Assembly: GCA_016125455.1 (NCBI GenBank)
Contig: WGLS01000003.1
Coordinates: 1 to 64,000, forward strand
Origin: Alphaproteobacteria bacterium
GTDB taxonomy: Bacteria > Pseudomonadota > Alphaproteobacteria > Caulobacterales > Parvularculaceae
Direction: 5' to 3'
Length of the DNA: 64,000 nt
The notes under the pieces were generated by a model. The model made no database searches. It was not told the DNA's origin and saw only the letters and a list, made by a program, of their open reading frames with translations. Positions 1 through 64,000 of this stretch are shown one piece after another. Within the stretch, counting starts at the first letter, position 1. Each line of letters begins with the position of its first letter. A program made the position numbers and the translations under genes.

Positions 1-46
1 CAGCCAGCGCCCGAACTCTCAGATCAATCGAAAGCGGCTTCCCCAT
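1..46 (-). CDS. IS630-family transposase, N-terminal fragment (continues beyond the window)
   Basis: Read on the minus strand from an ATG at 46, the first 15 codons give MGKPLSIDLRVRALA and stay open to the window edge. This closely resembles the conserved start of IS630-type transposases, which continue into a helix-turn-helix that binds the element ends. Only the N-terminus is visible, so I cannot say whether the gene is intact. The end of the element should lie a short way to the right of position 46. I could not identify its terminal repeat without the other end. Confidence 0.6.
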   Translation of the reverse strand, partial: MGKPLSIDLRVRALA

Positions 47-310
47 GACAGGCTGGCCTCCTTCACCAGCCCAAAGAGTGAATCAGGATCCGCATGCCTT
101 GGGAATCCCTAACGATTCAGGTCCCTCGGAAAACGCCCTAGAGCCGTCGAGCTGACTCATTCAGCGCTTGATCGGCCCTGGGCGTTGCCGGCGTCTCCGG
201 CGGTCTGTTGCGAACATCGCGATGCCTCTTGCCGATTCAGACCGAACGGTTGCACCTTTCTTTCAGGTTAATCCCGTTCAGGTTGAACGACCACGGAAGT
301 CTGCCCGCAT
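47..310. other. Intergenic stretch between the IS630 fragment and the MarR gene, rich in GANTC sites
   Basis: No convincing gene is present; the overlapping short reading frames here lack family features. The stretch should contain the outer end of the IS630 element. It carries five GANTC sites (80-84, 103-107, 114-118, 154-158, 234-238), with a sixth at 356-360 inside the next gene. About one would be expected by chance at this base composition. GANTC is the target of the alphaproteobacterial cell-cycle methyltransferase CcrM; a regulatory meaning here is inference. Confidence 0.4.
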
Positions 311-667
311 ATGGCGAAAGCTCCGCATATCCTACTTTGGCGCGATGTCCTGGCCGATTCAGTCAGAGGCGACGCGCCGGATCTTTCGATGCGTCAATGG
401 GCGATCCTCTTGACGGTCTATCTCTACCCCGGCCCGCACACGGTTCGCGCGCTGGCCCGGGAACTTAACGTGCCAAAGCCGGCTATATCGCGCGCTCTTG
501 ACGCGCTTTCGATCCTCGGCCTTGTCCGGCGCGTGCGCAACGATCAGGATCGGCGCATCGTCAACGTCCAGCGCACGCCCGAAGGCAGCGTGTTCGTTGA
601 CGACTTCACGCGTCTCGTCACCGAACGGTCGAATGATCCAGTGCTCGGGGCCGCCGTTTACGCCTGA
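311..667 (+). CDS. MarR-family winged-helix transcriptional regulator
   Basis: A 118-residue protein with the MarR-type winged helix. After an N-terminal helix that includes LSMRQWAILLTVYL, residues about 45-70 form the DNA-reading unit (VRALARELNVPKPAISRALD). The wing follows with the conserved basic DQDRR turn and a strand ending in RTPEG. It is somewhat shorter than typical MarR proteins (about 140-150), mainly at the C-terminal dimerisation helix. It would act as a dimer in the cytoplasm, usually as a ligand-sensitive repressor. The target is unknown. It ends 12 bases from the end of the convergent plsC gene. Confidence 0.8.
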   Translation: MAKAPHILLWRDVLADSVRGDAPDLSMRQWAILLTVYLYPGPHTVRALARELNVPKPAISRALDALSILGLVRRVRNDQDRRIVNVQRTPEGSVFVDDFTRLVTERSNDPVLGAAVYA

Positions 668-679
668 CTTCGATCGTCC

Positions 680-1474
680 TTATCCGGACGGCGCCGGCGC
701 GCGCGCCGGATCAGCGGCCGCGGGCGTCGCGTTCTCATGCGGAATATCGGGGCGGCCCGCTGCAATGGCCTGATCAAGGCGGCGCAGGAACGTTCGCCTG
801 TCGAGACCCGGTTCAATCGGCTCAAGAAACGAAATCGTTATTGTCCCGGGCCTTTTCGCGGGGCCGGGATGGATCCAGTGGCGTCCTGAGTCGTGGGCGG
901 CCGGCGTGCAAGGGACCCCGGCCTCCGCGTAGACCGCTGCGACGCCGGGGTTCAGCCGACGGATTTCGCCTGGCGGCGTTCTTGTACCCTCCGGGAAGAT
1001 GATCAGTTGCGCGTTGGCGTCGAGCCTCTGGGAGGCCAGCCGCATAAGCGCCTTCAGCGCCCTTGGTCCCGCGGAACGATCAAGCGCGATCGACCCCGTG
1101 CGCGTCAACCAGAAGCCGAAGATCGGGATGTTGAGCAATTCCTGTTTCACGACGAATACCGGGCGCGGCAGGATGACGTAGAGAAACAGCGTTTCCCACA
1201 TCGATTGATGGTTCGCTGCGACGATCGCCGGCCCATCAGGGATGTTTTGGGCGCCGGTCACCCGAACGTCGATCCCCGCAATGAGCCGCAGCCCGCCCAG
1301 CAGCGCACGGCACCAGAGTTTCGCGCCGGCCCGTGCGCCCGACTGGCCGAACAGCAGCGTCGGCGTCAGCAGGATCGACAGAATGATCGTCGCAAGGACA
1401 AGGTAGCAGAGGTAAATTGACCCACGAACGTAGCCCATGGGTTGCGACATAGGCGCAAAATGCACCGCCGCCAA
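680..1474 (-). CDS. plsC: 1-acyl-sn-glycerol-3-phosphate acyltransferase (PlsC-like)
   Basis: A 264-residue membrane acyltransferase predicted to make phosphatidic acid from lysophosphatidic acid at the inner membrane. An N-terminal hydrophobic segment (about residues 18-45) is followed by the acyltransferase motifs. Motif I is NHQSMWE, with Glu where the classical HxxxxD box has Asp. A GSIALDRS segment matches motif II and FPEGTRT matches motif III. It is the last gene of the leftward set ftsE-ftsX-ydcF-like-plsC, 11 bases after the preceding gene. An internal Met nine residues in (MSQPMG) is an alternative start. The true substrate could be another lysophospholipid. Confidence 0.9.
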   Translation of the reverse strand: MAAVHFAPMSQPMGYVRGSIYLCYLVLATIILSILLTPTLLFGQSGARAGAKLWCRALLGGLRLIAGIDVRVTGAQNIPDGPAIVAANHQSMWETLFLYVILPRPVFVVKQELLNIPIFGFWLTRTGSIALDRSAGPRALKALMRLASQRLDANAQLIIFPEGTRTPPGEIRRLNPGVAAVYAEAGVPCTPAAHDSGRHWIHPGPAKRPGTITISFLEPIEPGLDRRTFLRRLDQAIAAGRPDIPHENATPAAADPARAPAPSG

Positions 1475-1485
1475 TCCGGTTGGCG

Positions 1486-2127
1486 CTATGCGGGCGTCTT
1501 TGGCGGGTCGACCAATGACCGCGCCGAAGCGGCCAGAAACTTGACGTACTCGGACGCCAGGGTCCGCCAGTCCCGTCGTAGCATCGGGGCCGTAGCTGCG
1601 TCACTGGCGACGGGATAGGCAATGACCTCGACGCCGGCGAGGCGGCGGCGCGTCTCAAGGGTCGCCCGGGGCATATGGTAGTCAGACGTAATGATCACGA
1701 CGCGCTTGAAGCGATGCAGCGCCGCCCATTCCTCGACTTCGCTGGCGTTGCCGACCGTTGTCGACGCCCGGTGGCCAATATCGACGCAACAGGCAAAGCG
1801 GCTTTCCGGACCGCCCCAATGGGCGTCGACCTCGTCCCGGCTCGTGTCCGGGTTGACGCCGGAAATCAGCAGACGATCGCCAGCGCCGCCATTCAACAGG
1901 TTCATGGCGGATTCGATCCGCGCCTTGCCGCCCGTGAACACCGCAAGCCCGGTGCCCTTGTCGAATGGCGGCATTGCCTCGCTGGCCGCTGCGGCGGAAA
2001 TCTTTGCGATGCGCTCGGAAAACGCCACAAGGCCGCCGACGAACGCGACGGCGGAGAGGCCGAGGGCGGCGAGCGCCAGTCTCATCGAGAGCGTCTCAAC
2101 GGGATTGTCCTCCGAGGCATCGGCCAT
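1486..2127 (-). CDS. YdcF/SanA-family protein (DUF218)
   Basis: A 213-residue DUF218 protein with one N-terminal membrane anchor (about residues 15-35). The domain shows the family's nucleotide-fold signatures: LAVFTGGKARIESAM near residue 63, GDRLLISGV, ASTTVGNASE and TSDYHMPRA near residue 148. DUF218 proteins (ElyC, SanA, YdcF) are linked to envelope integrity, but the biochemistry is mostly unresolved. It lies between ftsX and plsC on the same strand, which suits a cell-envelope role. The C-terminal extension (RTLASEYVKFLAASAR) is typical of alphaproteobacterial members. Confidence 0.85.
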   Translation of the reverse strand: MADASEDNPVETLSMRLALAALGLSAVAFVGGLVAFSERIAKISAAAASEAMPPFDKGTGLAVFTGGKARIESAMNLLNGGAGDRLLISGVNPDTSRDEVDAHWGGPESRFACCVDIGHRASTTVGNASEVEEWAALHRFKRVVIITSDYHMPRATLETRRRLAGVEVIAYPVASDAATAPMLRRDWRTLASEYVKFLAASARSLVDPPKTPA

Positions 2128-2158
2128 GTTCCGGGCCAGGGCATTTCTACCCGGGATA

Positions 2159-3232
2159 TTAGAGCGCTTCCTTAAGGGAGCGCAAAACGGTCAGGCGCGC
2201 GGTCAGCGACGTCGCAAGGCAGATCGTAATGGGCACGAGCGTCATTGGCGCGAATGTAACAGGCGAGGTCTCGAATGTCGGCAGGAAATAGCTTTCCGCG
2301 CCCCCGACCTGGGCCCCGAGCGTCAGCATGAACATCGCGGCCGCCGCGACCAGAACGCCGATCAATGATCCACGAAGGCAAATGACGAAAAACCGTCGCT
2401 GGACCTCCTCAGCGATGAAGTCGTCCGTTGCGCCGACCAGGTGCAATATGGCGATGACATCAGCGTTCGCCGCGAGGCCGGCCCGGGCCGCGAATGCTGC
2501 AATGGCGCAAGCCGCTCCCGTTATCAGGACGAAGACGCCAAGGCTCAGGAGCTGGCCCCGGCGCGCAGCTCGGGTCAATGACGCGTTCCACTTGCCGTGG
2601 TCGTCAATCGTGACGCCTGGCGAGATGGCGGCAAGGTTCGCCCGGATTGCGGGCAGGGCTTCACGACCGCGCGCGTCCGCCTTCAGGTCGATCAAGGCCG
2701 GTATAGAGAGGTAGGCGCCAGCCGCGTCGCCGAGCCACGGACGGAGTAGCGCGGCCGCCTCTTCCGGCGTCCGGACGCGAATGTCCGTCAGGCCATCGAC
2801 CTCGGCGAGGACGGCAAGCGCCGCCTCGGTTCGCTCCTCGATTTCCGACGCGCTGACGCCCTTGACCTGAACCGTCATCGACTCGGCCAGATCATCCGTC
2901 CATCGATCGGTTGCGATTGCAATGATCAGCATGCCCGCCAGCGCGAGAGCGGCGAGCGCCGACATCACGGCGATGACAGCCATCATCGGCGCGCCGGTCG
3001 CGCCTCCTTCCGGCAGCAAGGGGGAGGCGGACGACAGGGCGCGCCTGAATGCCGCAATGAAATCATGTCCAGCCTCCGGCGCGGCCTTTTCTGCGACCGC
3101 AAGATCGTCCGGCTTCGGACCGCCCGGCGATACCGCCCGCGGCAGCGGCCCGGCCGGGCCGGCGCCGCCGATCGGGGCGACGCCTGGCGGCTGGCTCTGC
3201 GCGCCGGGGCTTCGTTTCCGTCGACGGCTCAA
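2159..3232 (-). CDS. ftsX: Cell division protein FtsX
   Basis: A 357-residue integral membrane partner of FtsE. FtsEX transmits cytoplasmic ATP hydrolysis to periplasmic peptidoglycan hydrolase activation at the septum. A proline/glycine-rich cytoplasmic N-terminus (about residues 1-75) precedes the first membrane helix. A periplasmic loop of about 120 residues with the repeated EERTEAALAVLAEVDGL-type pattern follows, then three C-terminal helices. The start overlaps the ftsE stop (3229-3232), so the two are translationally coupled. The N-terminal extension is longer than in Escherichia coli FtsX and of unknown role. Confidence 0.92.
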   Translation of the reverse strand: MSRRRKRSPGAQSQPPGVAPIGGAGPAGPLPRAVSPGGPKPDDLAVAEKAAPEAGHDFIAAFRRALSSASPLLPEGGATGAPMMAVIAVMSALAALALAGMLIIAIATDRWTDDLAESMTVQVKGVSASEIEERTEAALAVLAEVDGLTDIRVRTPEEAAALLRPWLGDAAGAYLSIPALIDLKADARGREALPAIRANLAAISPGVTIDDHGKWNASLTRAARRGQLLSLGVFVLITGAACAIAAFAARAGLAANADVIAILHLVGATDDFIAEEVQRRFFVICLRGSLIGVLVAAAAMFMLTLGAQVGGAESYFLPTFETSPVTFAPMTLVPITICLATSLTARLTVLRSLKEAL

Positions 3233-3927
3233 GCGTTCGCCCTCCAGGCTTCCGACCGGGCGGCGGTCTCGGCCTGCGTCAGTGCGCCGTTTTCGAGGCG
3301 CATGGATTGCTTGCCGAGCGCCTTTACGAGGTGAAGGTCATGGGTGGCGATGACAACCGCGGCGCCGAGACGATTAAGCTCAACAAAGAGCTTCATGATC
3401 TTCTCGCCCATTTCCGGATCGACATTGCCGGTCGGTTCATCGGCTAGGATCAGATCCGGCTTTGAAACCAGCGCCCGGGCGAGCGCGACGCGCTGCTTTT
3501 CGCCGCCGGAAAGGGTCTGCGGCCGGGCCTCCATGCGGTCGCCAAGGCCGACCCAGTTTAAGAGTTCCCTTACGTCTTCCCGGTAGTGAGCTTGGTTAAC
3601 GCCCGCAATCCGCATGGGCAACGCGACGTTTTCGAAGGCGGTCAGGTGATCCAGAAGCCGGAATTCCTGAAAGACGACCCCGATGCGGCGGCGAATGGCC
3701 GGCAGCGCTTCGCGCGGCGCGTCCGTCACCTCCTCGCCGAACAGGGTCAGGCGTCCGCGACTCGGCCGGTGCGCAAGATAGATCAATTTGAGAAAGCTCG
3801 TCTTTCCGGCGCCCGACGGCCCGGTCAGGAACCGGAATTCGCCGTCGCGCAAGGCGAAATTGACGCTCCGGAGCACCTCCGAACCGTCCTCGTACGTGAG
3901 GCCGATGTTTTCAAAGCCGACAATCAT
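3229..3927 (-). CDS. ftsE: Cell division ATP-binding protein FtsE
   Basis: A 232-residue ABC ATPase. Walker A is GPSGAGKTS (residues about 36-44), the signature is LSGGEKQRVALARAL, Walker B is LILADEPTG, and the switch His lies in VVIATHDLHL. VVFQEFRLLDHLTAFENVALP is the FtsE-type Q-loop region. It pairs with FtsX, whose start codon overlaps its stop. It is transcribed divergently from the zinc-ribbon gene at 4080, so the 152-base gap 3928-4079 should hold promoters for both directions. The length is normal for FtsE. Confidence 0.95.
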   Translation of the reverse strand: MIVGFENIGLTYEDGSEVLRSVNFALRDGEFRFLTGPSGAGKTSFLKLIYLAHRPSRGRLTLFGEEVTDAPREALPAIRRRIGVVFQEFRLLDHLTAFENVALPMRIAGVNQAHYREDVRELLNWVGLGDRMEARPQTLSGGEKQRVALARALVSKPDLILADEPTGNVDPEMGEKIMKLFVELNRLGAAVVIATHDLHLVKALGKQSMRLENGALTQAETAARSEAWRANA

Positions 3928-4079
3928 TCCATCGCGTCCGGTGACGTCCGCCGCAGCGCGCTGCGTCGATGCTTAACGAAGGTCGCCGCCCGGCGGAAGG
4001 CCGATGGCGCCCTCCCGTCCTGCAGCGAGCGGATTGAACGGGCGGCGTCGCAAGGATGTCGGGGTGTAGTTGGCCGCGT

Positions 4080-5702
4080 ATGATTATCACCTGCCCAAGC
4101 TGTTCGACGCGATACGACGTCAATGAGGATGGATTTCATCCGAACGGACGGACCGTCCGATGCGCCGAGTGCGCAATGAGCTGGTTCGTCCCGGCGCCGG
4201 AACCTGTTGAGGAACTGACTATCGCGAGCCGCGTCGACCCGCAGCCTGCACGCGTGAGCGCTGGCGCTGGCGCCGGCGCCGGGGAAAGCGGTCGTCGGTT
4301 CGCCATGTTTGATGACCGACGCGACGCGGCGAACGAGGCGCGCGAGGGCCGTTCAACGGCAGATGACCGTACGACAGCGGACGATGGCAAGGGACGCGCC
4401 GATGTCGATGACGGCGATGAAGCGTTGCCGCCCCGTGACCGCTGGGGCCGCTTTATGCCGAAACGGAACAACCAGGACCGTGACGACCGTCCCGACGACG
4501 CCAGCGGCAAATCATCCGATCACGCCGCGTTCGACAGGGCCGACGGTCGCCGGGATAATGGCGACAAGCGCCGCGCGCCGACCTTCGACAATCGCGCCCA
4601 TGGCGACCGCGAGGACGACGACGTCCTTTTCCCGAAAGACAGTCATTCGCGCGACGCCACTGCCGGCCGACACCGTTCGTCCGGGGCGCGGCGGGCCGCT
4701 GGGGACGACGACGGCGATCGCGCCGGCGATCGCGAGACGAGGCGGCGAGATCATTCGGATTACGGGCGGAACGATAGCGACCTTGAGGGGGTTCGACGCG
4801 GCGTTGATCGCCGGGCGACTATTCTCGATGCTGATTTCGAAGATGTTGAACCAACATTTCGGCGCCGCGAACCCGCCGAGGAAGACCGATCGACCGGCGG
4901 CATGTCCAATAGCAGGCACGCCAGCGGGCCAGACCTCAGATCGGATGGCAGATCAGGCGCTGGATCCGACGGCGGGACCGACACGCGCGCGTTTGGGCGC
5001 CGGCCGGACCACGAGTCGCGTGATTTCACCCTGACCGACGCGGATCGCGCCGAACCGCGGGAAACGATAGGGCGGCGATTGCGCGAGGAACGTCGCCGCG
5101 CAACGGCGCTGATGAAGGTCGAGGACCTCGACCCGATTGCCGAACGACTCTTCAATGACGAATTCTTCGCTGCGCTGAATGTTCAGCCCCGGGAACTTGA
5201 GAAGGCGATCCGCAAGGCGCGTCGGCGCGCCGAAGCGCGCGAGAAGAACCGGATGACGCCGCTCAAGGCCGTTGGCTGGTCAGCCTGGCTTGGCGCGATC
5301 GCTGCGACCGTCTTTGTCGCCTACGCCTATCGCGACCAGGTCGTGCTGCGGTTTCCGGGCGTCGCCCGCGCCTATGATGCGATCGGGATCGAGGCGGCTC
5401 CGTTTGGGGTCACGATCGAGAATGTCGCGCAACGCGTCGCCATGTCGACGAGCGGACCGACGATCGAAATTGCCGGCGTGCTTCGCAGCGCCGTCGACCA
5501 TGACGTCGTTGCGCCGCGTCTGCGGGCCGACGCAATTGGAACCGGCGGCGTTGTTCTCGCGTCCTGGACCTTCGAGGCCGATGCGGAACGAGTGCGCAAG
5601 GGCGGCGAAGTGACGTTCGTCACGCGCCGGCCGGCGCCGATCGGCGTCGTCGAGATTTCGCTTTCCTTTGCGGACGCGTCCGCCGCCGCCTCAGGGCTCT
5701 AG
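4080..5702 (+). CDS. Zinc-ribbon (MJ0042-type) protein with Asp/Arg-rich linker and membrane-anchored C-terminal domain
   Basis: I take the ATG at 4080 because the protein then begins MIITCPSCSTRYDV, the standard start of MJ0042-type zinc ribbons. The four ligands are CPSC and CAEC within the first 35 residues. Residues of about 80-345 are low-complexity and dominated by Asp, Arg, Gly and Ser, a polyampholyte linker. A single membrane helix (GWSAWLGAIAATVFVAYAY) follows near residue 400. The last 110 residues form a DUF3426-like extracytoplasmic domain. Members sit beside ftsEX in many alphaproteobacteria. The function is not established. Confidence 0.8.
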   Translation: MIITCPSCSTRYDVNEDGFHPNGRTVRCAECAMSWFVPAPEPVEELTIASRVDPQPARVSAGAGAGAGESGRRFAMFDDRRDAANEAREGRSTADDRTTADDGKGRADVDDGDEALPPRDRWGRFMPKRNNQDRDDRPDDASGKSSDHAAFDRADGRRDNGDKRRAPTFDNRAHGDREDDDVLFPKDSHSRDATAGRHRSSGARRAAGDDDGDRAGDRETRRRDHSDYGRNDSDLEGVRRGVDRRATILDADFEDVEPTFRRREPAEEDRSTGGMSNSRHASGPDLRSDGRSGAGSDGGTDTRAFGRRPDHESRDFTLTDADRAEPRETIGRRLREERRRATALMKVEDLDPIAERLFNDEFFAALNVQPRELEKAIRKARRRAEAREKNRMTPLKAVGWSAWLGAIAATVFVAYAYRDQVVLRFPGVARAYDAIGIEAAPFGVTIENVAQRVAMSTSGPTIEIAGVLRSAVDHDVVAPRLRADAIGTGGVVLASWTFEADAERVRKGGEVTFVTRRPAPIGVVEISLSFADASAAASGL

Positions 5703-5776
5703 CCGGCAACATGGATAGCTGGCGACGCGGTAAGTTGGCGCTTTGCGCATCGCTGCGCGCGGGCTAGGCATCATCC

Positions 5777-6346
5777 ATGCGCACCTTGTTTACCGAAAGA
5801 CAGATTGCCGCCCGGATCGACGAACTGGCCGCCGACATCGCGGCCAGCCTCGCCGGTTCGGACCGCCCGATCGCAGCGCCAATCCTCACCGGCGCACTGT
5901 TCTTCGCCGCGGACCTTATCCGCGCCATGCACGCTCGCGGTTGCGACGCGCTTGTGGATTGCGTCCAGCTCGGCAGCTATGGCGGCGCGCGGACCTCAAG
6001 CGGCGTCGTTCAGCTCCTCAAGGATTTTTCCGTCGACGTCCAGGGCCGGGATGTCCTGTTGATCGACGACGTCCTCGACACTGGCAGGTCGCTTCATTTT
6101 GGTCGCGAAATGTTGCTCGCCCGGGGCGTCAACCGTGCGCTGACGTGCGTGCTGGTGCGCAAGGCGACGGGGAGGGCGGAGGACCTTTCGCCTGATTTCG
6201 TCGGGTTCGAAGCAGGCGCCGAGGATTTTCTTGTCGGGTACGGAATGGATGACGCCGGCCTGGGCCGCGGCTTGCCGTTCATCGGCGCGGTCGACCCGGT
6301 CGCGGACATTGCCCCGAATAAATCCAATTCATCAGGCGATCGGTAA
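5777..6346 (+). CDS. hpt: Hypoxanthine/purine phosphoribosyltransferase
   Basis: A 189-residue type I phosphoribosyltransferase. It would join hypoxanthine or guanine to PRPP for purine salvage in the cytoplasm. The PRPP loop is VLLIDDVLDTGRSL (about residues 92-105). An upstream ILTGALFFAADLIRAM segment matches the PPi-binding loop region of HPRTs, and the LGSYGGARTSSG flexible loop is present. Late aromatic and Gly-Asp residues (FLVGYGMDD) match the purine-binding end. The length is normal (about 180). Base specificity cannot be read from sequence alone. Confidence 0.88.
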   Translation: MRTLFTERQIAARIDELAADIAASLAGSDRPIAAPILTGALFFAADLIRAMHARGCDALVDCVQLGSYGGARTSSGVVQLLKDFSVDVQGRDVLLIDDVLDTGRSLHFGREMLLARGVNRALTCVLVRKATGRAEDLSPDFVGFEAGAEDFLVGYGMDDAGLGRGLPFIGAVDPVADIAPNKSNSSGDR

Positions 6347-6446
6347 AAATCGAACAATCGACTTCAGCGGCCTTCCATACTTCTCGCCGATTCATGAGCG
6401 AAAGTTCATCTGGTCGGGCGCGATTGAGCGGAGTTGGTTTGTCGGG

Positions 6447-6845
6447 ATGGTTCAGGAAGTTCGACATCTTTTCTTCACGACAAAGGAAGTGATCGACGCG
6501 CTGGACGGGTTCCGCGCGCGGCACAAGGAATTTCTCCCGGCGGGCGTTATTCGCCTGAAGGGGGTTGCGAAGGACGGATCCGTCCGTGTCGAAATCGACA
6601 TGAGCTATGGCGTGCGCTCCCAACGCGGATCATTCGATATCGCCAGCAATGACGTGCTGAGGTCGCTGATTTGCGCGTGCTCGGATCTTGGCATTCCCCT
6701 GCCGCGCGAAGGCAAGAAAAGCCTTGCCGGATCCGTCGCCGGCGTCGTTCTGAAGGTCCGCGTCGACCTCGCCGCCTTCGCCGAGGGCAACGATGTTTCT
6801 CTCGACGCCTTCGAGCATGCAACGCCGCTTGAGAAGGCCTCCTAG
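6447..6845 (+). CDS. Conserved-looking hypothetical protein (132 residues)
   Basis: I prefer the ATG at 6447, which gives a 132-residue soluble protein starting MVQEVRHLFFTTKEVIDALD. The longer frame back to 6231 overlaps hpt and has shadow-like composition. There is a moderate GGAG about 13 bases upstream. No signal peptide or membrane helix is seen. The N-terminal helix, an IRLKGVAKDGSVRVEIDMS strand pair and a helical C-terminus suggest a compact alpha/beta fold. I do not recognise the family. It stands alone between hpt and the convergent M20 peptidase. Confidence 0.55.
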   Translation: MVQEVRHLFFTTKEVIDALDGFRARHKEFLPAGVIRLKGVAKDGSVRVEIDMSYGVRSQRGSFDIASNDVLRSLICACSDLGIPLPREGKKSLAGSVAGVVLKVRVDLAAFAEGNDVSLDAFEHATPLEKAS

Positions 6846-6951
6846 AGCGTTTTTCGACGAAGCGGCCCGCGGCCCATCGTCAATCCGGACTGCAAGGCCA
6901 TCGCCTGGGGCGATGCATCGATCCAGATCGAGTGCGGGTTGCGCAAGCGCT

Positions 6952-8424
6952 TCAGTCGCGACCGGCCGCGTTCGCCAGGAATGCCGCGTACCAGTCGACC
7001 GCCCGTTCGAGATTGTCGATCGAGACGGCTTCATCCGTACCATGTATTTGCTCAAGGTCGTCCGCTTCATAGATGAACGGCGTAAACCGATACCGGTCCG
7101 CGGCGACGTCGCCATAGTGGCGACTGTCGGTCCCCTGAAGCGTCAGCATCGGCGCAATGGGGACATCGCCAAATATCGGCGCGATCGTCGACGCAATCGC
7201 CCCATAGCCAGGCGAGGCGACCGATGAGACGGAGCTCGGCTCATTGCCAGTGATAATCTCGACCTCGACGTTCTCGTCATTCACCAGTCGAGCCGCGCGG
7301 TCCCTGACGGCCTCGACGTTATCCCTGGGATGGATCCTGTAGTTGACGATCGCTTCGGCGGTTTGCGGCAGGATATTGGATTTGACGCCGCCGCGAATAA
7401 TGGTTGGCGCCGTCGTCGTTCGAAGCGCAGCGGCGGTAAGCGGCGATTTCGCAAGTCGCCCCTTAACGAAGCCGCCTGTCAGCCAGAGATTGGACAGGGC
7501 GAAGCGCTGCGGCTGCGGCATTGCGGGCGCGAGGCCGTTCAGGAAGTCCTTCACGACGCCGTCGATTTCAAGCGGGTAGGGATTCTCGTTCACCGTGACG
7601 ACGGCGCGGGCGACTCGCGTGACGGCGGTCTGCGCGCCCGGCGTCGAGGAATGGCCGCCGTCGGCGCGCGCAGTGAATTTCAGGTCGACATACCCCTTCT
7701 CCGCAATGGCGATCAGGGCGACTGGCGTCGTTGCGCCATCGATGACGCCGTCGCTCACGCCGGACCCTTCGTCTAGAGTGAACGCGAGCCTGACGCCGCG
7801 AGCCTTAAGCGTCGCTGCAATCTGCGCTGCCCCCGCCCGGCCACCGACTTCTTCGTCATGGCCGAAGAGCAGGTAGATGTCGCGGACCGGCGCAAAACCG
7901 TCTCGCGCAAGACGCTCGACCGCTTCCATCATCGCGACAAGGCTGCCCTTGTCGTCAAGCGCGCCCCGTCCCCAGACCCGGCCATCGGCGACGACGCCGG
8001 CAAACGGGGGATGGGTCCACGCCGATATCGTTTCGGGTTCGACCGGGACGACATCCATGTGGGCAAGGAGCGCGATCGGTTGGCGATTCGCGGCCGCGTC
8101 AGCCGAAGCGGTTGCCGGCCAGCGATAGATAAGGGACGCGCCGCCAATCACCTCACGTTCGGCGATCGCGTGAAAAGCGGGGTAGGCGTCGGCGAGGAAA
8201 TCGGCGAGGGCCGAGAATGGCGCGCGGTCAAATGGCGCGTCTTCGCCGGGCGAGATCGTCGCGTATCGGATGATTGCGGCGAGATGTTCACTCGCAAGGG
8301 ACCTTGCTTCGCCTTCGCTGTCGCCGGCGCCTTCGCTGGCGCTGGCGGCGCTTGCGACCACCGACGCCGAAGCGATCATCAGAATACGTCGCCAGGCCTC
8401 CGTCGACTTGCGCTTTGTGGCCAT
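6952..8424 (-). CDS. Exported M20-family metallopeptidase (PM20D1/CPS1-like)
   Basis: The start at 8424 (MATKRKSTEAWRR) is preceded by GGAGAG and gives 490 residues with a signal-peptide-like N-terminus. The zinc site is clear: HMDVVP (H122, D124), GALDDKG (bridging Asp near 157), HDEEVGG (Glu 191/192), and a late histidine in EQIHGTDE. Large M20 enzymes of this type hydrolyse N-acyl amino acids or dipeptides. The lid domain follows residue 215. The substrate is not predictable. It is divergent from the HDAC-like gene; the 82-base gap between the two start codons (8425-8506) must carry both promoters. Confidence 0.88.
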   Translation of the reverse strand: MATKRKSTEAWRRILMIASASVVASAASASEGAGDSEGEARSLASEHLAAIIRYATISPGEDAPFDRAPFSALADFLADAYPAFHAIAEREVIGGASLIYRWPATASADAAANRQPIALLAHMDVVPVEPETISAWTHPPFAGVVADGRVWGRGALDDKGSLVAMMEAVERLARDGFAPVRDIYLLFGHDEEVGGRAGAAQIAATLKARGVRLAFTLDEGSGVSDGVIDGATTPVALIAIAEKGYVDLKFTARADGGHSSTPGAQTAVTRVARAVVTVNENPYPLEIDGVVKDFLNGLAPAMPQPQRFALSNLWLTGGFVKGRLAKSPLTAAALRTTTAPTIIRGGVKSNILPQTAEAIVNYRIHPRDNVEAVRDRAARLVNDENVEVEIITGNEPSSVSSVASPGYGAIASTIAPIFGDVPIAPMLTLQGTDSRHYGDVAADRYRFTPFIYEADDLEQIHGTDEAVSIDNLERAVDWYAAFLANAAGRD

Positions 8425-8506
8425 GTCACTCTCCGCTTGTTCAATCCCGAATGGACGCCCAGGGTAGCCCCTGCACGCTCGCCGATTTCGACGGAGGTCG
8501 CCAGCC

Positions 8507-9460
8507 ATGACGACGATCATCTTCGCGCACAACGCGTTTGCCGGGCACGAGACGCCGGAGGGCCACCCGGAACGCGTCGATCGCTATTCGGCGGTCGTTG
8601 CGGCGCTGGGATCCGGCGATCTTGCGGCGCTTGAACGGCGTGAGCCGCCACGGGCGGCGCGGTCGGCGCTCGAACGGGCGCACCCCTCGGCCTATATCGA
8701 CAGAGTGGAAGCGGCGACGCCGGCGCAAGGGCTCGCCGCTCTTGACCCGGACACCTTTCTGTCGCCCGGCAGCCTGGACGCAGCGCTTCGGGGCGCTGGC
8801 GGGGCCATCGCTGCGGTCGACGCAGTGGCGGCTGGCGACGCGACCAACGCATTCGTCGCGGCTCGCCCGCCCGGACATCACGCTGAAACCGCTCGGGCGA
8901 TGGGCTTTTGCCTGTTCAACAACGCGGCGATTGCGGCGCGTCATGCGCGCGCGGCCCACGGTTTCTCGCGCATCGCCGTCGTGGATTTCGACGTCCACCA
9001 TGGCAACGGCACCGAAGCGATTTTCTGGGATGACGAACAGGGCTTTTTCGCGTCCTCACACGAATTCCCCCAATACCCCGGCACCGGCCGCGACACCGAC
9101 CGGGGCGCCCATGGCAATATCGTCAACGCGCCGCTGCCCACTGGCGCCGAAGGCGGCGTCTTTCGCCGCGCCTGGGGCGAGACGCTCTTGCCGGCGCTGG
9201 CCGATTTCGAGCCGGAGTTCGTCGTTGTTTCAGCGGGCTTCGATGGCCATCGCGCTGATCCGCTTGGCGGTCTCCTGCTGGTCGAGGATGATTTCGCCTG
9301 GATAACCCGCGAGATCATGGCCGTCGCGGCGGACAAGGCCGGCGGACGGGTCGTGTCGGTGCTGGAGGGCGGATACGACCTTAAGGCGCTTGGCTCCAGC
9401 GCGGCGGCCCATGTGAGCGCGCTTGCCGGCATCCGGCAGGCTGCGCCGGGTCTTTCTTGA
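8507..9460 (+). CDS. Histone-deacetylase-family deacetylase
   Basis: A 317-residue zinc deacetylase of the arginase/HDAC fold, similar to bacterial acetylpolyamine or class II HDAC-like enzymes. Diagnostic motifs are the HPERVDRYSAV start, RPPGHHAE (catalytic His 124/125), VVDFDVHHGNGTE (zinc ligands Asp 162 and His 164), and SAGFDGHRADPLGG with a further zinc Asp. A CGGAGG ribosome site precedes the ATG at 8507. In many alphaproteobacteria this gene begins a cluster with xseB, dxs, tlyA and an rRNA methyltransferase, as here. The substrate (acetylpolyamine or acetyl-lysine) is unknown. Confidence 0.92.
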   Translation: MTTIIFAHNAFAGHETPEGHPERVDRYSAVVAALGSGDLAALERREPPRAARSALERAHPSAYIDRVEAATPAQGLAALDPDTFLSPGSLDAALRGAGGAIAAVDAVAAGDATNAFVAARPPGHHAETARAMGFCLFNNAAIAARHARAAHGFSRIAVVDFDVHHGNGTEAIFWDDEQGFFASSHEFPQYPGTGRDTDRGAHGNIVNAPLPTGAEGGVFRRAWGETLLPALADFEPEFVVVSAGFDGHRADPLGGLLLVEDDFAWITREIMAVAADKAGGRVVSVLEGGYDLKALGSSAAAHVSALAGIRQAAPGLS

Positions 9461-9521
9461 ATAGCCGAGGAAATTCGCGGCATAAGGCGAACGGGCGAGG
9501 TCGCTCGCCGCGAGCGGGATT

Positions 9522-10154
9522 ATGACGGGTCGAATTATAACTGTACGGCATGGCCTGCCTGATCAGGACCGTAATGTTCGAATTACGGCGCGCGAATATG
9601 GCGACTGGTGGGCCGAGTATGACCGGAGCGGCCTCGCGCCCGGGCAGACGCCGCCGCCTGAGCTGTTTGAGCTGGCGGCGAACGCCGGGACCGTCGTGTC
9701 GTCGGTGCTGCCGCGGGCGATCGAGACTGCGTCGATGCTGACCCGCGGCGGCCGCAATGTCCCGAAAGACGTGATCTACGTTGAGGCGCCGCTGCCGCCG
9801 CCGCCGGTTCCCTTTCTCAGGCTGAGGCCTGGCGTCTGGGGCGTTATTTCCCGCAGTTTCTGGTTCTGGGGCTATGCGCCGGAAGGCGTGGAGACCCACC
9901 GGGCCTCGTGGATACGCGTTGCGCGCGTCGGCGACCGGCTGGCCGGACTCGCCGCGGGCGGGGGGGATGTCATGCTGTGCGGTCACGGCTATCTCAACTG
10001 GATGCTCGACCGCCAGCTGCGCAAGACGGGTTGGCGTCGGGAGTCCCATGTCGGCCGGAACCATTATTTCAGCTGGCGGATATACTCGCCGGCGCCCGGC
10101 GCGGCTTCCGTCGCAGGCGACGCAAAGGCGGAAGCAAAGCTCGCCGCCGAATAG
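9522..10154 (+). CDS. Histidine phosphatase family protein
   Basis: A 210-residue branch-1 histidine phosphatase (phosphoglycerate-mutase fold). The phosphate-accepting histidine is in TVRHG near residue 9. The second catalytic histidine is in MLCGHGYLNWML near residue 154. SSVLPRAIETASML matches the family's SDLxRAxxTA segment. A proline-rich insertion (PLPPPPVPF) lies mid-protein. It sits 61 bases after the HDAC gene and 50 bases before xseB, so it may be co-transcribed. The substrate is unknown. Confidence 0.85.
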   Translation: MTGRIITVRHGLPDQDRNVRITAREYGDWWAEYDRSGLAPGQTPPPELFELAANAGTVVSSVLPRAIETASMLTRGGRNVPKDVIYVEAPLPPPPVPFLRLRPGVWGVISRSFWFWGYAPEGVETHRASWIRVARVGDRLAGLAAGGGDVMLCGHGYLNWMLDRQLRKTGWRRESHVGRNHYFSWRIYSPAPGAASVAGDAKAEAKLAAE

Positions 10155-10204
10155 CGCCAGCCCTTCATGCGGCCGGCGCGACTACCCCTTTGGAGACCCA
10201 GGAA

Positions 10205-10456
10205 ATGGCGAAAAAAGCCGAAGCAGACGACCTTTCAGGCGTTCCCTTCGAAAAGGCGCTCGCCGAACTCGAAGACATCATCCAGCAACTCGAGGACGGC
10301 CGCGTGGAACTGGAACGATCAATCGAGCTCTATGAACGCGGCGCGCGGCTCAAGGCCCATTGCGAGGCAAAACTGAAGTCCGCCGAGGAGCGGATTGAGA
10401 AGATCGTCAAGAAAGGCGACGGCGGCGTTGCAAGCGAACCGGCGAGCTTTGACTAG
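10205..10456 (+). CDS. xseB: Exodeoxyribonuclease VII small subunit
   Basis: The ATG at 10205 gives the canonical 83-residue XseB; longer frames upstream run into the histidine phosphatase. The hallmark FEKALAELEDIIQQLEDGRV (residues about 16-35) is followed by LERSIELYERGARLKAHCEA and LKSAEERIEKI. XseB forms the helical stalk of exonuclease VII with XseA, which is not in this window. Many alphaproteobacteria place ispA directly after xseB. Here a 250-base gap separates it from dxs. Confidence 0.95.
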   Translation: MAKKAEADDLSGVPFEKALAELEDIIQQLEDGRVELERSIELYERGARLKAHCEAKLKSAEERIEKIVKKGDGGVASEPASFD

Positions 10457-10478
10457 GGTCGGGCGCGCCTCTTGCCGG

Positions 10479-10507
10479 CGACGCGCGCCGGGGCGTCGAA
10501 GGTTTTT
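10479..10507 (+). terminator. Candidate Rho-independent terminator after xseB
   Basis: A perfect six-base-pair stem, CGACGC (10479-10484) with GCGTCG (10493-10498), has an eight-base GC-rich loop. AAGG and five T residues (10503-10507) follow. The spacer between stem and T run weakens the case. It lies 22 bases after the xseB stop. Confidence 0.35.
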
Positions 10508-10706
10508 CGTTGCGGCGGCGGTACACCCCCGGCGCTTTTCCCGGTCATTCGGCCGATCGTTGTTTGGCCTCGCCGCCGCGATGCGGTATTCAGGACCATT
10601 GTTCGGGGCCGGGCCCGCGTCCGCGAGGGGCGGCGAGGCAGCCGGCGCTGTTTTCTGAATAGGGGGCGATCCACAGCTTCCCTTCGTTTTTCGAGTGAGG
10701 ACCACG

Positions 10707-12620
10707 ATGGCCGTTGAAACGCCGCTGCTCGACCAGGTGAAGTATCCGGCGGACTTGCGTCAGCTTGAACGCGGCCAGTTGCGCCAGCTCGCTGACGAAC
10801 TCCGCGCGGAAGTGATCGACACGGTCTCGGAGACCGGCGGCCACCTTGGCTCAGGCCTTGGCGTGGTCGAACTGACCGTGGCCATTCATTATGTCTTCAA
10901 TACCCCGGATGATCGCCTCGTCTGGGACGTTGGCCACCAGTGCTATCCCCACAAGGTCATCACCGGGCGTCGGGACCGTATACGGACATTGCGCCAGGGC
11001 GGCGGCCTCTCAGGCTTCACGAAGAGGTCCGAGAGCGAGTACGATCCGTTTGGCGCGGCGCACGCCGCAACCTCCATCTCCGCGGCGACCGGCTTTGCCG
11101 AGGCTGCGCGGCACCTTGGCCAGAACACGACCTCGATTGCGGTCATCGGCGATGGCTCGATGTCCGCCGGCATGGCCTATGAAGGCCTCAACAATGCCGG
11201 CCATCTCGGGTCGAAAATGGTCGTCATCCTGAACGATAACGACATGTCGATCGCGCCGCCGGTCGGCGCGATGAGCGCCTATCTCGCGAGGGCCTCGTCG
11301 TCGGGCGTCTATCAGGGGTTCCGCAAGTTTTCGAAGCAGCTCTCCAAGCGCTTGCCGCGCCGCGTCTATGAGGCGCTCGGCCGCGCCGAGGAGTACGGCC
11401 GCGGCATGGTTACCGGCGGCACGTTGTTCGAGGAACTCGGCTTTTATTATGTTGGGCCGATTGATGGCCACAATCTCGACCATCTAGTGCCGGTCCTAGA
11501 GAATGTCCGCGACATGGAAGAAGGGCCCGTCCTTGTTCACGTCGTTACCCAGAAGGGCAAAGGCTATTCGTACGCGGAAGAGGCGGCCGACAAGTATCAC
11601 GGCGTCGCGAAGTTTGACGTCGTGTCCGGCAAGCAGAAAAAAGGGGCGGCGAACGCGCCCGCCTATCAGAAGGTCTTCGCGCAAACGCTCGTCAACCTCG
11701 CGGAGACTGACGACAAAATCGTTGGCGTGACGGCGGCGATGCCGTCCGGCACGTCGCTCGACATTTTCGAGAAAGCCTACCCGACGCGCATGTACGACGT
11801 CGGTATTGCCGAACAGCACGCCGTGACGTTCGCGGCCGGCCTTGCCGCCGACGGCATGAAGCCGTTTTGCGCGATTTATTCGACTTTCCTCCAGCGCGCC
11901 TATGACAGCGTCGTCCACGACGTTGCGATCCAGAACCTGCCCGTGAGGTTTCCGATGGACCGCGCCGGCCTCGTTGGCGCGGACGGCCAGACCCACGCCG
12001 GCGCGTTCGATATCGCATATCTTGGGTGCCTGCCGAACATGGTGCTGATGGCGGCCGGCGACGAAGCCGAGCTCGTGCACATGACGGCCACCGCGGCCGA
12101 ATACAGTGAAGGGCCGATCGCCTTCCGCTATCCCCGGGGCGAAGGGATGGGCGTCGAAATGCCGGCGATCGGCAAAATTCTCGAGATCGGAAAAGGCCGA
12201 ATTGTCCGTGAAGGAACGAAAGTGGCCATTCTGTCGCTTGGCGGACGCCTTGTGGAAGCGCTGAAGGCCGCCGAAATGCTCGAGACGCAGGGGCTGTCGA
12301 CAACCGTGGCGGACGCCCGCTTCGCCAAGCCGCTCGATGGCGACATGATCCTGCGGCTGGCGCGCGAACACGAGGCGATGATCGTTGTCGAAGAGGGCTC
12401 GATGGGCGGCTTCGGCGCGTTCGTGCTGCAGTTTCTCGCCGCGCAGGGCGCTCTTGATTCCGGCCTGAAGATCAGGTCCATGCACCTGCCGGATGTCTTT
12501 CAGGACCAGGATAGTCCGTACAACATGTATGAGTTTGCGAAGCTGAATGCGCACCACATCGTTGAGCGCGCGCGCGAAGCCCTCGGCATGTCAGCGGCTG
12601 TCGTGAGCCTTCACGGCTAA
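10707..12620 (+). CDS. dxs: 1-deoxy-D-xylulose-5-phosphate synthase
   Basis: A 637-residue thiamine-diphosphate enzyme of the MEP isoprenoid pathway; it condenses pyruvate with glyceraldehyde 3-phosphate. The ATG at 10707 ([10 protein letters not shown]) follows GAGGACC. Key parts are [11 protein letters not shown], the [16 protein letters not shown] diphosphate site, [11 protein letters not shown], the pyrimidine-domain [16 protein letters not shown] with its Glu, and [16 protein letters not shown]. The length is normal. The 250-base leader (10457-10706) has no gene. ispA, often directly upstream, is absent here. Confidence 0.97.
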
Positions 12621-12867
12621 ACGGCGCAAGTCGCCGTCGTTCTCTCAAGGCAATGGCGCCTCGCGGCCTCGTTGCGTCGGGGAATGACGCGCTTGGTGCG
12701 CGGAATTGGCGCAATAAGTGCGCTTGATCGGACGGGCCCGGCTTTGTACCCTCAATACATCCAGTCTCGACCGCGCTCGGCCGGAGGCCATCGATCATGT
12801 TGATGGCAAATCGAGATTGTCAGTTAGCGTCGCGTCGTCGCGTCCGATGACTGCAGGCGCTTTGCCT

Positions 12868-12889
12868 GTCCGGCGCTGCATTGCCGGAC
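12868..12889 (+). other. Hairpin in the leader of the 38-residue microprotein
   Basis: GTCCGGC (12868-12874) pairs perfectly with GCCGGAC (12883-12889) around an eight-base loop, followed by GTTTT. It lies 25 bases before the microprotein's start codon. It could act as a weak terminator or attenuator. The 294-base gap 12621-12914 otherwise shows no gene. Confidence 0.4.
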
Positions 12890-12914
12890 GTTTTCCATTG
12901 AACAGGAGACGCCA

Positions 12915-13031
12915 ATGGCGAAGAAAAAAGTGAAATCGCTTCGTAAAGAGATCAAATCCCGCAAGAAGCGCATCGCTCGTCAGGAAACCAAGCTCAAGAA
13001 GGCCCGCAAGGCGCTGAAAAAGGCCGCCTGA
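12915..13031 (+). CDS. Lysine/arginine-rich microprotein (38 residues)
   Basis: An ATG at 12915, preceded at ideal distance by AGGAGAC, opens a 38-codon frame starting MAKKKVKSLRKEIKSRKKR and ending KKAA. Nineteen of 38 residues are Lys or Arg and only two are acidic. Regularly spaced V, L, I and A residues would give one amphipathic helix. No signal peptide is present. A strong terminator begins 45 bases after the stop, so this looks like a monocistronic gene. A role binding nucleic acid, for example ribosome- or nucleoid-associated, is a guess from charge alone. I do not recognise a named family. Confidence 0.65.
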   Translation: MAKKKVKSLRKEIKSRKKRIARQETKLKKARKALKKAA

Positions 13032-13076
13032 CCCGACGTTTCAGTGCGTGCCGGAGCATATGCCTTCCGGCCGAAT

Positions 13077-13105
13077 GGCCTGCCGCTCGCGCGGCGGGCC
13101 TTTTT
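13077..13105 (+). terminator. Rho-independent terminator after the microprotein gene
   Basis: GGCCTGCCGC (13077-13086) pairs with GCGGCGGGCC (13091-13100), ten pairs with one wobble around a TCGC loop. Five T residues follow immediately (13101-13105). This is a textbook intrinsic terminator for rightward transcription. Confidence 0.9.
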
Positions 13106-13191
13106 GCTCGCGGCGCGATGAGGCGTCTTCCGCTCAGGCGGCCAACCTGCTCGGTTCTTTTGCTTCAGCCGCCGAGATTGCCTAACGTTGC

Positions 13192-14835
13192 GTGATGGCA
13201 ACGCGAAACAGGGCGAACGACATGGCAAGACGGATGATTGGCGCAGCGGCGGGGCTGGTCGCCAGCCTTTTGACAACGAGTGGATCATTCGCGCAGGCCG
13301 AAGCTGTCGATCGACCGGTCCTGACCGGCCTGAAAGCCGAGGCGTCCGCCGCCGTCGAAGGCCGCGCCAAGCAGGTGCAGGTCATGAACGACATGCTCTT
13401 TTCGTTCTCGGAACTGGCCTTCCAGGAATTCGAAACCCAGAAATACCTTACCGAGCTGCTCGAGAAGGAAGGGTTCAAGATTGAAACCGGCGTTTCGGGC
13501 ATGCCGTCGGGCTGGTGGGCGACCTGGGGCGAGGGAAAACCCGTGATCGCGCTCGGATCCGATGTCGATGGCATCCCGAAAGCGTCGCAGATGCCGGGCG
13601 TCGCCTATCGCAAGCCGATGGTCGAAGGCGCGCCGGGCCACGGCGAAGGGCATAACTCCGGCCAATCCGTGATCATTGCCGCGGCGCTTGCGGCGAAGGA
13701 GATCATGGAACGCGACGGCATACCGGGTACGCTGATGATCTGGCCGGGGATCGCCGAAGAGCTCGTGGGCGCGAAGGCGTATTACGCCCGCGACGGACGA
13801 TTCAAGAATGTTGACGCGGTGATTTTTACGCACGTCGGCAAGAACATGAGCGTGTCATGGGGCGGCGGTCGCGGAACCGGCCTCGTGTCGGTCGAATACG
13901 CGTTTGAGGGGGTCGCCGCGCATGGCGCCGGCGACCCATGGCGCGGGCGAAGCGCGCTCGACGCCGTCGAGCTGATGAACGTCGCCTGGAACTATCGACG
14001 CGAACACCTGCGCCCGTTGCAGCGATCCCATTATGTCATCGTCAACGGCGGCGACCAGCCGAACGTCGTCCCTTCGGAAGCGTCCGTCTGGTATTTTATT
14101 CGCGAGATTACGGCGGATCGCATCCGCGAGAACTACGCCGCTCTGGATCGGATCGCCGAAGGCGCGGCGATGATGACTGACACGACGTTCAGCAAGCGCG
14201 TCGTCGGGTCGGCGTGGCCGCGTCATTTCAACAAACCGATCGCTGAAGCGATGTACGAGAACATCAAGGCGGTCGGGCTGCCGACGTGGTCGGACGACGA
14301 TCAGCGTTTTGCCAAGGCGGTGCAGGCGCTTGTCGAAGCGGAAGAGCAGGACGGGCTCGCCCTGGAGCTTGAGGAGCTGCTCGGGCCGCCGGAAGACCCT
14401 GAAAGCGGCGGCTCGGACGATATTGGCGACGTCTCATGGAGCGTGCCGACGGTCACGCTGCGATACCCGTCCAACATTGAAGGCGTGCAAGGGCACCACT
14501 GGTCGTCCGCGATTTCGATGGCGACGCCGATCGCCCACAAGGGCGCCGTCGCCGGCGCGAAAGTCACGGCCGCAACGATTATCGATCTCCTGACGGATCC
14601 GGAATTGATTGAATCGGCATGGGACTATTTCAAGAACGAGCAGTTGAAGGAAACAACCTATCAGCCGTTCGTCGACAAGGACGATCAGCCGACGATCGAA
14701 CGCAACGCCGACATAATGAATCAGTACAAGGAGCAACTGTCGGAGTTCTACTACAGGCCGGACGAGTTCGACACCTACCTGGAGCAGCTCGGCGTCGACT
14801 ATCCCGAGACGAAGCCCTCGTCGAAGAAACGCTGA
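13192..14835 (+). CDS. Exported M20-type amidohydrolase (AbgB-like)
   Basis: A protein of up to 547 residues with an export signal (AAAGLVASLLTTSGSFAQA). Nearby Met codons at 13195 and 13222 are equally possible starts. The body matches AbgB/HipO-like M20 amidohydrolases: SELAFQEFETQKYL, ALGSDVDGIPKASQ, GHGEGHNSGQSVI metal-site region, IWPGIAEELVGAKAYY, and the dimerisation-domain AAHGAGDPWRGRSALDAVEL. These enzymes cleave N-acyl or aminobenzoyl-amino-acid amides. The AGCS symporter gene lies 108 bases downstream, so released amino acids could be imported; that link is inference. Confidence 0.87.
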   Translation: MMATRNRANDMARRMIGAAAGLVASLLTTSGSFAQAEAVDRPVLTGLKAEASAAVEGRAKQVQVMNDMLFSFSELAFQEFETQKYLTELLEKEGFKIETGVSGMPSGWWATWGEGKPVIALGSDVDGIPKASQMPGVAYRKPMVEGAPGHGEGHNSGQSVIIAAALAAKEIMERDGIPGTLMIWPGIAEELVGAKAYYARDGRFKNVDAVIFTHVGKNMSVSWGGGRGTGLVSVEYAFEGVAAHGAGDPWRGRSALDAVELMNVAWNYRREHLRPLQRSHYVIVNGGDQPNVVPSEASVWYFIREITADRIRENYAALDRIAEGAAMMTDTTFSKRVVGSAWPRHFNKPIAEAMYENIKAVGLPTWSDDDQRFAKAVQALVEAEEQDGLALELEELLGPPEDPESGGSDDIGDVSWSVPTVTLRYPSNIEGVQGHHWSSAISMATPIAHKGAVAGAKVTAATIIDLLTDPELIESAWDYFKNEQLKETTYQPFVDKDDQPTIERNADIMNQYKEQLSEFYYRPDEFDTYLEQLGVDYPETKPSSKKR

Positions 14836-14943
14836 CCTGCCGGCTGCTGCTGGCGGCGTGCGCGACTTGCCTGGCAGTCGCGCCTGTCCCTCCTCTGGGA
14901 CGCCGCTTGAGGCGTTGCTGAAGCCTGCAATTGATTGGAAAGC

Positions 14944-16377
14944 ATGATTTCTGCCCTTACGGATTTTATCTGGGGAAAGCTCCTTATTTTTACGCTGGCG
15001 CCGATCGGCGTATACTTTACGGTGCGGTCCGGCTTTGTTCAGTTTAGGTATTTCGGGCGCATGTTCGGCGTGCTGGCCGAAGGGTTCGGCGGCCGGGGCG
15101 GCAACGAGGCGACATCTTTCCAGGCGTTGGCGCTGTCCGTCGCCGGGCGGGTCGGCGCGGGGAATATTGCGGGGGTCGCGGTCGCATTGACCCTCGGCGG
15201 ACCCGGCGCGATTTTCTGGATGTGGATTGTCGGCCTCCTTGGCATGGCGACGAGTTTTTTCGAATGTTCCCTGGCGCAGCTCTACAAGGACCGCGAGCCA
15301 GACGGCGCATTCCGCGGCGGGCCGGCAAACTACATTGAACGCGGCCTCGGGCCGAAGATCGGCGGTTTCGCCAAGGCTTTCGCCGCGGTCTATGCGGCGC
15401 TCCTGTTTGCAACCTTCGGCGTCGCCTTCATTGTCCTCCAGAGTTACGCGGTCACTACATCAGTACACACAGCATTTGGCGTATCGACCCTTCTGGTTGG
15501 CGCGACGCTTGCCGTTCTTGCCGGCATTGTGATCCTTGGGGGCGCCAGGCGCATCACGCAGGTTGTTGAGTTCGTGGTGCCTGTCATGGCGATCGCTTAC
15601 GTCGGCATCGTCGCCTACATCCTGATAAGCGAATTTGACCGCGCGCCGGCGGCGCTCGAACTCATTGTCCGCAGCGCCTTCGGCCTCGAAGAGGCGTTCG
15701 CCGGCGGCATCGGCGCGGCGCTGCTGCAGGGCGTGCGACGAGGGCTCTTCTCGAACGAAGCCGGACTTGGCTCGGCGCCGAATGCGGCCGCGATCGCCTA
15801 CGTGCGGCATCCCGCGCAGCAAGGGCTGGTGCAGTCACTGTCGGTGTTCATTGATACGATTGTTCTTTGCACGTGCACCGCGCTGATCATCCTCTTGTCG
15901 GGCGTCGACATTGCGGCGCCAGCGAGCGATGGCGTCGTCCTGACGCAGACGGCGCTTGCGGATCATCTTGGCGGCTGGGCGGAATCCTTCCTGGCGTTCG
16001 CGCTTTTTCTCTTTGTGTTCTCCTCGATCATGTACAACTATTATCTCGGCGAAACCGCGGTCGATTATTTCTTCAAGGACAATCGACGCGCGTTCATGGC
16101 GTACCGAGCGATCGCCATCGCGATGGTCTTCGTCGGCTCCACCGCCAATCTTGGCGCGGCGTTTGGCTTCGCCGACCTCACAATGGGTTTGCTGGCGCTC
16201 GTCAACCTGACGGCGCTGGTCTTGCTGGCCCCGATCGCGTTGCGCGTTCTCGCCGATTTTGACGGGCAATTGAAAGAGGGGCGCGCGCCCGTTTTCGACC
16301 CTGCTCGTTTCGCTGACCTGCGGATCAATGCCGATGCGTGGCGACTTCACGAGAGCGACGAGACAAGCAAGGGATAG
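14944..16377 (+). CDS. Sodium:alanine/glycine symporter (AGCS family)
   Basis: A 477-residue inner-membrane carrier with about 11 hydrophobic segments. The ATG at 14944 (MISALTDFIWG) is chosen; a TTG three codons earlier is less likely. AGCS features include GVYFTVRSGFVQFRYF, the FQALALSVAGRVGAGNIAGVA signature block, and the FSNEAGLGSAPNAAA motif near residue 275. It would import alanine or glycine with sodium or protons. It follows the exported amidohydrolase on the same strand. Its end lies just before the tlyA start at 16404. Confidence 0.93.
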   Translation: MISALTDFIWGKLLIFTLAPIGVYFTVRSGFVQFRYFGRMFGVLAEGFGGRGGNEATSFQALALSVAGRVGAGNIAGVAVALTLGGPGAIFWMWIVGLLGMATSFFECSLAQLYKDREPDGAFRGGPANYIERGLGPKIGGFAKAFAAVYAALLFATFGVAFIVLQSYAVTTSVHTAFGVSTLLVGATLAVLAGIVILGGARRITQVVEFVVPVMAIAYVGIVAYILISEFDRAPAALELIVRSAFGLEEAFAGGIGAALLQGVRRGLFSNEAGLGSAPNAAAIAYVRHPAQQGLVQSLSVFIDTIVLCTCTALIILLSGVDIAAPASDGVVLTQTALADHLGGWAESFLAFALFLFVFSSIMYNYYLGETAVDYFFKDNRRAFMAYRAIAIAMVFVGSTANLGAAFGFADLTMGLLALVNLTALVLLAPIALRVLADFDGQLKEGRAPVFDPARFADLRINADAWRLHESDETSKG

Positions 16378-16403
16378 CTTCGCGACCAGGCGGGAACATC
16401 GAC

Positions 16404-17153
16404 GTGAGCGACAGCGGGAGGGGCGTTCGATTGGACGCAAGGCTTGTCAGCGACGGCTCATTCGAGAGCCGGGCGCGCGCGCAAGCGGCGATCAGGGCGG
16501 GCCTGGTTAGCGTCGATGGCGCGGTCGCGGTCAAGCCATCGATGATCGTGCCGCCAGGCGTGAAGATCGATATCTCAGGGGACGTTCACGACTACGTCTC
16601 CCGCGGCGGCAAAAAATTGGTCGCCGCGCTGCGCGCATTCGACATCGCGCCGACGGGCAAGACCTGCCTCGACCTCGGCGCGTCGACCGGAGGGTTTACG
16701 GACGTATTGCTAAGGACCGGCGCAGCGCGGGTCTATGCGGTCGACGTCGGTTGCGGACAGCTTCACGCCCGCCTTCGCGAAGACGCCCGCGTCATCAGCC
16801 TCGAAAACACGCACGCCAGAGATCTCTCGCCGCAACTGATTCCTTTGGCGATTGATTTTCTGGTTTGCGACGTCAGCTTCATCAGTCTAAAGAAGGCGTT
16901 GCCGCCGGCGTTGGCGCTATGCAGAACCGGCGCCTTGCTGGTCGCGCTCGTCAAGCCGCAATTCGAAGTCGGACGCGAAAACATCGGGAAACGCGGAATC
17001 GTCCCCGAGGCGGCTGCAACCGCCGCGGCGCGCGACCTAGAGGCCTGGATGCGTCTTCAATCGGGCGGGTCCGTGTACGGATGTATTGACAGTCCAATCC
17101 GCGGCGGCGACGGCAATCGGGAGTATCTGCTTGGCGCAGTCAAGGACATCTAG
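16404..17153 (+). CDS. tlyA: TlyA-family rRNA (cytidine-2'-O)-methyltransferase
   Basis: An S4 RNA-binding domain (residues about 8-70, RLDARLVSDGSFESRARAQA) is followed by an FtsJ-like methyltransferase domain. SAM-binding LDLGASTGGFTDVLL, DVGCGQLH and VCDVSFISL are clear. The GTG at 16404 gives the usual TlyA start and 250 residues. An upstream ATG at 16338 would overlap the symporter gene by 40 bases. TlyA methylates rRNA cytidines in some bacteria; older annotations call it hemolysin. The rlmD-like gene overlaps its end. Confidence 0.88.
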   Translation: MSDSGRGVRLDARLVSDGSFESRARAQAAIRAGLVSVDGAVAVKPSMIVPPGVKIDISGDVHDYVSRGGKKLVAALRAFDIAPTGKTCLDLGASTGGFTDVLLRTGAARVYAVDVGCGQLHARLREDARVISLENTHARDLSPQLIPLAIDFLVCDVSFISLKKALPPALALCRTGALLVALVKPQFEVGRENIGKRGIVPEAAATAAARDLEAWMRLQSGGSVYGCIDSPIRGGDGNREYLLGAVKDI

Positions 17154-18423
17154 GCCGCCGGCGAAGCCGCCCCAGCGAAAACAGGGCCGCTGCCTCGGGA
17201 TTGGCGGCAAGGGCGACGGCGTCATCGCGTTTGACGATGGCGCCCGCGCGCACGCGCCGTATACGGCGCCCGATGACCTCGGCATGTTCGACATTGTCGA
17301 CGACCGGGCGACTGTTGTTGAGTTGCTCGCCGAAGGGCCGGATCGCATCCAGCCGCCTTGCGTTCACTATGGCGTCTGCGGCGGGTGCCAGCTTCAACAT
17401 CTCACGCCAGCGTTTCAGCGAAACTGGAAACGAGATCGCGTCATCGAGGCGCTGTCCCGGGTCGATCTTGCGTCGATCATCGTCGCCGATGCGGTGGAAA
17501 CGCCAACGGCTGCGCGTCGACGCGCGATCTTCACCGTGGACAAAAGCCGTAGACGGACGGTCGTCGGCTTCAATGAACGCCGCTCTTCGCGGATTGCCGA
17601 GGTGGCGGGCTGTCTCGTGATGCGGCCCGACCTGCGCGATGCGCTGCCTGACGTGCGCCGCCTCGCAAATGCCGTGCCGACGGGCGCTTTCGATCTGGCG
17701 GCTACCGCCTGCCGCAACGGCATTGACGTGGATATCCGCTCGCGAAAGTTGCGGCGGCCCGACGCGCAGCAATACGACGCCCTGTTCGAGGCGGCCGTCG
17801 CCTCGCCATTCATCCGCGTGTCGCTCAACGGCGAGCCGATGCTGACGCGATCGGCGCCGGCGGTAGAGTTCGGCTCGGCGGTCGTTTCGCCGCCGCCTGG
17901 CGCCTTCCTCCAGGCGAGCCTTGAAGGCGAGACGGCAATCTCGAAGCTGGCTCTTGGCCCGCTTGCCGGCGCGAAGCGCGTTGCCGACCTTTATGCGGGA
18001 TGCGGAACGTTCGCCCTTCGCCTCGCGTGCGAAGGCGCGGAAGTCGCGGCCTTCGATATTGCCGGGCCGTCGATCGATGCACTCGAAAGGGCCGCGCGCG
18101 AAGCGCGCGCCGCTGGGGTCATCAGGCGTCCCCTGCGCACCGAGGCGCGCGACCTCGACGAACGCCCGCTTCATCCTGATGAGCTGTCGGGATTCGAGGC
18201 CGTCGTCATCGACCCGCCAAGAGCCGGCGCTCTTGGGCAAATGGAGCGGCTTGCGCGCTCATCGGTCCGTACCGTCGCAAGCGTCTCATGCAACCCCGCA
18301 ACGTTCGCTCGCGACGCCCGGGCGCTCGTCGAGGGAGGCTTTTCAATCGAAACCGTGACGCCGATCGATCAGTTCGTCCATTCGGCGCACTTGGAAGTCG
18401 TCGGCGTATTTCAGCGGCGCTAG
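17086..18423 (+). CDS. rlmD: 23S rRNA (uracil-5-)-methyltransferase, RlmD/RumA-like
   Basis: A 445-residue TrmA/RumA-class enzyme that methylates uracil C5 in RNA using SAM. Iron-sulfur cysteines appear in PPCVHYGVCGGCQLQH (C92, C98, C101). The methyltransferase domain shows VADLYAGCGTFALRL, VVIDPPRAG, and the catalytic-cysteine block VASVSCNPATFARD. The only available start before the conserved region is the ATG at 17086, so it overlaps tlyA by 68 bases. The first 40 residues look non-conserved. Assignment to U1939-type sites is by family only. Confidence 0.88.
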   Translation: MTVQSAAATAIGSICLAQSRTSRPPAKPPQRKQGRCLGIGGKGDGVIAFDDGARAHAPYTAPDDLGMFDIVDDRATVVELLAEGPDRIQPPCVHYGVCGGCQLQHLTPAFQRNWKRDRVIEALSRVDLASIIVADAVETPTAARRRAIFTVDKSRRRTVVGFNERRSSRIAEVAGCLVMRPDLRDALPDVRRLANAVPTGAFDLAATACRNGIDVDIRSRKLRRPDAQQYDALFEAAVASPFIRVSLNGEPMLTRSAPAVEFGSAVVSPPPGAFLQASLEGETAISKLALGPLAGAKRVADLYAGCGTFALRLACEGAEVAAFDIAGPSIDALERAAREARAAGVIRRPLRTEARDLDERPLHPDELSGFEAVVIDPPRAGALGQMERLARSSVRTVASVSCNPATFARDARALVEGGFSIETVTPIDQFVHSAHLEVVGVFQRR

Positions 18424-18477
18424 AGGCTTGCCTGGGGTGTCGACGTCGGCGAGGCTTCGTCGAAAAGGATATTCGCC

Positions 18478-19797
18478 GTGCTGACGTTTGCGGGCCTTGC
18501 GATAATTTTCTGCGTCGTCGCGACCCTTCTGTCCGGGAGGGTTCATGCGGTCGCCGCGCTCGCCGCCATTCCGCTAGCGGGCGCCCTTGTCGCCGGATTC
18601 TCGCCGGGAGATATCGCCGGGTTTTTCGGTGAAGGCATGGCGAAGGTGTCGCCTGTTGCGGCGATGTTCGTCTTTGCAATTCTCTTCTTCGGCGTCATGG
18701 ATGACGCCGGCATTTTTCGGCCGATTATCGGCGGCCTGGTCGCGGCGACCCGCGGCAATGTCGTTGCGGTCGCCGTCGGCACCGGCATCGCCGGAATGCT
18801 CGCCCATCTCGACGGAGCGGGCGCAACCACCTTCCTGCTGACGATCCCGGCAATCGCGCCGCTTTATCGGCGACTTGGCATGGATCCCTACCTGATGCTG
18901 ATGCTGCTCGCGATCGGCGCCGGCATTTTCAACATGTTTCCCTGGGCTGGCCCCCTCGGACGGGCGGCGGCCGTGACGGGCGTTCCGGTGACGGAGCTTT
19001 GGCGACCGCTGATCCCGGTGCAGGCCTGCGGCGCGATCCTGCTTGTCGGCTTTGCGGCGGCTTTCGGCTTTCGCGAGCAGCGACGATTGAGCATCGGCGA
19101 CGCCGCGCCAGTCGGTTATTCTGAAGCGATCCCAGCGGGTACGGACAAACCGGCGGCGGATCAGGGTCCGTCCCGGCCAATGAATTTGTGGCTGAATGGC
19201 GGGTTGCTGGTCGCAGTGATCGCATCGCTGGTGGCGGGGTCGTTGCCGGCGGCCTATATCTTCATGCTCGGGCTCGCCGTCGCCTTGCCCTTGAACTACA
19301 AAGGGGCAGCTGCGCAATCCGCCGCGATTTCGGCGCATGCCGCCAATGCTTTGTCGATGGCCGCGATCATTTTTGCGGCGGGCGCCTTTCTTGGCGTCCT
19401 GTCCGGAGCCGGCATGCTCACGTCGATCGCCGGCGATATCGCGCGCATTCTACCGACGCCGTTCCTGCCCTGGCTCCACATCGCCCTTGGCATCTTTGGG
19501 CTGCCAATGGAACTTGTTCTGAACACGGACGCTTACTATTTCGGGTTGTTGCCGGTCGTCGCCGAGGTGGTCGCGCCATACGGCGTTTCCGCGCCCGAGA
19601 CCGTCTACGCCCTGATGGTCGGGAACATCATCGGCACGTTCATCTCGCCATTTTCGCCGGCGCTCTGGCTCGCCCTTGGCCTCTCAGGCCTCGACATGGG
19701 CGCGCACATTCGCCGCGCCTTGCTGCCAATGTGGGCGTTCTCGCTTGCTCTGATGGCGGTCGCTGCGGCGCTCGGCGTGATCGTCCCGCCGGCCTAG
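18478..19797 (+). CDS. CitMHS-family citrate/carboxylate:cation symporter
   Basis: A 439-residue membrane transporter starting with GTG at 18478 behind AAGGA. About 12 hydrophobic segments are visible. CitMHS features include FFGVMDDAGIFRPIIGGLV, GTGIAGMLAHLDGAGATTFLLTIPA-type core (about residues 100-125), and a mirrored late block with NTDAYYFGLLPV and GNIIGTFISPFSPALWLALGL. Homologues take up metal-citrate or other carboxylates. It ends 22 bases from the end of the convergent aroC. Confidence 0.88.
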   Translation: MLTFAGLAIIFCVVATLLSGRVHAVAALAAIPLAGALVAGFSPGDIAGFFGEGMAKVSPVAAMFVFAILFFGVMDDAGIFRPIIGGLVAATRGNVVAVAVGTGIAGMLAHLDGAGATTFLLTIPAIAPLYRRLGMDPYLMLMLLAIGAGIFNMFPWAGPLGRAAAVTGVPVTELWRPLIPVQACGAILLVGFAAAFGFREQRRLSIGDAAPVGYSEAIPAGTDKPAADQGPSRPMNLWLNGGLLVAVIASLVAGSLPAAYIFMLGLAVALPLNYKGAAAQSAAISAHAANALSMAAIIFAAGAFLGVLSGAGMLTSIAGDIARILPTPFLPWLHIALGIFGLPMELVLNTDAYYFGLLPVVAEVVAPYGVSAPETVYALMVGNIIGTFISPFSPALWLALGLSGLDMGAHIRRALLPMWAFSLALMAVAAALGVIVPPA

Positions 19798-19819
19798 TCC
19801 GCCGCAGGCCGTCAGTGGT

Positions 19820-20929
19820 CTAGCCGCACTGGCCGCGATGCCGAAGCACGTGGTCAAGGATCACGCAGGCCATCATCGCGCGGCCGACCGGCACGGCCCT
19901 TATGCCGACGCAGGGGTCGTGGCGGCCCCTGGTGGAGATCTCGACGTCCTCGCCGGCGTTTGACACGGTTCGTCGCGGCGTCAGGATCGACGACGTCGGC
20001 TTCACCGCAAAGCGCGCGACGATCGGCTGCCCGGTCGTAATGCCGCCCAGCACCCCGCCGGCGTTGTTGGACTGGAATGACGGTTCGCCATTCTGCATAC
20101 GAATTTCATCGGCGTTCTCTTCGCCGGTCAGGCGCGCGGCTTCGAAGCCCGCGCCGATCTCCACGCCCTTGACGGCGTTGATCGACATCAACGCGGCGGC
20201 GAGGTCGGCGTCAAACTTGCCATAGACCGGTTCGCCAAGGCCCGCCGGCGCCCCGGTCGCCTCGACCTCGATGGTCGCGCCGAGCGATGACCCGGCCTTG
20301 CGCACATCGTCGAGGATTTTTTCCCATTCCTTCGCGGCGACGGGGTCGGGGGCCCAAAACGGATTGTTATCCACCACCGACCAGTCAAATCGCGTTCGGT
20401 CGATCTCATGCCGGCCCATGCCGATCATGCACGCGCGAATCTCGATGCCGGGCGAAATTACTGCGAGCGCCTGTTCGGCGATCGAACCCGCTGCGACGCG
20501 AAGAGCCGTCTCGCGCGCCGACGAACGGCCGCCGCCGCGATAGTCGCGGACGCCGTACTTCCTGTCGTAAGCGAAGTCGGCGTGCCCCGGCCGATACCGA
20601 TCGCGAATGTCGCCATAATCCTTCGACCGCTGATCAACGTTTTCGATCATCAGTGCGATTGGCGCGCCGGTCGACACGGGCAGGCCAAATCTGGCGGTTA
20701 TGGAGTCGTCTTCGAACACGCCGGAAAGAATTCTGACTTCGTCGGGCTCGCGCCTCTGGGTGACGAATCGGGACGTGCCAGGACGGCGTCGATCCAGCGC
20801 GCCCTGGATATGCCTGATGTCTATCGGAATGCGGGGTGGGCAGCCGTCAATCACGCATCCTATCGCCGGCCCATGGCTCTCGCCCCAGGTGGTGACGCGG
20901 AACATTCGGCCGAAAGCGTTGTCGGACAT
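19820..20929 (-). CDS. aroC: Chorismate synthase
   Basis: A 369-residue FMN-dependent enzyme that converts 5-enolpyruvylshikimate 3-phosphate to chorismate, the last common step of aromatic synthesis. Signatures are [20 protein letters not shown] at the N-terminus, [38 protein letters not shown], and the C-terminal [15 protein letters not shown]. The length and order of motifs are complete. It is divergent from pdxH across 113 bases. Confidence 0.97.
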
Positions 20930-21042
20930 TTGATTGCGACCTGCGAGAGTCTAAAGACGTCGAAACACGGAGTTTCAGGCTATATGCGCCCATGGCGCAG
21001 CGCAAACGCGCAACGTCGATACACTTCTGAGGAGCCGATCCG

Positions 21043-21699
21043 ATGCCGGGAAAAGACCTGATTCCGCCGACGCCGACCACCGAAGAGTACGGCGTGGCGG
21101 ACGACCAGGGCGAGGTGTTTACGTCCGATGACCCGATTGACCTTTTCGCGACCTGGTTTTCGGTCGCGCGCGAAAAGGAAATGAACGATCCGAATGCGAT
21201 GGCGCTAGCCACGGTTGACGCGACGGGCCTGCCGGATGTCCGGATCGTCCTGATGAAGGACTTTGACCGTCGCGGCGTGTCGTTCTTCACCAATTCCGAC
21301 AGCGCCAAAGGCCGCCAACTGAACGCGAATCCCTGGGCCGCCCTTTGTTTCCACTGGAAATCGATCCGGCGCCAGGTGAGATTTCGAGGCGAGATCATCG
21401 AGGTCTCGGCCGCCGAGGCTGATGAGTATTTCGCCAAGCGGGCGCGGGGCGCGCAGATCGGCGCGTGGGCGTCGCAACAGTCGCGCCCATTGCCGGCCGA
21501 CGGGGCGCTTGAACATGCCGTGCGCGACCTTGAGCGACGCTACAAGGGGCAGGACGTCCCTAGGCCGTCGCACTGGACGGGCTATCGGCTCGTCCCGACG
21601 GCCATCGAATTCTGGGTAAATCGCCCGTTTCGACTTCACGATCGGTTGTCATTTGATCGCGCAGGCGACGGATGGACGCACAAGCGATTGTTTCCATGA
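21043..21699 (+). CDS. pdxH: Pyridoxamine 5'-phosphate oxidase
   Basis: A 218-residue FMN enzyme that oxidises pyridoxamine or pyridoxine 5'-phosphate to pyridoxal 5'-phosphate. Diagnostic parts are NAMALATVDATGLPDVRIVL (FMN region), VSFFTNSDSAKGRQL, CFHWKSIRRQVRFRG, GAWASQQSRPL, and the C-terminal EFWVNRPFRLHDRLSF block. GAGG lies upstream of the ATG. It is divergent from aroC, a pairing seen in other alphaproteobacteria. Confidence 0.96.
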   Translation: MPGKDLIPPTPTTEEYGVADDQGEVFTSDDPIDLFATWFSVAREKEMNDPNAMALATVDATGLPDVRIVLMKDFDRRGVSFFTNSDSAKGRQLNANPWAALCFHWKSIRRQVRFRGEIIEVSAAEADEYFAKRARGAQIGAWASQQSRPLPADGALEHAVRDLERRYKGQDVPRPSHWTGYRLVPTAIEFWVNRPFRLHDRLSFDRAGDGWTHKRLFP

Positions 21700-21742
21700 A
21701 GGAATTGACCCCAATCGCCGCCTCGCCATTTCATTGGACTTG

Positions 21743-21758
21743 AATCCAGAAATGGATT
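21743..21758. promoter_or_regulatory. Inverted repeat upstream of the alpha/beta hydrolase gene
   Basis: AATCCA (21743-21748) and TGGATT (21753-21758) form a perfect six-base inverted repeat around GAAA, inside an unusually AT-rich stretch for this genome. It lies 42 bases before the frame at 21800. It may be an operator or small hairpin; nothing identifies a binding protein. Confidence 0.3.
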
Positions 21759-21799
21759 TAGATCTTTGTGCACCCGTCGCCATGCCGCGCTGACGGAGA

Positions 21800-22618
21800 A
21801 TGCAAGGCAAGGAGCGTCGGTCGATGGAACACGCAGTCAATGGAGTTCACGCGCCGATCGCCAGGCCGCCGATCGCCAGGCCGCCGCTCGCGATGCCTGA
21901 AGATTGCGCCCGCCCAAGCCTCGTCAATGCGCTCCGCGAACTCGCCGCGCCGGTGGAATGGGCTGCGGCGATGCGGCTGCTGCCGTCGCTGATTGGGGCG
22001 CCAAAGGGCGACGGTCGCCCTGTTGCGACGCTCCCGGGCTACATGACCGGCGATGCGTCGATGGCGCCGCTGAACCGGTTCCTTCGCTCCCTCGGCTACC
22101 GCGTCTATGCCGGCGGGCTCGGGTTCAATCGCGGCAAGGTCGATATGGACGTCGCAGCCTTCGGCGACCGGCTGGCGGATATTCGTAAACGGAACAATGG
22201 CGCGCAGGTGACGCTGATCGGCTGGAGCCTCGGCGGCATTATCGCCCGCGAGGCCGCTCGGCTTTTCGAGGCGGATGTCCGTGAGGTGATCACGCTCGGC
22301 ACGCCGATAATTGGCGGGCCGAAGTACACGTCCATCGGATCAATCTACGCTCGTCTCGAAGGCCTTGATCTCGATGCCTTCGAGCTGGAGGTGCATGAGC
22401 GGAATTCCATCGGGTTCCGGCAGCCTGTTGCTTCTATCTTCACAAAGTCCGACGGCGTTGTCGGGTGGCGGGCGTCGGTGGATGCCTACAATCCGCAGGC
22501 GCGGAACATCTGCGTCCAGAGCACCCACCTCGGCCTAGGGTTGAATCCGTCTGTGTGGCGTATCATCGCGGACCTTCTGGCGAATGAAGACATCAGCGTC
22601 CAGCATGATGAGGTCTGA
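21800..22618 (+). CDS. Alpha/beta-hydrolase (lipase-like)
   Basis: Up to 272 residues; an alternative start at 21824 (MEHAVNGVHA) is equally possible. The fold signatures are TLPGYMTGDASMAPLNRFL, the nucleophile elbow GWSLGGI near residue 144, and TLGTPIIGG. A late Asp in FTKSDGVVGW and His in STHLGLGLNPSVW complete a Ser-Asp-His triad. An N-terminal IARPP repeat arises from a 15-base tandem duplication. No export signal is clear. The GTPIxG and SDGVV pattern resembles triacylglycerol lipase-like acyl hydrolases. It converges on the MBL-fold gene 12 bases downstream. Confidence 0.82.
   Translation: MQGKERRSMEHAVNGVHAPIARPPIARPPLAMPEDCARPSLVNALRELAAPVEWAAAMRLLPSLIGAPKGDGRPVATLPGYMTGDASMAPLNRFLRSLGYRVYAGGLGFNRGKVDMDVAAFGDRLADIRKRNNGAQVTLIGWSLGGIIAREAARLFEADVREVITLGTPIIGGPKYTSIGSIYARLEGLDLDAFELEVHERNSIGFRQPVASIFTKSDGVVGWRASVDAYNPQARNICVQSTHLGLGLNPSVWRIIADLLANEDISVQHDEV
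21856..21885. repeat. 15-bp perfect tandem duplication inside the hydrolase N-terminus
   Basis: GATCGCCAGGCCGCC occurs twice in a row (21856-21870 and 21871-21885) and encodes IARPP-IARPP. The reading frame is kept. It is one of several short tandem duplications in this window. Confidence 0.9.
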
Positions 22619-22633
22619 CTGACGCGACCTCAT
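22608..22633. terminator. Hairpin spanning two convergent stop codons
   Basis: ATGAGGTC (22608-22615) pairs perfectly with GACCTCAT (22626-22633) over a ten-base loop. The stem and loop include the stop codons of both the hydrolase (22616-22618) and the MBL-fold gene (22630-22632). There is no T run, so termination is uncertain. Confidence 0.35.
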
Positions 22634-23571
22634 GCCCGCTGTTCCGAAGCAAGCCGGAATCTGGCGTCGAGCGTCGGCGCATTGTCGCAGTCGACCGCTC
22701 CAGTCATCCGAAGACGGATAAGGTGGGCAAGCACGTTTAGCGCCGCCGCTGGCTTCAGGCGCGGGTCGAGGCCAACATAGACCGCTTCGACGATATCGCG
22801 CACCGAAACTTCGCCTCGCTTCATCTGTTCAAGGATCTGGCCGTCGCGGATGCGCCGGTGGGCGCGAATCGCGCGGACAAACCTGTGCGGCTCGTCGATG
22901 GGCGCGCCGTGGGTCGGATAGTAGCGCGCGTCCTTTCGTTCGAGCAGCTTGTCGAGGCTCGCCAGATAGTCGCCCATGTCGCCTTCCGGCGGCGCAATGA
23001 CGCTCGTCGACCAGCCCATGACATGATCGCCGGTGAACAGGGCATTCTCCTCTTCGAGCGCAAAACAAAGATGGTTCGAAAGGTGGCCCGGCGTATGAAC
23101 GGCCGTCAGCCGCCAGGCGTCTCCGACGATTTCATGGCCGTCGTCGATCTCAAGGTCCGGCGCGAACGCGCCGTCGCCGCCTTCCTCCAGCGCCGGCGCG
23201 TCGGCGAACGGCTCGCGATGCGTCATCGGATGAGGCCCGAACCCCAGGACGGGCGCGCCGGTCATGTCGGCGAATGCGCGCGCGCCGCCGCAATGGTCCT
23301 GGTGCGTATGAGTAATGAGAATGTGCGAGACCGGCGCCTCGCCAATCGCCAACTTCAACGCCGCGAGATGCTCATGAAGATTTGGTCCGGGATCAATGAC
23401 CGCAACCGGCCCGCGTCCGGCGCCGACGATGTATGCGCCTGTGCCTGTGTAGGTGAATGGTCCCGGGTTGCGGGCGATGACGCGCCTTACGAGCGGGGAC
23501 AGCTGATCCGGGCGACCGTACTCGAAATGCAGATCCTTGATGAACGGAATGTCGGGCGAGGCGGTCGCCAT
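22630..23571 (-). CDS. MBL-fold metallo-hydrolase (LACTB2/beta-lactamase-like 2 type)
   Basis: A 313-residue two-domain protein. The metallo-beta-lactamase domain carries the metal motif HILITHTHQDHCGGARAF near residues 100-117, later histidines in VHTPGHLSNHLCF, and the Asp in LFTGDHVMGW. The C-terminal 60 residues (RDGQILEQMKRGEVSVRDIV onward) match the winged-helix tail of LACTB2-type proteins, which are RNA or thioester hydrolases. It begins five bases after the ATP-grasp-like gene and is surely co-transcribed with it. Confidence 0.88.
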   Translation of the reverse strand: MATASPDIPFIKDLHFEYGRPDQLSPLVRRVIARNPGPFTYTGTGAYIVGAGRGPVAVIDPGPNLHEHLAALKLAIGEAPVSHILITHTHQDHCGGARAFADMTGAPVLGFGPHPMTHREPFADAPALEEGGDGAFAPDLEIDDGHEIVGDAWRLTAVHTPGHLSNHLCFALEEENALFTGDHVMGWSTSVIAPPEGDMGDYLASLDKLLERKDARYYPTHGAPIDEPHRFVRAIRAHRRIRDGQILEQMKRGEVSVRDIVEAVYVGLDPRLKPAAALNVLAHLIRLRMTGAVDCDNAPTLDARFRLASEQRA

Positions 23572-23576
23572 GCCGG

Positions 23577-24509
23577 TCAGCCGCGCCCGGACAAGAGGTC
23601 GTCTGCAAAGGCCGCGAAGGCGTCTGACAAGCCGCGCATCGCGCGAAACTTCTCGCGGCCCGGCAATGCCGCCGGCGGCCCCATGTCCGTCTTGTTCGCG
23701 TCGACGATATAAAGAAGCCCGTCCTCGCGATTGCGCAGAACGTCAAGGCCGCCGAAGTCGAGCCGCATGGCGCGCGCGAACGCAAGGATCTTCGCTTGCT
23801 CGTCGACTGACAGCATCGTGTCGGCCTCGACGAGGTCAACGCGATGGTTGTCGTTGGAAAAACGCCGTTCGCGCGATCGGCGCTTCAGATACGTAAAGGG
23901 GATTCGGCCGCCGACGATTGGCGTACGAATGTCGATGAACTCCGCGCCATCAAACGTGTTGTCGACAAGCTTCTGATACACGCGGTCGGGTCGCGGCGCG
24001 TCTATGGGGCAGGAGACGATCCGCCCGTCATGTTTGCCGTTGCCCTCGGACTTCTCGACCGCCGGGCCGCGGTGGCTGGCTGGATCAACCGACAAGCCAT
24101 AGCCGAACGTTTCTTCGAACACTCTAGCAACCGCGCTCTTGCGAATGTCATGGCAGCCGACGTTGAGCGCCGGCTTGTTCGTCGGCGCAAGTCGCGGGGC
24201 GGTCAGGAACTCGACATCTTCGAAATAGAAATGGAAATCCGCTTGCGAATGATCATCGACGATCTTGATGTCGGCGAGCTGGCAGACCGGCCATATCGCG
24301 TAATAGGAACGGGGCTTTCGCGGGAAGAATGAAATTCGCGCCCGCGGCTCACGGCCACGGATCGCGCGGCTCGCCCTTACGCCCTGCACCAGCCCGACAA
24401 AGCTGGCCATGCGAAACGCCTCGCGGGCCAGGTCGCCATTGATGGGGATCGCCGCGCCGGTCTCCTTGAGAATGAGCTGGTTCCCGGAGATCTCGATGTC
24501 CCGAAACAT
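23577..24509 (-). CDS. ATP-grasp-like protein of unknown function
   Basis: A 310-residue soluble protein. Its C-terminal part reads ARAMRLDFGGLDVLRN then LLYIVDANKTDMGPP (about residues 246-279). This matches the metal/ATP-binding end of ATP-grasp enzymes, with acidic residues D251, D256 and D270 and N272. A mid-protein Lys (K152) followed by GNGKHDGRIV could be the nucleotide-binding lysine region. The N-terminal 130 residues lack a recognisable ATP-grasp N-domain, so it may be a minimal or divergent member. It leads a two-gene unit with the MBL-fold hydrolase. The substrate is unknown. Confidence 0.65.
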   Translation of the reverse strand: MFRDIEISGNQLILKETGAAIPINGDLAREAFRMASFVGLVQGVRASRAIRGREPRARISFFPRKPRSYYAIWPVCQLADIKIVDDHSQADFHFYFEDVEFLTAPRLAPTNKPALNVGCHDIRKSAVARVFEETFGYGLSVDPASHRGPAVEKSEGNGKHDGRIVSCPIDAPRPDRVYQKLVDNTFDGAEFIDIRTPIVGGRIPFTYLKRRSRERRFSNDNHRVDLVEADTMLSVDEQAKILAFARAMRLDFGGLDVLRNREDGLLYIVDANKTDMGPPAALPGREKFRAMRGLSDAFAAFADDLLSGRG

Positions 24510-24752
24510 GTGTCGATCCGCTGCTGATGGTGAGCGCTTCGGTTAACCCGCGCCCCGCCTGCGATGGCTGTCTTCCCGACGACATTGCCGCATACGGGCC
24601 ATTCGTCAAAATAAACTTGGCGCGACCGTCGCCAGAGGGACCTTCTTCGCGCTGGCCCGGCGTCAGGCTTGCCCCGCATCAGGCAGGCGCCTTGTCGGGC
24701 GCGCGGGGGGCGCAAAGGGTAAATCCGGCGCCGCCCTTGCGAATGAAGGCGC

Positions 24753-25121
24753 ATGTGCGCCAAAGCGAAACGCTCCTGCAGGTTTCTTCCGCCAGCCGCC
24801 TGGCTGCTCGCCGCCACAATGGCTTTGAGCGGCGCCCCATCCCGGGCCGCGGAGCCGGTTCAGGCGGCGGCCGGCGGCGTCTCGCTCGCCGAAGCCACAG
24901 ACGGCGTCACCGATACCGCCTTTGTCCTGGCGCCGCCGCATTATCGATACGTGGTCGTCCGAGAGCCGGGCAGCTTTGTTGATTGCGGCGAAGGCCAGGA
25001 GGCCCGGTCAGCGGATTCCGATGGTCGAGGCCATGCCGACTTATCCTGCGCCGTCACCCTGACTGAAACGGTAGTCATCCCGGCGGCGGCGCAAAGCGCC
25101 CGCATTATCATTCACTACTGA
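24753..25121 (+). CDS. Small exported hypothetical protein
   Basis: A 122-residue protein with a good signal peptide (PPAAWLLAATMALSGAPSRAA, cut near residue 33). The mature part is about 90 residues, with two cysteines (FVDCGEG and DLSCAVT) that could form a disulfide, and a beta-rich C-terminus (VVIPAAAQSARIIIHY). I recognise no family. It is divergent from the ATP-grasp-like gene across 243 bases with no other gene. Its stop codon lies inside a 15-base tandem duplication. Confidence 0.55.
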   Translation: MCAKAKRSCRFLPPAAWLLAATMALSGAPSRAAEPVQAAAGGVSLAEATDGVTDTAFVLAPPHYRYVVVREPGSFVDCGEGQEARSADSDGRGHADLSCAVTLTETVVIPAAAQSARIIIHY

Positions 25122-25145
25122 CAACTTCCGTACTGACAACATCCG
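25116..25145. repeat. 15-bp tandem duplication at the stop codon of the exported protein
   Basis: TACTGACAACTTCCG (25116-25130) is followed at once by TACTGACAACATCCG (25131-25145), 14 of 15 identical. The first copy contains the gene's TGA; the second supplies a repeat of it. Confidence 0.85.
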
Positions 25146-25165
25146 TCAGGACGAGCGAGCGGCCA

Positions 25166-25609
25166 TCAACCCGACTTGGCGGCTTCAAGCAGCCGGCGTT
25201 GCGCCGAAATATCGTATCCGGCGGCTGCCGCCTGTTCGACCAGCTGGTCGATCTCGCCGCCCGTGCGGGCCTTCGCCATGGCCCAGACAATTGTCGAACG
25301 CATGCCTGACCGGCAGTAGGCGAGAGTCCGCGCGCCCGTTGAGGTAGCGGCTTCGAAATCATCGAGGTGCTTCGCCGTAACGCCAGTGCGCCCGATGGGA
25401 ATTTCCACGTACCGGATGCCCTCTTCGGCCGCCGCCGCCGCAATCGCCTCGCCGCGCGGCTGACCTGGCTCTTCGCCGTCCGGCCGATTGTTGATGATCA
25501 ACGCGACCCCGGCCGACTTTGCTTTCGCGATATCGGCGGTCGTGAGTTGAGCGGCCACCAGAAAGTCATCGGTGAGTCGCGAGAACGGCGAATTGTCCTG
25601 GTTCGGCAT
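25166..25609 (-). CDS. TIGR01244-type sulfur transferase / beta-lactamase-hydrolase-like phosphatase domain
   Basis: The start at 25609 (MPNQDNSPFSRLTDDFLVAAQL) gives 147 residues and the usual family N-terminus. The Cys-based active-site loop is YCRSGMRST (C-x5-R) near residue 100. The INNRPDGEEPGQP segment and a LAYCRSG strand match the BLH/DUF442 group of dual-specificity-phosphatase-fold proteins. In some bacteria this domain is fused to a sulfur dioxygenase and takes part in sulfide handling. Here it is a single domain with no sulfur gene beside it. Confidence 0.85.
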   Translation of the reverse strand: MPNQDNSPFSRLTDDFLVAAQLTTADIAKAKSAGVALIINNRPDGEEPGQPRGEAIAAAAAEEGIRYVEIPIGRTGVTAKHLDDFEAATSTGARTLAYCRSGMRSTIVWAMAKARTGGEIDQLVEQAAAAGYDISAQRRLLEAAKSG

Positions 25610-25822
25610 GGAATCCCTCTTTCCTTGCGCAGGCCGTAGCGCAGCATGGGCGCCAGCTGGCGTCACCGCCGGACTGGCATCGGCCGTTCAAACGAGTCGC
25701 CGCCGCCGCAGATGCGCCCCGCCGGCACTTCAAGCGCATTTCGTCCTGCGCCGCCATAAGGTAGGAAAGGGCCGCGCCACGTCCAGCGGTGAGTGGCGGC
25801 ACAACACGGGAGACGCGACGAC

Positions 25823-26272
25823 ATGACCGAACGTCACGCCAAGGCGCCACCGCCCTTTCATCTTGCCATTCCGGTCGATGACCTTGCGGCGGCCGACCGG
25901 TTCTATGCTGGAGTCCTTGGATGCCCGAGGGGGCGCAGCGATGAACGGTGGATCGATTATGACTTTTACGGCCACCAGCTGGTCGTGCACCTGGTCGACC
26001 ACGGCGAAGCGGGGGACGTGCGCAACCATGTCGACGGCGAAGAGGTGCCGGTTCGGCATTTTGGCGCCGTGCTGCCGGCCGATGACTGGGAAGATGTTTC
26101 CGCGCGGCTCGTCGCGGCCGGCAACAGGGGCGATCTGCGCGTGATCATCCCGCCAACCCTGAGGCATGAAGGGCGCCCCGGCGAACAGCGCGTCATATTC
26201 GTTCGTGATCCGGCCGGAAATGCTCTTGAATTCAAGACGCTGACCAATCCCGGCGATCTGTTCGCGGCCTAG
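25823..26272 (+). CDS. VOC-superfamily (glyoxalase/dioxygenase-like) protein
   Basis: Taken from ATG 25823 (MTERHAKAPPPFHLAIPVDD), 149 residues. It has the two betaalphabetabetabeta units of the VOC fold. The first metal-side His is in FHLAIPV, and RHFGAVLP begins the second unit. RDPAGNALEFKTL is the conserved C-terminal strand with the metal Glu. The group includes putative dioxygenases annotated from glyoxalase homology; the substrate is unknown. It converges on the amidohydrolase gene, overlapping it by four bases (26269-26272). Confidence 0.82.
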   Translation: MTERHAKAPPPFHLAIPVDDLAAADRFYAGVLGCPRGRSDERWIDYDFYGHQLVVHLVDHGEAGDVRNHVDGEEVPVRHFGAVLPADDWEDVSARLVAAGNRGDLRVIIPPTLRHEGRPGEQRVIFVRDPAGNALEFKTLTNPGDLFAA

Positions 26273-28005
26273 TCGGTCGCGGCGCTGAGGTTCTCGAACA
26301 AGATCTCGCCGTCGACAACCGTCAGTCTTGCCTTCGCCTTGAGAAGGTCGTCGGTCGGCGCCGTCATGAGATCGATGGAGAAAGCGGTCAGGTCCGCTTT
26401 CTTGCCCACTTCGATGGTCCCGAGTTCGTCCTCCATGAATGAGGCGAACGCCGGCGCGGTGGTGAACATCGCCAACGCATCGGCGCGGGTCACCGCCTCG
26501 CCGGGTCGCCAGTCCTCATTGTAGAACCCGTCAACCCCGCGGCGGGCGACCGCCGCATAAAACTCGATCGCAGGGTCGCCGCGCTCCACCGGCGCGTCGG
26601 AGCCGCCGGCGATGACGGCGCCGGCGTCGAGGAGGCTCCGCCAGGCGTACGCCCCGTCAAGACGATCCGGCCCGAGTCGATCGGGGGCGAAGTAAAGATC
26701 GCCAATTGCATGGCTGGGCTGCATCGACGCAATGACGCCGAGTTGCGCAAAGCGTGGAATGTCTTCGACATGGAGTATCTGCGCGTGTTCAATCCGCCAG
26801 CGTCGGTCCTCGGCATTGCGACCGGCTGCGCGGGCCGCCGCAAACGCCTTCTCGTACCAGTCGAGCACGAGGCTGTTGCCGCGATCGCCGATGGCGTGGG
26901 TCGCCACCTGCACGTCGTTCTCAATCGCTTTAGCGTAGGCGGCGAGCGCCGTGTCTTCGTCCATCTGAAGGAGGCCATCCGTCGACGGCGCATCGGCGTA
27001 TGGTTCGCTTAGGGCCGCGCCCCTTGAGCCGAGGGCGCCGTCTACGTAGAGCTTGACCGACCGCGTGACGATGCGGCCGTCTTTCGAAACCTGCGGCGTC
27101 TTGCCGGACACGTCGTCAAGGCCGGCGACGTCGATCGCGTTATAGACGCGTATCCCCATTTCGCCCGCGTCCGACAGCGCCGACATGATGGGCGTATCCC
27201 GCGGGTCGACGGACATGTTGTGGACGCCAGTCCATCCGTATTCGGCGTATACGCGGGCGCCAGCGCGGTAGTACTCGCGTTTTCGGTCTTCGTCAGGTTC
27301 GTCAATCAGCGTCGAGACGAGAGTCATCGCGCCGTCAATGAGCATGCCGGTCGGCGCTCCGTCGGTATCCGTCTCAATGCGTCCGCCTTCTGGCGTCCGG
27401 GTTGCATCGGTCACGCCCGCCGCGTTTAGCGCGACGCTGTTGGCAAGAAGGGCATGGCCATCGGCGCGAACGAGAATGACCGGATTGTCCGGGCTGACAG
27501 GGTCAATGTCCGTACGGGAAGGAAAACGTCCCTCAGGCCAGCCGGTTTCAATCCAGCCGCGCCCGATGACGGCCGCGCCGGGCTCTGCGTCGGCAATGGC
27601 GACTTCAATGCGCTCGACAAGCTCGGCAACCGAGGAGACCCCTTCTAGGTTCAGCGTCAACTCGCGCTCGCCGATGCCGATGAGGTGTGCATGGGCGTCG
27701 ACGAAGCCCGGAAACAACGCGGCGCCGGCAAGATCAATCACGCGCGTGCGCGAGCCTACATGCTCGGCCATTGCGGCCTCGTTCCCGACGGCGGCTATTC
27801 GCCCGCCGCTTATCGCAACGAAGTCCGGGATCGGATCGTTTTCGACGCCGGTATGGATCGGGCCGCCATGAATTACGACGTCGGCGAACGTTGCGCCGGG
27901 GCGGTCGCCGGCGTTTCCGCCGGCGCCGGGATCCTCGCCGCCTCCGGGGAGGCCGCAGGCGGCGAGCGCGGCGAGCGCGAAAGCGGACAGGCAGGAAAGG
28001 CGCAT
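26269..28005 (-). CDS. Lipoprotein amidohydrolase (YtcJ-like)
   Basis: The ATG at 28005, behind GGAGGA, gives 578 residues beginning MRLSCLSAFALAALAAC. That is a lipoprotein signal with lipobox LAAC, so the enzyme should be membrane-anchored in the envelope. Amidohydrolase signatures are FPGFVDAHAHLIG (metal HxH), a carboxylated-Lys region around SVKLYVDGALGSRG, VATHAIGD, WRIEHAQIL, SMQPSHA, and GGSDAPVERGDP with the catalytic Asp. YtcJ-like enzymes are metal-dependent hydrolases of uncertain substrate. The far-upstream ATG at 28110 is rejected. Confidence 0.9.
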   Translation of the reverse strand: MRLSCLSAFALAALAACGLPGGGEDPGAGGNAGDRPGATFADVVIHGGPIHTGVENDPIPDFVAISGGRIAAVGNEAAMAEHVGSRTRVIDLAGAALFPGFVDAHAHLIGIGERELTLNLEGVSSVAELVERIEVAIADAEPGAAVIGRGWIETGWPEGRFPSRTDIDPVSPDNPVILVRADGHALLANSVALNAAGVTDATRTPEGGRIETDTDGAPTGMLIDGAMTLVSTLIDEPDEDRKREYYRAGARVYAEYGWTGVHNMSVDPRDTPIMSALSDAGEMGIRVYNAIDVAGLDDVSGKTPQVSKDGRIVTRSVKLYVDGALGSRGAALSEPYADAPSTDGLLQMDEDTALAAYAKAIENDVQVATHAIGDRGNSLVLDWYEKAFAAARAAGRNAEDRRWRIEHAQILHVEDIPRFAQLGVIASMQPSHAIGDLYFAPDRLGPDRLDGAYAWRSLLDAGAVIAGGSDAPVERGDPAIEFYAAVARRGVDGFYNEDWRPGEAVTRADALAMFTTAPAFASFMEDELGTIEVGKKADLTAFSIDLMTAPTDDLLKAKARLTVVDGEILFENLSAATD

Positions 28006-28090
28006 GGTATCCTCCACCGGCGCAACGCGCGCAGGGCGCCGCCGGCGAACGCCCGCCAGCAGGCTAGCGGCGATTGCACGGTTTGTGAAA

Positions 28091-28172
28091 GACGGCGCTG
28101 GCGCCGTCACTACGAGGGCGCCGTCGCTACAGGTGGACCGTCGCTACGGGGGCGTCGTCGCTACAAGGGCGA
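28091..28172. repeat. Inverted repeat followed by four imperfect 17-bp tandem repeats
   Basis: GACGGCGC (28091-28098) and GCGCCGTC (28101-28108) form a perfect eight-base inverted repeat. From 28105 come four 17-base units (28105-28121, 28122-28138, 28139-28155, 28156-28172) that share CGTCrCTAC then a variable purine/G-rich half. They lie between the amidohydrolase start and tRNA-Pro, downstream of the tRNA in its direction of transcription. I cannot assign a function. Confidence 0.75.
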
Positions 28173-28219
28173 TGGCGCAAGGAGTCTTGCGGCGAGGGCA
28201 GGCGCCAAAAGCTGACCGA

Positions 28220-28296
28220 TGGTCGGAGTGAGAGGATTCGAACCTCCGGCCCCTGCCTCCCGAAGACAGTGCTCTACCAGGCTGAGCTACACTCCG
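28220..28296 (-). tRNA. tRNA-Pro (anticodon CGG)
   Basis: On the minus strand a full 77-base cloverleaf runs from 28296 to an encoded CCA at 28220. The acceptor stem is CGGAGTG/CACTCCG and the D arm GCTC..GAGC. The anticodon arm is CTGTC-TTCGGGA-GGCAG, which places CGG at positions 34-36. The T arm is GGAGG-TTCGAAT-CCTCT. It reads CCG proline codons. The anticodon loop is the normal seven bases. Confidence 0.95.
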
Positions 28297-28503
28297 ATAA
28301 GCCGCGCGCTATAGCGATCCGGCGTTTTGAAGGCAATCGCAAAAGCTCGCGCCTATGAGGCTGCATCGATTTTTCCGGCCGTTCAGAGACGCCGCGGCGG
28401 CGATATGAAAGGCGGCGAAGCGACCCGCCACCGCGCCCTGCTTGAAGGTTGGTCGCTAGCCGTTGCGTCCATCACGGGAATTCGCTATTGGCCCGCGCTC
28501 CGC

Positions 28504-28578
28504 TGGGGCGTCGCCAAGCGGTAAGGCAGCGGTTTTTGGTACCGCCATTCCCAGGTTCGAATCCTGGCGCCCCAGCCA
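28504..28578 (+). tRNA. tRNA-Gln (anticodon TTG)
   Basis: A 75-base cloverleaf with encoded CCA. The acceptor stem is TGGGGCG/CGCCCCA. The anticodon arm GCGGT-TTTTGGT-ACCGC gives anticodon TTG, which reads CAA and, by wobble, CAG. The T arm is CCAGG-TTCGAAT-CCTGG. It is transcribed away from tRNA-Pro. Confidence 0.95.
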
Positions 28579-29030
28579 ATTCGCCAAGCCGTTTGCGGCT
28601 CGGGCGACGAAGGCTTCATGAACTTTTGGTTGTCTTTCCGTCGCGGCCCGCTGCGTCGCCGACCGGGTCGCGCTCGCGCGTCGCCATGATGGTCTCCAGT
28701 CGGTTAACCACGGACTACAACATTTCATTATGTTTTGCGTGGTTTTTACGATGTCGACGGCGTCGGCAGTCGCAGAAAATCGCGTCGTCGAAGCGGCGGG
28801 ATGTGAAAAAGTAACACACACGGACGTGAATATGGCTTGCGCCCGTTGCATTGGTTCCCCGTTTCATCCAATCATGCGGGTAGGGGTTGCATCGGGGGTC
28901 AAAGCGTCGCCGGCTGTCGAGGTGTGCGCTCTCCATCTCGAAGGTTGCAATTCCGCCCAATCCGAACGCGTTCACGGCCCTTGCCGTGGGCGTAAACAAT
29001 GGAAGCCGAAGGAAACCGTTAGGTGAGGCA
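28579..29030. other. Intergenic leader of the TonB energiser operon
   Basis: These 452 bases hold no convincing gene; a 98-codon frame from 28730 has no ribosome site or family features. A small hairpin AGCCG-TTTG-CGGCT lies just after tRNA-Gln at 28587-28600. Around 28719-28734 an AT-rich patch contains AACAT and ATGTT as an inverted repeat with a six-base spacer, a possible operator for the operon. I see no clear Fur box or strong -35/-10 pair. Confidence 0.4.
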
Positions 29031-29798
29031 ATGATGAAAAGTGTGAAGATCATGGCGTCAGCCGCGGCGCTTGGCGTCGTTCTGGGCGGGGTCGCCATGG
29101 CGCAGTTTAAGCCGGCGCTCGACGAGAGCCGGTCTATCGCGAATTCCGCGAAAGCCTCCCAACAGCGCATCGACCAGCTGGATGACGAAACGACGTCGCT
29201 CGTTAACGACTACCGCGCCCAGTTGAAGCAGCTTGAATCGCTTCAGCGGTACAATGCGTCGCTCCAGCGGAACATTTCCGCCCAGGAACGTCAGATCGAG
29301 CGCCTCCGCACGGACATCGAGAATGTCTCCGGCCTGCAGCGCGCCGTTCAGCCCCTGATGGAAGACATGCTTGCCGGCCTTGGCAGCATCATCAACGCCG
29401 ACCTGCCGTTCCTCCTTGATGAGCGCCGCGGCCGGGTTGAGCGCCTGTCTGCCGCGATGGAAAATCCGGACATATCGGCGGCTCAGCGTTACCGCCTGAT
29501 CGTTGAGGCCTATCAGATCGAGAATGAGTACGGCAGGACGATCGGGGCCTACGACGGGTCGATTGAGTACAACGGCCAGAATCTGACCGGCGAATTCCTT
29601 CGGGTTGGCCGGATCGCCCTGATTTTCAAGACGCCCGACGATTCGGTTCTCGCGATCTTCGACAAGGGCTCGAACGCCTATGTCGATCTCAACAAGGGTA
29701 CGTACCTGGCCGACGTAAAGCTCGGGCTCCGCATGGCGAAGGAGCAGACCGCTCCCGGCCTTCTGCCGGTGCCCGTCAGAGCGCCCCAGGGCGAGTAA
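29031..29798 (+). CDS. DUF3450-type periplasmic coiled-coil protein of the TonB operon
   Basis: The ATG at 29031 follows GTGAGG and gives 255 residues with a signal peptide ([15 protein letters not shown]). The mature N-terminal half is a long coiled coil (QQRIDQLDDETTSLVNDY through IERLRTDIENVSGLQ). The second half contains VEAYQIENEYGRTIGAYDG and LRVGRIALIFKTPD, characteristic of DUF3450. Such proteins open TonB2-like operons in other proteobacteria, ahead of a long ExbB-like channel. A periplasmic scaffold role is inferred, not shown. Confidence 0.88.
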   Translation: MMKSVKIMASAAALGVVLGGVAMAQFKPALDESRSIANSAKASQQRIDQLDDETTSLVNDYRAQLKQLESLQRYNASLQRNISAQERQIERLRTDIENVSGLQRAVQPLMEDMLAGLGSIINADLPFLLDERRGRVERLSAAMENPDISAAQRYRLIVEAYQIENEYGRTIGAYDGSIEYNGQNLTGEFLRVGRIALIFKTPDDSVLAIFDKGSNAYVDLNKGTYLADVKLGLRMAKEQTAPGLLPVPVRAPQGE

Positions 29799-29831
29799 GC
29801 CGACCGGCGGTTTGGAAAAGGAATTCATGTC

Positions 29832-31199
29832 ATGAAATTCATCAAAGTAGTCGGACTGTCGGTTGCCGCCGGGATCGCCGCGACCCTCGCCCCCGTCGGG
29901 ACAGTCGCCCTCGCCCAGGAACAGGTGACCCTCGATCAGGTTCTTCGCGCCATTCGACGCGAAGGGACCGAAGTCAGCGCCGAAAATCGCGAGCGTGAGC
30001 AACGGTTTGTCGCCGACCGGAATAACCAGCGCGCTGAACTCGCGCGGGCCCGTCAGCAAGTCGCCGCTGCGGAAGCGGAAAGCACCCGGCTTGAGACCCT
30101 TCGGGACACCAACGCCCAGTCGATCGCCGCGCTCGACGAAGAACTTGCTGACAAGCAGGGCGAATTCCAGGAACTGTTCGGCGCCGCCAGGTCGGCAGCC
30201 GCTGAGCTGACCGCCGAGGTGTCGACTTCACAGATCAGCGCCCAGTTCCCGGGTCGTGCGGACGAGCTTCGCGAAGTCGCGCAAACCGAAACGCTGCCGA
30301 CCGAAACTCAGCTCCGGTATCTCTGGACGACCTACGTCCAGCAGATCGCCGAGCAGGGCAAGGTCGCGACCTTCAATGCCGAAGTCGCCCAGGCCAACGG
30401 GACGACACAGACCGCTGAAATCACCCGGATCGGTCCGTTCGTTGCGTTTTCCAACAAGCGTTTCCTGACCTATGACGGCGCCCAGAATCAGCTGGAATTC
30501 CTCGCGAAGCAGCCGGCCGGCAATATCACCGGTCTGGCCGGCAACGTCGAGAACGCATCTGGCGACGGGTTCGTCCGTGGCGTTATTGATCCGTCCCTCG
30601 GCACGCTTCTGTCGCTGGTGGTCGAAACGCCGTCCGCGCTCGAGCGTCTCGCGCAGGGTCGCACGGTCGGCTACGCAATCGTGGTGATCGCCATTATCGG
30701 CGCCTTGCTCGGCGTCTATAAGTGGGTGACCCTTTCCATGATCGCGTCAGCGGTGAAAGGTCAGGTGCGAAAGCAACGCGCATCAAAGGGCAACCCGCTG
30801 GGTCGCGTGATGCTCGCGTACGAGGCGGCGCAATCGAAGGACGTCGAAACAGTCGCCCTGAAGCTGGACGACGCCATCCTGAAAGAGATCCCGCGCCTCG
30901 AAGGCGGCCTCAACCTGATCAAGGTTTTCGCCGCTGTCGCGCCGCTCATGGGTCTCCTTGGTACTGTTATCGGCATGATCAACACCTTCCAGGCGATCAC
31001 GCTCTTCGGCACCGGCGATCCGCAGATTATGGCTGGCGGCATTTCTGAAGCGCTGGTCACGACCGTGCTCGGCCTGATCGCCGCGATCCCGCTTCTCCTC
31101 CTGCACGCATTTGCAAGCGGGGCTTCGAAGCGGGTGTCGCAGATTCTCGAAGAGCAGGCGGCGGGCATCGTCGCGGAACACGCTGAGGGCCGGGCGTAA
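29832..31199 (+). CDS. Long MotA/TolQ/ExbB proton-channel protein (TtpC-like)
   Basis: A 455-residue protein. A signal peptide (residues 1-28) and a periplasmic coiled-coil region of about 240 residues come first. Three membrane helices of the ExbB/TolQ type follow: AIVVIAIIGALLGVYKWV, then LIKVFAAVAPLMGLLGTVIGMI, then ISEALVTTVLGLIAAIPLLLL. The TolQ/ExbB pore motif APLMGLLGTVIGM is intact. Long ExbB-like proteins with a periplasmic head are a hallmark of TonB2-type systems. It stands second in the operon. Confidence 0.92.
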   Translation: MKFIKVVGLSVAAGIAATLAPVGTVALAQEQVTLDQVLRAIRREGTEVSAENREREQRFVADRNNQRAELARARQQVAAAEAESTRLETLRDTNAQSIAALDEELADKQGEFQELFGAARSAAAELTAEVSTSQISAQFPGRADELREVAQTETLPTETQLRYLWTTYVQQIAEQGKVATFNAEVAQANGTTQTAEITRIGPFVAFSNKRFLTYDGAQNQLEFLAKQPAGNITGLAGNVENASGDGFVRGVIDPSLGTLLSLVVETPSALERLAQGRTVGYAIVVIAIIGALLGVYKWVTLSMIASAVKGQVRKQRASKGNPLGRVMLAYEAAQSKDVETVALKLDDAILKEIPRLEGGLNLIKVFAAVAPLMGLLGTVIGMINTFQAITLFGTGDPQIMAGGISEALVTTVLGLIAAIPLLLLHAFASGASKRVSQILEEQAAGIVAEHAEGRA

Positions 31200-31236
31200 G
31201 CTCGTCCCTCCCGGGTCTTCGGGAGGCAACGGTTAA

Positions 31237-31773
31237 ATGCTCGATTACCTGAACCCTCAAGTGGCGTACGACGCCCTTCGCGATTTTCTCGCGGCGGGCG
31301 GGCCGGTCCTGATGGTGATCGGGGTCGTGACCTTCGTGATGTGGGCCATGATCCTCGAGCGGCTGATGTACTGGTCGACGTCCCACGGGTCCGTCGTGGC
31401 GCGCGCCAAGCGGTCGTGGGCGGCGAGAACGGATCATCATTCCTGGTACGCCAATGCCGTTCGCGAGAAGCTCATCTCGGAAACCAAGCAGCACGCGGAG
31501 CAGTTTAACGGCCTGATTCGCGCGCTGGTCGCGGTGACGCCCTTGCTCGGCCTGCTCGGCACCGTGACGGGCATGGTGTTCGTGTTCGACGTGATGGCGG
31601 TTACCGGCTCGTCCAACGCACGGCTGATGGCGGCGGGCATCACGCGCGCGACCATCCCTACAATGGCCGGCCTTGTCGCATCCCTGTCCGGACTGATCTT
31701 CATTAACGGGTTCGAACAGTCGGTGAAGAAGACGGTTGCGTCGCTCGGCGACGACCTGTCCGTCGACGATTAA
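31237..31773 (+). CDS. exbB: Biopolymer transporter ExbB
   Basis: A 178-residue inner-membrane channel subunit with three helices: VLMVIGVVTFVMWAMILE, LVAVTPLLGLLGTVTGMVFVF and ATIPTMAGLVASLSGLIFI. The pore motif TPLLGLLGTVTGM is complete. With ExbD it uses the proton gradient to drive TonB. It lies 37 bases after the long channel protein, so this operon encodes two ExbB-like channels. Confidence 0.93.
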   Translation: MLDYLNPQVAYDALRDFLAAGGPVLMVIGVVTFVMWAMILERLMYWSTSHGSVVARAKRSWAARTDHHSWYANAVREKLISETKQHAEQFNGLIRALVAVTPLLGLLGTVTGMVFVFDVMAVTGSSNARLMAAGITRATIPTMAGLVASLSGLIFINGFEQSVKKTVASLGDDLSVDD

Positions 31774-31788
31774 CGGAGGAATTGCGCC

Positions 31789-32196
31789 ATGCGTCGACGC
31801 GGCACTCACCAGGAGGAAGCGGCGGACGTCAACGTGACGCCGCTTCTCGACATCGTCTTCATCATGCTGATCTTCTTTATCGTCACCGCGACGTTCCTAC
31901 GCGAGCGAGGGATCGACGTGCGGACGCCGGAAGACACGCCTGAAGACGACTCGATCCCGCCGCCGGCCCTGCTCCTGTCCTTGCAGGAGGACGGTCTGGT
32001 GCGGGTCAATAATGTCCGGATCATTGATCCGTTGTCGGTCACGCCAGTGGTCGAGGAGTTCACTGCAAGGGAGCCCCAGGGAGTCGTCCTCGTGAGCGCC
32101 GCCCCGAAGGCGAAGGCCGGCATCGCGGTGACGGTGATGGACCAGGCGTATGCGGGCGGCCCGGCGGCCGTGTCGATCGCCTTGCAGGGCGAATAG
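31789..32196 (+). CDS. exbD: Biopolymer transporter ExbD (first copy)
   Basis: A 135-residue protein with one N-terminal helix and a periplasmic domain. ADVNVTPLLDIVFIMLIFF carries the essential proton-path Asp. GGAGG lies upstream of the ATG. The DNA of the membrane segment is nearly identical to that of the second copy at 32336. The periplasmic halves differ strongly, which suggests distinct partners. Confidence 0.92.
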   Translation: MRRRGTHQEEAADVNVTPLLDIVFIMLIFFIVTATFLRERGIDVRTPEDTPEDDSIPPPALLLSLQEDGLVRVNNVRIIDPLSVTPVVEEFTAREPQGVVLVSAAPKAKAGIAVTVMDQAYAGGPAAVSIALQGE

Positions 32197-32335
32197 GAAA
32201 GTCGTCGGCGGCTCGTCTCGTCAGTCGCCGGCGAAAGTAGCCACGTCCGAACGATCGGACGACTGGCCGAAGTAGAGATTAAGGGACGGCGTAGGCTGCA
32301 AAGCGGCGTTCGCAGTTCAACAACGGAGCCTGAAG

Positions 32336-32743
32336 ATGGCGCGACGGCGTTTTGGACAAGCAGAGTCAGGGGAAGACGACGTCAACGTGACGCCGCTTCT
32401 CGATATTGTTTTCATCATGCTGATCTTCTTCATCGTGACGTCGACCTTTGTGAAGGAGCCCGGCGTTGAGATCGAACGTCCCGACGCCAGCACCGCAACG
32501 GATCGCAAGCTCGCGTCGATCCTCGTCGCGGTGACGGCGGAAAACGAAATCTACGTCAACAAAGATCAACTCGAGCTCGACGAGTTGCGCCTCGCGGTCG
32601 AGGCGCTGAAGCGCGAAAATCCAAAAGGCACTGCGGCGATTCAGATCGACTCACGCGCCGACGCCCGCTTCCTTGTCGAGGTCGCCGATCAGATCCGAAA
32701 CGCCGGCGTGTCCGACATCGCCGTGTCCACTGAAGATTTATAG
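32336..32743 (+). CDS. exbD: Biopolymer transporter ExbD (second copy)
   Basis: A 135-residue paralogue of the preceding gene with DDVNVTPLLDIVFIMLIFF and a C-terminal ExbD fold ending FLVEVADQIRNAGVSDIAVS. The periplasmic half is closer to standard ExbD than that of the first copy. A 139-base gap separates the two copies and contains the inverted repeat CGTCCG-AACGAT-CGGACG. TonB follows 16 bases later. Confidence 0.92.
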   Translation: MARRRFGQAESGEDDVNVTPLLDIVFIMLIFFIVTSTFVKEPGVEIERPDASTATDRKLASILVAVTAENEIYVNKDQLELDELRLAVEALKRENPKGTAAIQIDSRADARFLVEVADQIRNAGVSDIAVSTEDL

Positions 32744-32759
32744 GAAACAGGAGCGCACC

Positions 32760-33359
32760 ATGGGAGCGATCATCCGACTGCTGATCGGGTTGCCTGGCGC
32801 CGCTGTCGTCACGCTTTTCCTGTTTCTTTTCATGAAGGCGATGATTACCGGCGACACTCGACTCGAAGAAGAAAAAGCGGCGGTGAAGATCGATATCACC
32901 GCACAACTTCAGGATACGAACCTTTCTAACCTGAACCAGGACTTCAAGCGGCCGACGCTCGATACGCCGCCGCCGCCGCCGCCCGCGGTGACCGATCCGT
33001 CGAACAGGCCTGCGCTGAATGGCGTTCAGGCGGCGGTGCCTCAAATCAACGCGAACCTGAACATAGGCACCGGCTTCAACCCGGATCGCGACGCCCAGCC
33101 GCTTGTCCGGATCCCGCCGCAGTACCCTGAGCGTTGCATGGGCCGTGCGCAGGCCAGCGAAACCGTTTTCGTTGAGTTTGACGTGACGCCGGATGGCACG
33201 GTCACGAACGTGCGGGTGATCGACTCCACGAACAGCTGCCTCAACAGCGCTGCGGTCAGGTCGGTGGAGCGCTGGAAGTATCAACCGAAAATTGTCGACA
33301 ACGAGGCTCAGTCACGTCGTGGCGTGCAGACGGCGATCACATTCCAGCTGGCGGAGTAA
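32760..33359 (+). CDS. tonB: TonB-family energy transducer
   Basis: The ATG at 32760 behind AACAGGAG gives 199 residues. One N-terminal membrane helix (about residues 5-28) is followed by a short proline segment (TLDTPPPPPPAVTD). The C-terminal TonB domain is VRIPPQYPERCMGRAQ to VERWKYQPKI. The periplasmic linker is short for crossing the envelope, as in TonB2 proteins that rely on accessory periplasmic parts. Two Cys in the C-domain could form a disulfide. The likely client is the receptor at 43548. Confidence 0.9.
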   Translation: MGAIIRLLIGLPGAAVVTLFLFLFMKAMITGDTRLEEEKAAVKIDITAQLQDTNLSNLNQDFKRPTLDTPPPPPPAVTDPSNRPALNGVQAAVPQINANLNIGTGFNPDRDAQPLVRIPPQYPERCMGRAQASETVFVEFDVTPDGTVTNVRVIDSTNSCLNSAAVRSVERWKYQPKIVDNEAQSRRGVQTAITFQLAE

Positions 33360-33390
33360 CAGGGTAGGGTCGGCCATTGCCGGGCGTGAC

Positions 33391-33426
33391 GCCAACTCAA
33401 GACAAAGCGCCAACTCAAGACAAAGC
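33391..33426. repeat. 18-bp perfect tandem duplication between tonB and the TPR gene
   Basis: GCCAACTCAAGACAAAGC occurs twice without spacer (33391-33408 and 33409-33426). It ends 15 bases before the TPR gene start and lies close to its ribosome site region. Confidence 0.9.
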
Positions 33427-33441
33427 GTAAGGCGACGACAG

Positions 33442-35082
33442 ATGTTGAAAAAGCGACTTGCGGGCCTGATGATCGGATGCGCCGCCGTGTTTGGGGCGGC
33501 GGGGGCGATGCTGGCCGCAACCCCGACCATTGCGTACGCTCAGGAAGGCGAGGGCGAACCGCGGCGCCGTTCGGAGACGCTCGATCCGAACACCGGTCGC
33601 GTGCTTCAATCCGTTTTCGAAAAGATGCAGGCGGAGCAATACAGTCCCGCTCTCGAGGAAATCAACGGCTTCATCAACAGCCGCGGCGAGGGCCTTAAGC
33701 CCTACGACAAGTCGACAACGTACGAAATCCGGGGCACCATCTACATCAATCTTGAAAATTACCCGGCGGCTCTGCGAGATTTTCAGACTGCGCTGAGCGC
33801 CAACGGCTTGCCGCCCGAGCGGAACAATCAGCTCCGGTACAATATTGCCCAGATCCAGTTCCAGCTGGAGCAGTACCAGCAGGCGATCAACGGGCTCAAC
33901 CAGTGGATCCAGTCGACCCAGGCGGCCGGCGGCACCGTCGATCCGAACGCGTATTACCTGCTGGCGGCGGCCTATACGCAGATCACGCCGCCCAACTTTC
34001 GGGCCGCGCTGGACCCGGCCGAACGCGTCGTCGCGGCGCGCGGCAGCAGCGCCGACCCCAAGAAGGGCGATTTCGACCTCCTGAACCTGGTTTACTCAGA
34101 GCTTGGTGAAAGTACGAAGCGCGCGGCGTTGCTTGAGCGAATGGTCAACCTTTTTCCCGGCGAGCGCAGCTATTGGAGCCAGCTCGCAGGGCTCTACTCG
34201 ACGACTGGCCGCGACCAGGAAGCGTTCGCGGTGCTTGAAGTCGCCTATCGCGCGGGGCTGATTGAACGCGAAGGCGAGATCATCACCCTCGTGAACTATT
34301 ACTCTTTCTTCGATAATCCATGGCGCGGGGCCAAGCTCCTGTCCCGGGAGATTGAGGCCGGCCGGGTCAAGCGAAACCTGAACAACCTCATCCTGCTGTC
34401 CCAGCTTTATAGTCAGGCGCGCGAGCAGAAACGAGCCATTCCGGTGCTTCGCGAAGCGTCCCAGTTGTCCAATGACGGGGAGCTCTCCTATCGCCTTGGC
34501 CAGGTTCTGCTCGCTGACGAGCAGTATGCGCGGGCCGAACAGGCGCTCGTCTCGGCTCTGAACAAGGGCGGGATGTCGCCGCGGCAAACCGGGGATGCCT
34601 GGCTTCTTCTTGGTACGGCGCGGTTCAGTCAGGCCGGTCCGGGCGATCGCGCTATCAGGTCGCGCGCGCGGCAGGCCTTCGTCAACGCCACGCGATATTC
34701 TGACTCCTCCCGGCAGGCGCGCGAGTGGGTGACATATATCGACGCGATCAACTCAACGGAACGCGCCCAGGACGAACTTGAACGTCAGCAACGCGTCCAG
34801 GCAGTGCGTGACAACGTCGAACGTCTTCGCACGCAGCTGCAGGTTTGTCGCTTGCAGGGCAATGCAGGTTGCGAGGAATTCGAGACCCGCATTCGCGAAC
34901 AGCAGGAAGAGCTTCGCAGGCTGGAAGCCTCGTCCGCATCGGCCGATGAAGACGCCGACGAAGCGGGAGGTGGCGATGCGGCCGCGTCGGATGATGACGG
35001 CGACGATGAAGAAGCCGACAACGAAGATGCGGCTGCGCCCGCAGCGGAAGCCGATGAGGCGGCGGCCGAACCGTCTGAATGA
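33442..35082 (+). CDS. Periplasmic TPR protein of the TonB operon
   Basis: The start at 33442 gives 546 residues with a signal peptide (GCAAVFGAAGAMLAATPTIAYAQ). Tetratricopeptide helix pairs run from about residue 45 to 430 (for example YPAALRDFQTALSANGLPP and YQQAINGLNQWIQ). A coiled-coil stretch with two Cys (LQVCRLQGNAGCEEF) follows, then a very acidic Asp/Glu/Ala tail of about 55 residues. TPR proteins close many TonB2-type operons and are thought to help the complex contact receptors. The acidic tail is unusual. Confidence 0.88.
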   Translation: MLKKRLAGLMIGCAAVFGAAGAMLAATPTIAYAQEGEGEPRRRSETLDPNTGRVLQSVFEKMQAEQYSPALEEINGFINSRGEGLKPYDKSTTYEIRGTIYINLENYPAALRDFQTALSANGLPPERNNQLRYNIAQIQFQLEQYQQAINGLNQWIQSTQAAGGTVDPNAYYLLAAAYTQITPPNFRAALDPAERVVAARGSSADPKKGDFDLLNLVYSELGESTKRAALLERMVNLFPGERSYWSQLAGLYSTTGRDQEAFAVLEVAYRAGLIEREGEIITLVNYYSFFDNPWRGAKLLSREIEAGRVKRNLNNLILLSQLYSQAREQKRAIPVLREASQLSNDGELSYRLGQVLLADEQYARAEQALVSALNKGGMSPRQTGDAWLLLGTARFSQAGPGDRAIRSRARQAFVNATRYSDSSRQAREWVTYIDAINSTERAQDELERQQRVQAVRDNVERLRTQLQVCRLQGNAGCEEFETRIREQQEELRRLEASSASADEDADEAGGGDAAASDDDGDDEEADNEDAAAPAAEADEAAAEPSE

Positions 35083-35104
35083 TCGTCGGTCAACACGCTG
35101 AATA

Positions 35105-35139
35105 AAAAAGCCGCCGGGCAGGTCGCCCGGCGGCTTTTT
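35105..35139. terminator. Bidirectional terminator between the TonB operon and etfA
   Basis: AAAAAGCCGCCGGGC (35105-35119) pairs perfectly with GCCCGGCGGCTTTTT (35125-35139), 15 base pairs with a five-base loop. The T run serves rightward transcription. The A run gives the same signal to etfA coming from the right. Confidence 0.93.
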
Positions 35140-35163
35140 CGACCAACCGCGATCGCGCTTTCG

Positions 35164-36093
35164 TCAGAGCGCGTCCTTGAGTTCAGGCATGACCTTGAAG
35201 AGATCGGCCACAAGGCCATAGTCCGCAACCTGAAAAATTGGCGCTTCCTCGTCCTTGTTGATGGCAACGATGACCTTTGAATCCTTCATCCCGGCCAGGT
35301 GCTGGATGGCGCCCGAAATGCCGACCGCAATGTAAAGATCTGGCGCAACGACCTTGCCGGTCTGGCCGACCTGGTAGTCGTTGGGCATGTAGCCGGCGTC
35401 AACTGCGGCCCGCGACGCTCCGACCGCCGCGCCAAGCTTGTCGGCGACGGGATAGATATATTCTTCAAACGCCTCAGCCGACCCCAGGGCCCGGCCGCCG
35501 GAAATGACGATCTTGGCGGACGCCAGCTCAGGACGATCGGACTTTGTAATTTCGTCGCTGACGAATTCCGAGATCGCAGGCGCATCCGCTGCCGCGATTT
35601 TCTCAACGGACGCGGAGCCGGTCGCTTCAACCGCCTTGAACGTCGCCGTCCGTACCGTGATCACCTTTTTGGCGTCCGTCGACTGGACGGTGGCGATCGC
35701 ATTGCCGGCGTAAATCGGCCGCACGAACGTATCCGGGCCTTCAATAGCGATGATGTCGGAAATCTGCATCACGTCCAGCAACGCCGCGACGCGCGGCATG
35801 ATGTTCTTGCCGTTGGCGGTGGCCGGCGCGATCAGCGCGTCGTAGTCGCCGGCGAGGCTGACGACGAGCGCGGCGGTCGGTTCGGCGAGCAGCTTTGCAT
35901 AAATGGCGTCGTCAGCGTGGAGCACCTTGCGAACGCCAGCGAGTTTTGCGGCCTGCGCCGCGGCGTTCGCGGCGTCGTGCCCCGCCACCAGAACGTCAAT
36001 ATCGTCGCCAATCGCGTTCGCAGCGGCGACCGTCTTTGCGACGCTATCGGACAGGGCGGCGTTTGCATGATCCGCGACAATAAGGACGGCCAT
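35164..36093 (-). CDS. etfA: Electron transfer flavoprotein alpha subunit
   Basis: A 309-residue FAD-binding subunit. With EtfB it passes electrons from acyl-CoA and other dehydrogenases to ETF:quinone oxidoreductase. The N-domain starts [14 protein letters not shown]. The C-terminal FAD domain shows [57 protein letters not shown] and [18 protein letters not shown]. Its start overlaps the etfB stop by one base. Confidence 0.97.
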
Positions 36094-36842
36094 TAGAGCA
36101 CCCCCGCTTCATTTTTCAGTTTGTCGATCAGTTGCGCCACGTTTTCGACCTTGACGCCGGCCTCCCGTTGCGGTGGGTCGGACACCTTGAGCGTTTTCAG
36201 CCGCGGATTGAGGTCGACGCCAAAGTCTTCCGGCGTTTTGACGTCTAGCGGCTTTTTCTTGGCCTTCATGATGTTGGGAAGCGACGCATAGCGCGGTTCA
36301 TTCAACCTGAGATCCGTCGTCACAATTGCCGGCAGGCTTAGCGAGACGGTTTGCAGGCCGCCATCGACTTCCCGTTTCACATGGAGCTTGTCGTCTTTCT
36401 TCTCCACCTTTGAGGCGAAGGTTCCTTGCGGCCATCCCAGAAGCGCCGCGAGCATCTGGCCCGTCTGGTTGCAATCGTCGTCAATCGCCTGCTTGCCGAG
36501 TATGACGAGATCGGGTTTCTCTTCCCCGCAGACCGCCTTCAACAATTTCGCCGCCGCCAGCGGCTCAGTTTCCTGTTCGGTCTTGATAAGGATCGCCCGG
36601 TCTGCGCCCATCGCCAACGCCTGCCGCAGCTGGTCTTGCGCCTTTTCCGGGCCGATCGAGATGGCGATCACGTCAGTCGCAACGCCATTTTCCTTCAGGC
36701 GGACCGCCTCTTCGACGGCGATTTCGTCGAACGGATTCATCGACATCTTGACGTTGGCGAGCTCGACGCCGCTGCCATCCGACTTAACGCGGACTTTCAC
36801 ATTATAGTCGACCACGCGTTTGACGGGGACGAGTACTTTCAT
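36093..36842 (-). CDS. etfB: Electron transfer flavoprotein beta subunit
   Basis: A 249-residue subunit starting [19 protein letters not shown] at 36842; a Met two codons upstream is an alternative. It binds AMP and carries the dehydrogenase recognition loop. Family features are [47 protein letters not shown] and [20 protein letters not shown]. It is translationally coupled to etfA. The HIG1 protein gene lies upstream on the same strand. Confidence 0.97.
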
Positions 36843-36971
36843 TCGCATTTTCCTCTGCTGGCGCGCCCTTCTCGCAATCGCGGGCGCCTCGTCGGAATTG
36901 CCGGGAAACTAGCCGCGAGGTCGCGACAGCACAATGCGGCTGACGGCTCTGCGCGCCAGGCCGGCTGATCC

Positions 36972-36995
36972 GCCGCTCGCCTAGCCGCTCGCCTA
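36972..36995. repeat. 12-bp tandem duplication at the end of the HIG1 gene
   Basis: GCCGCTCGCCTA occurs twice (36972-36983 and 36984-36995). The second copy contains the gene's stop codon on the minus strand (36993-36995), and a partial third copy follows. Confidence 0.85.
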
Positions 36996-37202
36996 GCCGC
37001 CTGGCCCCTTGCCAATCGCGATCAGGAACACCGCCATAATCGCAATCGCAACGGCCTGGGCCAGAACCCGAAGCCGCATCAATTTATTGCCGTTCTCCTT
37101 GGCGAACGCGCCTCCCTTTGCGAGGGAGTAGATGCCGACGCCAAGAATGACGGCCGTCGCCGCAATGGCGACCGAAATCAGGAAGAACAAGAAGCCGGAC
37201 AT
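36993..37202 (-). CDS. HIG1-domain twin-transmembrane protein
   Basis: A 69-residue protein with two membrane helices (FLFFLISVAIAATAVILGVGIYSL and VLAQAVAIAIMAVFLIAIG, each within about 20-24 residues). The connecting stretch FAKENGNKLMRLRV is the HIG1 signature. In mitochondria HIG1 proteins stabilise respiratory supercomplexes. Bacterial members are common in alphaproteobacteria and often lie beside etfBA, as here. A respiratory role is inferred from the family. Confidence 0.85.
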   Translation of the reverse strand: MSGFLFFLISVAIAATAVILGVGIYSLAKGGAFAKENGNKLMRLRVLAQAVAIAIMAVFLIAIGKGPGG

Positions 37203-37325
37203 ACGCCAGTCTTTTAAGCGCTAACGCCGCCAACCGGCAATGGTTCAACGCTGATGGTGAAATGTCGCGGGCTTCGAGGATCCCCGGCGGCGTGCAGACG
37301 GCATGCAGAGGGCGCGAACAGCGCG

Positions 37326-39218
37326 TCAGCGGCGATTCAGGCCGTTTTGTATCTTATAGTGCCATTCCGGAAACCGCGGTTCGTCGTCGACGGGCTCGCC
37401 GGCGGCCAGCAGGACGCCGCTACCCGGCGCGAAGGCCACCGTCGTGGATGGCGTCGAAGGCGCGTCTTCCCGCAAGCTGGCTACATAGCCGACAATATCG
37501 GCGTCGGCGGGCGCATCGACCCCAAGTCCGCCGTTCTCCGGCGCCGCCAGCGCCGGCGGCTTGAGTTCGTCCAGGGCAAAGTTCATCCGCACGTCGTACG
37601 TGCGTTCGGCCTGGTATCGAAGGAAACGCTGAGCGTTGTACCAGGCTGTTTTTTCCTCATCGTCCGAGCAGGTCATCAGTTCGGCGCCGTCCGCGCCCCA
37701 ACGCCGCTCGGGACAATGATAAGGATCGAAAGACAACCCCCACAAACGGTCGAACACGTGAGCGAGGTTCAGTCGAATGCGCGAGTTGTCGGATCGCCAG
37801 TAGGTGAATGAACACTGGGCGATCTCTTCGTTCAGTGTCCGCCAGAGATCGCCGGCAAGATCATCGCCGTCATACGCCGCATCGCCCTGACCTGATTCAA
37901 CGTCACGGATGTGGCGTTCCACCTCGCGCCGAAGTTCAATGACCGAGACTTTCAGGCGAGCGTCGCGAGATGGCGTGGAATAGGCTTCCCAGTCGCCATA
38001 GGTGCCGTAAATGTTGATTGGCAGGCGATCCGGATGCGGACGAAGGTGCACTCTGGACAGGCGCGCCGCTTCTACGGCGTATTTCCGGTCGCGTACGGCG
38101 CCGCAGATCGTCTCCAGACCGTTCCGCAGCTCAACGACGGGGTTGAACTTGAACCCCGGGGCCGCAAGCCGTTTGCGGACGAAGTCGTGGAACGGCATCG
38201 ACCTGTCGCCGACGCGAAACTCGCCCAGCGACCAGTCGCCTTCGGGGTGGGGGACATTGCCCACATACTGTTCCACGGAAAAGTCAGGCAGTTCGTCGTT
38301 ACTGGCCGCCCTGATGCGTCCGCCGCGCAATGAGCCGTCCGACGCCGCCTCCGCGCCGACGAGTTCGATCGGCCGCCAGGCCTTCAGGCCTGAACCGAGC
38401 GCGGGCTTTGACCGAATGAAGTTCGGACCGTAGACGGACCGGCTTACCGAATGATCCGGATGCGATGCGATAATCAGCACCCGGCCGTCGTCGAGGATGT
38501 CGTAAACGATCCCGACATGTCCGTATATGTCGTATGCAATGACGCCAGGGCGCACGGCTTCCCGCGAAATTTCGATCGGGTAGAAATCGTCATGCGACCG
38601 CCCGCCGCCCGTTTCAGGGTGCGTACGGAACATTGCCGTCGAGACTTCGCCGGGAATCCGCGCAATGAACGATGGCGCGGATACCGGCGACGCGCTGGCG
38701 ACGCTTCGCCGGCCGGCGACCACGTTGCCGCCAGTGGAATAGCGCAGGTCCTCGGACTTGCCGTCGGCCGTCCGCATGGCGCTCTGATATGAAAAGGGAA
38801 GGCCGTTCTTCCAGGCGAAATAGGCCCGCAGCGTATACGCCATATCGGCGCAATCGCCTGCAAAGCTTCGCTTGTCGGTGTCCCGATAGGGGTTAGCTTC
38901 GTCCTCGAGACAGGACTCAAGCGAAGTGCAGTTCGACCATCCGATTGCGCGAACGAATCTCGCATAGGCGGCTTCGTCAGCGGCATCCCATTTTGATTTG
39001 TAGATCTTCCAGGCGGCGTCCTGATTTCGCGCAATATCCTGGGGGGTCGCGCCGATGCTCTCGGCATTGGTCGACATCGCATTGGCCGTCTTTTCGGCCG
39101 CGTCCGCCTCCGGCGCCTCCGCGCCGACCGCTGCAGTCGCACAAACGCTGCCGGCTGCAAGAAGGAGCGACGCCCTCAAGCGGCGCAAACGAAAAATCGA
39201 GGACGTCGTTTTCAACAT
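37326..39218 (-). CDS. Large exported protein with a papain-fold-like cysteine/histidine core
   Basis: A 630-residue protein with a signal peptide (ASLLLAAGSVCATAAVGA). In the N-terminal half, SFAGDCADMAYTLRAYF presents Cys123 at the start of a helix. VRPGVIAYDIYGHVGIVYD presents His234 in a strand with Asp240, followed by GRVLIIASHPDHS. That arrangement resembles NlpC/P60, CHAP or transglutaminase-like folds. The C-terminal 350 residues are not recognised and contain further cysteines. It may be a cell-wall amidase or a transglutaminase-like enzyme. There is no close operon partner. Confidence 0.6.
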   Translation of the reverse strand: MLKTTSSIFRLRRLRASLLLAAGSVCATAAVGAEAPEADAAEKTANAMSTNAESIGATPQDIARNQDAAWKIYKSKWDAADEAAYARFVRAIGWSNCTSLESCLEDEANPYRDTDKRSFAGDCADMAYTLRAYFAWKNGLPFSYQSAMRTADGKSEDLRYSTGGNVVAGRRSVASASPVSAPSFIARIPGEVSTAMFRTHPETGGGRSHDDFYPIEISREAVRPGVIAYDIYGHVGIVYDILDDGRVLIIASHPDHSVSRSVYGPNFIRSKPALGSGLKAWRPIELVGAEAASDGSLRGGRIRAASNDELPDFSVEQYVGNVPHPEGDWSLGEFRVGDRSMPFHDFVRKRLAAPGFKFNPVVELRNGLETICGAVRDRKYAVEAARLSRVHLRPHPDRLPINIYGTYGDWEAYSTPSRDARLKVSVIELRREVERHIRDVESGQGDAAYDGDDLAGDLWRTLNEEIAQCSFTYWRSDNSRIRLNLAHVFDRLWGLSFDPYHCPERRWGADGAELMTCSDDEEKTAWYNAQRFLRYQAERTYDVRMNFALDELKPPALAAPENGGLGVDAPADADIVGYVASLREDAPSTPSTTVAFAPGSGVLLAAGEPVDDEPRFPEWHYKIQNGLNRR

Positions 39219-39401
39219 TTGGCGAAAGTAACGGACGGTGGGCGAGTTCGGTAGAGGGCGAAACGGTTCGCGTCAGAAATCATCCAACGCGTGTCGCAAC
39301 TGATCCACAGAGAATGCTATTGCGAATTAGTCGCAAATATGAAACCGTGGCTTGAGTTGCCGGGCTGTATCGGCCTGGCAGGCGAACAAGAAGAAGAGGC
39401 T

Positions 39402-39908
39402 ATGGCGAAGACGTGCGGACTGAACCTGCGAAGAACGCCTGACGCGCCAGCGGCGGACGCCGATCCGGGCGCGTTGTTCGACCGACTTTGCGAGCTGAAC
39501 GACCCCAAACAGGAGGGCCCCGCGGATCCCGCGGTTCAGGCAATGAGCCTTGTCATCCTGCTTCGGGAGCTGAGACGCCTGCGAACCCTGCGGTACTGCC
39601 TCACCGGCGACATTGTTGTTTCCCGACTCGCAAGGCTTCTCTATGCGCTCGATAGCGTCGCCAAAAGGCCCTGCCAAACCGCGACGATTGACGGCAACCG
39701 AGTGATCGTGTCGCTGGAAGAGGTCCGGATCGTCAGGGCGCTGGCGTCGGTCCTGGCCGGCGATGAACCGCGCGCCAGGTCGGCGTTGCGCGCGATTTCG
39801 GATGAAGGCGAAGGCGGGCCGGTCGAAGCGGCGGTACGCTCTGCGGCGGCTGCGCTGAGGCGGGCTGGCATTCATCGTCTGGACGCTGCGGCCCTAGTGA
39901 TCGGCTGA
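39402..39908 (+). CDS. Hypothetical helical protein (168 residues)
   Basis: The ATG at 39402 follows AAGAAGAGG and gives 168 residues starting MAKTCGLNLRR; longer frames upstream lack ribosome sites. Most of it is predicted helix (LVILLRELRRLRTLRYCL, LARLLYALDSVA, VEAAVRSAAAALRRAG). No signal or membrane helix is seen. I recognise no family. Its last 15 bases overlap the end of the convergent gluQ gene. Confidence 0.5.
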   Translation: MAKTCGLNLRRTPDAPAADADPGALFDRLCELNDPKQEGPADPAVQAMSLVILLRELRRLRTLRYCLTGDIVVSRLARLLYALDSVAKRPCQTATIDGNRVIVSLEEVRIVRALASVLAGDEPRARSALRAISDEGEGGPVEAAVRSAAAALRRAGIHRLDAAALVIG

Positions 39909-40829
39909 GCTGTCCGGCGGCGGCGCATCAATCGGAATTTCGACGCCCAGATCAGCGAGCACTTGATTCGCAGGCACGCCCGCTGCGCGCAATGACCTCA
40001 GCGTTTCGGACTTGTCTCGTTTCGCTAGCCGTTTCCCGTCAGGGCCGCAGACAAGCTTGTGGCGACGGTAGATCGGCGTTGGCGCGTCAAGGAGAGCCTG
40101 AAGCAAAACATGCAGGTGCGCCGCGGCGGCCAGGTCGTCGCCGCGAATGACATGGGTGACGCCCTGATCGGCGTCATCAACCACCGAAGCGAGGTGATAA
40201 CTGGCCGGGAAGTCCTTGCGGCCGAGAATCGGGTCCCCAAAAATTTCCGGTCTTGCGTCAATTCTCTCGCCGCCCGACCCGTCGAGCCTTTCCATCACGA
40301 ATGTCAGCCTGCGGCCCTTGCTTTCCATCGCTGCGCGCGCCCGCGCGGTACTGAGGCGCCAGGCGTAAGGCTCGCCGGCAAACACGCGACGCTTCTCTTC
40401 GTCCATGTCGATCGGGCCACTGACAAACGGCGGCCCTTCCGGCGCGCCTGGAAGCTCGCTGTCCGGCGCATCCATGCCGACATCGGCATTCGGCGCGCGT
40501 GCAATCTCCTCGGCGACTTCCCGCCGGGTCTTGAAGCACCTGTAGAGAAAGCCACGTTTGGCAAGCATTTTCAGAACATTCGCATAGTGGACGAAGCGAC
40601 TGGATTGGCGGCGAACCGGCTCTTCCCATTTCAGTCCGAGCCAGGCGAGATCATCAAGGATCGCCTGATCGAATTCAGGCCGGCACCTGCCCTTGTCGAT
40701 ATCTTCGATCCGGAGAAGAAAGCGCCCGTTGGCGCGCCTCGCCGCGCGGTAGGCGATCGCCGCCGAATAAGCGTGACCTCGGTGGAGGTAGCCGGATGGG
40801 GAGGGCGCGAAGCGCGTGACAAAGCCGCT
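39894..40829 (-). CDS. gluQ: Glutamyl-Q tRNA(Asp) synthetase
   Basis: The start at 40829 (MSGFVTRFAPSPSGYLHRGHA) gives 311 residues, the length of GluQRS, which lacks the anticodon-binding domain of GluRS. It glutamylates queuosine in tRNA-Asp. The class I HIGH-like site is HRGH, LRIEDIDKGRCRPEF follows, and the KMSKS-like site is LAKRDKSETL. The zinc site appears degenerate: YRCFKTRREV has one Cys where a C-x-C pair is usual. An upstream Met at 40862 is possible but less likely. Confidence 0.9.
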   Translation of the reverse strand, partial: SGFVTRFAPSPSGYLHRGHAYSAAIAYRAARRANGRFLLRIEDIDKGRCRPEFDQAILDDLAWLGLKWEEPVRRQSSRFVHYANVLKMLAKRGFLYRCFKTRREVAEEIARAPNADVGMDAPDSELPGAPEGPPFVSGPIDMDEEKRRVFAGEPYAWRLSTARARAAMESKGRRLTFVMERLDGSGGERIDARPEIFGDPILGRKDFPASYHLASVVDDADQGVTHVIRGDDLAAAAHLHVLLQALLDAPTPIYRRHKLVCGPDGKRLAKRDKSETLRSLRAAGVPANQVLADLGVEIPIDAPPPDSSADH

Positions 40830-40991
40830 CATGCGACGCTCCGTTAGCTGCGAAGCCAGCATCAGATCAACCTATGATTGATAGCCGGTTGCGACACGCC
40901 GTCGTGAAGCCGGAATCCGGCTGCTGGGCGTGGCGCCGGGCGGCGTCTTCGCTACACAGGGGAAATCGAACGTCGCGGGGGCCGGTTCAGC

Positions 40992-42053
40992 ATGAAACGC
41001 AAACGATTGGAAACAATCGGCGAAGGCGTCCGGGGGGCGCGCGCTGGACGGCGCCATCCCGGCTTTGTCACGTCGTCCGAAGAAGCCGGCCTGGCGGGCC
41101 TTGGCGATCTTGGCGGGCCAATCACCCACGGCCGCATTTTCCGCCGCTACTGGCTCTCCATCATCGGCACGCTCTCGCTGATCGTTCTGTCGTCGACCCT
41201 CTGGGTGTTCCAGCCTTACCTTCTTGGCGTCGCCATTGACGGGCTCGTCGTCGACGACTGGCGCGGCGTCGCCTATCTCGCGGCGTTGCAGGTCGGCGTG
41301 CTGATCATTGGCGCGGCGCGACGGTTTTACGACACGCGGGTCTACTCCCGAATCTATCGCGAGATTGGCGCCGAAGCGGTCAGCGCGTCCCAGGCCGCGG
41401 GCCTCGAAATTACGCGCACCGCTGCGCGCGCCAACATGCTCCGCGAAGTGGTAAACTTCTTCGAGTACCGCGCGCCGGGGGTTGCGCGGGCGTTGATCGA
41501 CCTCGTGGGCTCGCTGTCGCTGCTCGCGCTGCTGTCGTGGAACGTCTTTCTTGCGAGCCTCGGCGCGATGGCGTCCATCGTTGTCAGTTCGGTCTTGTTC
41601 GGCGGGGTTCTTTTCCGGCTTAACCGTTCGTATAATGACCAGCTTGAGCGCGAGATAGATGCCTACCAGGCGAATTCGCGGGTGCAGACCGACGCTCACC
41701 TTGACGCGCTCGCGCGACTGCAGGTTCAAAGATCGGATACGCAGGTCGCGATTTTTGGCGCCACGAGCCTTATTCTCATGGTTGTCGTGTTGTTCGCCCT
41801 CTACGATACCGTCGCAGTCAAGGAAGCGGCCATTGGGACCGTGTTTGCGGTTGTCTCGTACGTGCGACGGTTCCAGATCGCTACGCTGGAGTTTCCGGCG
41901 GCCTACCAGCAGTTGATCCGCACGCTCGAGATTACTCGGCGAATCAACGACGCCTGGCGCGCGCCAGCTGATTCGCCAAAGAAAGAGGCGATCGCCTATC
42001 GCTATGCTGCGGAGACGTCACGGCCGTCGGCATTTCGTCCCGACAGCTACTAG
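40992..42053 (+). CDS. ABC-exporter-like transmembrane protein lacking an ATPase domain
   Basis: A 353-residue membrane protein. After a basic N-terminus there are about six helices (for example WLSIIGTLSLIVLSSTLWVF, VAYLAALQVGVLIIGAARRF, LVGSLSLLALLSWNVFLASL). The layout is that of the membrane half of type IV ABC exporters, including coupling-helix-like YSRIYREIGAEAV. No Walker A, signature or Walker B follows; the frame ends 30 residues after a helix that reads LEITRRINDA. No ATPase gene is adjacent. It could pair with a distant ATPase or work without one. Confidence 0.7.
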   Translation: MKRKRLETIGEGVRGARAGRRHPGFVTSSEEAGLAGLGDLGGPITHGRIFRRYWLSIIGTLSLIVLSSTLWVFQPYLLGVAIDGLVVDDWRGVAYLAALQVGVLIIGAARRFYDTRVYSRIYREIGAEAVSASQAAGLEITRTAARANMLREVVNFFEYRAPGVARALIDLVGSLSLLALLSWNVFLASLGAMASIVVSSVLFGGVLFRLNRSYNDQLEREIDAYQANSRVQTDAHLDALARLQVQRSDTQVAIFGATSLILMVVVLFALYDTVAVKEAAIGTVFAVVSYVRRFQIATLEFPAAYQQLIRTLEITRRINDAWRAPADSPKKEAIAYRYAAETSRPSAFRPDSY

Positions 42054-42080
42054 CCTGTTCGGCGTGATCCGGCTCATCGC

Positions 42081-43085
42081 CTACGCCTGATACAGCGCGA
42101 ACGACACCCCGAGCGTAATCAGCAAGCTGAAGACGACTGCATAAACCGTCGTGGAGATGAACCCTTTGGCGATAACGGAAAACCAGTTGGAGCCATAGGC
42201 CTGGCGGAACACGGCATAAGGCTGGATCAGGGCCCAGGCGAGGGGAATGATCGCTAGCCAGCCGAAGTTCGGGATCTGGGCCAGAAGCAGCGCAATCAGC
42301 AGGTGAGCGTATAGCGCGGCGTGCATGTAGAGACTGACCACAAGGTGATCGTAGACGAGAAACCTGCGGCGGTAGACATACAGTACAAGCAATATGAAGG
42401 CGTATAGGAGCGGCGCGAGCAACATCGTGCGCGGAAGATTTTCCTGCATTTGCGCGAAGAAAAGGCGCGGATCTTCCATCGCGCGCTGACCGGCTTCGAA
42501 CATCCGCCGCACATAGGGTTTCAGCCAGTCCGGCCCGTCATAATCGGCGTCGTCCCATTTCATGTCCTTGAACGACTTACCCTGGTCTTCGCTCTTGCTT
42601 TCCGTAGACGCGTCGTCTTCCGATTTCGCCGCCGTTTCCCGGGCGGCGTCGATTTCGGACGCAACGGCGTTGCGGGTTCCTTCGTCAACGCCTGCCCGGG
42701 CCAGTTCGCTCGCCACCGTGTCTTGAACTTCTGAAACGTCCGTCGGCGCATCCGGCCCGAACTTCAGCCCACTGATGTCTGCAATCAGAAACGCGACGAA
42801 AAAGAAGAAGACGCTCGCGAAGAGGTAGAGCCGAAAAGGCGGGGAGTAGCGCACTCTCTTGCCGTCAAGGTAGCGGCGGGCAAGGCGGCCAGGGCGCGTC
42901 AGGAGCAGCCAGAGGGTTCGAAACAATTTTCCATCAATCGCGAGCGTGTCGACGAAAACGTCCTGCACCAGGCCGATGACCGCCCGCCGCGGCTCTTCGG
43001 CGCTCTGGCCGGAGACGTGGCAATAGTCGCCCGTGAGAAGAGTGCCGCAATTCCGGCACGCCAATGCGCCCGCCTTGTCATTCAC
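42081..43085 (-). CDS. DUF3667 membrane protein with N-terminal zinc-ribbon remnant
   Basis: A 334-residue protein. The N-terminus reads CRNCGTLLTGDYCHVSGQS. DUF3667 proteins normally show two Cys pairs there, and the fourth Cys is replaced here by Ser. The DUF3667 core follows (LFRTLWLLLTRPGRLARRYL, GKRVRYSPPFRLYLFASVFF). Then come an acidic soluble insertion of about 110 residues and four to five C-terminal membrane helices. The function of the family is unknown. It is divergent from the TonB-dependent receptor across 462 bases. Confidence 0.85.
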   Translation of the reverse strand: MNDKAGALACRNCGTLLTGDYCHVSGQSAEEPRRAVIGLVQDVFVDTLAIDGKLFRTLWLLLTRPGRLARRYLDGKRVRYSPPFRLYLFASVFFFFVAFLIADISGLKFGPDAPTDVSEVQDTVASELARAGVDEGTRNAVASEIDAARETAAKSEDDASTESKSEDQGKSFKDMKWDDADYDGPDWLKPYVRRMFEAGQRAMEDPRLFFAQMQENLPRTMLLAPLLYAFILLVLYVYRRRFLVYDHLVVSLYMHAALYAHLLIALLLAQIPNFGWLAIIPLAWALIQPYAVFRQAYGSNWFSVIAKGFISTTVYAVVFSLLITLGVSFALYQA

Positions 43086-43547
43086 TAGTCCGCTCCCCGG
43101 ATGACATTGACCCCTGTTAGCGACCTTCGATGTGCGCGCGCAAATCGTCGGTTTCCACCCAGTCCAACGTCGCTTCGTCGCGAAACGTCGACGGCCGGTC
43201 TTACTATTTCGCCTTGCGCCGAAAACCGGCGGTTCCTGCGCAACGCCCTTCCCAAGTTTGCGACAGATGTGGCGACAAAATCGCCGTCTTGTCGGCTATC
43301 GTGGCATTTTCGCGCGCAGGAGATTCTCTTTTAGCAGAAAGCCGCGCCATCGTCACAAAAGTGTGTTGCTGCGTCGCAACTGGCTGCGTTTTTAAGTGTC
43401 GTCTGGCGGATGGCGCGTAGTCTCCGGACGTCCGGTCGCCTTAGCTTTGCTGCAGGGTGAAAAGCCTCCCTTGGTCGTGGTGGGTGATGCGATTTGGGAA
43501 GGCCTGTGCAGCGACCGTTCGGGTTCCGGGCGGCCAGGAGGGATAAG
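43086..43547. other. Intergenic region upstream of the TonB-dependent receptor
   Basis: No gene is supported in these 462 bases. At 43365-43380 GTTGC and GCAAC form an inverted repeat with a six-base spacer, a possible operator. Further left, GCGACA recurs (TTGCGACAGATGTGGCGACA, near 43260-43280). The receptor's own ribosome site AGGAGG lies at the right end. The promoters for the receptor and for the divergent DUF3667 gene must be in here, but I cannot place them firmly. Confidence 0.35.
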
Positions 43548-46500
43548 ATGAAAACGTCAAATCGCGCCGCGAGCGGCGCAAGCCTGTTTCTTGGCGCATC
43601 GGCGGCGGCAATTGCGGTCATGTCGCCGGCCTATGCTCAGGACAATGAGTCAGATGACCGGATCGTTGTCACCGGCACGCGCATCGCGCGCGATCCGAAC
43701 CTCACAGAGCCGCTTCCGGTCCAGTCGATCGGGGCCGATCAGATACGTTTCTCCGGGCAACAGGACATTACCGAAGTCATCAACGACGTTCCTGCGCTGT
43801 TGACCACCACAACCGCGGAAAACTCCTTGAACGGCGTTTTCTCTGATGCCGTCGGTGCCTCGTCGCTCAACCTGCGCGGCCTTGGCGAAGAGCGCACGCT
43901 GGTTCTCGTCAACGGCCGCCGGCATGTCTCTGGCGTCGCCGGCGCCAACATTGTCGACGTGAACACGATACCGAACGCGCTCGTCGAGCGTGTCGATGTG
44001 CTCACGGGCGGCGCATCTCAGGTCTATGGCGCGGACGCTGTGACTGGCGTCGTCAACTTTATCCTTAAGCGGGACTTTGAAGGCCTCGACCTCTCGGTCA
44101 ATGGCGGCATTTCGGGTCAGGGCGATGGCGAGCGGTATGGTTTTTCAGGCGTCGCCGGCAAGAACTTGTTTGACGATCGATTCAATGTCACCGTTTCCCT
44201 CGACTATTCAAAACGTCAGGAGATACTCTTCGGCGACCGTGATTTCTCGCGGAACAATCGCATTGCCGATGACCTTCCGAACCCGGCGCTTCGGTTCCAG
44301 AACGGCGATATTACCTCTGCGACGCCAAACTTCGCTCGCTTCTACGATCCGTCGACCTTTATTGCGACAAGCGATGCGCCCTGCAATCGCTACGGCATCG
44401 ACGCTTGCTTCGGCTTCTATGAGACCGGTCTCCCGATCCTTTCGCAGGCGAATTTCCTCAACCTTTACGCACAGGCGTTCCCCGGCGATCCGGTGCCGAC
44501 GCTTACCTCAGCCGAACTCTCGCTGATCGATCGCGCGCAGAATTCGCCGGCGCGCCTGATTGCTTCGGACCCACGGTTTTCCATTTCATCCAACAGCGGC
44601 GTAATCCTTCCCGGTTCGTTGTTTTTCCCTGGCCTTGACCTTGACAGCAATGGCGCGGACGACTGTCTGCAATCCTTCGTGGGCGCACAGTCAACGTTCG
44701 ATCTGTCGCCGCCGCTCATCGGCTTTGCCGGAGGCTGCTACACGATCGACGCCAACGGCAACCCTGTTCCGTACCAGGACGGCCAGATTTCCGGCGAGTT
44801 CAATCAATTCGGCGGCGACGGCATTCCGAATACCTTCAACCAGGATTACCTGACGCCCGACATCGAGAATGTCGTCGGGAACATTTTCCTGACCTATGAG
44901 CTGGCTGATGGCGTCGACTGGATTTTCGAAGGCAAGATTGCTGATACGACAGCTACATTCGGCGGTCCGCTGAACACGTTCTGGGACCTCCTGACGGTCG
45001 AGCCGGACAACCCGTACATTCCGTCAGCGCTGTCGCCGATTGCCGCGGATGGTTTCTTCGTTACCCGCGACCCAACGGACCTTGGCGCCAACATCGACCA
45101 GGAAAAGCGCCGCACCTATCGCTTCGTGACGGGCATTGAGGCGGAGACGGCGAATGGTTTCAAGTACGACTTGACCGTCAATTGGGGCCGCTTTGAACGC
45201 GAAGCGATCAACAACAACCGCGTAATCGTGGACCGCTTCTTCGCGGCCGTTGACGCGACGACGGATGCCTCGGGCAACCCGATCTGTCGGTCGGATATTG
45301 ATCCAACAGCGCCGCCGACGACTCCATTCGGCATTCCTTCTTTCGATCCGGGCTTCTTCACGTTTAATCCAGGCGATGGCCAGTGCCGTCCGTACAATGT
45401 TTTCGGGCGCGGATTTGGCGACCAGACGCAAGCCGCCGTCGACTTCATCACGACCACCACGATTAATGAGTTTGCGCTTGAACAGTTCGTCGTCGGCGGC
45501 TCGGTGGTTGGTGATCTCGACGCGTGGTTGACGCTGCCGGGCGGCTCGATCGGGTTCGCCACGGGTTTCGAGTATCGCGAAGAAAGAAGTACGTCGACCT
45601 TTGACGCCCTCGTTCGCGGCGTGCTTCCGGTTGATACGCCCGACGGAAACGCTGGCGACCTAATCCGTGACCTTCCCAATGATCAGAACTCACTCGTGTT
45701 CGATCCGGGCGCGATCATCAACAATGAACAAGGCAAGTTCGACGTCTGGGAATACTTCCTCGAAGCGTCCTTGCCGATCATCCAGGACCGTCCGTTCTTT
45801 GATGAACTGACTGTTCAGGGCGGCGCGCGTTTCGCAAGCTACTCGACGATTGGCGCGACCCTGAGCTGGGGCGTTTCCGGCACCTGGGCGCCGATCGAAG
45901 ACATCCGCTTCCGAGCTTCCTACGCCGAGCCGATCCGGGCGCCGAACATCACGGAGCTGTTCGCGCCTTCGCAGGCGGCCTTCTTCCGGCCGGACGACCC
46001 GTGCGACCAGTCCCAGATCGATGCGCTTATCACCGCCGGCGATCCGCGTGGCGCAGTTCGTGAGGCCAACTGCCGGGCGGATGGCATTCCAGTTGGATTC
46101 ACGGATCCGCTTTCGGCGCGTTTTGTTGGCGAGACCGTCGGCAACTCAGCGCTTGCCGAGGAAAAAGCTCAAACTTTCTCCGTCGGCGCGGTCGTTCAAC
46201 CACGTTTTATCGAAGGCTTGGCCGTGACGGTTGACTACTGGTCGATCCAGATTGATCAGGCGATCTCAAGTCCCAGCGCTCAGGACATTGTCGACGGCTG
46301 CTATGATTCGGCCGGCTTCGCAGCTGGCGTGGCGAACCAGTTCTGCGATCTGTTTACGCGGAACGACGATCCGACCTCGCCGCAGTTCAACGGGTTTAAC
46401 TTCCTGCGACAGCAGGAGCTGAACTTCGCCTCGCTGGACGCGCGCGGCATCGACGCCCAAGTCAGCTATGATTTTGAAATCGGCCGCAGCGATTTCAACA

Positions 46501-46910
46501 TTACGGTGAACGGAGCCTGGATGGAGCGCCTGAACCAGTTCTTCAACCCTGCGGATCCGACGGCAGTCGATCCTGAGCTTGGCGAAATTCAGCGTCCTGA
46601 ATTTGCGGCAAACGGCTTCTTCAACTATCGCCGTGGCCCGTTCGCTTTCACCTGGCAGACGCAGTTCCAGGATGAACAAGGGCTTCGCGCGGTTGAGATT
46701 GAGACCGTCAATACGAACTACGGTCCGGCTGGCATCGCCGATGCAGTATTCATCCACGATGTGAACGCCAGCTATCAGATCTCGGACCAGCTCCAGGTCT
46801 ATGGCGGCATCAACAACGTGCTCGACCGGAATCCGTTCTTTACGGAACAGGCCTATCCGGTCTCGCCGCTGGGCCGCTACTTCTTCCTAGGCGCTCGTTT
46901 CACGATGTAG
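43548..46910 (+). CDS. TonB-dependent outer-membrane receptor
   Basis: The ATG at 43548 behind CCAGGAGGG gives 1120 residues with a signal peptide (FLGASAAAIAVMSPAYAQ). DDRIVVTGTRI is the TonB-box-like start of the plug; the plug continues with PVQSIGADQIRFSGQQDITE and GEERTLVLVNGRRHVSGVAG. A large beta-barrel with long Asp/Pro/Gly-rich outer loops fills the rest and ends LGRYFFLGARFTM. The length is that of big oligosaccharide or peptide importers of this group; the ligand is unknown. It needs TonB/ExbB/ExbD, encoded at 31237-33359. Confidence 0.95.
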   Translation: MKTSNRAASGASLFLGASAAAIAVMSPAYAQDNESDDRIVVTGTRIARDPNLTEPLPVQSIGADQIRFSGQQDITEVINDVPALLTTTTAENSLNGVFSDAVGASSLNLRGLGEERTLVLVNGRRHVSGVAGANIVDVNTIPNALVERVDVLTGGASQVYGADAVTGVVNFILKRDFEGLDLSVNGGISGQGDGERYGFSGVAGKNLFDDRFNVTVSLDYSKRQEILFGDRDFSRNNRIADDLPNPALRFQNGDITSATPNFARFYDPSTFIATSDAPCNRYGIDACFGFYETGLPILSQANFLNLYAQAFPGDPVPTLTSAELSLIDRAQNSPARLIASDPRFSISSNSGVILPGSLFFPGLDLDSNGADDCLQSFVGAQSTFDLSPPLIGFAGGCYTIDANGNPVPYQDGQISGEFNQFGGDGIPNTFNQDYLTPDIENVVGNIFLTYELADGVDWIFEGKIADTTATFGGPLNTFWDLLTVEPDNPYIPSALSPIAADGFFVTRDPTDLGANIDQEKRRTYRFVTGIEAETANGFKYDLTVNWGRFEREAINNNRVIVDRFFAAVDATTDASGNPICRSDIDPTAPPTTPFGIPSFDPGFFTFNPGDGQCRPYNVFGRGFGDQTQAAVDFITTTTINEFALEQFVVGGSVVGDLDAWLTLPGGSIGFATGFEYREERSTSTFDALVRGVLPVDTPDGNAGDLIRDLPNDQNSLVFDPGAIINNEQGKFDVWEYFLEASLPIIQDRPFFDELTVQGGARFASYSTIGATLSWGVSGTWAPIEDIRFRASYAEPIRAPNITELFAPSQAAFFRPDDPCDQSQIDALITAGDPRGAVREANCRADGIPVGFTDPLSARFVGETVGNSALAEEKAQTFSVGAVVQPRFIEGLAVTVDYWSIQIDQAISSPSAQDIVDGCYDSAGFAAGVANQFCDLFTRNDDPTSPQFNGFNFLRQQELNFASLDARGIDAQVSYDFEIGRSDFNITVNGAWMERLNQFFNPADPTAVDPELGEIQRPEFAANGFFNYRRGPFAFTWQTQFQDEQGLRAVEIETVNTNYGPAGIADAVFIHDVNASYQISDQLQVYGGINNVLDRNPFFTEQAYPVSPLGRYFFLGARFTM

Positions 46911-46932
46911 TCTCGAAGGAAGCGCAATCAGG

Positions 46933-46961
46933 AAAGCCGGCCCAAAGGGGCCGGCTTTTTT
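46933..46961 (+). terminator. Rho-independent terminator after the receptor gene
   Basis: AAAGCCGGCCC (46933-46943) pairs perfectly with GGGCCGGCTTT (46948-46958) over an AAAG loop, and the T run continues to 46961. It lies 22 bases after the receptor stop. Confidence 0.93.
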
Positions 46962-47019
46962 GTTCGTGGTCGTCCTGTCGTTCGGCGCACCCTTCGTCGA
47001 TCGCCAAAGCTGTCGCAGC

Positions 47020-48438
47020 CTAGGCGCCCGAACCGCCCACCGTCAGCGCGTCAACCTTGATTGTGGGCTGACCGACTCCGACTGGCACGCCCTGGCCGGC
47101 CTTGCCGCAAACGCCAATGCCGGAATCGAGGGCGAAGTCGTTTCCGACCATTGAAACGCGGGTGAGAACGCTTGGGCCGTCGCCGATCAGCGCAACGTTC
47201 TTCAGCGGCGCGCCAATCTTGCCGTTCTTCACGCGATAGGCCTCGGTGCAGTTGAAGACGAACTTGCCCGACGTGATGTCGACCTGCCCGCCCGCAAAGT
47301 TCACGGCATAGATCCCGTCCTTGACGGACGCGATGATTTCGCCGGGCTCATGGACGCCGTTCGTCATGAAAGTATTCGTCATCCTTGGCATTGGCTGGTG
47401 GGCGTACGACTCCCGGCGTCCATTGCCGGTCGGGGCGACGCCCATCAGCCGGGCATTGAGTCGGTCCTGCATATAGCCCTTCAGGATTCCGTCCTCGATC
47501 AGGACGGTTCGGCTGGTCGGGGTGCCTTCGTCGTCGATTGTCAGCGACCCTCGGCGGCCGGCGATTGTCCCGTCGTCAACAACCGTTACGCCCGGCGCTG
47601 CGACCCGCTCGCCAATGCGGCCAGCGAAGGCGCTCTCGCCCTTGCGGTTGAAATCGCCTTCAAGCCCGTGGCCGACCGCTTCGTGCAGGATGACGCCGGT
47701 CCAGCCCGGGCCGAGCACCACTTCCATTTCGCCGGCAGGGGCGGGTTCGGCGTCAAGGTTGATCAGCGCCTGGCGCAGCGCCTCATCGACCTGGCTCCGC
47801 CAGGCTTCGGGCGTTATGAACCGAGCGTAGCCTTCGCGGCCGCCAGCCCCGTGATTCCCGCTTTCCTGCCTATCGCCGTCGCCAGCGGTAACGGACACGT
47901 TCAGCCGGACCAGCGGCCGAACGTCTCGAACGATCTCGCCGTCCGCCCGCATGATCTCGACGATCGACCATTCGCCGGAGAGGGACGCGGATACCTGACG
48001 GACGCGCTGGTCCTTGTCGCGCGCATAGGCGTTGATTTCCTCAAGCAGCTTTACTTTCGCGTCAAAACCTATCGCCTCAAGGGGGTTGTCATCTGGATAA
48101 AGCTTCAGGTTGGTGCGCGAGGGACCGTCGCTGTAGGCGCCGGACCGGCCCGATTTCACGGCGGCGACCGCGTCGGCCGCCCGCGCAAGGGCGGCGGGCG
48201 AGAACTCCGACGCATGGGCGTAGCCCGTTGATTCGCCGATCACCGCCCGAAGTCCAAAGCCCTGCTCAACGTCGTAGCTTGCCGTTTTCAATCGATTATC
48301 GTCAAAAACGAAAGCTTCCGACTGGGTGTATTCAAGGTAAAGTTCGCCATCATCCGAGCCGGAAAGCGCGCGCGAGAGCGAATCGCGCGCCGCCGATTCG
48401 GTCAGGTCGGTCCGGTCGAAGAAGGTTGAATTCGCCAT
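47020..48438 (-). CDS. tldD: Metalloprotease TldD
   Basis: The start at 48438 (MANSTFFDRTDLTE) gives 472 residues. TldD with TldE forms a protease involved in maturing modified peptides and degrading antitoxins. The zinc motif is VILHEAVGHGLEGDF (HExxxH). Other family blocks are ASYDVEQGFGLRAVIGESTGYA, VTVVDDGTIAGRRGSLTIDDEGTP and RMTNTFMTNGVHEPGEI. TldE is not in the window. It is divergent from coxB, a neighbourhood common in alphaproteobacteria. Confidence 0.95.
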   Translation of the reverse strand: MANSTFFDRTDLTESAARDSLSRALSGSDDGELYLEYTQSEAFVFDDNRLKTASYDVEQGFGLRAVIGESTGYAHASEFSPAALARAADAVAAVKSGRSGAYSDGPSRTNLKLYPDDNPLEAIGFDAKVKLLEEINAYARDKDQRVRQVSASLSGEWSIVEIMRADGEIVRDVRPLVRLNVSVTAGDGDRQESGNHGAGGREGYARFITPEAWRSQVDEALRQALINLDAEPAPAGEMEVVLGPGWTGVILHEAVGHGLEGDFNRKGESAFAGRIGERVAAPGVTVVDDGTIAGRRGSLTIDDEGTPTSRTVLIEDGILKGYMQDRLNARLMGVAPTGNGRRESYAHQPMPRMTNTFMTNGVHEPGEIIASVKDGIYAVNFAGGQVDITSGKFVFNCTEAYRVKNGKIGAPLKNVALIGDGPSVLTRVSMVGNDFALDSGIGVCGKAGQGVPVGVGQPTIKVDALTVGGSGA

Positions 48439-48663
48439 TTCTTGCCGCCTTTCGTGGCACTGGATCCGTTGGGTTCGTGCGTCTCGGCACAACTATTCAC
48501 GCACGGGCCCTACCGATTTCTAACTAAGAGATATACGGCGCGCCGCAGAGGGAAGGGGCGCCTGCGACGTTTTTCCTTTGCACTGCGCTGATTGGCGGAC
48601 TATCGCCTCGGAGCGCGCCGCGTATATACCGGCCTGACTTCGAACACCGTTTTGGACTTTGCC

Positions 48664-49824
48664 ATGATACGCTTCTGGACCGCGACCGCAGCCGCATTTT
48701 CCGGCCTCATGGCCACGTCCGCCATCCCCCAGATTGCTTTCGCTCAGACTGGCGGCGCGGAAAACCACGCAGATAACGGCATTGCCATGCTGCCTGCGAA
48801 CTCGGCGCTCGCATCGGACGTGCATTTTTTCCACAATGTTATTTTGATGCCGATCATCACCGTGATCAGCGTCTTCGTATTGGCGCTGCTTCTGTGGATT
48901 GTCGTCCGGTACAATTCAAAGTCGAATCCAACGCCATCCAAATTCAGTCACAACACGCTCATTGAAATTATCTGGACTGGCGTGCCTGTCCTGATCCTGC
49001 TCGTCATCGCGCTGTTTTCGTTTGAGTTGCTTTACAATGAGGACGTCACGCCGGACGGCAAGCAGGTCGCATTTGTCGGCGATGGCTCGACGTTGGAATT
49101 CTCTTTCGCAAACGATTTTGCTGCGGAAAGCCGCAAGGTCTCGCGCCAGGAACACATCCAGGTTTTTGTTGGTCGCGACGGGGCGTTGCAGAAGCTGCCG
49201 AAGAACGCGTATCGGACGTCGGGTTTCAAGTCGGACGTCGTAACGGTCACGCTTGAACGCGCTCCGTCGAATGGGGAAACCGTCATCATTCGCGGTGGAC
49301 GGACTTTGGTCGGTCAGGGGGAGAACCGGCAGATTGCGATGGCGCCGACGCTGACCCTCAAGGTTAATGGATATCAATGGGGATGGAGCTACGCCTATCC
49401 TGACTTCGGCGACTTCGAGTTCGTTTCCAACATGCTGCCGGAAGCGCAGACGACTGCTGCGCTCTACCGGCTGGCGGTCGACAACGAGGTCGTCGTCCCT
49501 GTCGGCGAGACGGTCCGGGTGACGACGACGGCGCGCGATGTGATTCATTCCTGGGCGTTGCCGAATTTTGCGATCAAGATCGATGCGGTGCCTGGCAGGA
49601 TAAACGAGACTTGGTTCAGCGCCGACCGTGAAGGCGTCTTTTACGGGCAGTGCTCGGAAATTTGCGGCATCAAGCATTCGTTCATGCCCATCGCCGTGCG
49701 GGTTGTATCCAGGACGGAGTTCGAATCCTGGGTCGATCAACAGCGCGAACTCGCCGGCATGGATCCAATGTTCGGGTCCGATGACAAAATCGCCTCGCTA
49801 GCCAACGCCGCCGGCGAAAAGTGA
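48664..49824 (+). CDS. coxB: Cytochrome c oxidase subunit II with an inserted segment
   Basis: The start at 48664 gives 386 residues with a signal peptide (to about residue 27). Two membrane helices follow (residues about 58-82 and 103-123), then the CuA cupredoxin domain. Copper ligands are H295 (VIHSWALP), C330 and C334 with E332 (QCSEICGIKHSFM), H338 and M341. Residues of about 132-228, between helix 2 and KVNGYQWGWSYAYPDF, are an extra segment. Typical subunit II is about 280-300 residues long and continues there almost directly. It opens the aa3-oxidase operon. Confidence 0.95.
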   Translation: MIRFWTATAAAFSGLMATSAIPQIAFAQTGGAENHADNGIAMLPANSALASDVHFFHNVILMPIITVISVFVLALLLWIVVRYNSKSNPTPSKFSHNTLIEIIWTGVPVLILLVIALFSFELLYNEDVTPDGKQVAFVGDGSTLEFSFANDFAAESRKVSRQEHIQVFVGRDGALQKLPKNAYRTSGFKSDVVTVTLERAPSNGETVIIRGGRTLVGQGENRQIAMAPTLTLKVNGYQWGWSYAYPDFGDFEFVSNMLPEAQTTAALYRLAVDNEVVVPVGETVRVTTTARDVIHSWALPNFAIKIDAVPGRINETWFSADREGVFYGQCSEICGIKHSFMPIAVRVVSRTEFESWVDQQRELAGMDPMFGSDDKIASLANAAGEK

Positions 49825-49869
49825 ACCTGTTCGGCGTGTTGATGAAATCGAGACTAAAAGGGGCCGTAA

Positions 49870-51555
<1,686 letters not shown>

Positions 51556-51802
51556 GCGAGACGTCGCCGGATACCTGCGGATACAACTTTGAGGCGCGCA
51601 ACCTGGCGGTAGCGCGCCTTTTCTGTAGCCCTCGGCAGTCGACCAGATGCGTCATCGATCTGAGGCGCAGCATCAACGTCTCTGAAAGGCGGCGCCTCGG
51701 CTCTCGACGGTTGGCGCTCAATTTGGTTAACTTTTGGAACGCGACCGCGATGGGCACGGTCGCCTCTCGCGTTGTTGGGGCGCGTGGGAAAGGGGTAATT
51801 CC

Positions 51803-52171
51803 ATGCTGCAAACAATTCTGAACGACGTCTTCGGCATCATCCGAGGCGTCTTCCTCCATGGTGACGTCATTTCGCTGGCGATCGCTTTCGGTTCGGTCGT
51901 GATTGCGGCGCTGATCATGCAACGGGCCAGCCAGATCGGTGCAATGACTCTTTTGGCGCTATTCCTGTTCGTGATCGGCAGCTTCCTGAGGGCTGTAGTC
52001 GGCGGCGGGCCGGCGGAGATGTCGACAGCGGATGTCGCCGGCGCGCAACTGAACGCCAGTTGGTCACAGTTCATGAACCTCCAGGCGAGTTCGCTGCTTG
52101 CCTACTTTATCGCCTTTATGGTGCTGATACTGGTTTTCTTTGCGGCAAAGAGCGTCGTCTCGAGAGGCTAG
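51803..52171 (+). CDS. Small membrane protein within the cytochrome oxidase cluster
   Basis: The ATG at 51803 (MLQTILNDVFGIIRGVF) gives 122 residues with about three hydrophobic helices (VISLAIAFGSVVIAALIMQ, IGAMTLLALFLFVIGSFL, LLAYFIAFMVLILVFFAAK). The frame upstream to 51734 has no ribosome site. It lies between ctaD and ctaB, where most alphaproteobacteria have no gene. I do not recognise the family. A role in oxidase assembly is suggested by position only. The 247 bases before it hold no other gene. Confidence 0.65.
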   Translation: MLQTILNDVFGIIRGVFLHGDVISLAIAFGSVVIAALIMQRASQIGAMTLLALFLFVIGSFLRAVVGGGPAEMSTADVAGAQLNASWSQFMNLQASSLLAYFIAFMVLILVFFAAKSVVSRG

Positions 52172-52277
52172 GCAGACGACGGGGCATGTGAAGCGGGGAG
52201 CGGCCAATCGCCACGAGGCGCCCTGATGCAGCGTCTTGCTCTTCCGTTTCGGCCGCTGTTCGGCCATAGCGTCCGCC

Positions 52278-53228
52278 ATGACAGCACTCGACCCGGCCGT
52301 GCAGAATGGCCTTGAACCGGTCGGGCTCAGCCTCGCTGGCCCGGCGGACTATTTTGACCTTCTGAAACCGCGCGTCATGTCACTCGTGGTGTTCACCGCG
52401 CTTGTCGGCATGGTCACTGCTTTTGCCTCCGGCGCTGAGGCGTCGGTCGGGCTTGCGGCGATTTCGCTCCTCGCGATTTCAGTCGGCGCTGGCGCCTCCG
52501 GCGCCCTGAACATGTGGTTCGACGCTGACATTGATGCCGTCATGGAGCGCACGTCAAAGCGCCCTGTGCCACGGGGCGCCGTGCCTCCCGCCGAGGCTGC
52601 TGCCCTTGGTGTCGTCTTGTCAGCATTGTCGATAGCGTTGCTGGCGCTGTCGTCGAACTATGTCGCCGCCGGTCTACTCGCGTTCACGATCTTCTTCTAC
52701 GCCGTTATCTATTCAATGTGGCTCAAGCGGGCGACGGCGCAAAACATTGTTATCGGGGGCGCCGCCGGCGCATTGCCGCCGGTTGTCGCGTGGGCCGCAG
52801 TGACGGGCGATGCGCCGTGGCAAGCTTGGGCTCTGTTCGGGATCATCTTCCTCTGGACGCCGCCGCACTTCTGGGCGCTCGCACTCCGCAGGACGATTGA
52901 TTACGAGCGCGTCGGCGTTCCGATGATGCCGAACGTGGCAGGCGACAGGTCGACCAAGCTTCAGATATTCGCCTACTCCGTGGCGCTGTCGGTCGGCGCC
53001 GTTGCGGTCCAGCCATTTGGCCTTGGCGGTCCTGTGTATCTGGTCGCCTCTGTCGCGCTCGGCGCGCAATTCATCCGTCTCGCCTGGGCGGTTCTCAAGT
53101 CCGCGGACGGCGACGGGCGGACGCCCATGAAGCTGTTCGGCTTTTCCATCCTCTACCTGTTCGCGCTTTTCGCCGCCCTCCTTGCCGAGGGGCTTTTCAA
53201 CCTCCTATCGAAGGCCATCTGGGCGTGA
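52278..53228 (+). CDS. ctaB: Protoheme IX farnesyltransferase (heme o synthase)
   Basis: The start at 52278 ([11 protein letters not shown]) gives 316 residues. This UbiA-type prenyltransferase converts heme b to heme o. The prenyl-diphosphate/Mg motif is [19 protein letters not shown]; a second block is [13 protein letters not shown] with [11 protein letters not shown]. About nine membrane helices are visible. Its stop overlaps the start of the CoxF-like gene, so they are coupled. Confidence 0.96.
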
Positions 53229-53359
53229 TGACCGACGAAGATCGCAAACGCCGCAAACAGCGAAATCTTGCCATCGCTGGCGCATTGGGGGCGTTTATTG
53301 TCCTTGTTTATCTAGTTACGATGTTGCGCATCGGCGCGACCGTAGCCGGCGGCGGGTGA
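53228..53359 (+). CDS. CoxF-like small oxidase-assembly protein
   Basis: A 43-residue protein starting [13 protein letters not shown] at 53228, overlapping the ctaB stop (TGATG). It has a basic N-terminus and one membrane helix (LAIAGALGAFIVLVYLVTML). Short proteins of this build lie between ctaB and ctaG in alphaproteobacterial oxidase operons and are called CoxF. The role is poorly known. ctaG begins seven bases downstream. Confidence 0.8.
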   Translation: MTDEDRKRRKQRNLAIAGALGAFIVLVYLVTMLRIGATVAGGG

Positions 53360-53365
53360 GCAGCA

Positions 53366-53947
53366 ATGACTGAAGGCGGCGAAATCAGCCATGAAGCCAA
53401 CAAGAAGGTGGCGATGGGCGTCGTCGCGGGCGTCGTCGCCATGGTCTGCCTTGCGTTCGCGGCAGTGCCGGCCTACCGCGCGTTCTGCCAGGTCACAGGC
53501 TGGGGCGGCACGACCCAGCGCGCGGCGACGGGCGCTGCCGACGTGCTGGAGCGACGGATTACCGTGCGATTTGACGGCACGGTAGGTCGCGACCTGCCCT
53601 GGACATTCCGGCCCGAGCAGATGAGCCAGACGCTGCATGTCGGTGAGACCGGGCTGGCTTTCTTCGAGGCGACCAACGGCTCCTCGACGCCTTTGGTCGG
53701 GCGCGCGACGTTCAATGTTTCGCCCGCCAAGGCTGGCCAGTACTTCAACAAGATCGAATGCTTCTGCTTCACCGAGCAGACACTGAAGCCAGGTGAAACC
53801 GTTTCGATGCCGGTGACCTATTTCGTCGATCCAAAAATTGCCGACGATCGCAATCTGGATGAAGTTGAGACAATTACGCTCGCTTACACTTTTTTCAGGC
53901 ACGATGAGCCTTCGTCATCGCCGAAGGCGGAGCCCAAGGGGCCATAA
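53366..53947 (+). CDS. ctaG: Cytochrome c oxidase assembly protein CtaG (Cox11)
   Basis: A 193-residue membrane-anchored copper chaperone that delivers CuB to subunit I. One N-terminal helix (VAMGVVAGVVAMVCLAFAA) is followed by FCQVTGWGGTTQRA and the periplasmic domain. The copper-binding pair is in IECFCFTEQTLKPGE (C-F-C), and MPVTYFVDP closes the fold. The length is normal. Confidence 0.96.
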   Translation: MTEGGEISHEANKKVAMGVVAGVVAMVCLAFAAVPAYRAFCQVTGWGGTTQRAATGAADVLERRITVRFDGTVGRDLPWTFRPEQMSQTLHVGETGLAFFEATNGSSTPLVGRATFNVSPAKAGQYFNKIECFCFTEQTLKPGETVSMPVTYFVDPKIADDRNLDEVETITLAYTFFRHDEPSSSPKAEPKGP

Positions 53948-54132
53948 AGCCTGACGGCGGACTGGCGATCTTGTCGGCGCTCAAGTTGATTGAGATCTCT
54001 GCCCATAATGTCGCACGTCACGCGGCATTCGCCTCTTGGAACCCTTGCTGCGTCGCGGTTATACGGAGCGGATCGGGGCCCGGTCGACTGGGGGCCGGAA
54101 CTGTTTTTTTGAATGAGCGGGGTTTGACCGAC

Positions 54133-55098
54133 ATGGCCGGCGCTGACGTGAAGCATGACTTTCATCTGGTAAATCCCTCGCCCTGGCCGTTGATCGGATC
54201 AATTTCAGCGGCGGCGATGATGATTGGCGCTGTAACCTGGATGAAATCCGGCGCGGGCGAAGCTGGCCTCGTCCTGGGGTCGATGGATGCGCCGTTCGTT
54301 GCGCTCCGCGGTCCATGGCTGTTCATGGTCGGCTTCACCGGCGTCCTGATCACGATGCTCGGCTGGTGGCGCGACGTTATCCGGGAAAGCCTAAATGGCG
54401 AAAACACCAAGCTGGTTGTAAGGCTCGGCCTGCGCTACGGCATGGTGCTGTTCATCGCCTCCGAAGTGATGTTTTTCGCGGGCTGGTTCTGGGCGTTTTT
54501 CGGGGCGGCGCTTTTCCCGGGCGCTGGCGATCCGATCATCCTGACGGATGGCACTCAGATGCTGAACGCCAACGGCGATCCCGCCTACCTCATGAATGAC
54601 GGCCGCTTTCACGCGACCGGCAATACCTGGCCGCCAAAGGGTGTAGAGCCTTTGTCGCCCTGGGGGTTGCCGTTGCTCAACACCTTGATCCTCCTGTTGT
54701 CAGGAACGACTGTGACGTGGGCCCATCATGCCGTTCAGCACGGCGATGAGGCGGGGCTCAAACAAGGTCTTTGGCTGACAATTATCCTTGGCGTGATTTT
54801 TACGTTCTTCCAGTATGCCGAGTACCACGAAGCGTTGTCGCTAGAGATGTTCAAGTTTTCCGGCGGCGGCATCTATGGCGCGGCATTCTTCATGGCGACG
54901 GGCTTCCACGGGTTGCACGTAATTATCGGGACCATCTTCCTCGCCGTCTGCCTCATGCGCGCCTACGCTGGGCAATTCACGCCGGAGCGCCACTTCGGGT
55001 TTGAGTGCGCGGCCTGGTACTGGCACTTCGTCGATGTCGTCTGGCTGTTCCTGTTCGCCTTCATCTATGTGCTTGGCAATCAGGGTCTGCTGTCCTAA
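54133..55098 (+). CDS. coxC: Cytochrome c oxidase subunit III
   Basis: The ATG at 54133 (MAGADVKHDFHLVNPSPWPL) gives 321 residues, the usual start for subunit III. Seven membrane helices are expected. Conserved parts are GMVLFIASEVMFFAGWFWAF, TVTWAHHAV, FFQYAEYHEAL, ATGFHGLHVIIGTIFL and the C-terminal YWHFVDVVWLFLF. The frame upstream to 53971 is rejected as non-homologous. A 185-base gap separates it from ctaG. Confidence 0.97.
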   Translation: MAGADVKHDFHLVNPSPWPLIGSISAAAMMIGAVTWMKSGAGEAGLVLGSMDAPFVALRGPWLFMVGFTGVLITMLGWWRDVIRESLNGENTKLVVRLGLRYGMVLFIASEVMFFAGWFWAFFGAALFPGAGDPIILTDGTQMLNANGDPAYLMNDGRFHATGNTWPPKGVEPLSPWGLPLLNTLILLLSGTTVTWAHHAVQHGDEAGLKQGLWLTIILGVIFTFFQYAEYHEALSLEMFKFSGGGIYGAAFFMATGFHGLHVIIGTIFLAVCLMRAYAGQFTPERHFGFECAAWYWHFVDVVWLFLFAFIYVLGNQGLLS

Positions 55099-55120
55099 TT
55101 CATAATTGGCGGGGTTGTGC

Positions 55121-55513
55121 GTGCCATCCTACTATCCGCCTGTTAGTCCGTACGCCGCGGGACTCGCCGGCAGGTGTCCGCGGTGCGGGCAGGGAGCGCT
55201 CTTTTCCACTTTCCTCGGCGTTCGCGATAGCTGCGAAGCGTGCGGACTTGACTACTCGTCATCAGATGCCGGCGATGGCCCAGCGGTGTTCGTCATCTTT
55301 ATCGTTGGGTTTGTTGCGGTCTTGATTGCCTTCGTCACGCGCTTTTCGTGGGGCCTGCCAATCCTTGGGGCATTCGCGATTTCCTCGTTTGCCGCGATCG
55401 GCCTGACGCTCTTGTTGTTGCGGCCGTTGAAGGCGACGCTGATTGCGCTACAATTTCACAACAAGTCTGGCGAAGGACGTCAGGTCGATCGCGACGGGGA
55501 CGGCGCGGCATGA
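55121..55513 (+). CDS. DUF983 protein
   Basis: I choose the GTG at 55121, giving MPSYYPPVSPYAAGL and 130 residues; a TTG at 55106 is an alternative. A zinc-ribbon-like pair CPRCGQGALF and CEACGLDY leads into two membrane helices (FVIFIVGFVAVLIAFV and ILGAFAISSFAAIGLTLLLL). DUF983 genes regularly lie between coxC and surf1. The function is not known. Its stop overlaps the surf1 start. Confidence 0.87.
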   Translation: MPSYYPPVSPYAAGLAGRCPRCGQGALFSTFLGVRDSCEACGLDYSSSDAGDGPAVFVIFIVGFVAVLIAFVTRFSWGLPILGAFAISSFAAIGLTLLLLRPLKATLIALQFHNKSGEGRQVDRDGDGAA

Positions 55514-56232
55514 GGGTCATTTTCCAACCTGGCCTCGCAGTCGCAACTACCCTTGGATGCGCCGCCCTCGTTAGTCTTGGCTCTTGGCAATTGCATCGAC
55601 TGGCGTGGAAGCGCGATCTTGTGGCCAAGGTCGAGGCCCGGCTCGAGGCAGCGCCTCGCCCCCTGGGCGATGTCATCGGCAAGCGAGAAGAGTATCCTGA
55701 TCCGGAATATGTGCCGGTCAAAATCGCCGGTGCATACCGTCACAGCCTTACTGTTCGCGTATTCGGCACTCTGGATGGCGAGGCCGGACATTATCTGTTT
55801 ACGCCTTTTAATCTCACGACACCAGTGAGATCCCGCGATGTCATTTATGTCAATCGAGGCTTTGTGCCGCAGGATGTACAGTTTACGGCTCCTCTCGAGC
55901 AAACTGCTGAGGCCGGCCAGGTTACTATCGAAGGTCTTCTGCGAACGCCTGAAAAGCCGAACGGGATTGTGGAATTTATCCGCCCTCGGAACGATGAGAA
56001 GGCCAACATTTGGTACGTTCGACGACCAAGCGTTTTCGCAAAGGCGGCGGGCATCGACGCGCTCGATGTTTATGTCGACAGCTCCGGCAAGGAATTCGCG
56101 GCTGAATGGCCCAGGGGCGGGACGACGAGGGTGGAATTCCCAAACCGGCACCTTGAATATGCGCTGACCTGGTTTGGCCTCGCCGGCGCCTTGCTTGCGG
56201 TCTTCGGCGCATTTTCCATCAGACGCGAATAG
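55510..56232 (+). CDS. surf1: SURF1-family oxidase assembly protein
   Basis: A 240-residue protein from ATG 55510, which overlaps the DUF983 stop. Two membrane helices flank a periplasmic domain: near residues 8-25 (AVATTLGCAALVSLGSWQL) and the C-terminal LTWFGLAGALLAVFGAFSI. Family blocks are LGSWQLHRLAWK, YVPVKIAGAY, VYVNRGFVP-type (IYVNRGFVPQ) and PNRHLEYALTWFGLA. SURF1 supports heme a insertion into subunit I. It is the last gene of the oxidase cluster. Confidence 0.95.
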   Translation: MRVIFQPGLAVATTLGCAALVSLGSWQLHRLAWKRDLVAKVEARLEAAPRPLGDVIGKREEYPDPEYVPVKIAGAYRHSLTVRVFGTLDGEAGHYLFTPFNLTTPVRSRDVIYVNRGFVPQDVQFTAPLEQTAEAGQVTIEGLLRTPEKPNGIVEFIRPRNDEKANIWYVRRPSVFAKAAGIDALDVYVDSSGKEFAAEWPRGGTTRVEFPNRHLEYALTWFGLAGALLAVFGAFSIRRE

Positions 56233-56295
56233 GAAATCGACCCGATTCTGCCCTGACGTGTTTACGGTTCCCGATCGCCGCCTCCGCCCGAGTGG

Positions 56296-56673
56296 CTACC
56301 GGCGATCGTCGGTGTCTTCAGCGGTTTCTTCGCTTTCATCAAAGAGAAGTATGGCTGATGGCGGCGCGCCGCGACCGCAGGCGGCGAGCGCGCGGCCAGT
56401 GTACACCTTGTCGACGCCAAAGCATTTCGATGTGCGTCTGGTTCGACCGCAAATCTCTTTTTTCTCGATGTCGATCGATTTAATCCGGATACGAATTTTC
56501 GCGGCCAGATCGGCATATATGATGTCGCCGCGCTTTAGCGTCTGTAGTTCACCGCGCTGTTTCACCGTTTCGCACGGCGCGCCTGTGCCGGCTGTCGCTG
56601 GACCGAAGGCGGAGGAAACTGCGATTGACATGGCGGCTAGCGTGAGACCGCTTGCCGCCTTGAAGCCGGCCAT
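56296..56673 (-). CDS. Small exported cysteine-containing protein
   Basis: A 125-residue protein with a signal peptide (LTLAAMSIAVSSAFGPATA). The mature part has four cysteines (APCETV, KEICGR, SKCFGV, LAACGRG), likely two disulfides, and a basic beta-rich centre (IYADLAAKIRIRIKSI). A short acidic tail (EESEETAEDTDD) ends it. I recognise no family. It starts four bases after the OmpA-like gene and is the third member of the leftward MotA/OmpA unit. Confidence 0.6.
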   Translation of the reverse strand: MAGFKAASGLTLAAMSIAVSSAFGPATAGTGAPCETVKQRGELQTLKRGDIIYADLAAKIRIRIKSIDIEKKEICGRTRRTSKCFGVDKVYTGRALAACGRGAPPSAILLFDESEETAEDTDDRR

Positions 56674-56676
56674 GCC

Positions 56677-57705
56677 TCAACGCTCCGTCAGCTTGAATTC
56701 AATTCGGCGGTTCTGGGCAAGCGCGCTCGCCGAGCCGCCCGCGACAAGCGGCGCCGTCGAGCCGGAGCCAGTCGCCATCAAGCGCCGCGCCGGAACGCCG
56801 CGCTCAGTAAGGTAGTTGACAACCGAGATGGCCCTCTGGGCGGAAAGCTCAAGATTGGAATCAAAGATGGCGCGGCAATTCGGACCAAGCGGCGCTGCGT
56901 CCGCATGCCCATCGACGCGAAGGACCCAGTTCACCTCAGTCGGGATATCATCCTGAATATCAATCAGGGCATCCGCAAGCTTGTTGAGATCGGACTGGCC
57001 GCCTTGGCCGATGACGGCCGAGCAAGAACCAAAGAGAATGTCGCTTTCAAAAACGAACCTGTCGCCGACGACCTTGATGTCGTCCCGTTCGCCAAGCGCG
57101 GCGCGCAAGGCTTCAAAAAAGCGAGAACGCACTTCCTGAAGTTCCTGCACCTTGCGAGCGAGGGCGGCGTTCAACCGTTGCGACAGGTTTTCGATCTGCG
57201 CCTCCTGCGCCTTGTCCTTCGCTTCGGCAGCTTCCAGCGCTTCCTGCAGGCTCTGCAGTTGCTTTCGCAGCGCCGCGAGTTGGGCATTCAGGGTTGCGAT
57301 CTGCGACTTCTGATCATCCGTGAGCGCCCTTTCTGCTTCGAGTTCCTCCACCGAAGCGGCGACCGCCGACTGACTGGCGGCAAGCGCTGCGCCGAGCGTC
57401 GCCAGTTCGGCGTTCTTTTGCTCAATTGTGTCCTGCAATGCGAGGATTTGCGCCTGCAGGTCGTCGCGCGCGGTTTCGGCAAGACCGAGTTGCCTCGCGA
57501 GCTCGTTAATGCGCGCCGTCAGTCGAACGAGTTCAGCGTCCTTGCCGGCGAGTTCGTCTTTTACCGACGTAAGTCGTTCGCCTAGATAAAATTGTGCGAC
57601 GACGAAGATTGACAGGACGAACATCAATACCAGCAGGAGCGTCGACAAACCGTCGACGAAGCCGGGCCAGATGTTGGCCTCGCTCCCGCGTCTGCGCCGC
57701 GCCAT
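56677..57705 (-). CDS. MotB/OmpA-like peptidoglycan-binding membrane protein
   Basis: A 342-residue protein. One N-terminal membrane helix (FVDGLSTLLLVLMFVLSIFVV), starting like MotB, is followed by about 150 residues of coiled coil (for example LRKQLQSLQEALEAAEAKDK). The OmpA/MotB peptidoglycan-binding domain runs from about residue 210 to the end (VLRVDGHADAAPLG, NLELSAQRAISVVNYL, NRRIEFKL). It is paired with the MotA-like gene three bases upstream. No flagellar genes are nearby. A proton-driven envelope machine is the likely role. Confidence 0.85.
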   Translation of the reverse strand: MARRRRGSEANIWPGFVDGLSTLLLVLMFVLSIFVVAQFYLGERLTSVKDELAGKDAELVRLTARINELARQLGLAETARDDLQAQILALQDTIEQKNAELATLGAALAASQSAVAASVEELEAERALTDDQKSQIATLNAQLAALRKQLQSLQEALEAAEAKDKAQEAQIENLSQRLNAALARKVQELQEVRSRFFEALRAALGERDDIKVVGDRFVFESDILFGSCSAVIGQGGQSDLNKLADALIDIQDDIPTEVNWVLRVDGHADAAPLGPNCRAIFDSNLELSAQRAISVVNYLTERGVPARRLMATGSGSTAPLVAGGSASALAQNRRIEFKLTER

Positions 57706-57708
57706 GGC

Positions 57709-58641
57709 TTACTCTCCGCCGCCGACGCGAATGAGCGTTCTGTTCAGCGCCCTGATCTCATCCTTCAGCTCGGCAATCTGTCCGGCCGAGGCCTTGATTT
57801 GTGTTTCTGTATTGGCGGCTAGCGCCGCCTCAAGCGCGCCGACGGCGCCGGCAATGTCGCCATCTGAAACCAGATCAGCAAAGGACGCCTTGGCGTCGCT
57901 TCGGCCGCCCCGCGTAGGTTCGGTTTCCTGCGCCAGCCAGTCTTCGAGATCCGAGTAGAAGCGCCCTTGCGCCTGGCCTGCCTGCAAGTCAAGGAAACCG
58001 ACGATCAGGCTGCCGCCCAACCCGAACAGAGACGAGGAGAACGCGGTGCCCATGCCGCCAAGCGGCGCCTGAAGGTTCTGGATAAGCTGGGCGACCGCAT
58101 CCTCGGCCGCGCCGTCCGTCGCCAGGCCGCTTATCGTCGCCGCGACCGCGTTCACCGTTTCGAGCAGTCCCCAGAATGTCCCTAGCAGTCCAAGGAAAAC
58201 AAGCAGGTTGCCAATATACCTTCCCATCTCGCGACCTTCATCCATCCGTGCCCCAACGGAATCGAGGATGGCCCGCGCTGATTCACTGGTCAGGCCGGCT
58301 TGCGAGTCGCGCGCCTTTTTCAGGATCCGCGTTGTCGCAATGATAAGGTCGGGCGCCCGCCGGCGTCGGGTGTCGCGCTCGTAAAAGGCCTGGATCCAGC
58401 GCGATGCTGGCGCGATCGCTCCAGCTTGCCTCAGATTGAAAACGATGCCGACGAACAGGACGAAAAGAATAAGCCCGTTGAGTGCAGTATTTGCATTGAA
58501 CGCGTCAACAAGAAGGGATGTCGGCTGCGGGCTGTAGGGTGACAGAAAATAGATGACGACAGCGACCACTGCGAGAAACAGCACCATGTTCAGGATATAG
58601 CCGCCCGGTTTTGTAAACCGCACATTGTCGATCGTCGCCAT
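57709..58641 (-). CDS. MotA/TolQ/ExbB-like proton-channel protein
   Basis: A 310-residue membrane protein with four hydrophobic helices. MVLFLAVVAVVIYFLSPY and ALNGLILFVLFVGIVFNL come early; YIGNLLVFLGLLGTFWGLLE and GTAFSSSLFGLGGSLIVGFL form the pore region, with the family's LGTFWGL motif. A soluble C-terminal tail of about 90 residues ends in a coiled coil (LKDEIRALNRTLIRVG). It leads a three-gene leftward unit with the OmpA-like and cysteine proteins. This pair is found in many alphaproteobacteria; its job is unknown to me. Confidence 0.85.
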   Translation of the reverse strand: MATIDNVRFTKPGGYILNMVLFLAVVAVVIYFLSPYSPQPTSLLVDAFNANTALNGLILFVLFVGIVFNLRQAGAIAPASRWIQAFYERDTRRRRAPDLIIATTRILKKARDSQAGLTSESARAILDSVGARMDEGREMGRYIGNLLVFLGLLGTFWGLLETVNAVAATISGLATDGAAEDAVAQLIQNLQAPLGGMGTAFSSSLFGLGGSLIVGFLDLQAGQAQGRFYSDLEDWLAQETEPTRGGRSDAKASFADLVSDGDIAGAVGALEAALAANTETQIKASAGQIAELKDEIRALNRTLIRVGGGE

Positions 58642-59104
58642 CGATCTCGCCCCTCATTCGTCAACTAACGTCGCGTTACCCTCAGACTATGTCAGTTTTT
58701 CGAACTGAACGAGACCCGAACGGCAACAATGGAATTCGCTCTAGGGCGCGGCGAAGTTTGTGGCGCGACCGGCGGCGTCGCTTGTCGCGGAATGGTTGTG
58801 CGCAAAAAATGCGCTTTTCACTTGACGACAGTTTTGTGACATGTATATGAAGGTAATGTGACAGATATACGACGGATTTAAGACGGCTTCGTCGGCGTCC
58901 GGGCGACATGTTCCAGAAGGATCTGAAATCGCCCCTGCCAGTCAGTAGACAGCCGCCACCGTCGGCCCTCTGCCGCTTCGTCCAGTTTCGGCGGGTCGTC
59001 CGTCGTGGCTGATTTCGGAATCCGCTTCGGGAAAGCCCCGGAGCGGAGGCGGTGCCGCTCGGCCTTGAATCGGACCGGGGGCGTTATTGCCTAGGAGAAT
59101 GTAA
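58642..59104 (+). promoter_or_regulatory. Intergenic region with a sigma-70-like promoter and paired GTGACA direct repeats
   Basis: No gene is supported in these 463 bases. For rightward transcription, TTGACG (58822-58827) and TATATG (58844-58849) are spaced 16 bases, a good housekeeping-type promoter in an AT-rich patch. TGTGACA recurs at 58835-58841 and 58857-58863, 22 bases apart, one copy inside the spacer and one just after the -10. That geometry suits a repressor dimer or tetramer. The 5' leader to the gene at 59105 would be about 250 bases. The leftward MotA gene must also start here. Confidence 0.45.
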
Positions 59105-59455
59105 ATGAAAAAAATGATCGGAATACTCGGCGTCATGGCAGGCGCGATGCTTGCGGGTCAGGCTCTCGCCCAAGATTTCGGACGCTTGCCTGCGTCGTAT
59201 CAACAATCGACTGAAAGCTACGTGAAGTCCCGCATGGCGGGCGCCGATGTCGCCAGTGTTGAATGCACCGGGCACCCTTATCGCGTGTACCTCGATGTGC
59301 GCGGTCGTGAAGATGTTCCCGCATGGGCTGTCAAGGTAAACGTTGAAGCGCGGGCCTATCAGCGGACCTCGCGCGAAAAGCTAACCGTCTTTTTCGTCAA
59401 TGGTCGACCGGTTGCGATCGGCGACGACCGCGGCGTCAGCTATCGCAAGGCCTGA
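59105..59455 (+). CDS. Small exported hypothetical protein
   Basis: A 116-residue protein with a signal peptide (MIGILGVMAGAMLAGQALAQ). TAGGAGA lies at good distance before the ATG. The mature part is about 93 residues with a single Cys (VECTGHPYRVY), a mixed alpha/beta pattern and a basic C-terminus. I recognise no family. A strong terminator follows 28 bases after the stop, and a good promoter lies upstream, so it is probably a monocistronic, well-expressed gene. Confidence 0.65.
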   Translation: MKKMIGILGVMAGAMLAGQALAQDFGRLPASYQQSTESYVKSRMAGADVASVECTGHPYRVYLDVRGREDVPAWAVKVNVEARAYQRTSREKLTVFFVNGRPVAIGDDRGVSYRKA

Positions 59456-59483
59456 TCGGCGGACGCGCAGTCTAAACCAATGG

Positions 59484-59515
59484 CCGGCCCGCGCGATGCG
59501 CGGGCCGGTCTTTTT
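59484..59515 (+). terminator. Rho-independent terminator after the small exported protein
   Basis: CCGGCCCGCGC (59484-59494) pairs perfectly with GCGCGGGCCGG (59498-59508) over a three-base loop, followed by TCTTTTT to 59515. Confidence 0.93.
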
Positions 59516-59633
59516 GCGTTGCGATGAGCCCCGCCGGACACAGATGAAAATTGCCGGTTGGAATTGGGTGGCATAACTTGGTGACGGCAGCGGGGGCGGG
59601 ACGGTCGCGCGCCTTGCCAACAGGCGAGGGGCA

Positions 59634-61202
59634 ATGGGCATCCAGATTATCACCATTCATGGGACCGGCGATGGCCTGGCAGGTGCGACAGGCGAGGAAC
59701 GTTGGTGGGAGCCGACGGGGACATTCGCCGAAGAACTGCGTGCCGCTGTCGAAGAACCGATCGAGATAATCCCTTTCAAATGGTCAGGCGAGAACTCGGA
59801 GAACGATCGTGCAACGGCGGCCGTAAGGCTGTTTCGCGAACTTCATCCGCGATTTGTCGATCGGCGCGATGGTGAACAAGGCCACGTCCATTTAATCAGC
59901 CACAGTCATGGCGGGAATGTTGGGCTTAAGGCGATTGCCGAGTCACTGCGCCGTGTAAATCGGCCATCCCGGATCGCGAGCTGGACCAACATTGCGACGC
60001 CGTTCTTTAGTGATCGCCTGTCGTTCAACCCAATCAATCGGTACGGCCTCGGCGGCGTAATGGGCCTGACATTGTGGGCGATTGGCGCGCTTGCTGCAGC
60101 GGGCGCGGTGGTCTTTCTCAGTTTGGCGTTGATGGAGCTCAACGGCGATGAGCTTGCTTTTGAACGGCTTGTTTGCGCTGATGCCGGTATTTGCGATCCG
60201 TCAATTGATGAGGCTGGAGCCGGCGATTTGTTCGGCGTTTTTCTTGCGCAGCTCGCCTTTACCGCGGCGCAGGTCGGACTTGGAACTTGGCTCGTGAGGA
60301 GCGCCATTTTCCGAAAGAAATTTGGGCGACGGCGGCGCGGACGAGAGCGCATGCAGGAGTTCATCAACGCCAGGATGGCAAATGTTTACCATGCCGCGGA
60401 CGAGGCGATCCTGCTGCTCAAGACCGTCAGTGAACAAAAATTTCGAATCGTTTCTTCCAAGAGCATCTCGCGAAACGTGCGAACGGCGTTTTTTGTCGTT
60501 GTTCCAATGCTAAGTTTCGCCTTGATGCTCGCGCTGGCGGTAGGTGCGTCGAACTCGGTCGATGCAGGCAACTTTGATTCGATGAGTCCCCTGGATACAT
60601 TGAAAGCGGCCTTTGAGCCGCCGGCTTCCAGGAACGAAGACGCCCTGGCCTTCTTTCTTGGCGCGACGATTTCGGTTGGCATCTTCGCTCTGCCGATCAT
60701 CGCGACAATTGCGTATTTGGTCTATACGCTCACATTACGGATTATCGTCGAGAATGGTTTATTGACCTTCCTCAACGGCACCGTTCGAGCCGCGCTGAAA
60801 GGCAATGCCTTTGGCAATGACATGACCGGCCTAATCGTCCGCGATGTCGGACCTTCGCCATTCTCCCAGAGCGCTCAGTCGTTTCGTCCTTTGCCGTCGC
60901 CTCTTGCCGATGCGCTGGAGGCCCATGTCGCGTCATACGCCGCTGATACTCTTTCCAGAGCAAGGCGAATTATCTCGATGGAAGGTCAGCTGGGCGCGCG
61001 TTCCGATGCGACCAGGACGCTACTCGAAACGATGTCCTGGAACGAACTCGCCCATACAGCCTATTTCCGCGTCCCAGCTGTCCGTAAGTTCATCATTTTT
61101 GCCTTTATCAGAACCGCCGGACTGACGCCGTCTGAATCGTTCCAATCCGACCCAGACTGGGACCGGATGGACGCATGGTTGAAGGAAATTGCGCCTGTTT
61201 GA
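59634..61202 (+). CDS. Membrane-embedded alpha/beta-hydrolase-like protein
   Basis: A 522-residue protein. The first 140 residues form a hydrolase domain: IITIHGTGDGLAG at the start, the nucleophile elbow HLISHSHGGNVGL near residue 90, and WTNIATPF after it. Four membrane helices follow (about residues 142-168, 198-222, 283-306 and 340-372), separated by a basic cytoplasmic loop (RKKFGRRRRGRERM). The C-terminal 130 residues are soluble. A catalytic Asp and His are not obvious to me. A lipid or membrane-associated esterase is possible. Confidence 0.65.
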   Translation: MGIQIITIHGTGDGLAGATGEERWWEPTGTFAEELRAAVEEPIEIIPFKWSGENSENDRATAAVRLFRELHPRFVDRRDGEQGHVHLISHSHGGNVGLKAIAESLRRVNRPSRIASWTNIATPFFSDRLSFNPINRYGLGGVMGLTLWAIGALAAAGAVVFLSLALMELNGDELAFERLVCADAGICDPSIDEAGAGDLFGVFLAQLAFTAAQVGLGTWLVRSAIFRKKFGRRRRGRERMQEFINARMANVYHAADEAILLLKTVSEQKFRIVSSKSISRNVRTAFFVVVPMLSFALMLALAVGASNSVDAGNFDSMSPLDTLKAAFEPPASRNEDALAFFLGATISVGIFALPIIATIAYLVYTLTLRIIVENGLLTFLNGTVRAALKGNAFGNDMTGLIVRDVGPSPFSQSAQSFRPLPSPLADALEAHVASYAADTLSRARRIISMEGQLGARSDATRTLLETMSWNELAHTAYFRVPAVRKFIIFAFIRTAGLTPSESFQSDPDWDRMDAWLKEIAPV

Positions 61203-61298
61203 CCCTCGACTCTTGTGACGCGGCTTGCGTGGGCCGGGAAAAGGTCTAAAGCGAGCGGTCAAGAGCTTGCTGCATAGCAACGAACCCCGGCCGCCCAG

Positions 61299-63167
61299 AT
61301 GTCAGATTTACCCGTCGCTCCCGCAGAGCGCCTGCGCAATGTCGCCATTATCGCCCACGTCGACCACGGCAAGACAACCCTGGTCGATGAAATGCTGCGT
61401 CAGTCAGGCGCTGTTCGGGAAAATGCGGACATGGCCGAACGCGCGATGGATTCAAATGACATCGAGCGCGAGCGCGGAATCACGATCCTCGCAAAATGCA
61501 CGAGCGTCGACTGGGTGGGCGCCGGGGCCTCGGATCCACTACGCATCAACATCGTTGACACGCCTGGACACGCCGATTTTGGCGGCGAGGTCGAGCGAAT
61601 TCTTTCAATGGTCGATGGCTGCCTTCTGCTTGTGGACGCTGCCGAAGGCCCGATGCCACAAACCAAGTTCGTTCTTTCAAAGGCCCTTAAGCTTGGGCTC
61701 AAGCCGATCCTCGTGCTCAACAAGATCGATCGACCGGCGGCGGACCCGGATGCCGCGCTTGACGCCGCGTTTGACCTATTCGCCGCGCTTGGCGCAAGCG
61801 ATGAACAACTGGACTTCCCTACTTTATACGCTTCCGGTCGCGATGGCTGGGCGGCGCGCGACATTAATGATCCGCACGATGATCTTTCACCTTTGTTCGA
61901 GACGATCGCCGCGCACGTTCCGGCCCCGAGGGTGGCCGCCGCTAGCGAGGGTGAACCATTCCGGATGCTTGCCACGACTCTTGAGGCCGATCCTTATCTC
62001 GGGCGAATTCTGACTGGGCGCGTTGAGTCCGGCGTAATACGGCCGGGCTTGACATACAAGGCGCTATCGCGTTCCGGCAAAGAGCTGGAACGTGTACGGA
62101 TTACCAAGGTGTTGGCGTTTCGTGGCCTGAAGCGCCAGCCCGTCGATATAGCTGGGCCAGGCGACATTGTGGCCATCGCTGGATACCAGAAGGCGTCGGT
62201 CGCGGATACGCTGTGCGATCTGTCAGCTATGGAAGCGCTCCCGGCTCAGCCGATCGATCCGCCGACGCTTTCAGTCACAATCTCGGCGAACGACTCTCCG
62301 CTTGCTGGCCGTGAAGGAGACAAGGTGCAGTCGCGGGTCATCCGTGAGCGTCTTATGCGTCAAGCCGAAGGCGACGTCGCGATTCGCGTGACGGACGCGG
62401 CAAGTGGCGACGGCATTGAAGTCGCTGGGCGCGGCGAGCTGCAGCTCGGCGTTCTGATTGAGAACATGCGCCGCGAAGGCTTTGAGTTATCCGTCTCTCG
62501 ACCCAGGGTCGTTACGAAAATGAACGATGCCGGAGAGACCCTCGAGCCGATTGAAGAAGTCGTAATCGATGTCGACGATGAATTTTCCGGCGTAGTCATT
62601 GAAACGCTGACGCGCCGCAAGGCGGATCTACAGGAAATGAAGCCGGCCGGCGCAGGCAAGACGCGGCTCGTTCTGCACGCGCCCGCACGCGCCCTGATCG
62701 GCTATCATGGTCAATTCCTGACGGACACGCGCGGCACAGGCGTGATGAACCGTTCTTTCCTTGAGTACTCGCCTCATCGCGGTCCGATCGAGGGGCGGCG
62801 GAACGGTGTCTTGATCGCAAACGGGGATGGCGAGAGCGTTCCCTATGCGCTGTGGAACCTCGAAGAACGCGGCGTTCTTTTCATTTCGTCTGGCGAGGCG
62901 GTCTATCAGGGGATGATCATTGGCGAAAACGCCAAGGACGACGATCTCGACGTCAACCCGCTTCGAGCAAAGCAGCTCACGAACATTCGGGCTGCGGGCA
63001 AGGACGAAGCCGTGCGCCTGACGACGCCGCGCCGGCTGACGCTTGAACACGCCATCGCCTACATCGAAGACGATGAGCTGGTGGAAGTGACGCCAAGGTC
63101 CATTCGTTTGAGAAAGCGCGAATTGCTGCCCCATATGCGCAAGAAGCGGGCAAAAGCCGCGGGCTGA
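61299..63167 (+). CDS. typA: GTP-binding protein TypA/BipA
   Basis: A 622-residue translational GTPase related to EF-G that binds 70S ribosomes and helps large-subunit assembly. G1 is [10 protein letters not shown] (about residues 20-29), the switch I block is [13 protein letters not shown]3 is [13 protein letters not shown], and G4 is [11 protein letters not shown]. The BipA-specific C-terminal parts are [20 protein letters not shown] and [20 protein letters not shown]. Length and domain order are normal, with a slightly extended N-terminus. Confidence 0.97.
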
Positions 63168-63188
63168 CGCGCCTTTCCAGCCGCATCT

Positions 63189-64000
63189 CTATTCCGCGCC
63201 AGTTGCTGCCGAATAAGCGATCGATCGAACGAGTTGTCCGGCATTCGTGCCTGGATCATTTGGCCCAGGTTCACGTTGTGTCAGGAGCACGACGGCGACG
63301 TCATCGGCCTTGTTGACAACGAAAGACGTGTCCCAATAGCCGCCCCAGCGCCAGTCTCCGGGCGCGTCATACTCGCCGGTAAGGCCGGGTTTCATGATGA
63401 CCTGGCCCCCGAGTCCGAATCCATACCCTTTGTCCTGCCAGTCCTGCGGCAGAACGCGCTGAAGAAGCTGGTTCGTGAACATCGCGCGCACGCTCGCGCC
63501 GGAAAGAATGCGAGCGCCATCAAGTTCGCCATCATTGAGTAGCATGCGGCAGAATCTTATGTAGTCCGGCGCGGTCGAAACAAGACCGCCGCCGCCGGAC
63601 GCAACGCCGAATGCCTGCGCGTTGATGTCAACCGCGATACCTTGACCGTTGGGATCGACAGGATCCGGCAATGTCAGGTTGCCCGCCTCATCGAAAGTAT
63701 AGACAGTCGCAAGTCCCGGGACATCCGCGTCGTCAATAAGAAAGAACGTGTCCGTCATATTCAGCGGGTCAAAGATCGCCTGCTTTGCATAAGCGCCAAG
63801 CTCCATGCCGGAAGCTACTTCTACCACGCGACCGAGCACGTCGGTCGCGTAACTATAAAACCACCGCTCGCCGGGATCAAAGTAGAGAGGGAGCGCGGCA
63901 ATTCGCTCAATTCGCGCGTCCAGGTCTCCTTCGGTAAAGAACGGGTTCGCGGCCAGATATTCCTTGTCCAGATCAGTCCTTGCCAGGAATGCATACCCGA
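63189..64000 (-). CDS. Beta-lactamase-family serine hydrolase, C-terminal part (5' end outside the window)
   Basis: The minus-strand frame is open from the window edge to a stop at 63189-63191. About 270 residues are visible. GERWFYSYATDVLGRVVEVAS matches the YxN-type second motif region of class C beta-lactamase-fold enzymes. FDPLNMTDTFF, GGGGLVSTAPDYIRFCRMLL and the late WGGYWDTSFVVN match the family's C-terminal half, with the H/K-x-G strand replaced. The SxxK nucleophile lies outside. It could be an esterase or peptidase. It converges on typA. Confidence 0.87.
   Translation of the reverse strand, partial: GYAFLARTDLDKEYLAANPFFTEGDLDARIERIAALPLYFDPGERWFYSYATDVLGRVVEVASGMELGAYAKQAIFDPLNMTDTFFLIDDADVPGLATVYTFDEAGNLTLPDPVDPNGQGIAVDINAQAFGVASGGGGLVSTAPDYIRFCRMLLNDGELDGARILSGASVRAMFTNQLLQRVLPQDWQDKGYGFGLGGQVIMKPGLTGEYDAPGDWRWGGYWDTSFVVNKADDVAVVLLTQREPGPNDPGTNAGQLVRSIAYSAATGAE

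Follow-up and report, generated by a model that had tools for sequence, protein, structure and literature searches.

The window analysed here comprises the first 64,000 nucleotides of contig WGLS01000003.1 of an alphaproteobacterium of the family Parvularculaceae (assembly GCA_016125455.1), and all window coordinates refer to this stretch. On the plus strand, the dxs ORF for 1-deoxy-D-xylulose-5-phosphate synthase (10695..12620, with the start codon of the ORF list; the true start may be further in) is followed by an intergenic leader (12621..12914) and then by a micro-ORF at 12915..13031, stop codon included, which runs from an ATG at 12915 to a TGA at 13029-13031. The encoded peptide of 38 residues, MAKKKVKSLRKEIKSRKKRIARQETKLKKARKALKKAA, contains 14 K, 5 R, 2 E and no D, that is, 19 K or R in 38 positions and a net charge of +17, and AlphaFold2 predicts for it a single helix over residues 2-37 (mean pLDDT 94.6). 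A Shine-Dalgarno motif, AGGAG (12904..12908, plus strand), lies 6 nt before the ATG. An earlier note on this DNA had proposed just such a gene, of 38 codons, preceded by an AGGAG site and coding for a helix that is half Lys/Arg, and both the letters and the structure prediction bear it out.

The same note framed the gene by two hairpins, one about 25 bases upstream and a terminator 45 bases downstream, and both structures are present at the locus. On the plus strand, a terminator-like leader hairpin of 9 pairs followed by TTTTCC (12867..12890) ends 24 nt before the ATG, and an intrinsic terminator (13077..13105), made of a 10-pair stem at 13077-13100 (9 of the pairs GC) and TTTTT, starts 45 nt past the stop. 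Between 12500 and 13300, five terminator-like sites were found against a shuffle mean of 1.0, three of the five being this same downstream terminator. Relative to dinucleotide shuffles, folding z-scores are -2.47 for the leader (12855-12914), -2.82 for the 3' side and just -1.71 for a longer leader (12780-12914). The Shine-Dalgarno region is also paired in the predicted minimum-energy fold of 12855-12914, and its masking by the leader hairpin may be a form of translational control of the microgene. An Rfam search over the window returned two tRNAs only and no leader-RNA family. As a trait of the family, however, the two-hairpin framing is unsupported, since no alignment was obtained between the window leader and that of the same-genus genome G002; what recurs upstream is instead an RHH-like gene with a palindrome, or a GCGCA-N5-TGCGC palindrome present at 6 of 12 Parvularculaceae loci.

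The ORF at 12915-13031 is a genuine conserved protein gene, because 15 alphaproteobacterial loci taken together give a pN/pS of 0.19 (pS 0.74), as against 2.06 and 2.03, with many stops, in the two other frames of the same loci. Compared pairwise with each of 14 relatives, the window ORF gives values of 0.11-0.31. Homologues (E<=1e-3) occur in 7 of 61 genomes, a set made up of the window genome and its genus, family and order relatives; the window genome is one of the seven, and the peptides of the other six share 82-87% identity with its own. Conservation of the frame and a synonymous bias, on which the earlier note had staked its gene beforehand, are thus both present. Its remark that automated annotation tends to miss genes of this size is illustrated by three plasmids: the homologue is absent from the PLSDB gene table (described as incomplete) in Acinetobacter NZ_CP080579 and Salinivibrio NZ_CP050268, and is buried within a longer called ORF in Salinivibrio NZ_CP114591.

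The wider family was collected with one degenerate DNA pattern over a species-genome collection, which gave 60 stretches, 59 of them stand-alone micro-ORFs. One of the 60 matches (L063) was rejected as a family member, and L010, a true member with an upstream RHH-like gene, was missed by the pattern and is not part of the locus counts. The hosts belong to the Alpha-, Beta- and Gammaproteobacteria, Desulfosarcina and the Desulfuromonadia. Members are 32-43 residues long (32-42 in the 60 distinct sequences, 43 in one later sequence), and the 60 distinct sequences contain 42-51% K+R, have a net charge of +11 to +19 and include no F, W, Y, C or P. Eight columns are invariant in an alignment of 59 rows, where I, L, V or M occupies position 13 in 100% of the rows, positions 20, 27 and 34 in 98%, position 9 in 95% and position 6 in 76%. 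Position 30 holds L or A, position 37 mostly A, position 16 R, and position 23 Q or H. Read from the aligned sequences, this is a heptad in which two core positions are polar and conserved. Along the predicted helix the hydrophobic positions 6, 13, 20, 27 and 34, plus 9, 30 and 37, are spaced as in a leucine zipper, with mostly K/R elsewhere, and from heptad and predicted helix together we infer that the helices would pair into coiled coils, their oligomeric state having the same basis.

The distribution of the family is patchy: in addition to the 7 of 61 relatives, convincing members were found in 4 of 385 alphaproteobacterial genomes (the window genome among the four) and in 5 of 274 gammaproteobacterial genomes, two of these five being already in the family set. 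Weak alphaproteobacterial matches in G205 and G148 were set aside as partial, since they cover 17 and 16 positions of reading frames that are 126 and 616 aa long. Searches with the window microprotein or a few relatives against Pfam, NCBIfam, PHROG, PADLOC and PDB gave no match that was convincing or above a curated cut-off, and the best sub-threshold matches are weak and of coiled-coil type (Pfam E=0.002, PHROG E=0.012). As judged by sequence comparison, the family is without match to any named family of the databases searched. A tblastn search of plasmids and phages with a Photobacterium member returned nothing, and the low-complexity filter of BLAST may hide such sequences. Among the listed titles and abstract openings of open-licence PMC papers on polyphosphate (polyP) granules and polyP-binding proteins, no description of the microprotein family was found.

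Directly upstream of the microgene, on the same strand and at a gap of 16-159 nt, a small RHH-like gene is present in 39 of 63 distinct loci (68 loci, five of them duplicated; several close relatives remain, in Sneathiella, Pseudoalteromonas and Motilimonas). Its product has the core K-K-D-S-Q-L-h-I-R ... L-C-[DE]-x-L-D-T-S-A-A-R-E and matches Pfam RHH_9 with E=5e-4, just under the cut-off, and a PHROG repressor family with E=1.8e-4; the best PHROG match (1.5e-6) is a family without known function. A model of the monomer has an extended N-terminal segment and helices at 18-31 and 34-50, with no strand assigned. This layout and the palindrome described below may correspond to those of Arc/CopG-like RHH repressors, but the partner gene falls outside any named family. 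A sequence search of the PDB gave no convincing match and a Foldseek search with the model four matches, all with E >5; because no solved structure matched convincingly, we keep the label 'RHH-like'.

A TGTATATACA-type palindrome (at most one mismatch, within 480 nt upstream; mononucleotide shuffles served as control) occurs at 31 of the 39 loci with an adjacent RHH-like gene and at 7 of the 24 without. At these seven it lies 59-109 nt before the microgene (207 nt at L026), and for five of them RHH is found elsewhere: L026, L074, L080, L077 (13 kb off) and L071 (2.5 kb downstream). Among genomes of palindrome-less loci, several of them small or fragmentary assemblies, RHH was found in none of the 12 searched, and the comparison of 5/7 with 0/12 gives a one-sided Fisher p of ~0.002, calculated by hand. 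Two Photobacterium loci have the palindrome and no RHH match in the genome. The lack of a palindrome at L047 says little, because the sequence covers 114 nt upstream only. Of the 24 genomes searched for RHH in all, 18 are those of loci holding none; it was not found in 14 of these 18, and was found for L026, L074, L077 and L080. With the RHH query, 15 plasmid records were retrieved, with the microgene just downstream in 3 of the 4 examined, and no phage. The palindrome tracks RHH presence and is a candidate operator, and the RHH-like protein probably represses the microgene unit in most relatives.

Some related arrangements were seen by eye. An RHH-like gene preceded by GTATATAC-type sites is present at L017 and L018 (G003, G016), together with a terminator-like stretch and with no evident microgene downstream. 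A more distant RHH group (L019-L023, including C26:998-1132 of the window genome) precedes unrelated genes, with a GTGTATCC...TACAC element just upstream in 4 of the 5 loci. The stand-alone gammaproteobacterial copies at L033 and L039 have TGACGTCA-type repeats upstream in place of TGTATATACA, hinting at another regulator.

In G002 the gene order is dxs-RHH-microgene and in the window it is dxs-microgene, dxs being the upstream syntenic anchor common to the two. The equivalent interval of G002 holds both the RHH-like gene and the TGTATATACA palindrome, and the window interval shows no visible RHH remnant and no such palindrome, so that, judging by synteny, the RHH gene appears to have been lost from this interval in the window lineage. 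The lone RHH-like match in the window genome (C26, 44% identity) was rejected as the missing partner, belonging to the more distant group with other neighbours. Three relatives without an adjacent RHH-like gene had their genomes searched; G015 and G032 gave no RHH match, and the window genome gave this distant one only. The window leader does contain the GCGCA-N5-TGCGC palindrome, as GCGCAATAAGTGCGC at 12709..12723 (plus strand), which at the six Parvularculaceae loci precedes either the microgene or its RHH operon; L003, L005 and L028 are likewise RHH-less and have the same palindrome. Across 474 kb of family loci, with duplicates counted, the palindrome is limited to these Parvularculaceae upstream sites and one occurrence elsewhere (L032). 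Two copies in the window are not unusual by themselves, as 15 of 100 shuffles reach two. The second copy, at 58800-58814, lies between divergent ORFs (57709-58641 on the minus strand and another from 59105 on the plus strand) and might point to a further target of the same regulator.

Genes of polyP metabolism recur in the neighbourhood of the microgene. Within 4 kb, PPK1, PPK2 or CHAD genes were found at 8 of 66 distinct loci, all on the microgene strand: PPK1 near L040, L050, L052 and L064, PPK2 in L042, L044 and L099, and CHAD in L042 and L071. The number of such loci expected is 0.34, or 0.55 with a pessimistic 5 copies per genome, and the probability of seven or more (L050 and L064 being counted once) is 8e-8, or 2e-6 with 5 copies. 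This expectation assumes ~3.1 polyP genes per genome and 4.1 Mb; with the gene counts obtained from 27 genomes, 40 and 21 when fragments are counted, and one PPK1 added, the figure comes nearer to 3.3 polyP genes per genome. In the covered flank of the other 58 of the 66 loci, that of the window included, there is no PPK1, PPK2 or CHAD gene, and 17 of 63 loci have 3 kb on both sides. The gene order is tight at L042 (RHH-micro-PPK2-CHAD, with a divergent Ppx), L044 (micro-HHH/Lys-tail-PPK2) and L071 of Malonomonas (micro-CHAD-ParA-RHH-HHH/Lys-tail). At L040, L050, L052, L064 and L099 the polyP gene is 0.5-1.8 kb off and an operon is not clear; a long opposite-strand ORF lies in between at L040, and L050 and L064 are related. 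The PPK2 gene of L099, one of three new loci from a separate gammaproteobacterial sample outside the pattern scan, lies 1.06 kb after the microgene. Ppx homologues on the opposite strand adjoin two loci: L042, where Ppx is found upstream of the RHH gene, and L064, where it is found past PPK1.

A Pfam scan of up to two neighbours per flank, which covered 144 of 198 ORFs after redundant genera and ORFs of doubtful status had been removed, found PPK1 domains in 3 proteins, PPK2 in 2 and CHAD in at least 1, among the best 25 of 128 and 114 families. In the same best 25, aminotransferase, GGDEF, response-regulator, HATPase and methyltransferase families had at least as many matching neighbours; we discount them because they are families with many copies per genome. 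Since the scan was limited to those 144 ORFs and to the best 25 families, all 66 loci were searched again by phmmer for PPK1, PPK2, CHAD, Ppx, ParA, CYTH and HHH, which gave no further PPK1, PPK2 or CHAD locus and added two Ppx neighbours. The window genome itself encodes PPK1, PPK2 and CHAD once each, all on other contigs. CHAD is present in 7/7 relatives with the microgene versus 30/61 overall, and within the same taxonomic family in 7/7 versus 26/37, which is not significant (p ~0.06, by hand); PPK1 and PPK2 occur in 60/61 and 55/61 relatives, and the microgene in 7/61.

A further recurrent neighbour is found after the microgene on the same strand at eight distinct loci (L027, L044, L046, L067, L071, L074, L075 and L079), namely the genes that we refer to as HHH/Lys-tail. 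They code for small HHH_5-type proteins with long Lys-rich tails, which resemble AlgP in composition and differ from it in the head domain. At L040, the product of the gene that follows the microgene has a sub-threshold HHH_5 match, and no HHH/Lys-tail protein was found in the 61 relatives. In Desulfuromusa, a same-strand row of Ppx/GppA, His-phosphatase, CHAD, ParA, CYTH, RHH and HHH/Lys-tail genes is located ~13 kb away from the microgene, on the contig that also carries it; an ORF on the opposite strand separates the phosphatase from CHAD. Apparent polyP clusters with a ParA-type ATPase are seen at L105 (Desulfuromusa, G455:C12:48000-63000), positions 1626-8251, and at L071, positions 3230-6433. 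The ParA-CHAD-CYTH-RHH-HHH cluster of the Desulfuromonadia is a candidate ATPase-driven partition system for polyP granules; a ParA homologue of this type occurs at one of the 66 loci (L071).

Taken together, we consider it moderately probable that the microprotein is a polyP-associated basic coiled-coil protein, in most relatives probably under repression by the RHH-like protein. Because some relatives adjoin genes that make, bind or degrade polyP, the microprotein probably binds or packages the polyP stores of the cell. Its helices would associate as short coiled coils whose outside is densely covered with lysines. Through these lysines the microprotein would attach to polyP chains or to the surface of the granules, and would thereby condense, coat or tether them, either by itself or together with CHAD and HHH/Lys-tail proteins and, in certain species, a ParA ATPase. 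In most relatives the RHH-like protein would repress the unit via the palindrome and control its dose; in the window lineage, where RHH appears to be lost, the leader with its GCGCA-N5-TGCGC palindrome and a hairpin that may hide the ribosome-binding site, along with the terminator, would provide other control instead. A more ambitious version, in which the microprotein is a core subunit of an as yet undescribed system for organising and inheriting polyP granules together with the RHH-like repressor, HHH/Lys-tail, the polyP binders CHAD/CYTH and the ParA ATPase, serving as adaptor or condenser on the polyP side, is tentative and stands well short of probable. The earlier note had suggested binding to RNA, DNA or anionic membrane; a polyanion was a fair guess, but the recurrent neighbours point to polyP, which was absent from that list.

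Several known systems offer a comparison. Like AlgP of Pseudomonas aeruginosa, the microprotein is lysine-rich and has no enzyme domain; AlgP is much longer, with proline-containing KPAA repeats, whereas the family comprises 32-43 residues, has no proline in 60 sequences and is predicted to form a heptad helix. AlgP is found on polyP granules, is proposed to contact polyP via its lysine-rich C-terminal domain, and has a net charge of +55 (PMC9239181), as compared with +11 to +19 in our family. CHAD proteins, or phosins, are described as polyP-binding proteins (PMC6537752) and are neighbours of the microgene in L042 and L071, but the domain has 228 positions and the CHAD domain PF05235 had no match in the window microprotein or in two relatives. 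Lysines mediate polyP binding by E. coli YihI, and in PASK motifs (at least 75% D/E/S/K in 20 residues) polyP binding is likewise lysine-dependent and needs no folded enzyme domain (PMC12345225). No microprotein reaches that proportion (0/59; maximum 70%, window 55%), and a helix is predicted for the microprotein, in contrast to the YihI region, for which disorder is described (PMC12345225). The ParA-type ATPase in the CHAD-RHH-HHH cluster of Malonomonas and Desulfuromusa also recalls the McdB-type adaptors of ParA/MinD. McdB uses positively charged residues and is described as having an invariant tryptophan (PMC13052382); the microprotein family has no tryptophan, and its cargo would be polyP and not carboxysomes.

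Other explanations were weighed against polyP binding. The microprotein might be a histone-H1-like protein of the nucleoid, or one that binds RNA; as a basic dimer of coiled-coil type it would compact DNA or attach to rRNA, and would have polyP neighbours solely through the clustering of stress genes. Half of its residues are K/R, its net charge is +17 and it is predicted to be helical, and a neighbouring protein carries an HHH_5 domain, which is usually a DNA-binding fold. DNA binding is also described for the lysine-rich domains of AlgP and PhaF (PMC13052382). We nevertheless regard this as unlikely, given that PPKs and CHAD recur beside the microgene beyond expectation and that no nucleoid or ribosomal-protein family figures in the best 25 of 128 and 114 neighbour families, where an rRNA methylase and a pseudouridine synthase are each seen a single time. 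It is compatible with polyP binding, since one protein could bind both DNA and the granule. It is improbable that the microprotein is a phasin-like peptide of PHA granules or one that binds anionic membranes: it has an amphipathic heptad helix, and PhaF, a PHA protein, has a lysine-rich domain in common with AlgP (PMC9239181), but the same best 25 of 128 and 114 neighbour families include no PHA synthase or phasin, and a narrow hydrophobic stripe, with no Trp, Tyr or Phe in 60 sequences, fits a coiled coil better than insertion.

The two-gene order with RHH first, its palindrome and the patchy spread would also suit a toxin-antitoxin or addiction cassette, with an RHH antitoxin and a tiny cationic toxin; some copies are on plasmids, one is upstream of BrnT/BrnA, and one RHH-like protein has a weak RelB/DinJ antitoxin match (E=0.023, below the cut-off). 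Such a cassette is nonetheless very improbable. At 24 of 63 distinct loci the microgene has no adjacent RHH, and no RHH was found in 14 of the 18 searched genomes whose locus lacks it, so that a free 'toxin' would be tolerated; L017 and L018, conversely, keep RHH with no evident microgene. PADLOC (two microproteins) and Pfam toxin families gave no match. Finally, the loss of RHH and TGTATATACA, both present in G002, and an R in place of a nearly invariant K at position 10 might suggest that the window copy is a decaying remnant of a microprotein being lost. This we consider the most improbable, as the pN/pS values of 0.11-0.31 against 14 relatives and the intact Shine-Dalgarno motif and terminator argue for a maintained gene, and L003, L005 and L028 are RHH-less with the same GCGCA-N5-TGCGC.

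The organisation of polyP granules in bacteria is largely an open question, and in the table row that a 2025 review gives to these granules, AlgP of P. aeruginosa is the sole positioning factor (PMC13052382). The microprotein family is a protein family that was overlooked because of its small size. If it does associate with polyP, a protein of 38 residues tied to PPK1, PPK2 and CHAD would represent a minimal, synthesizable polyP ligand.
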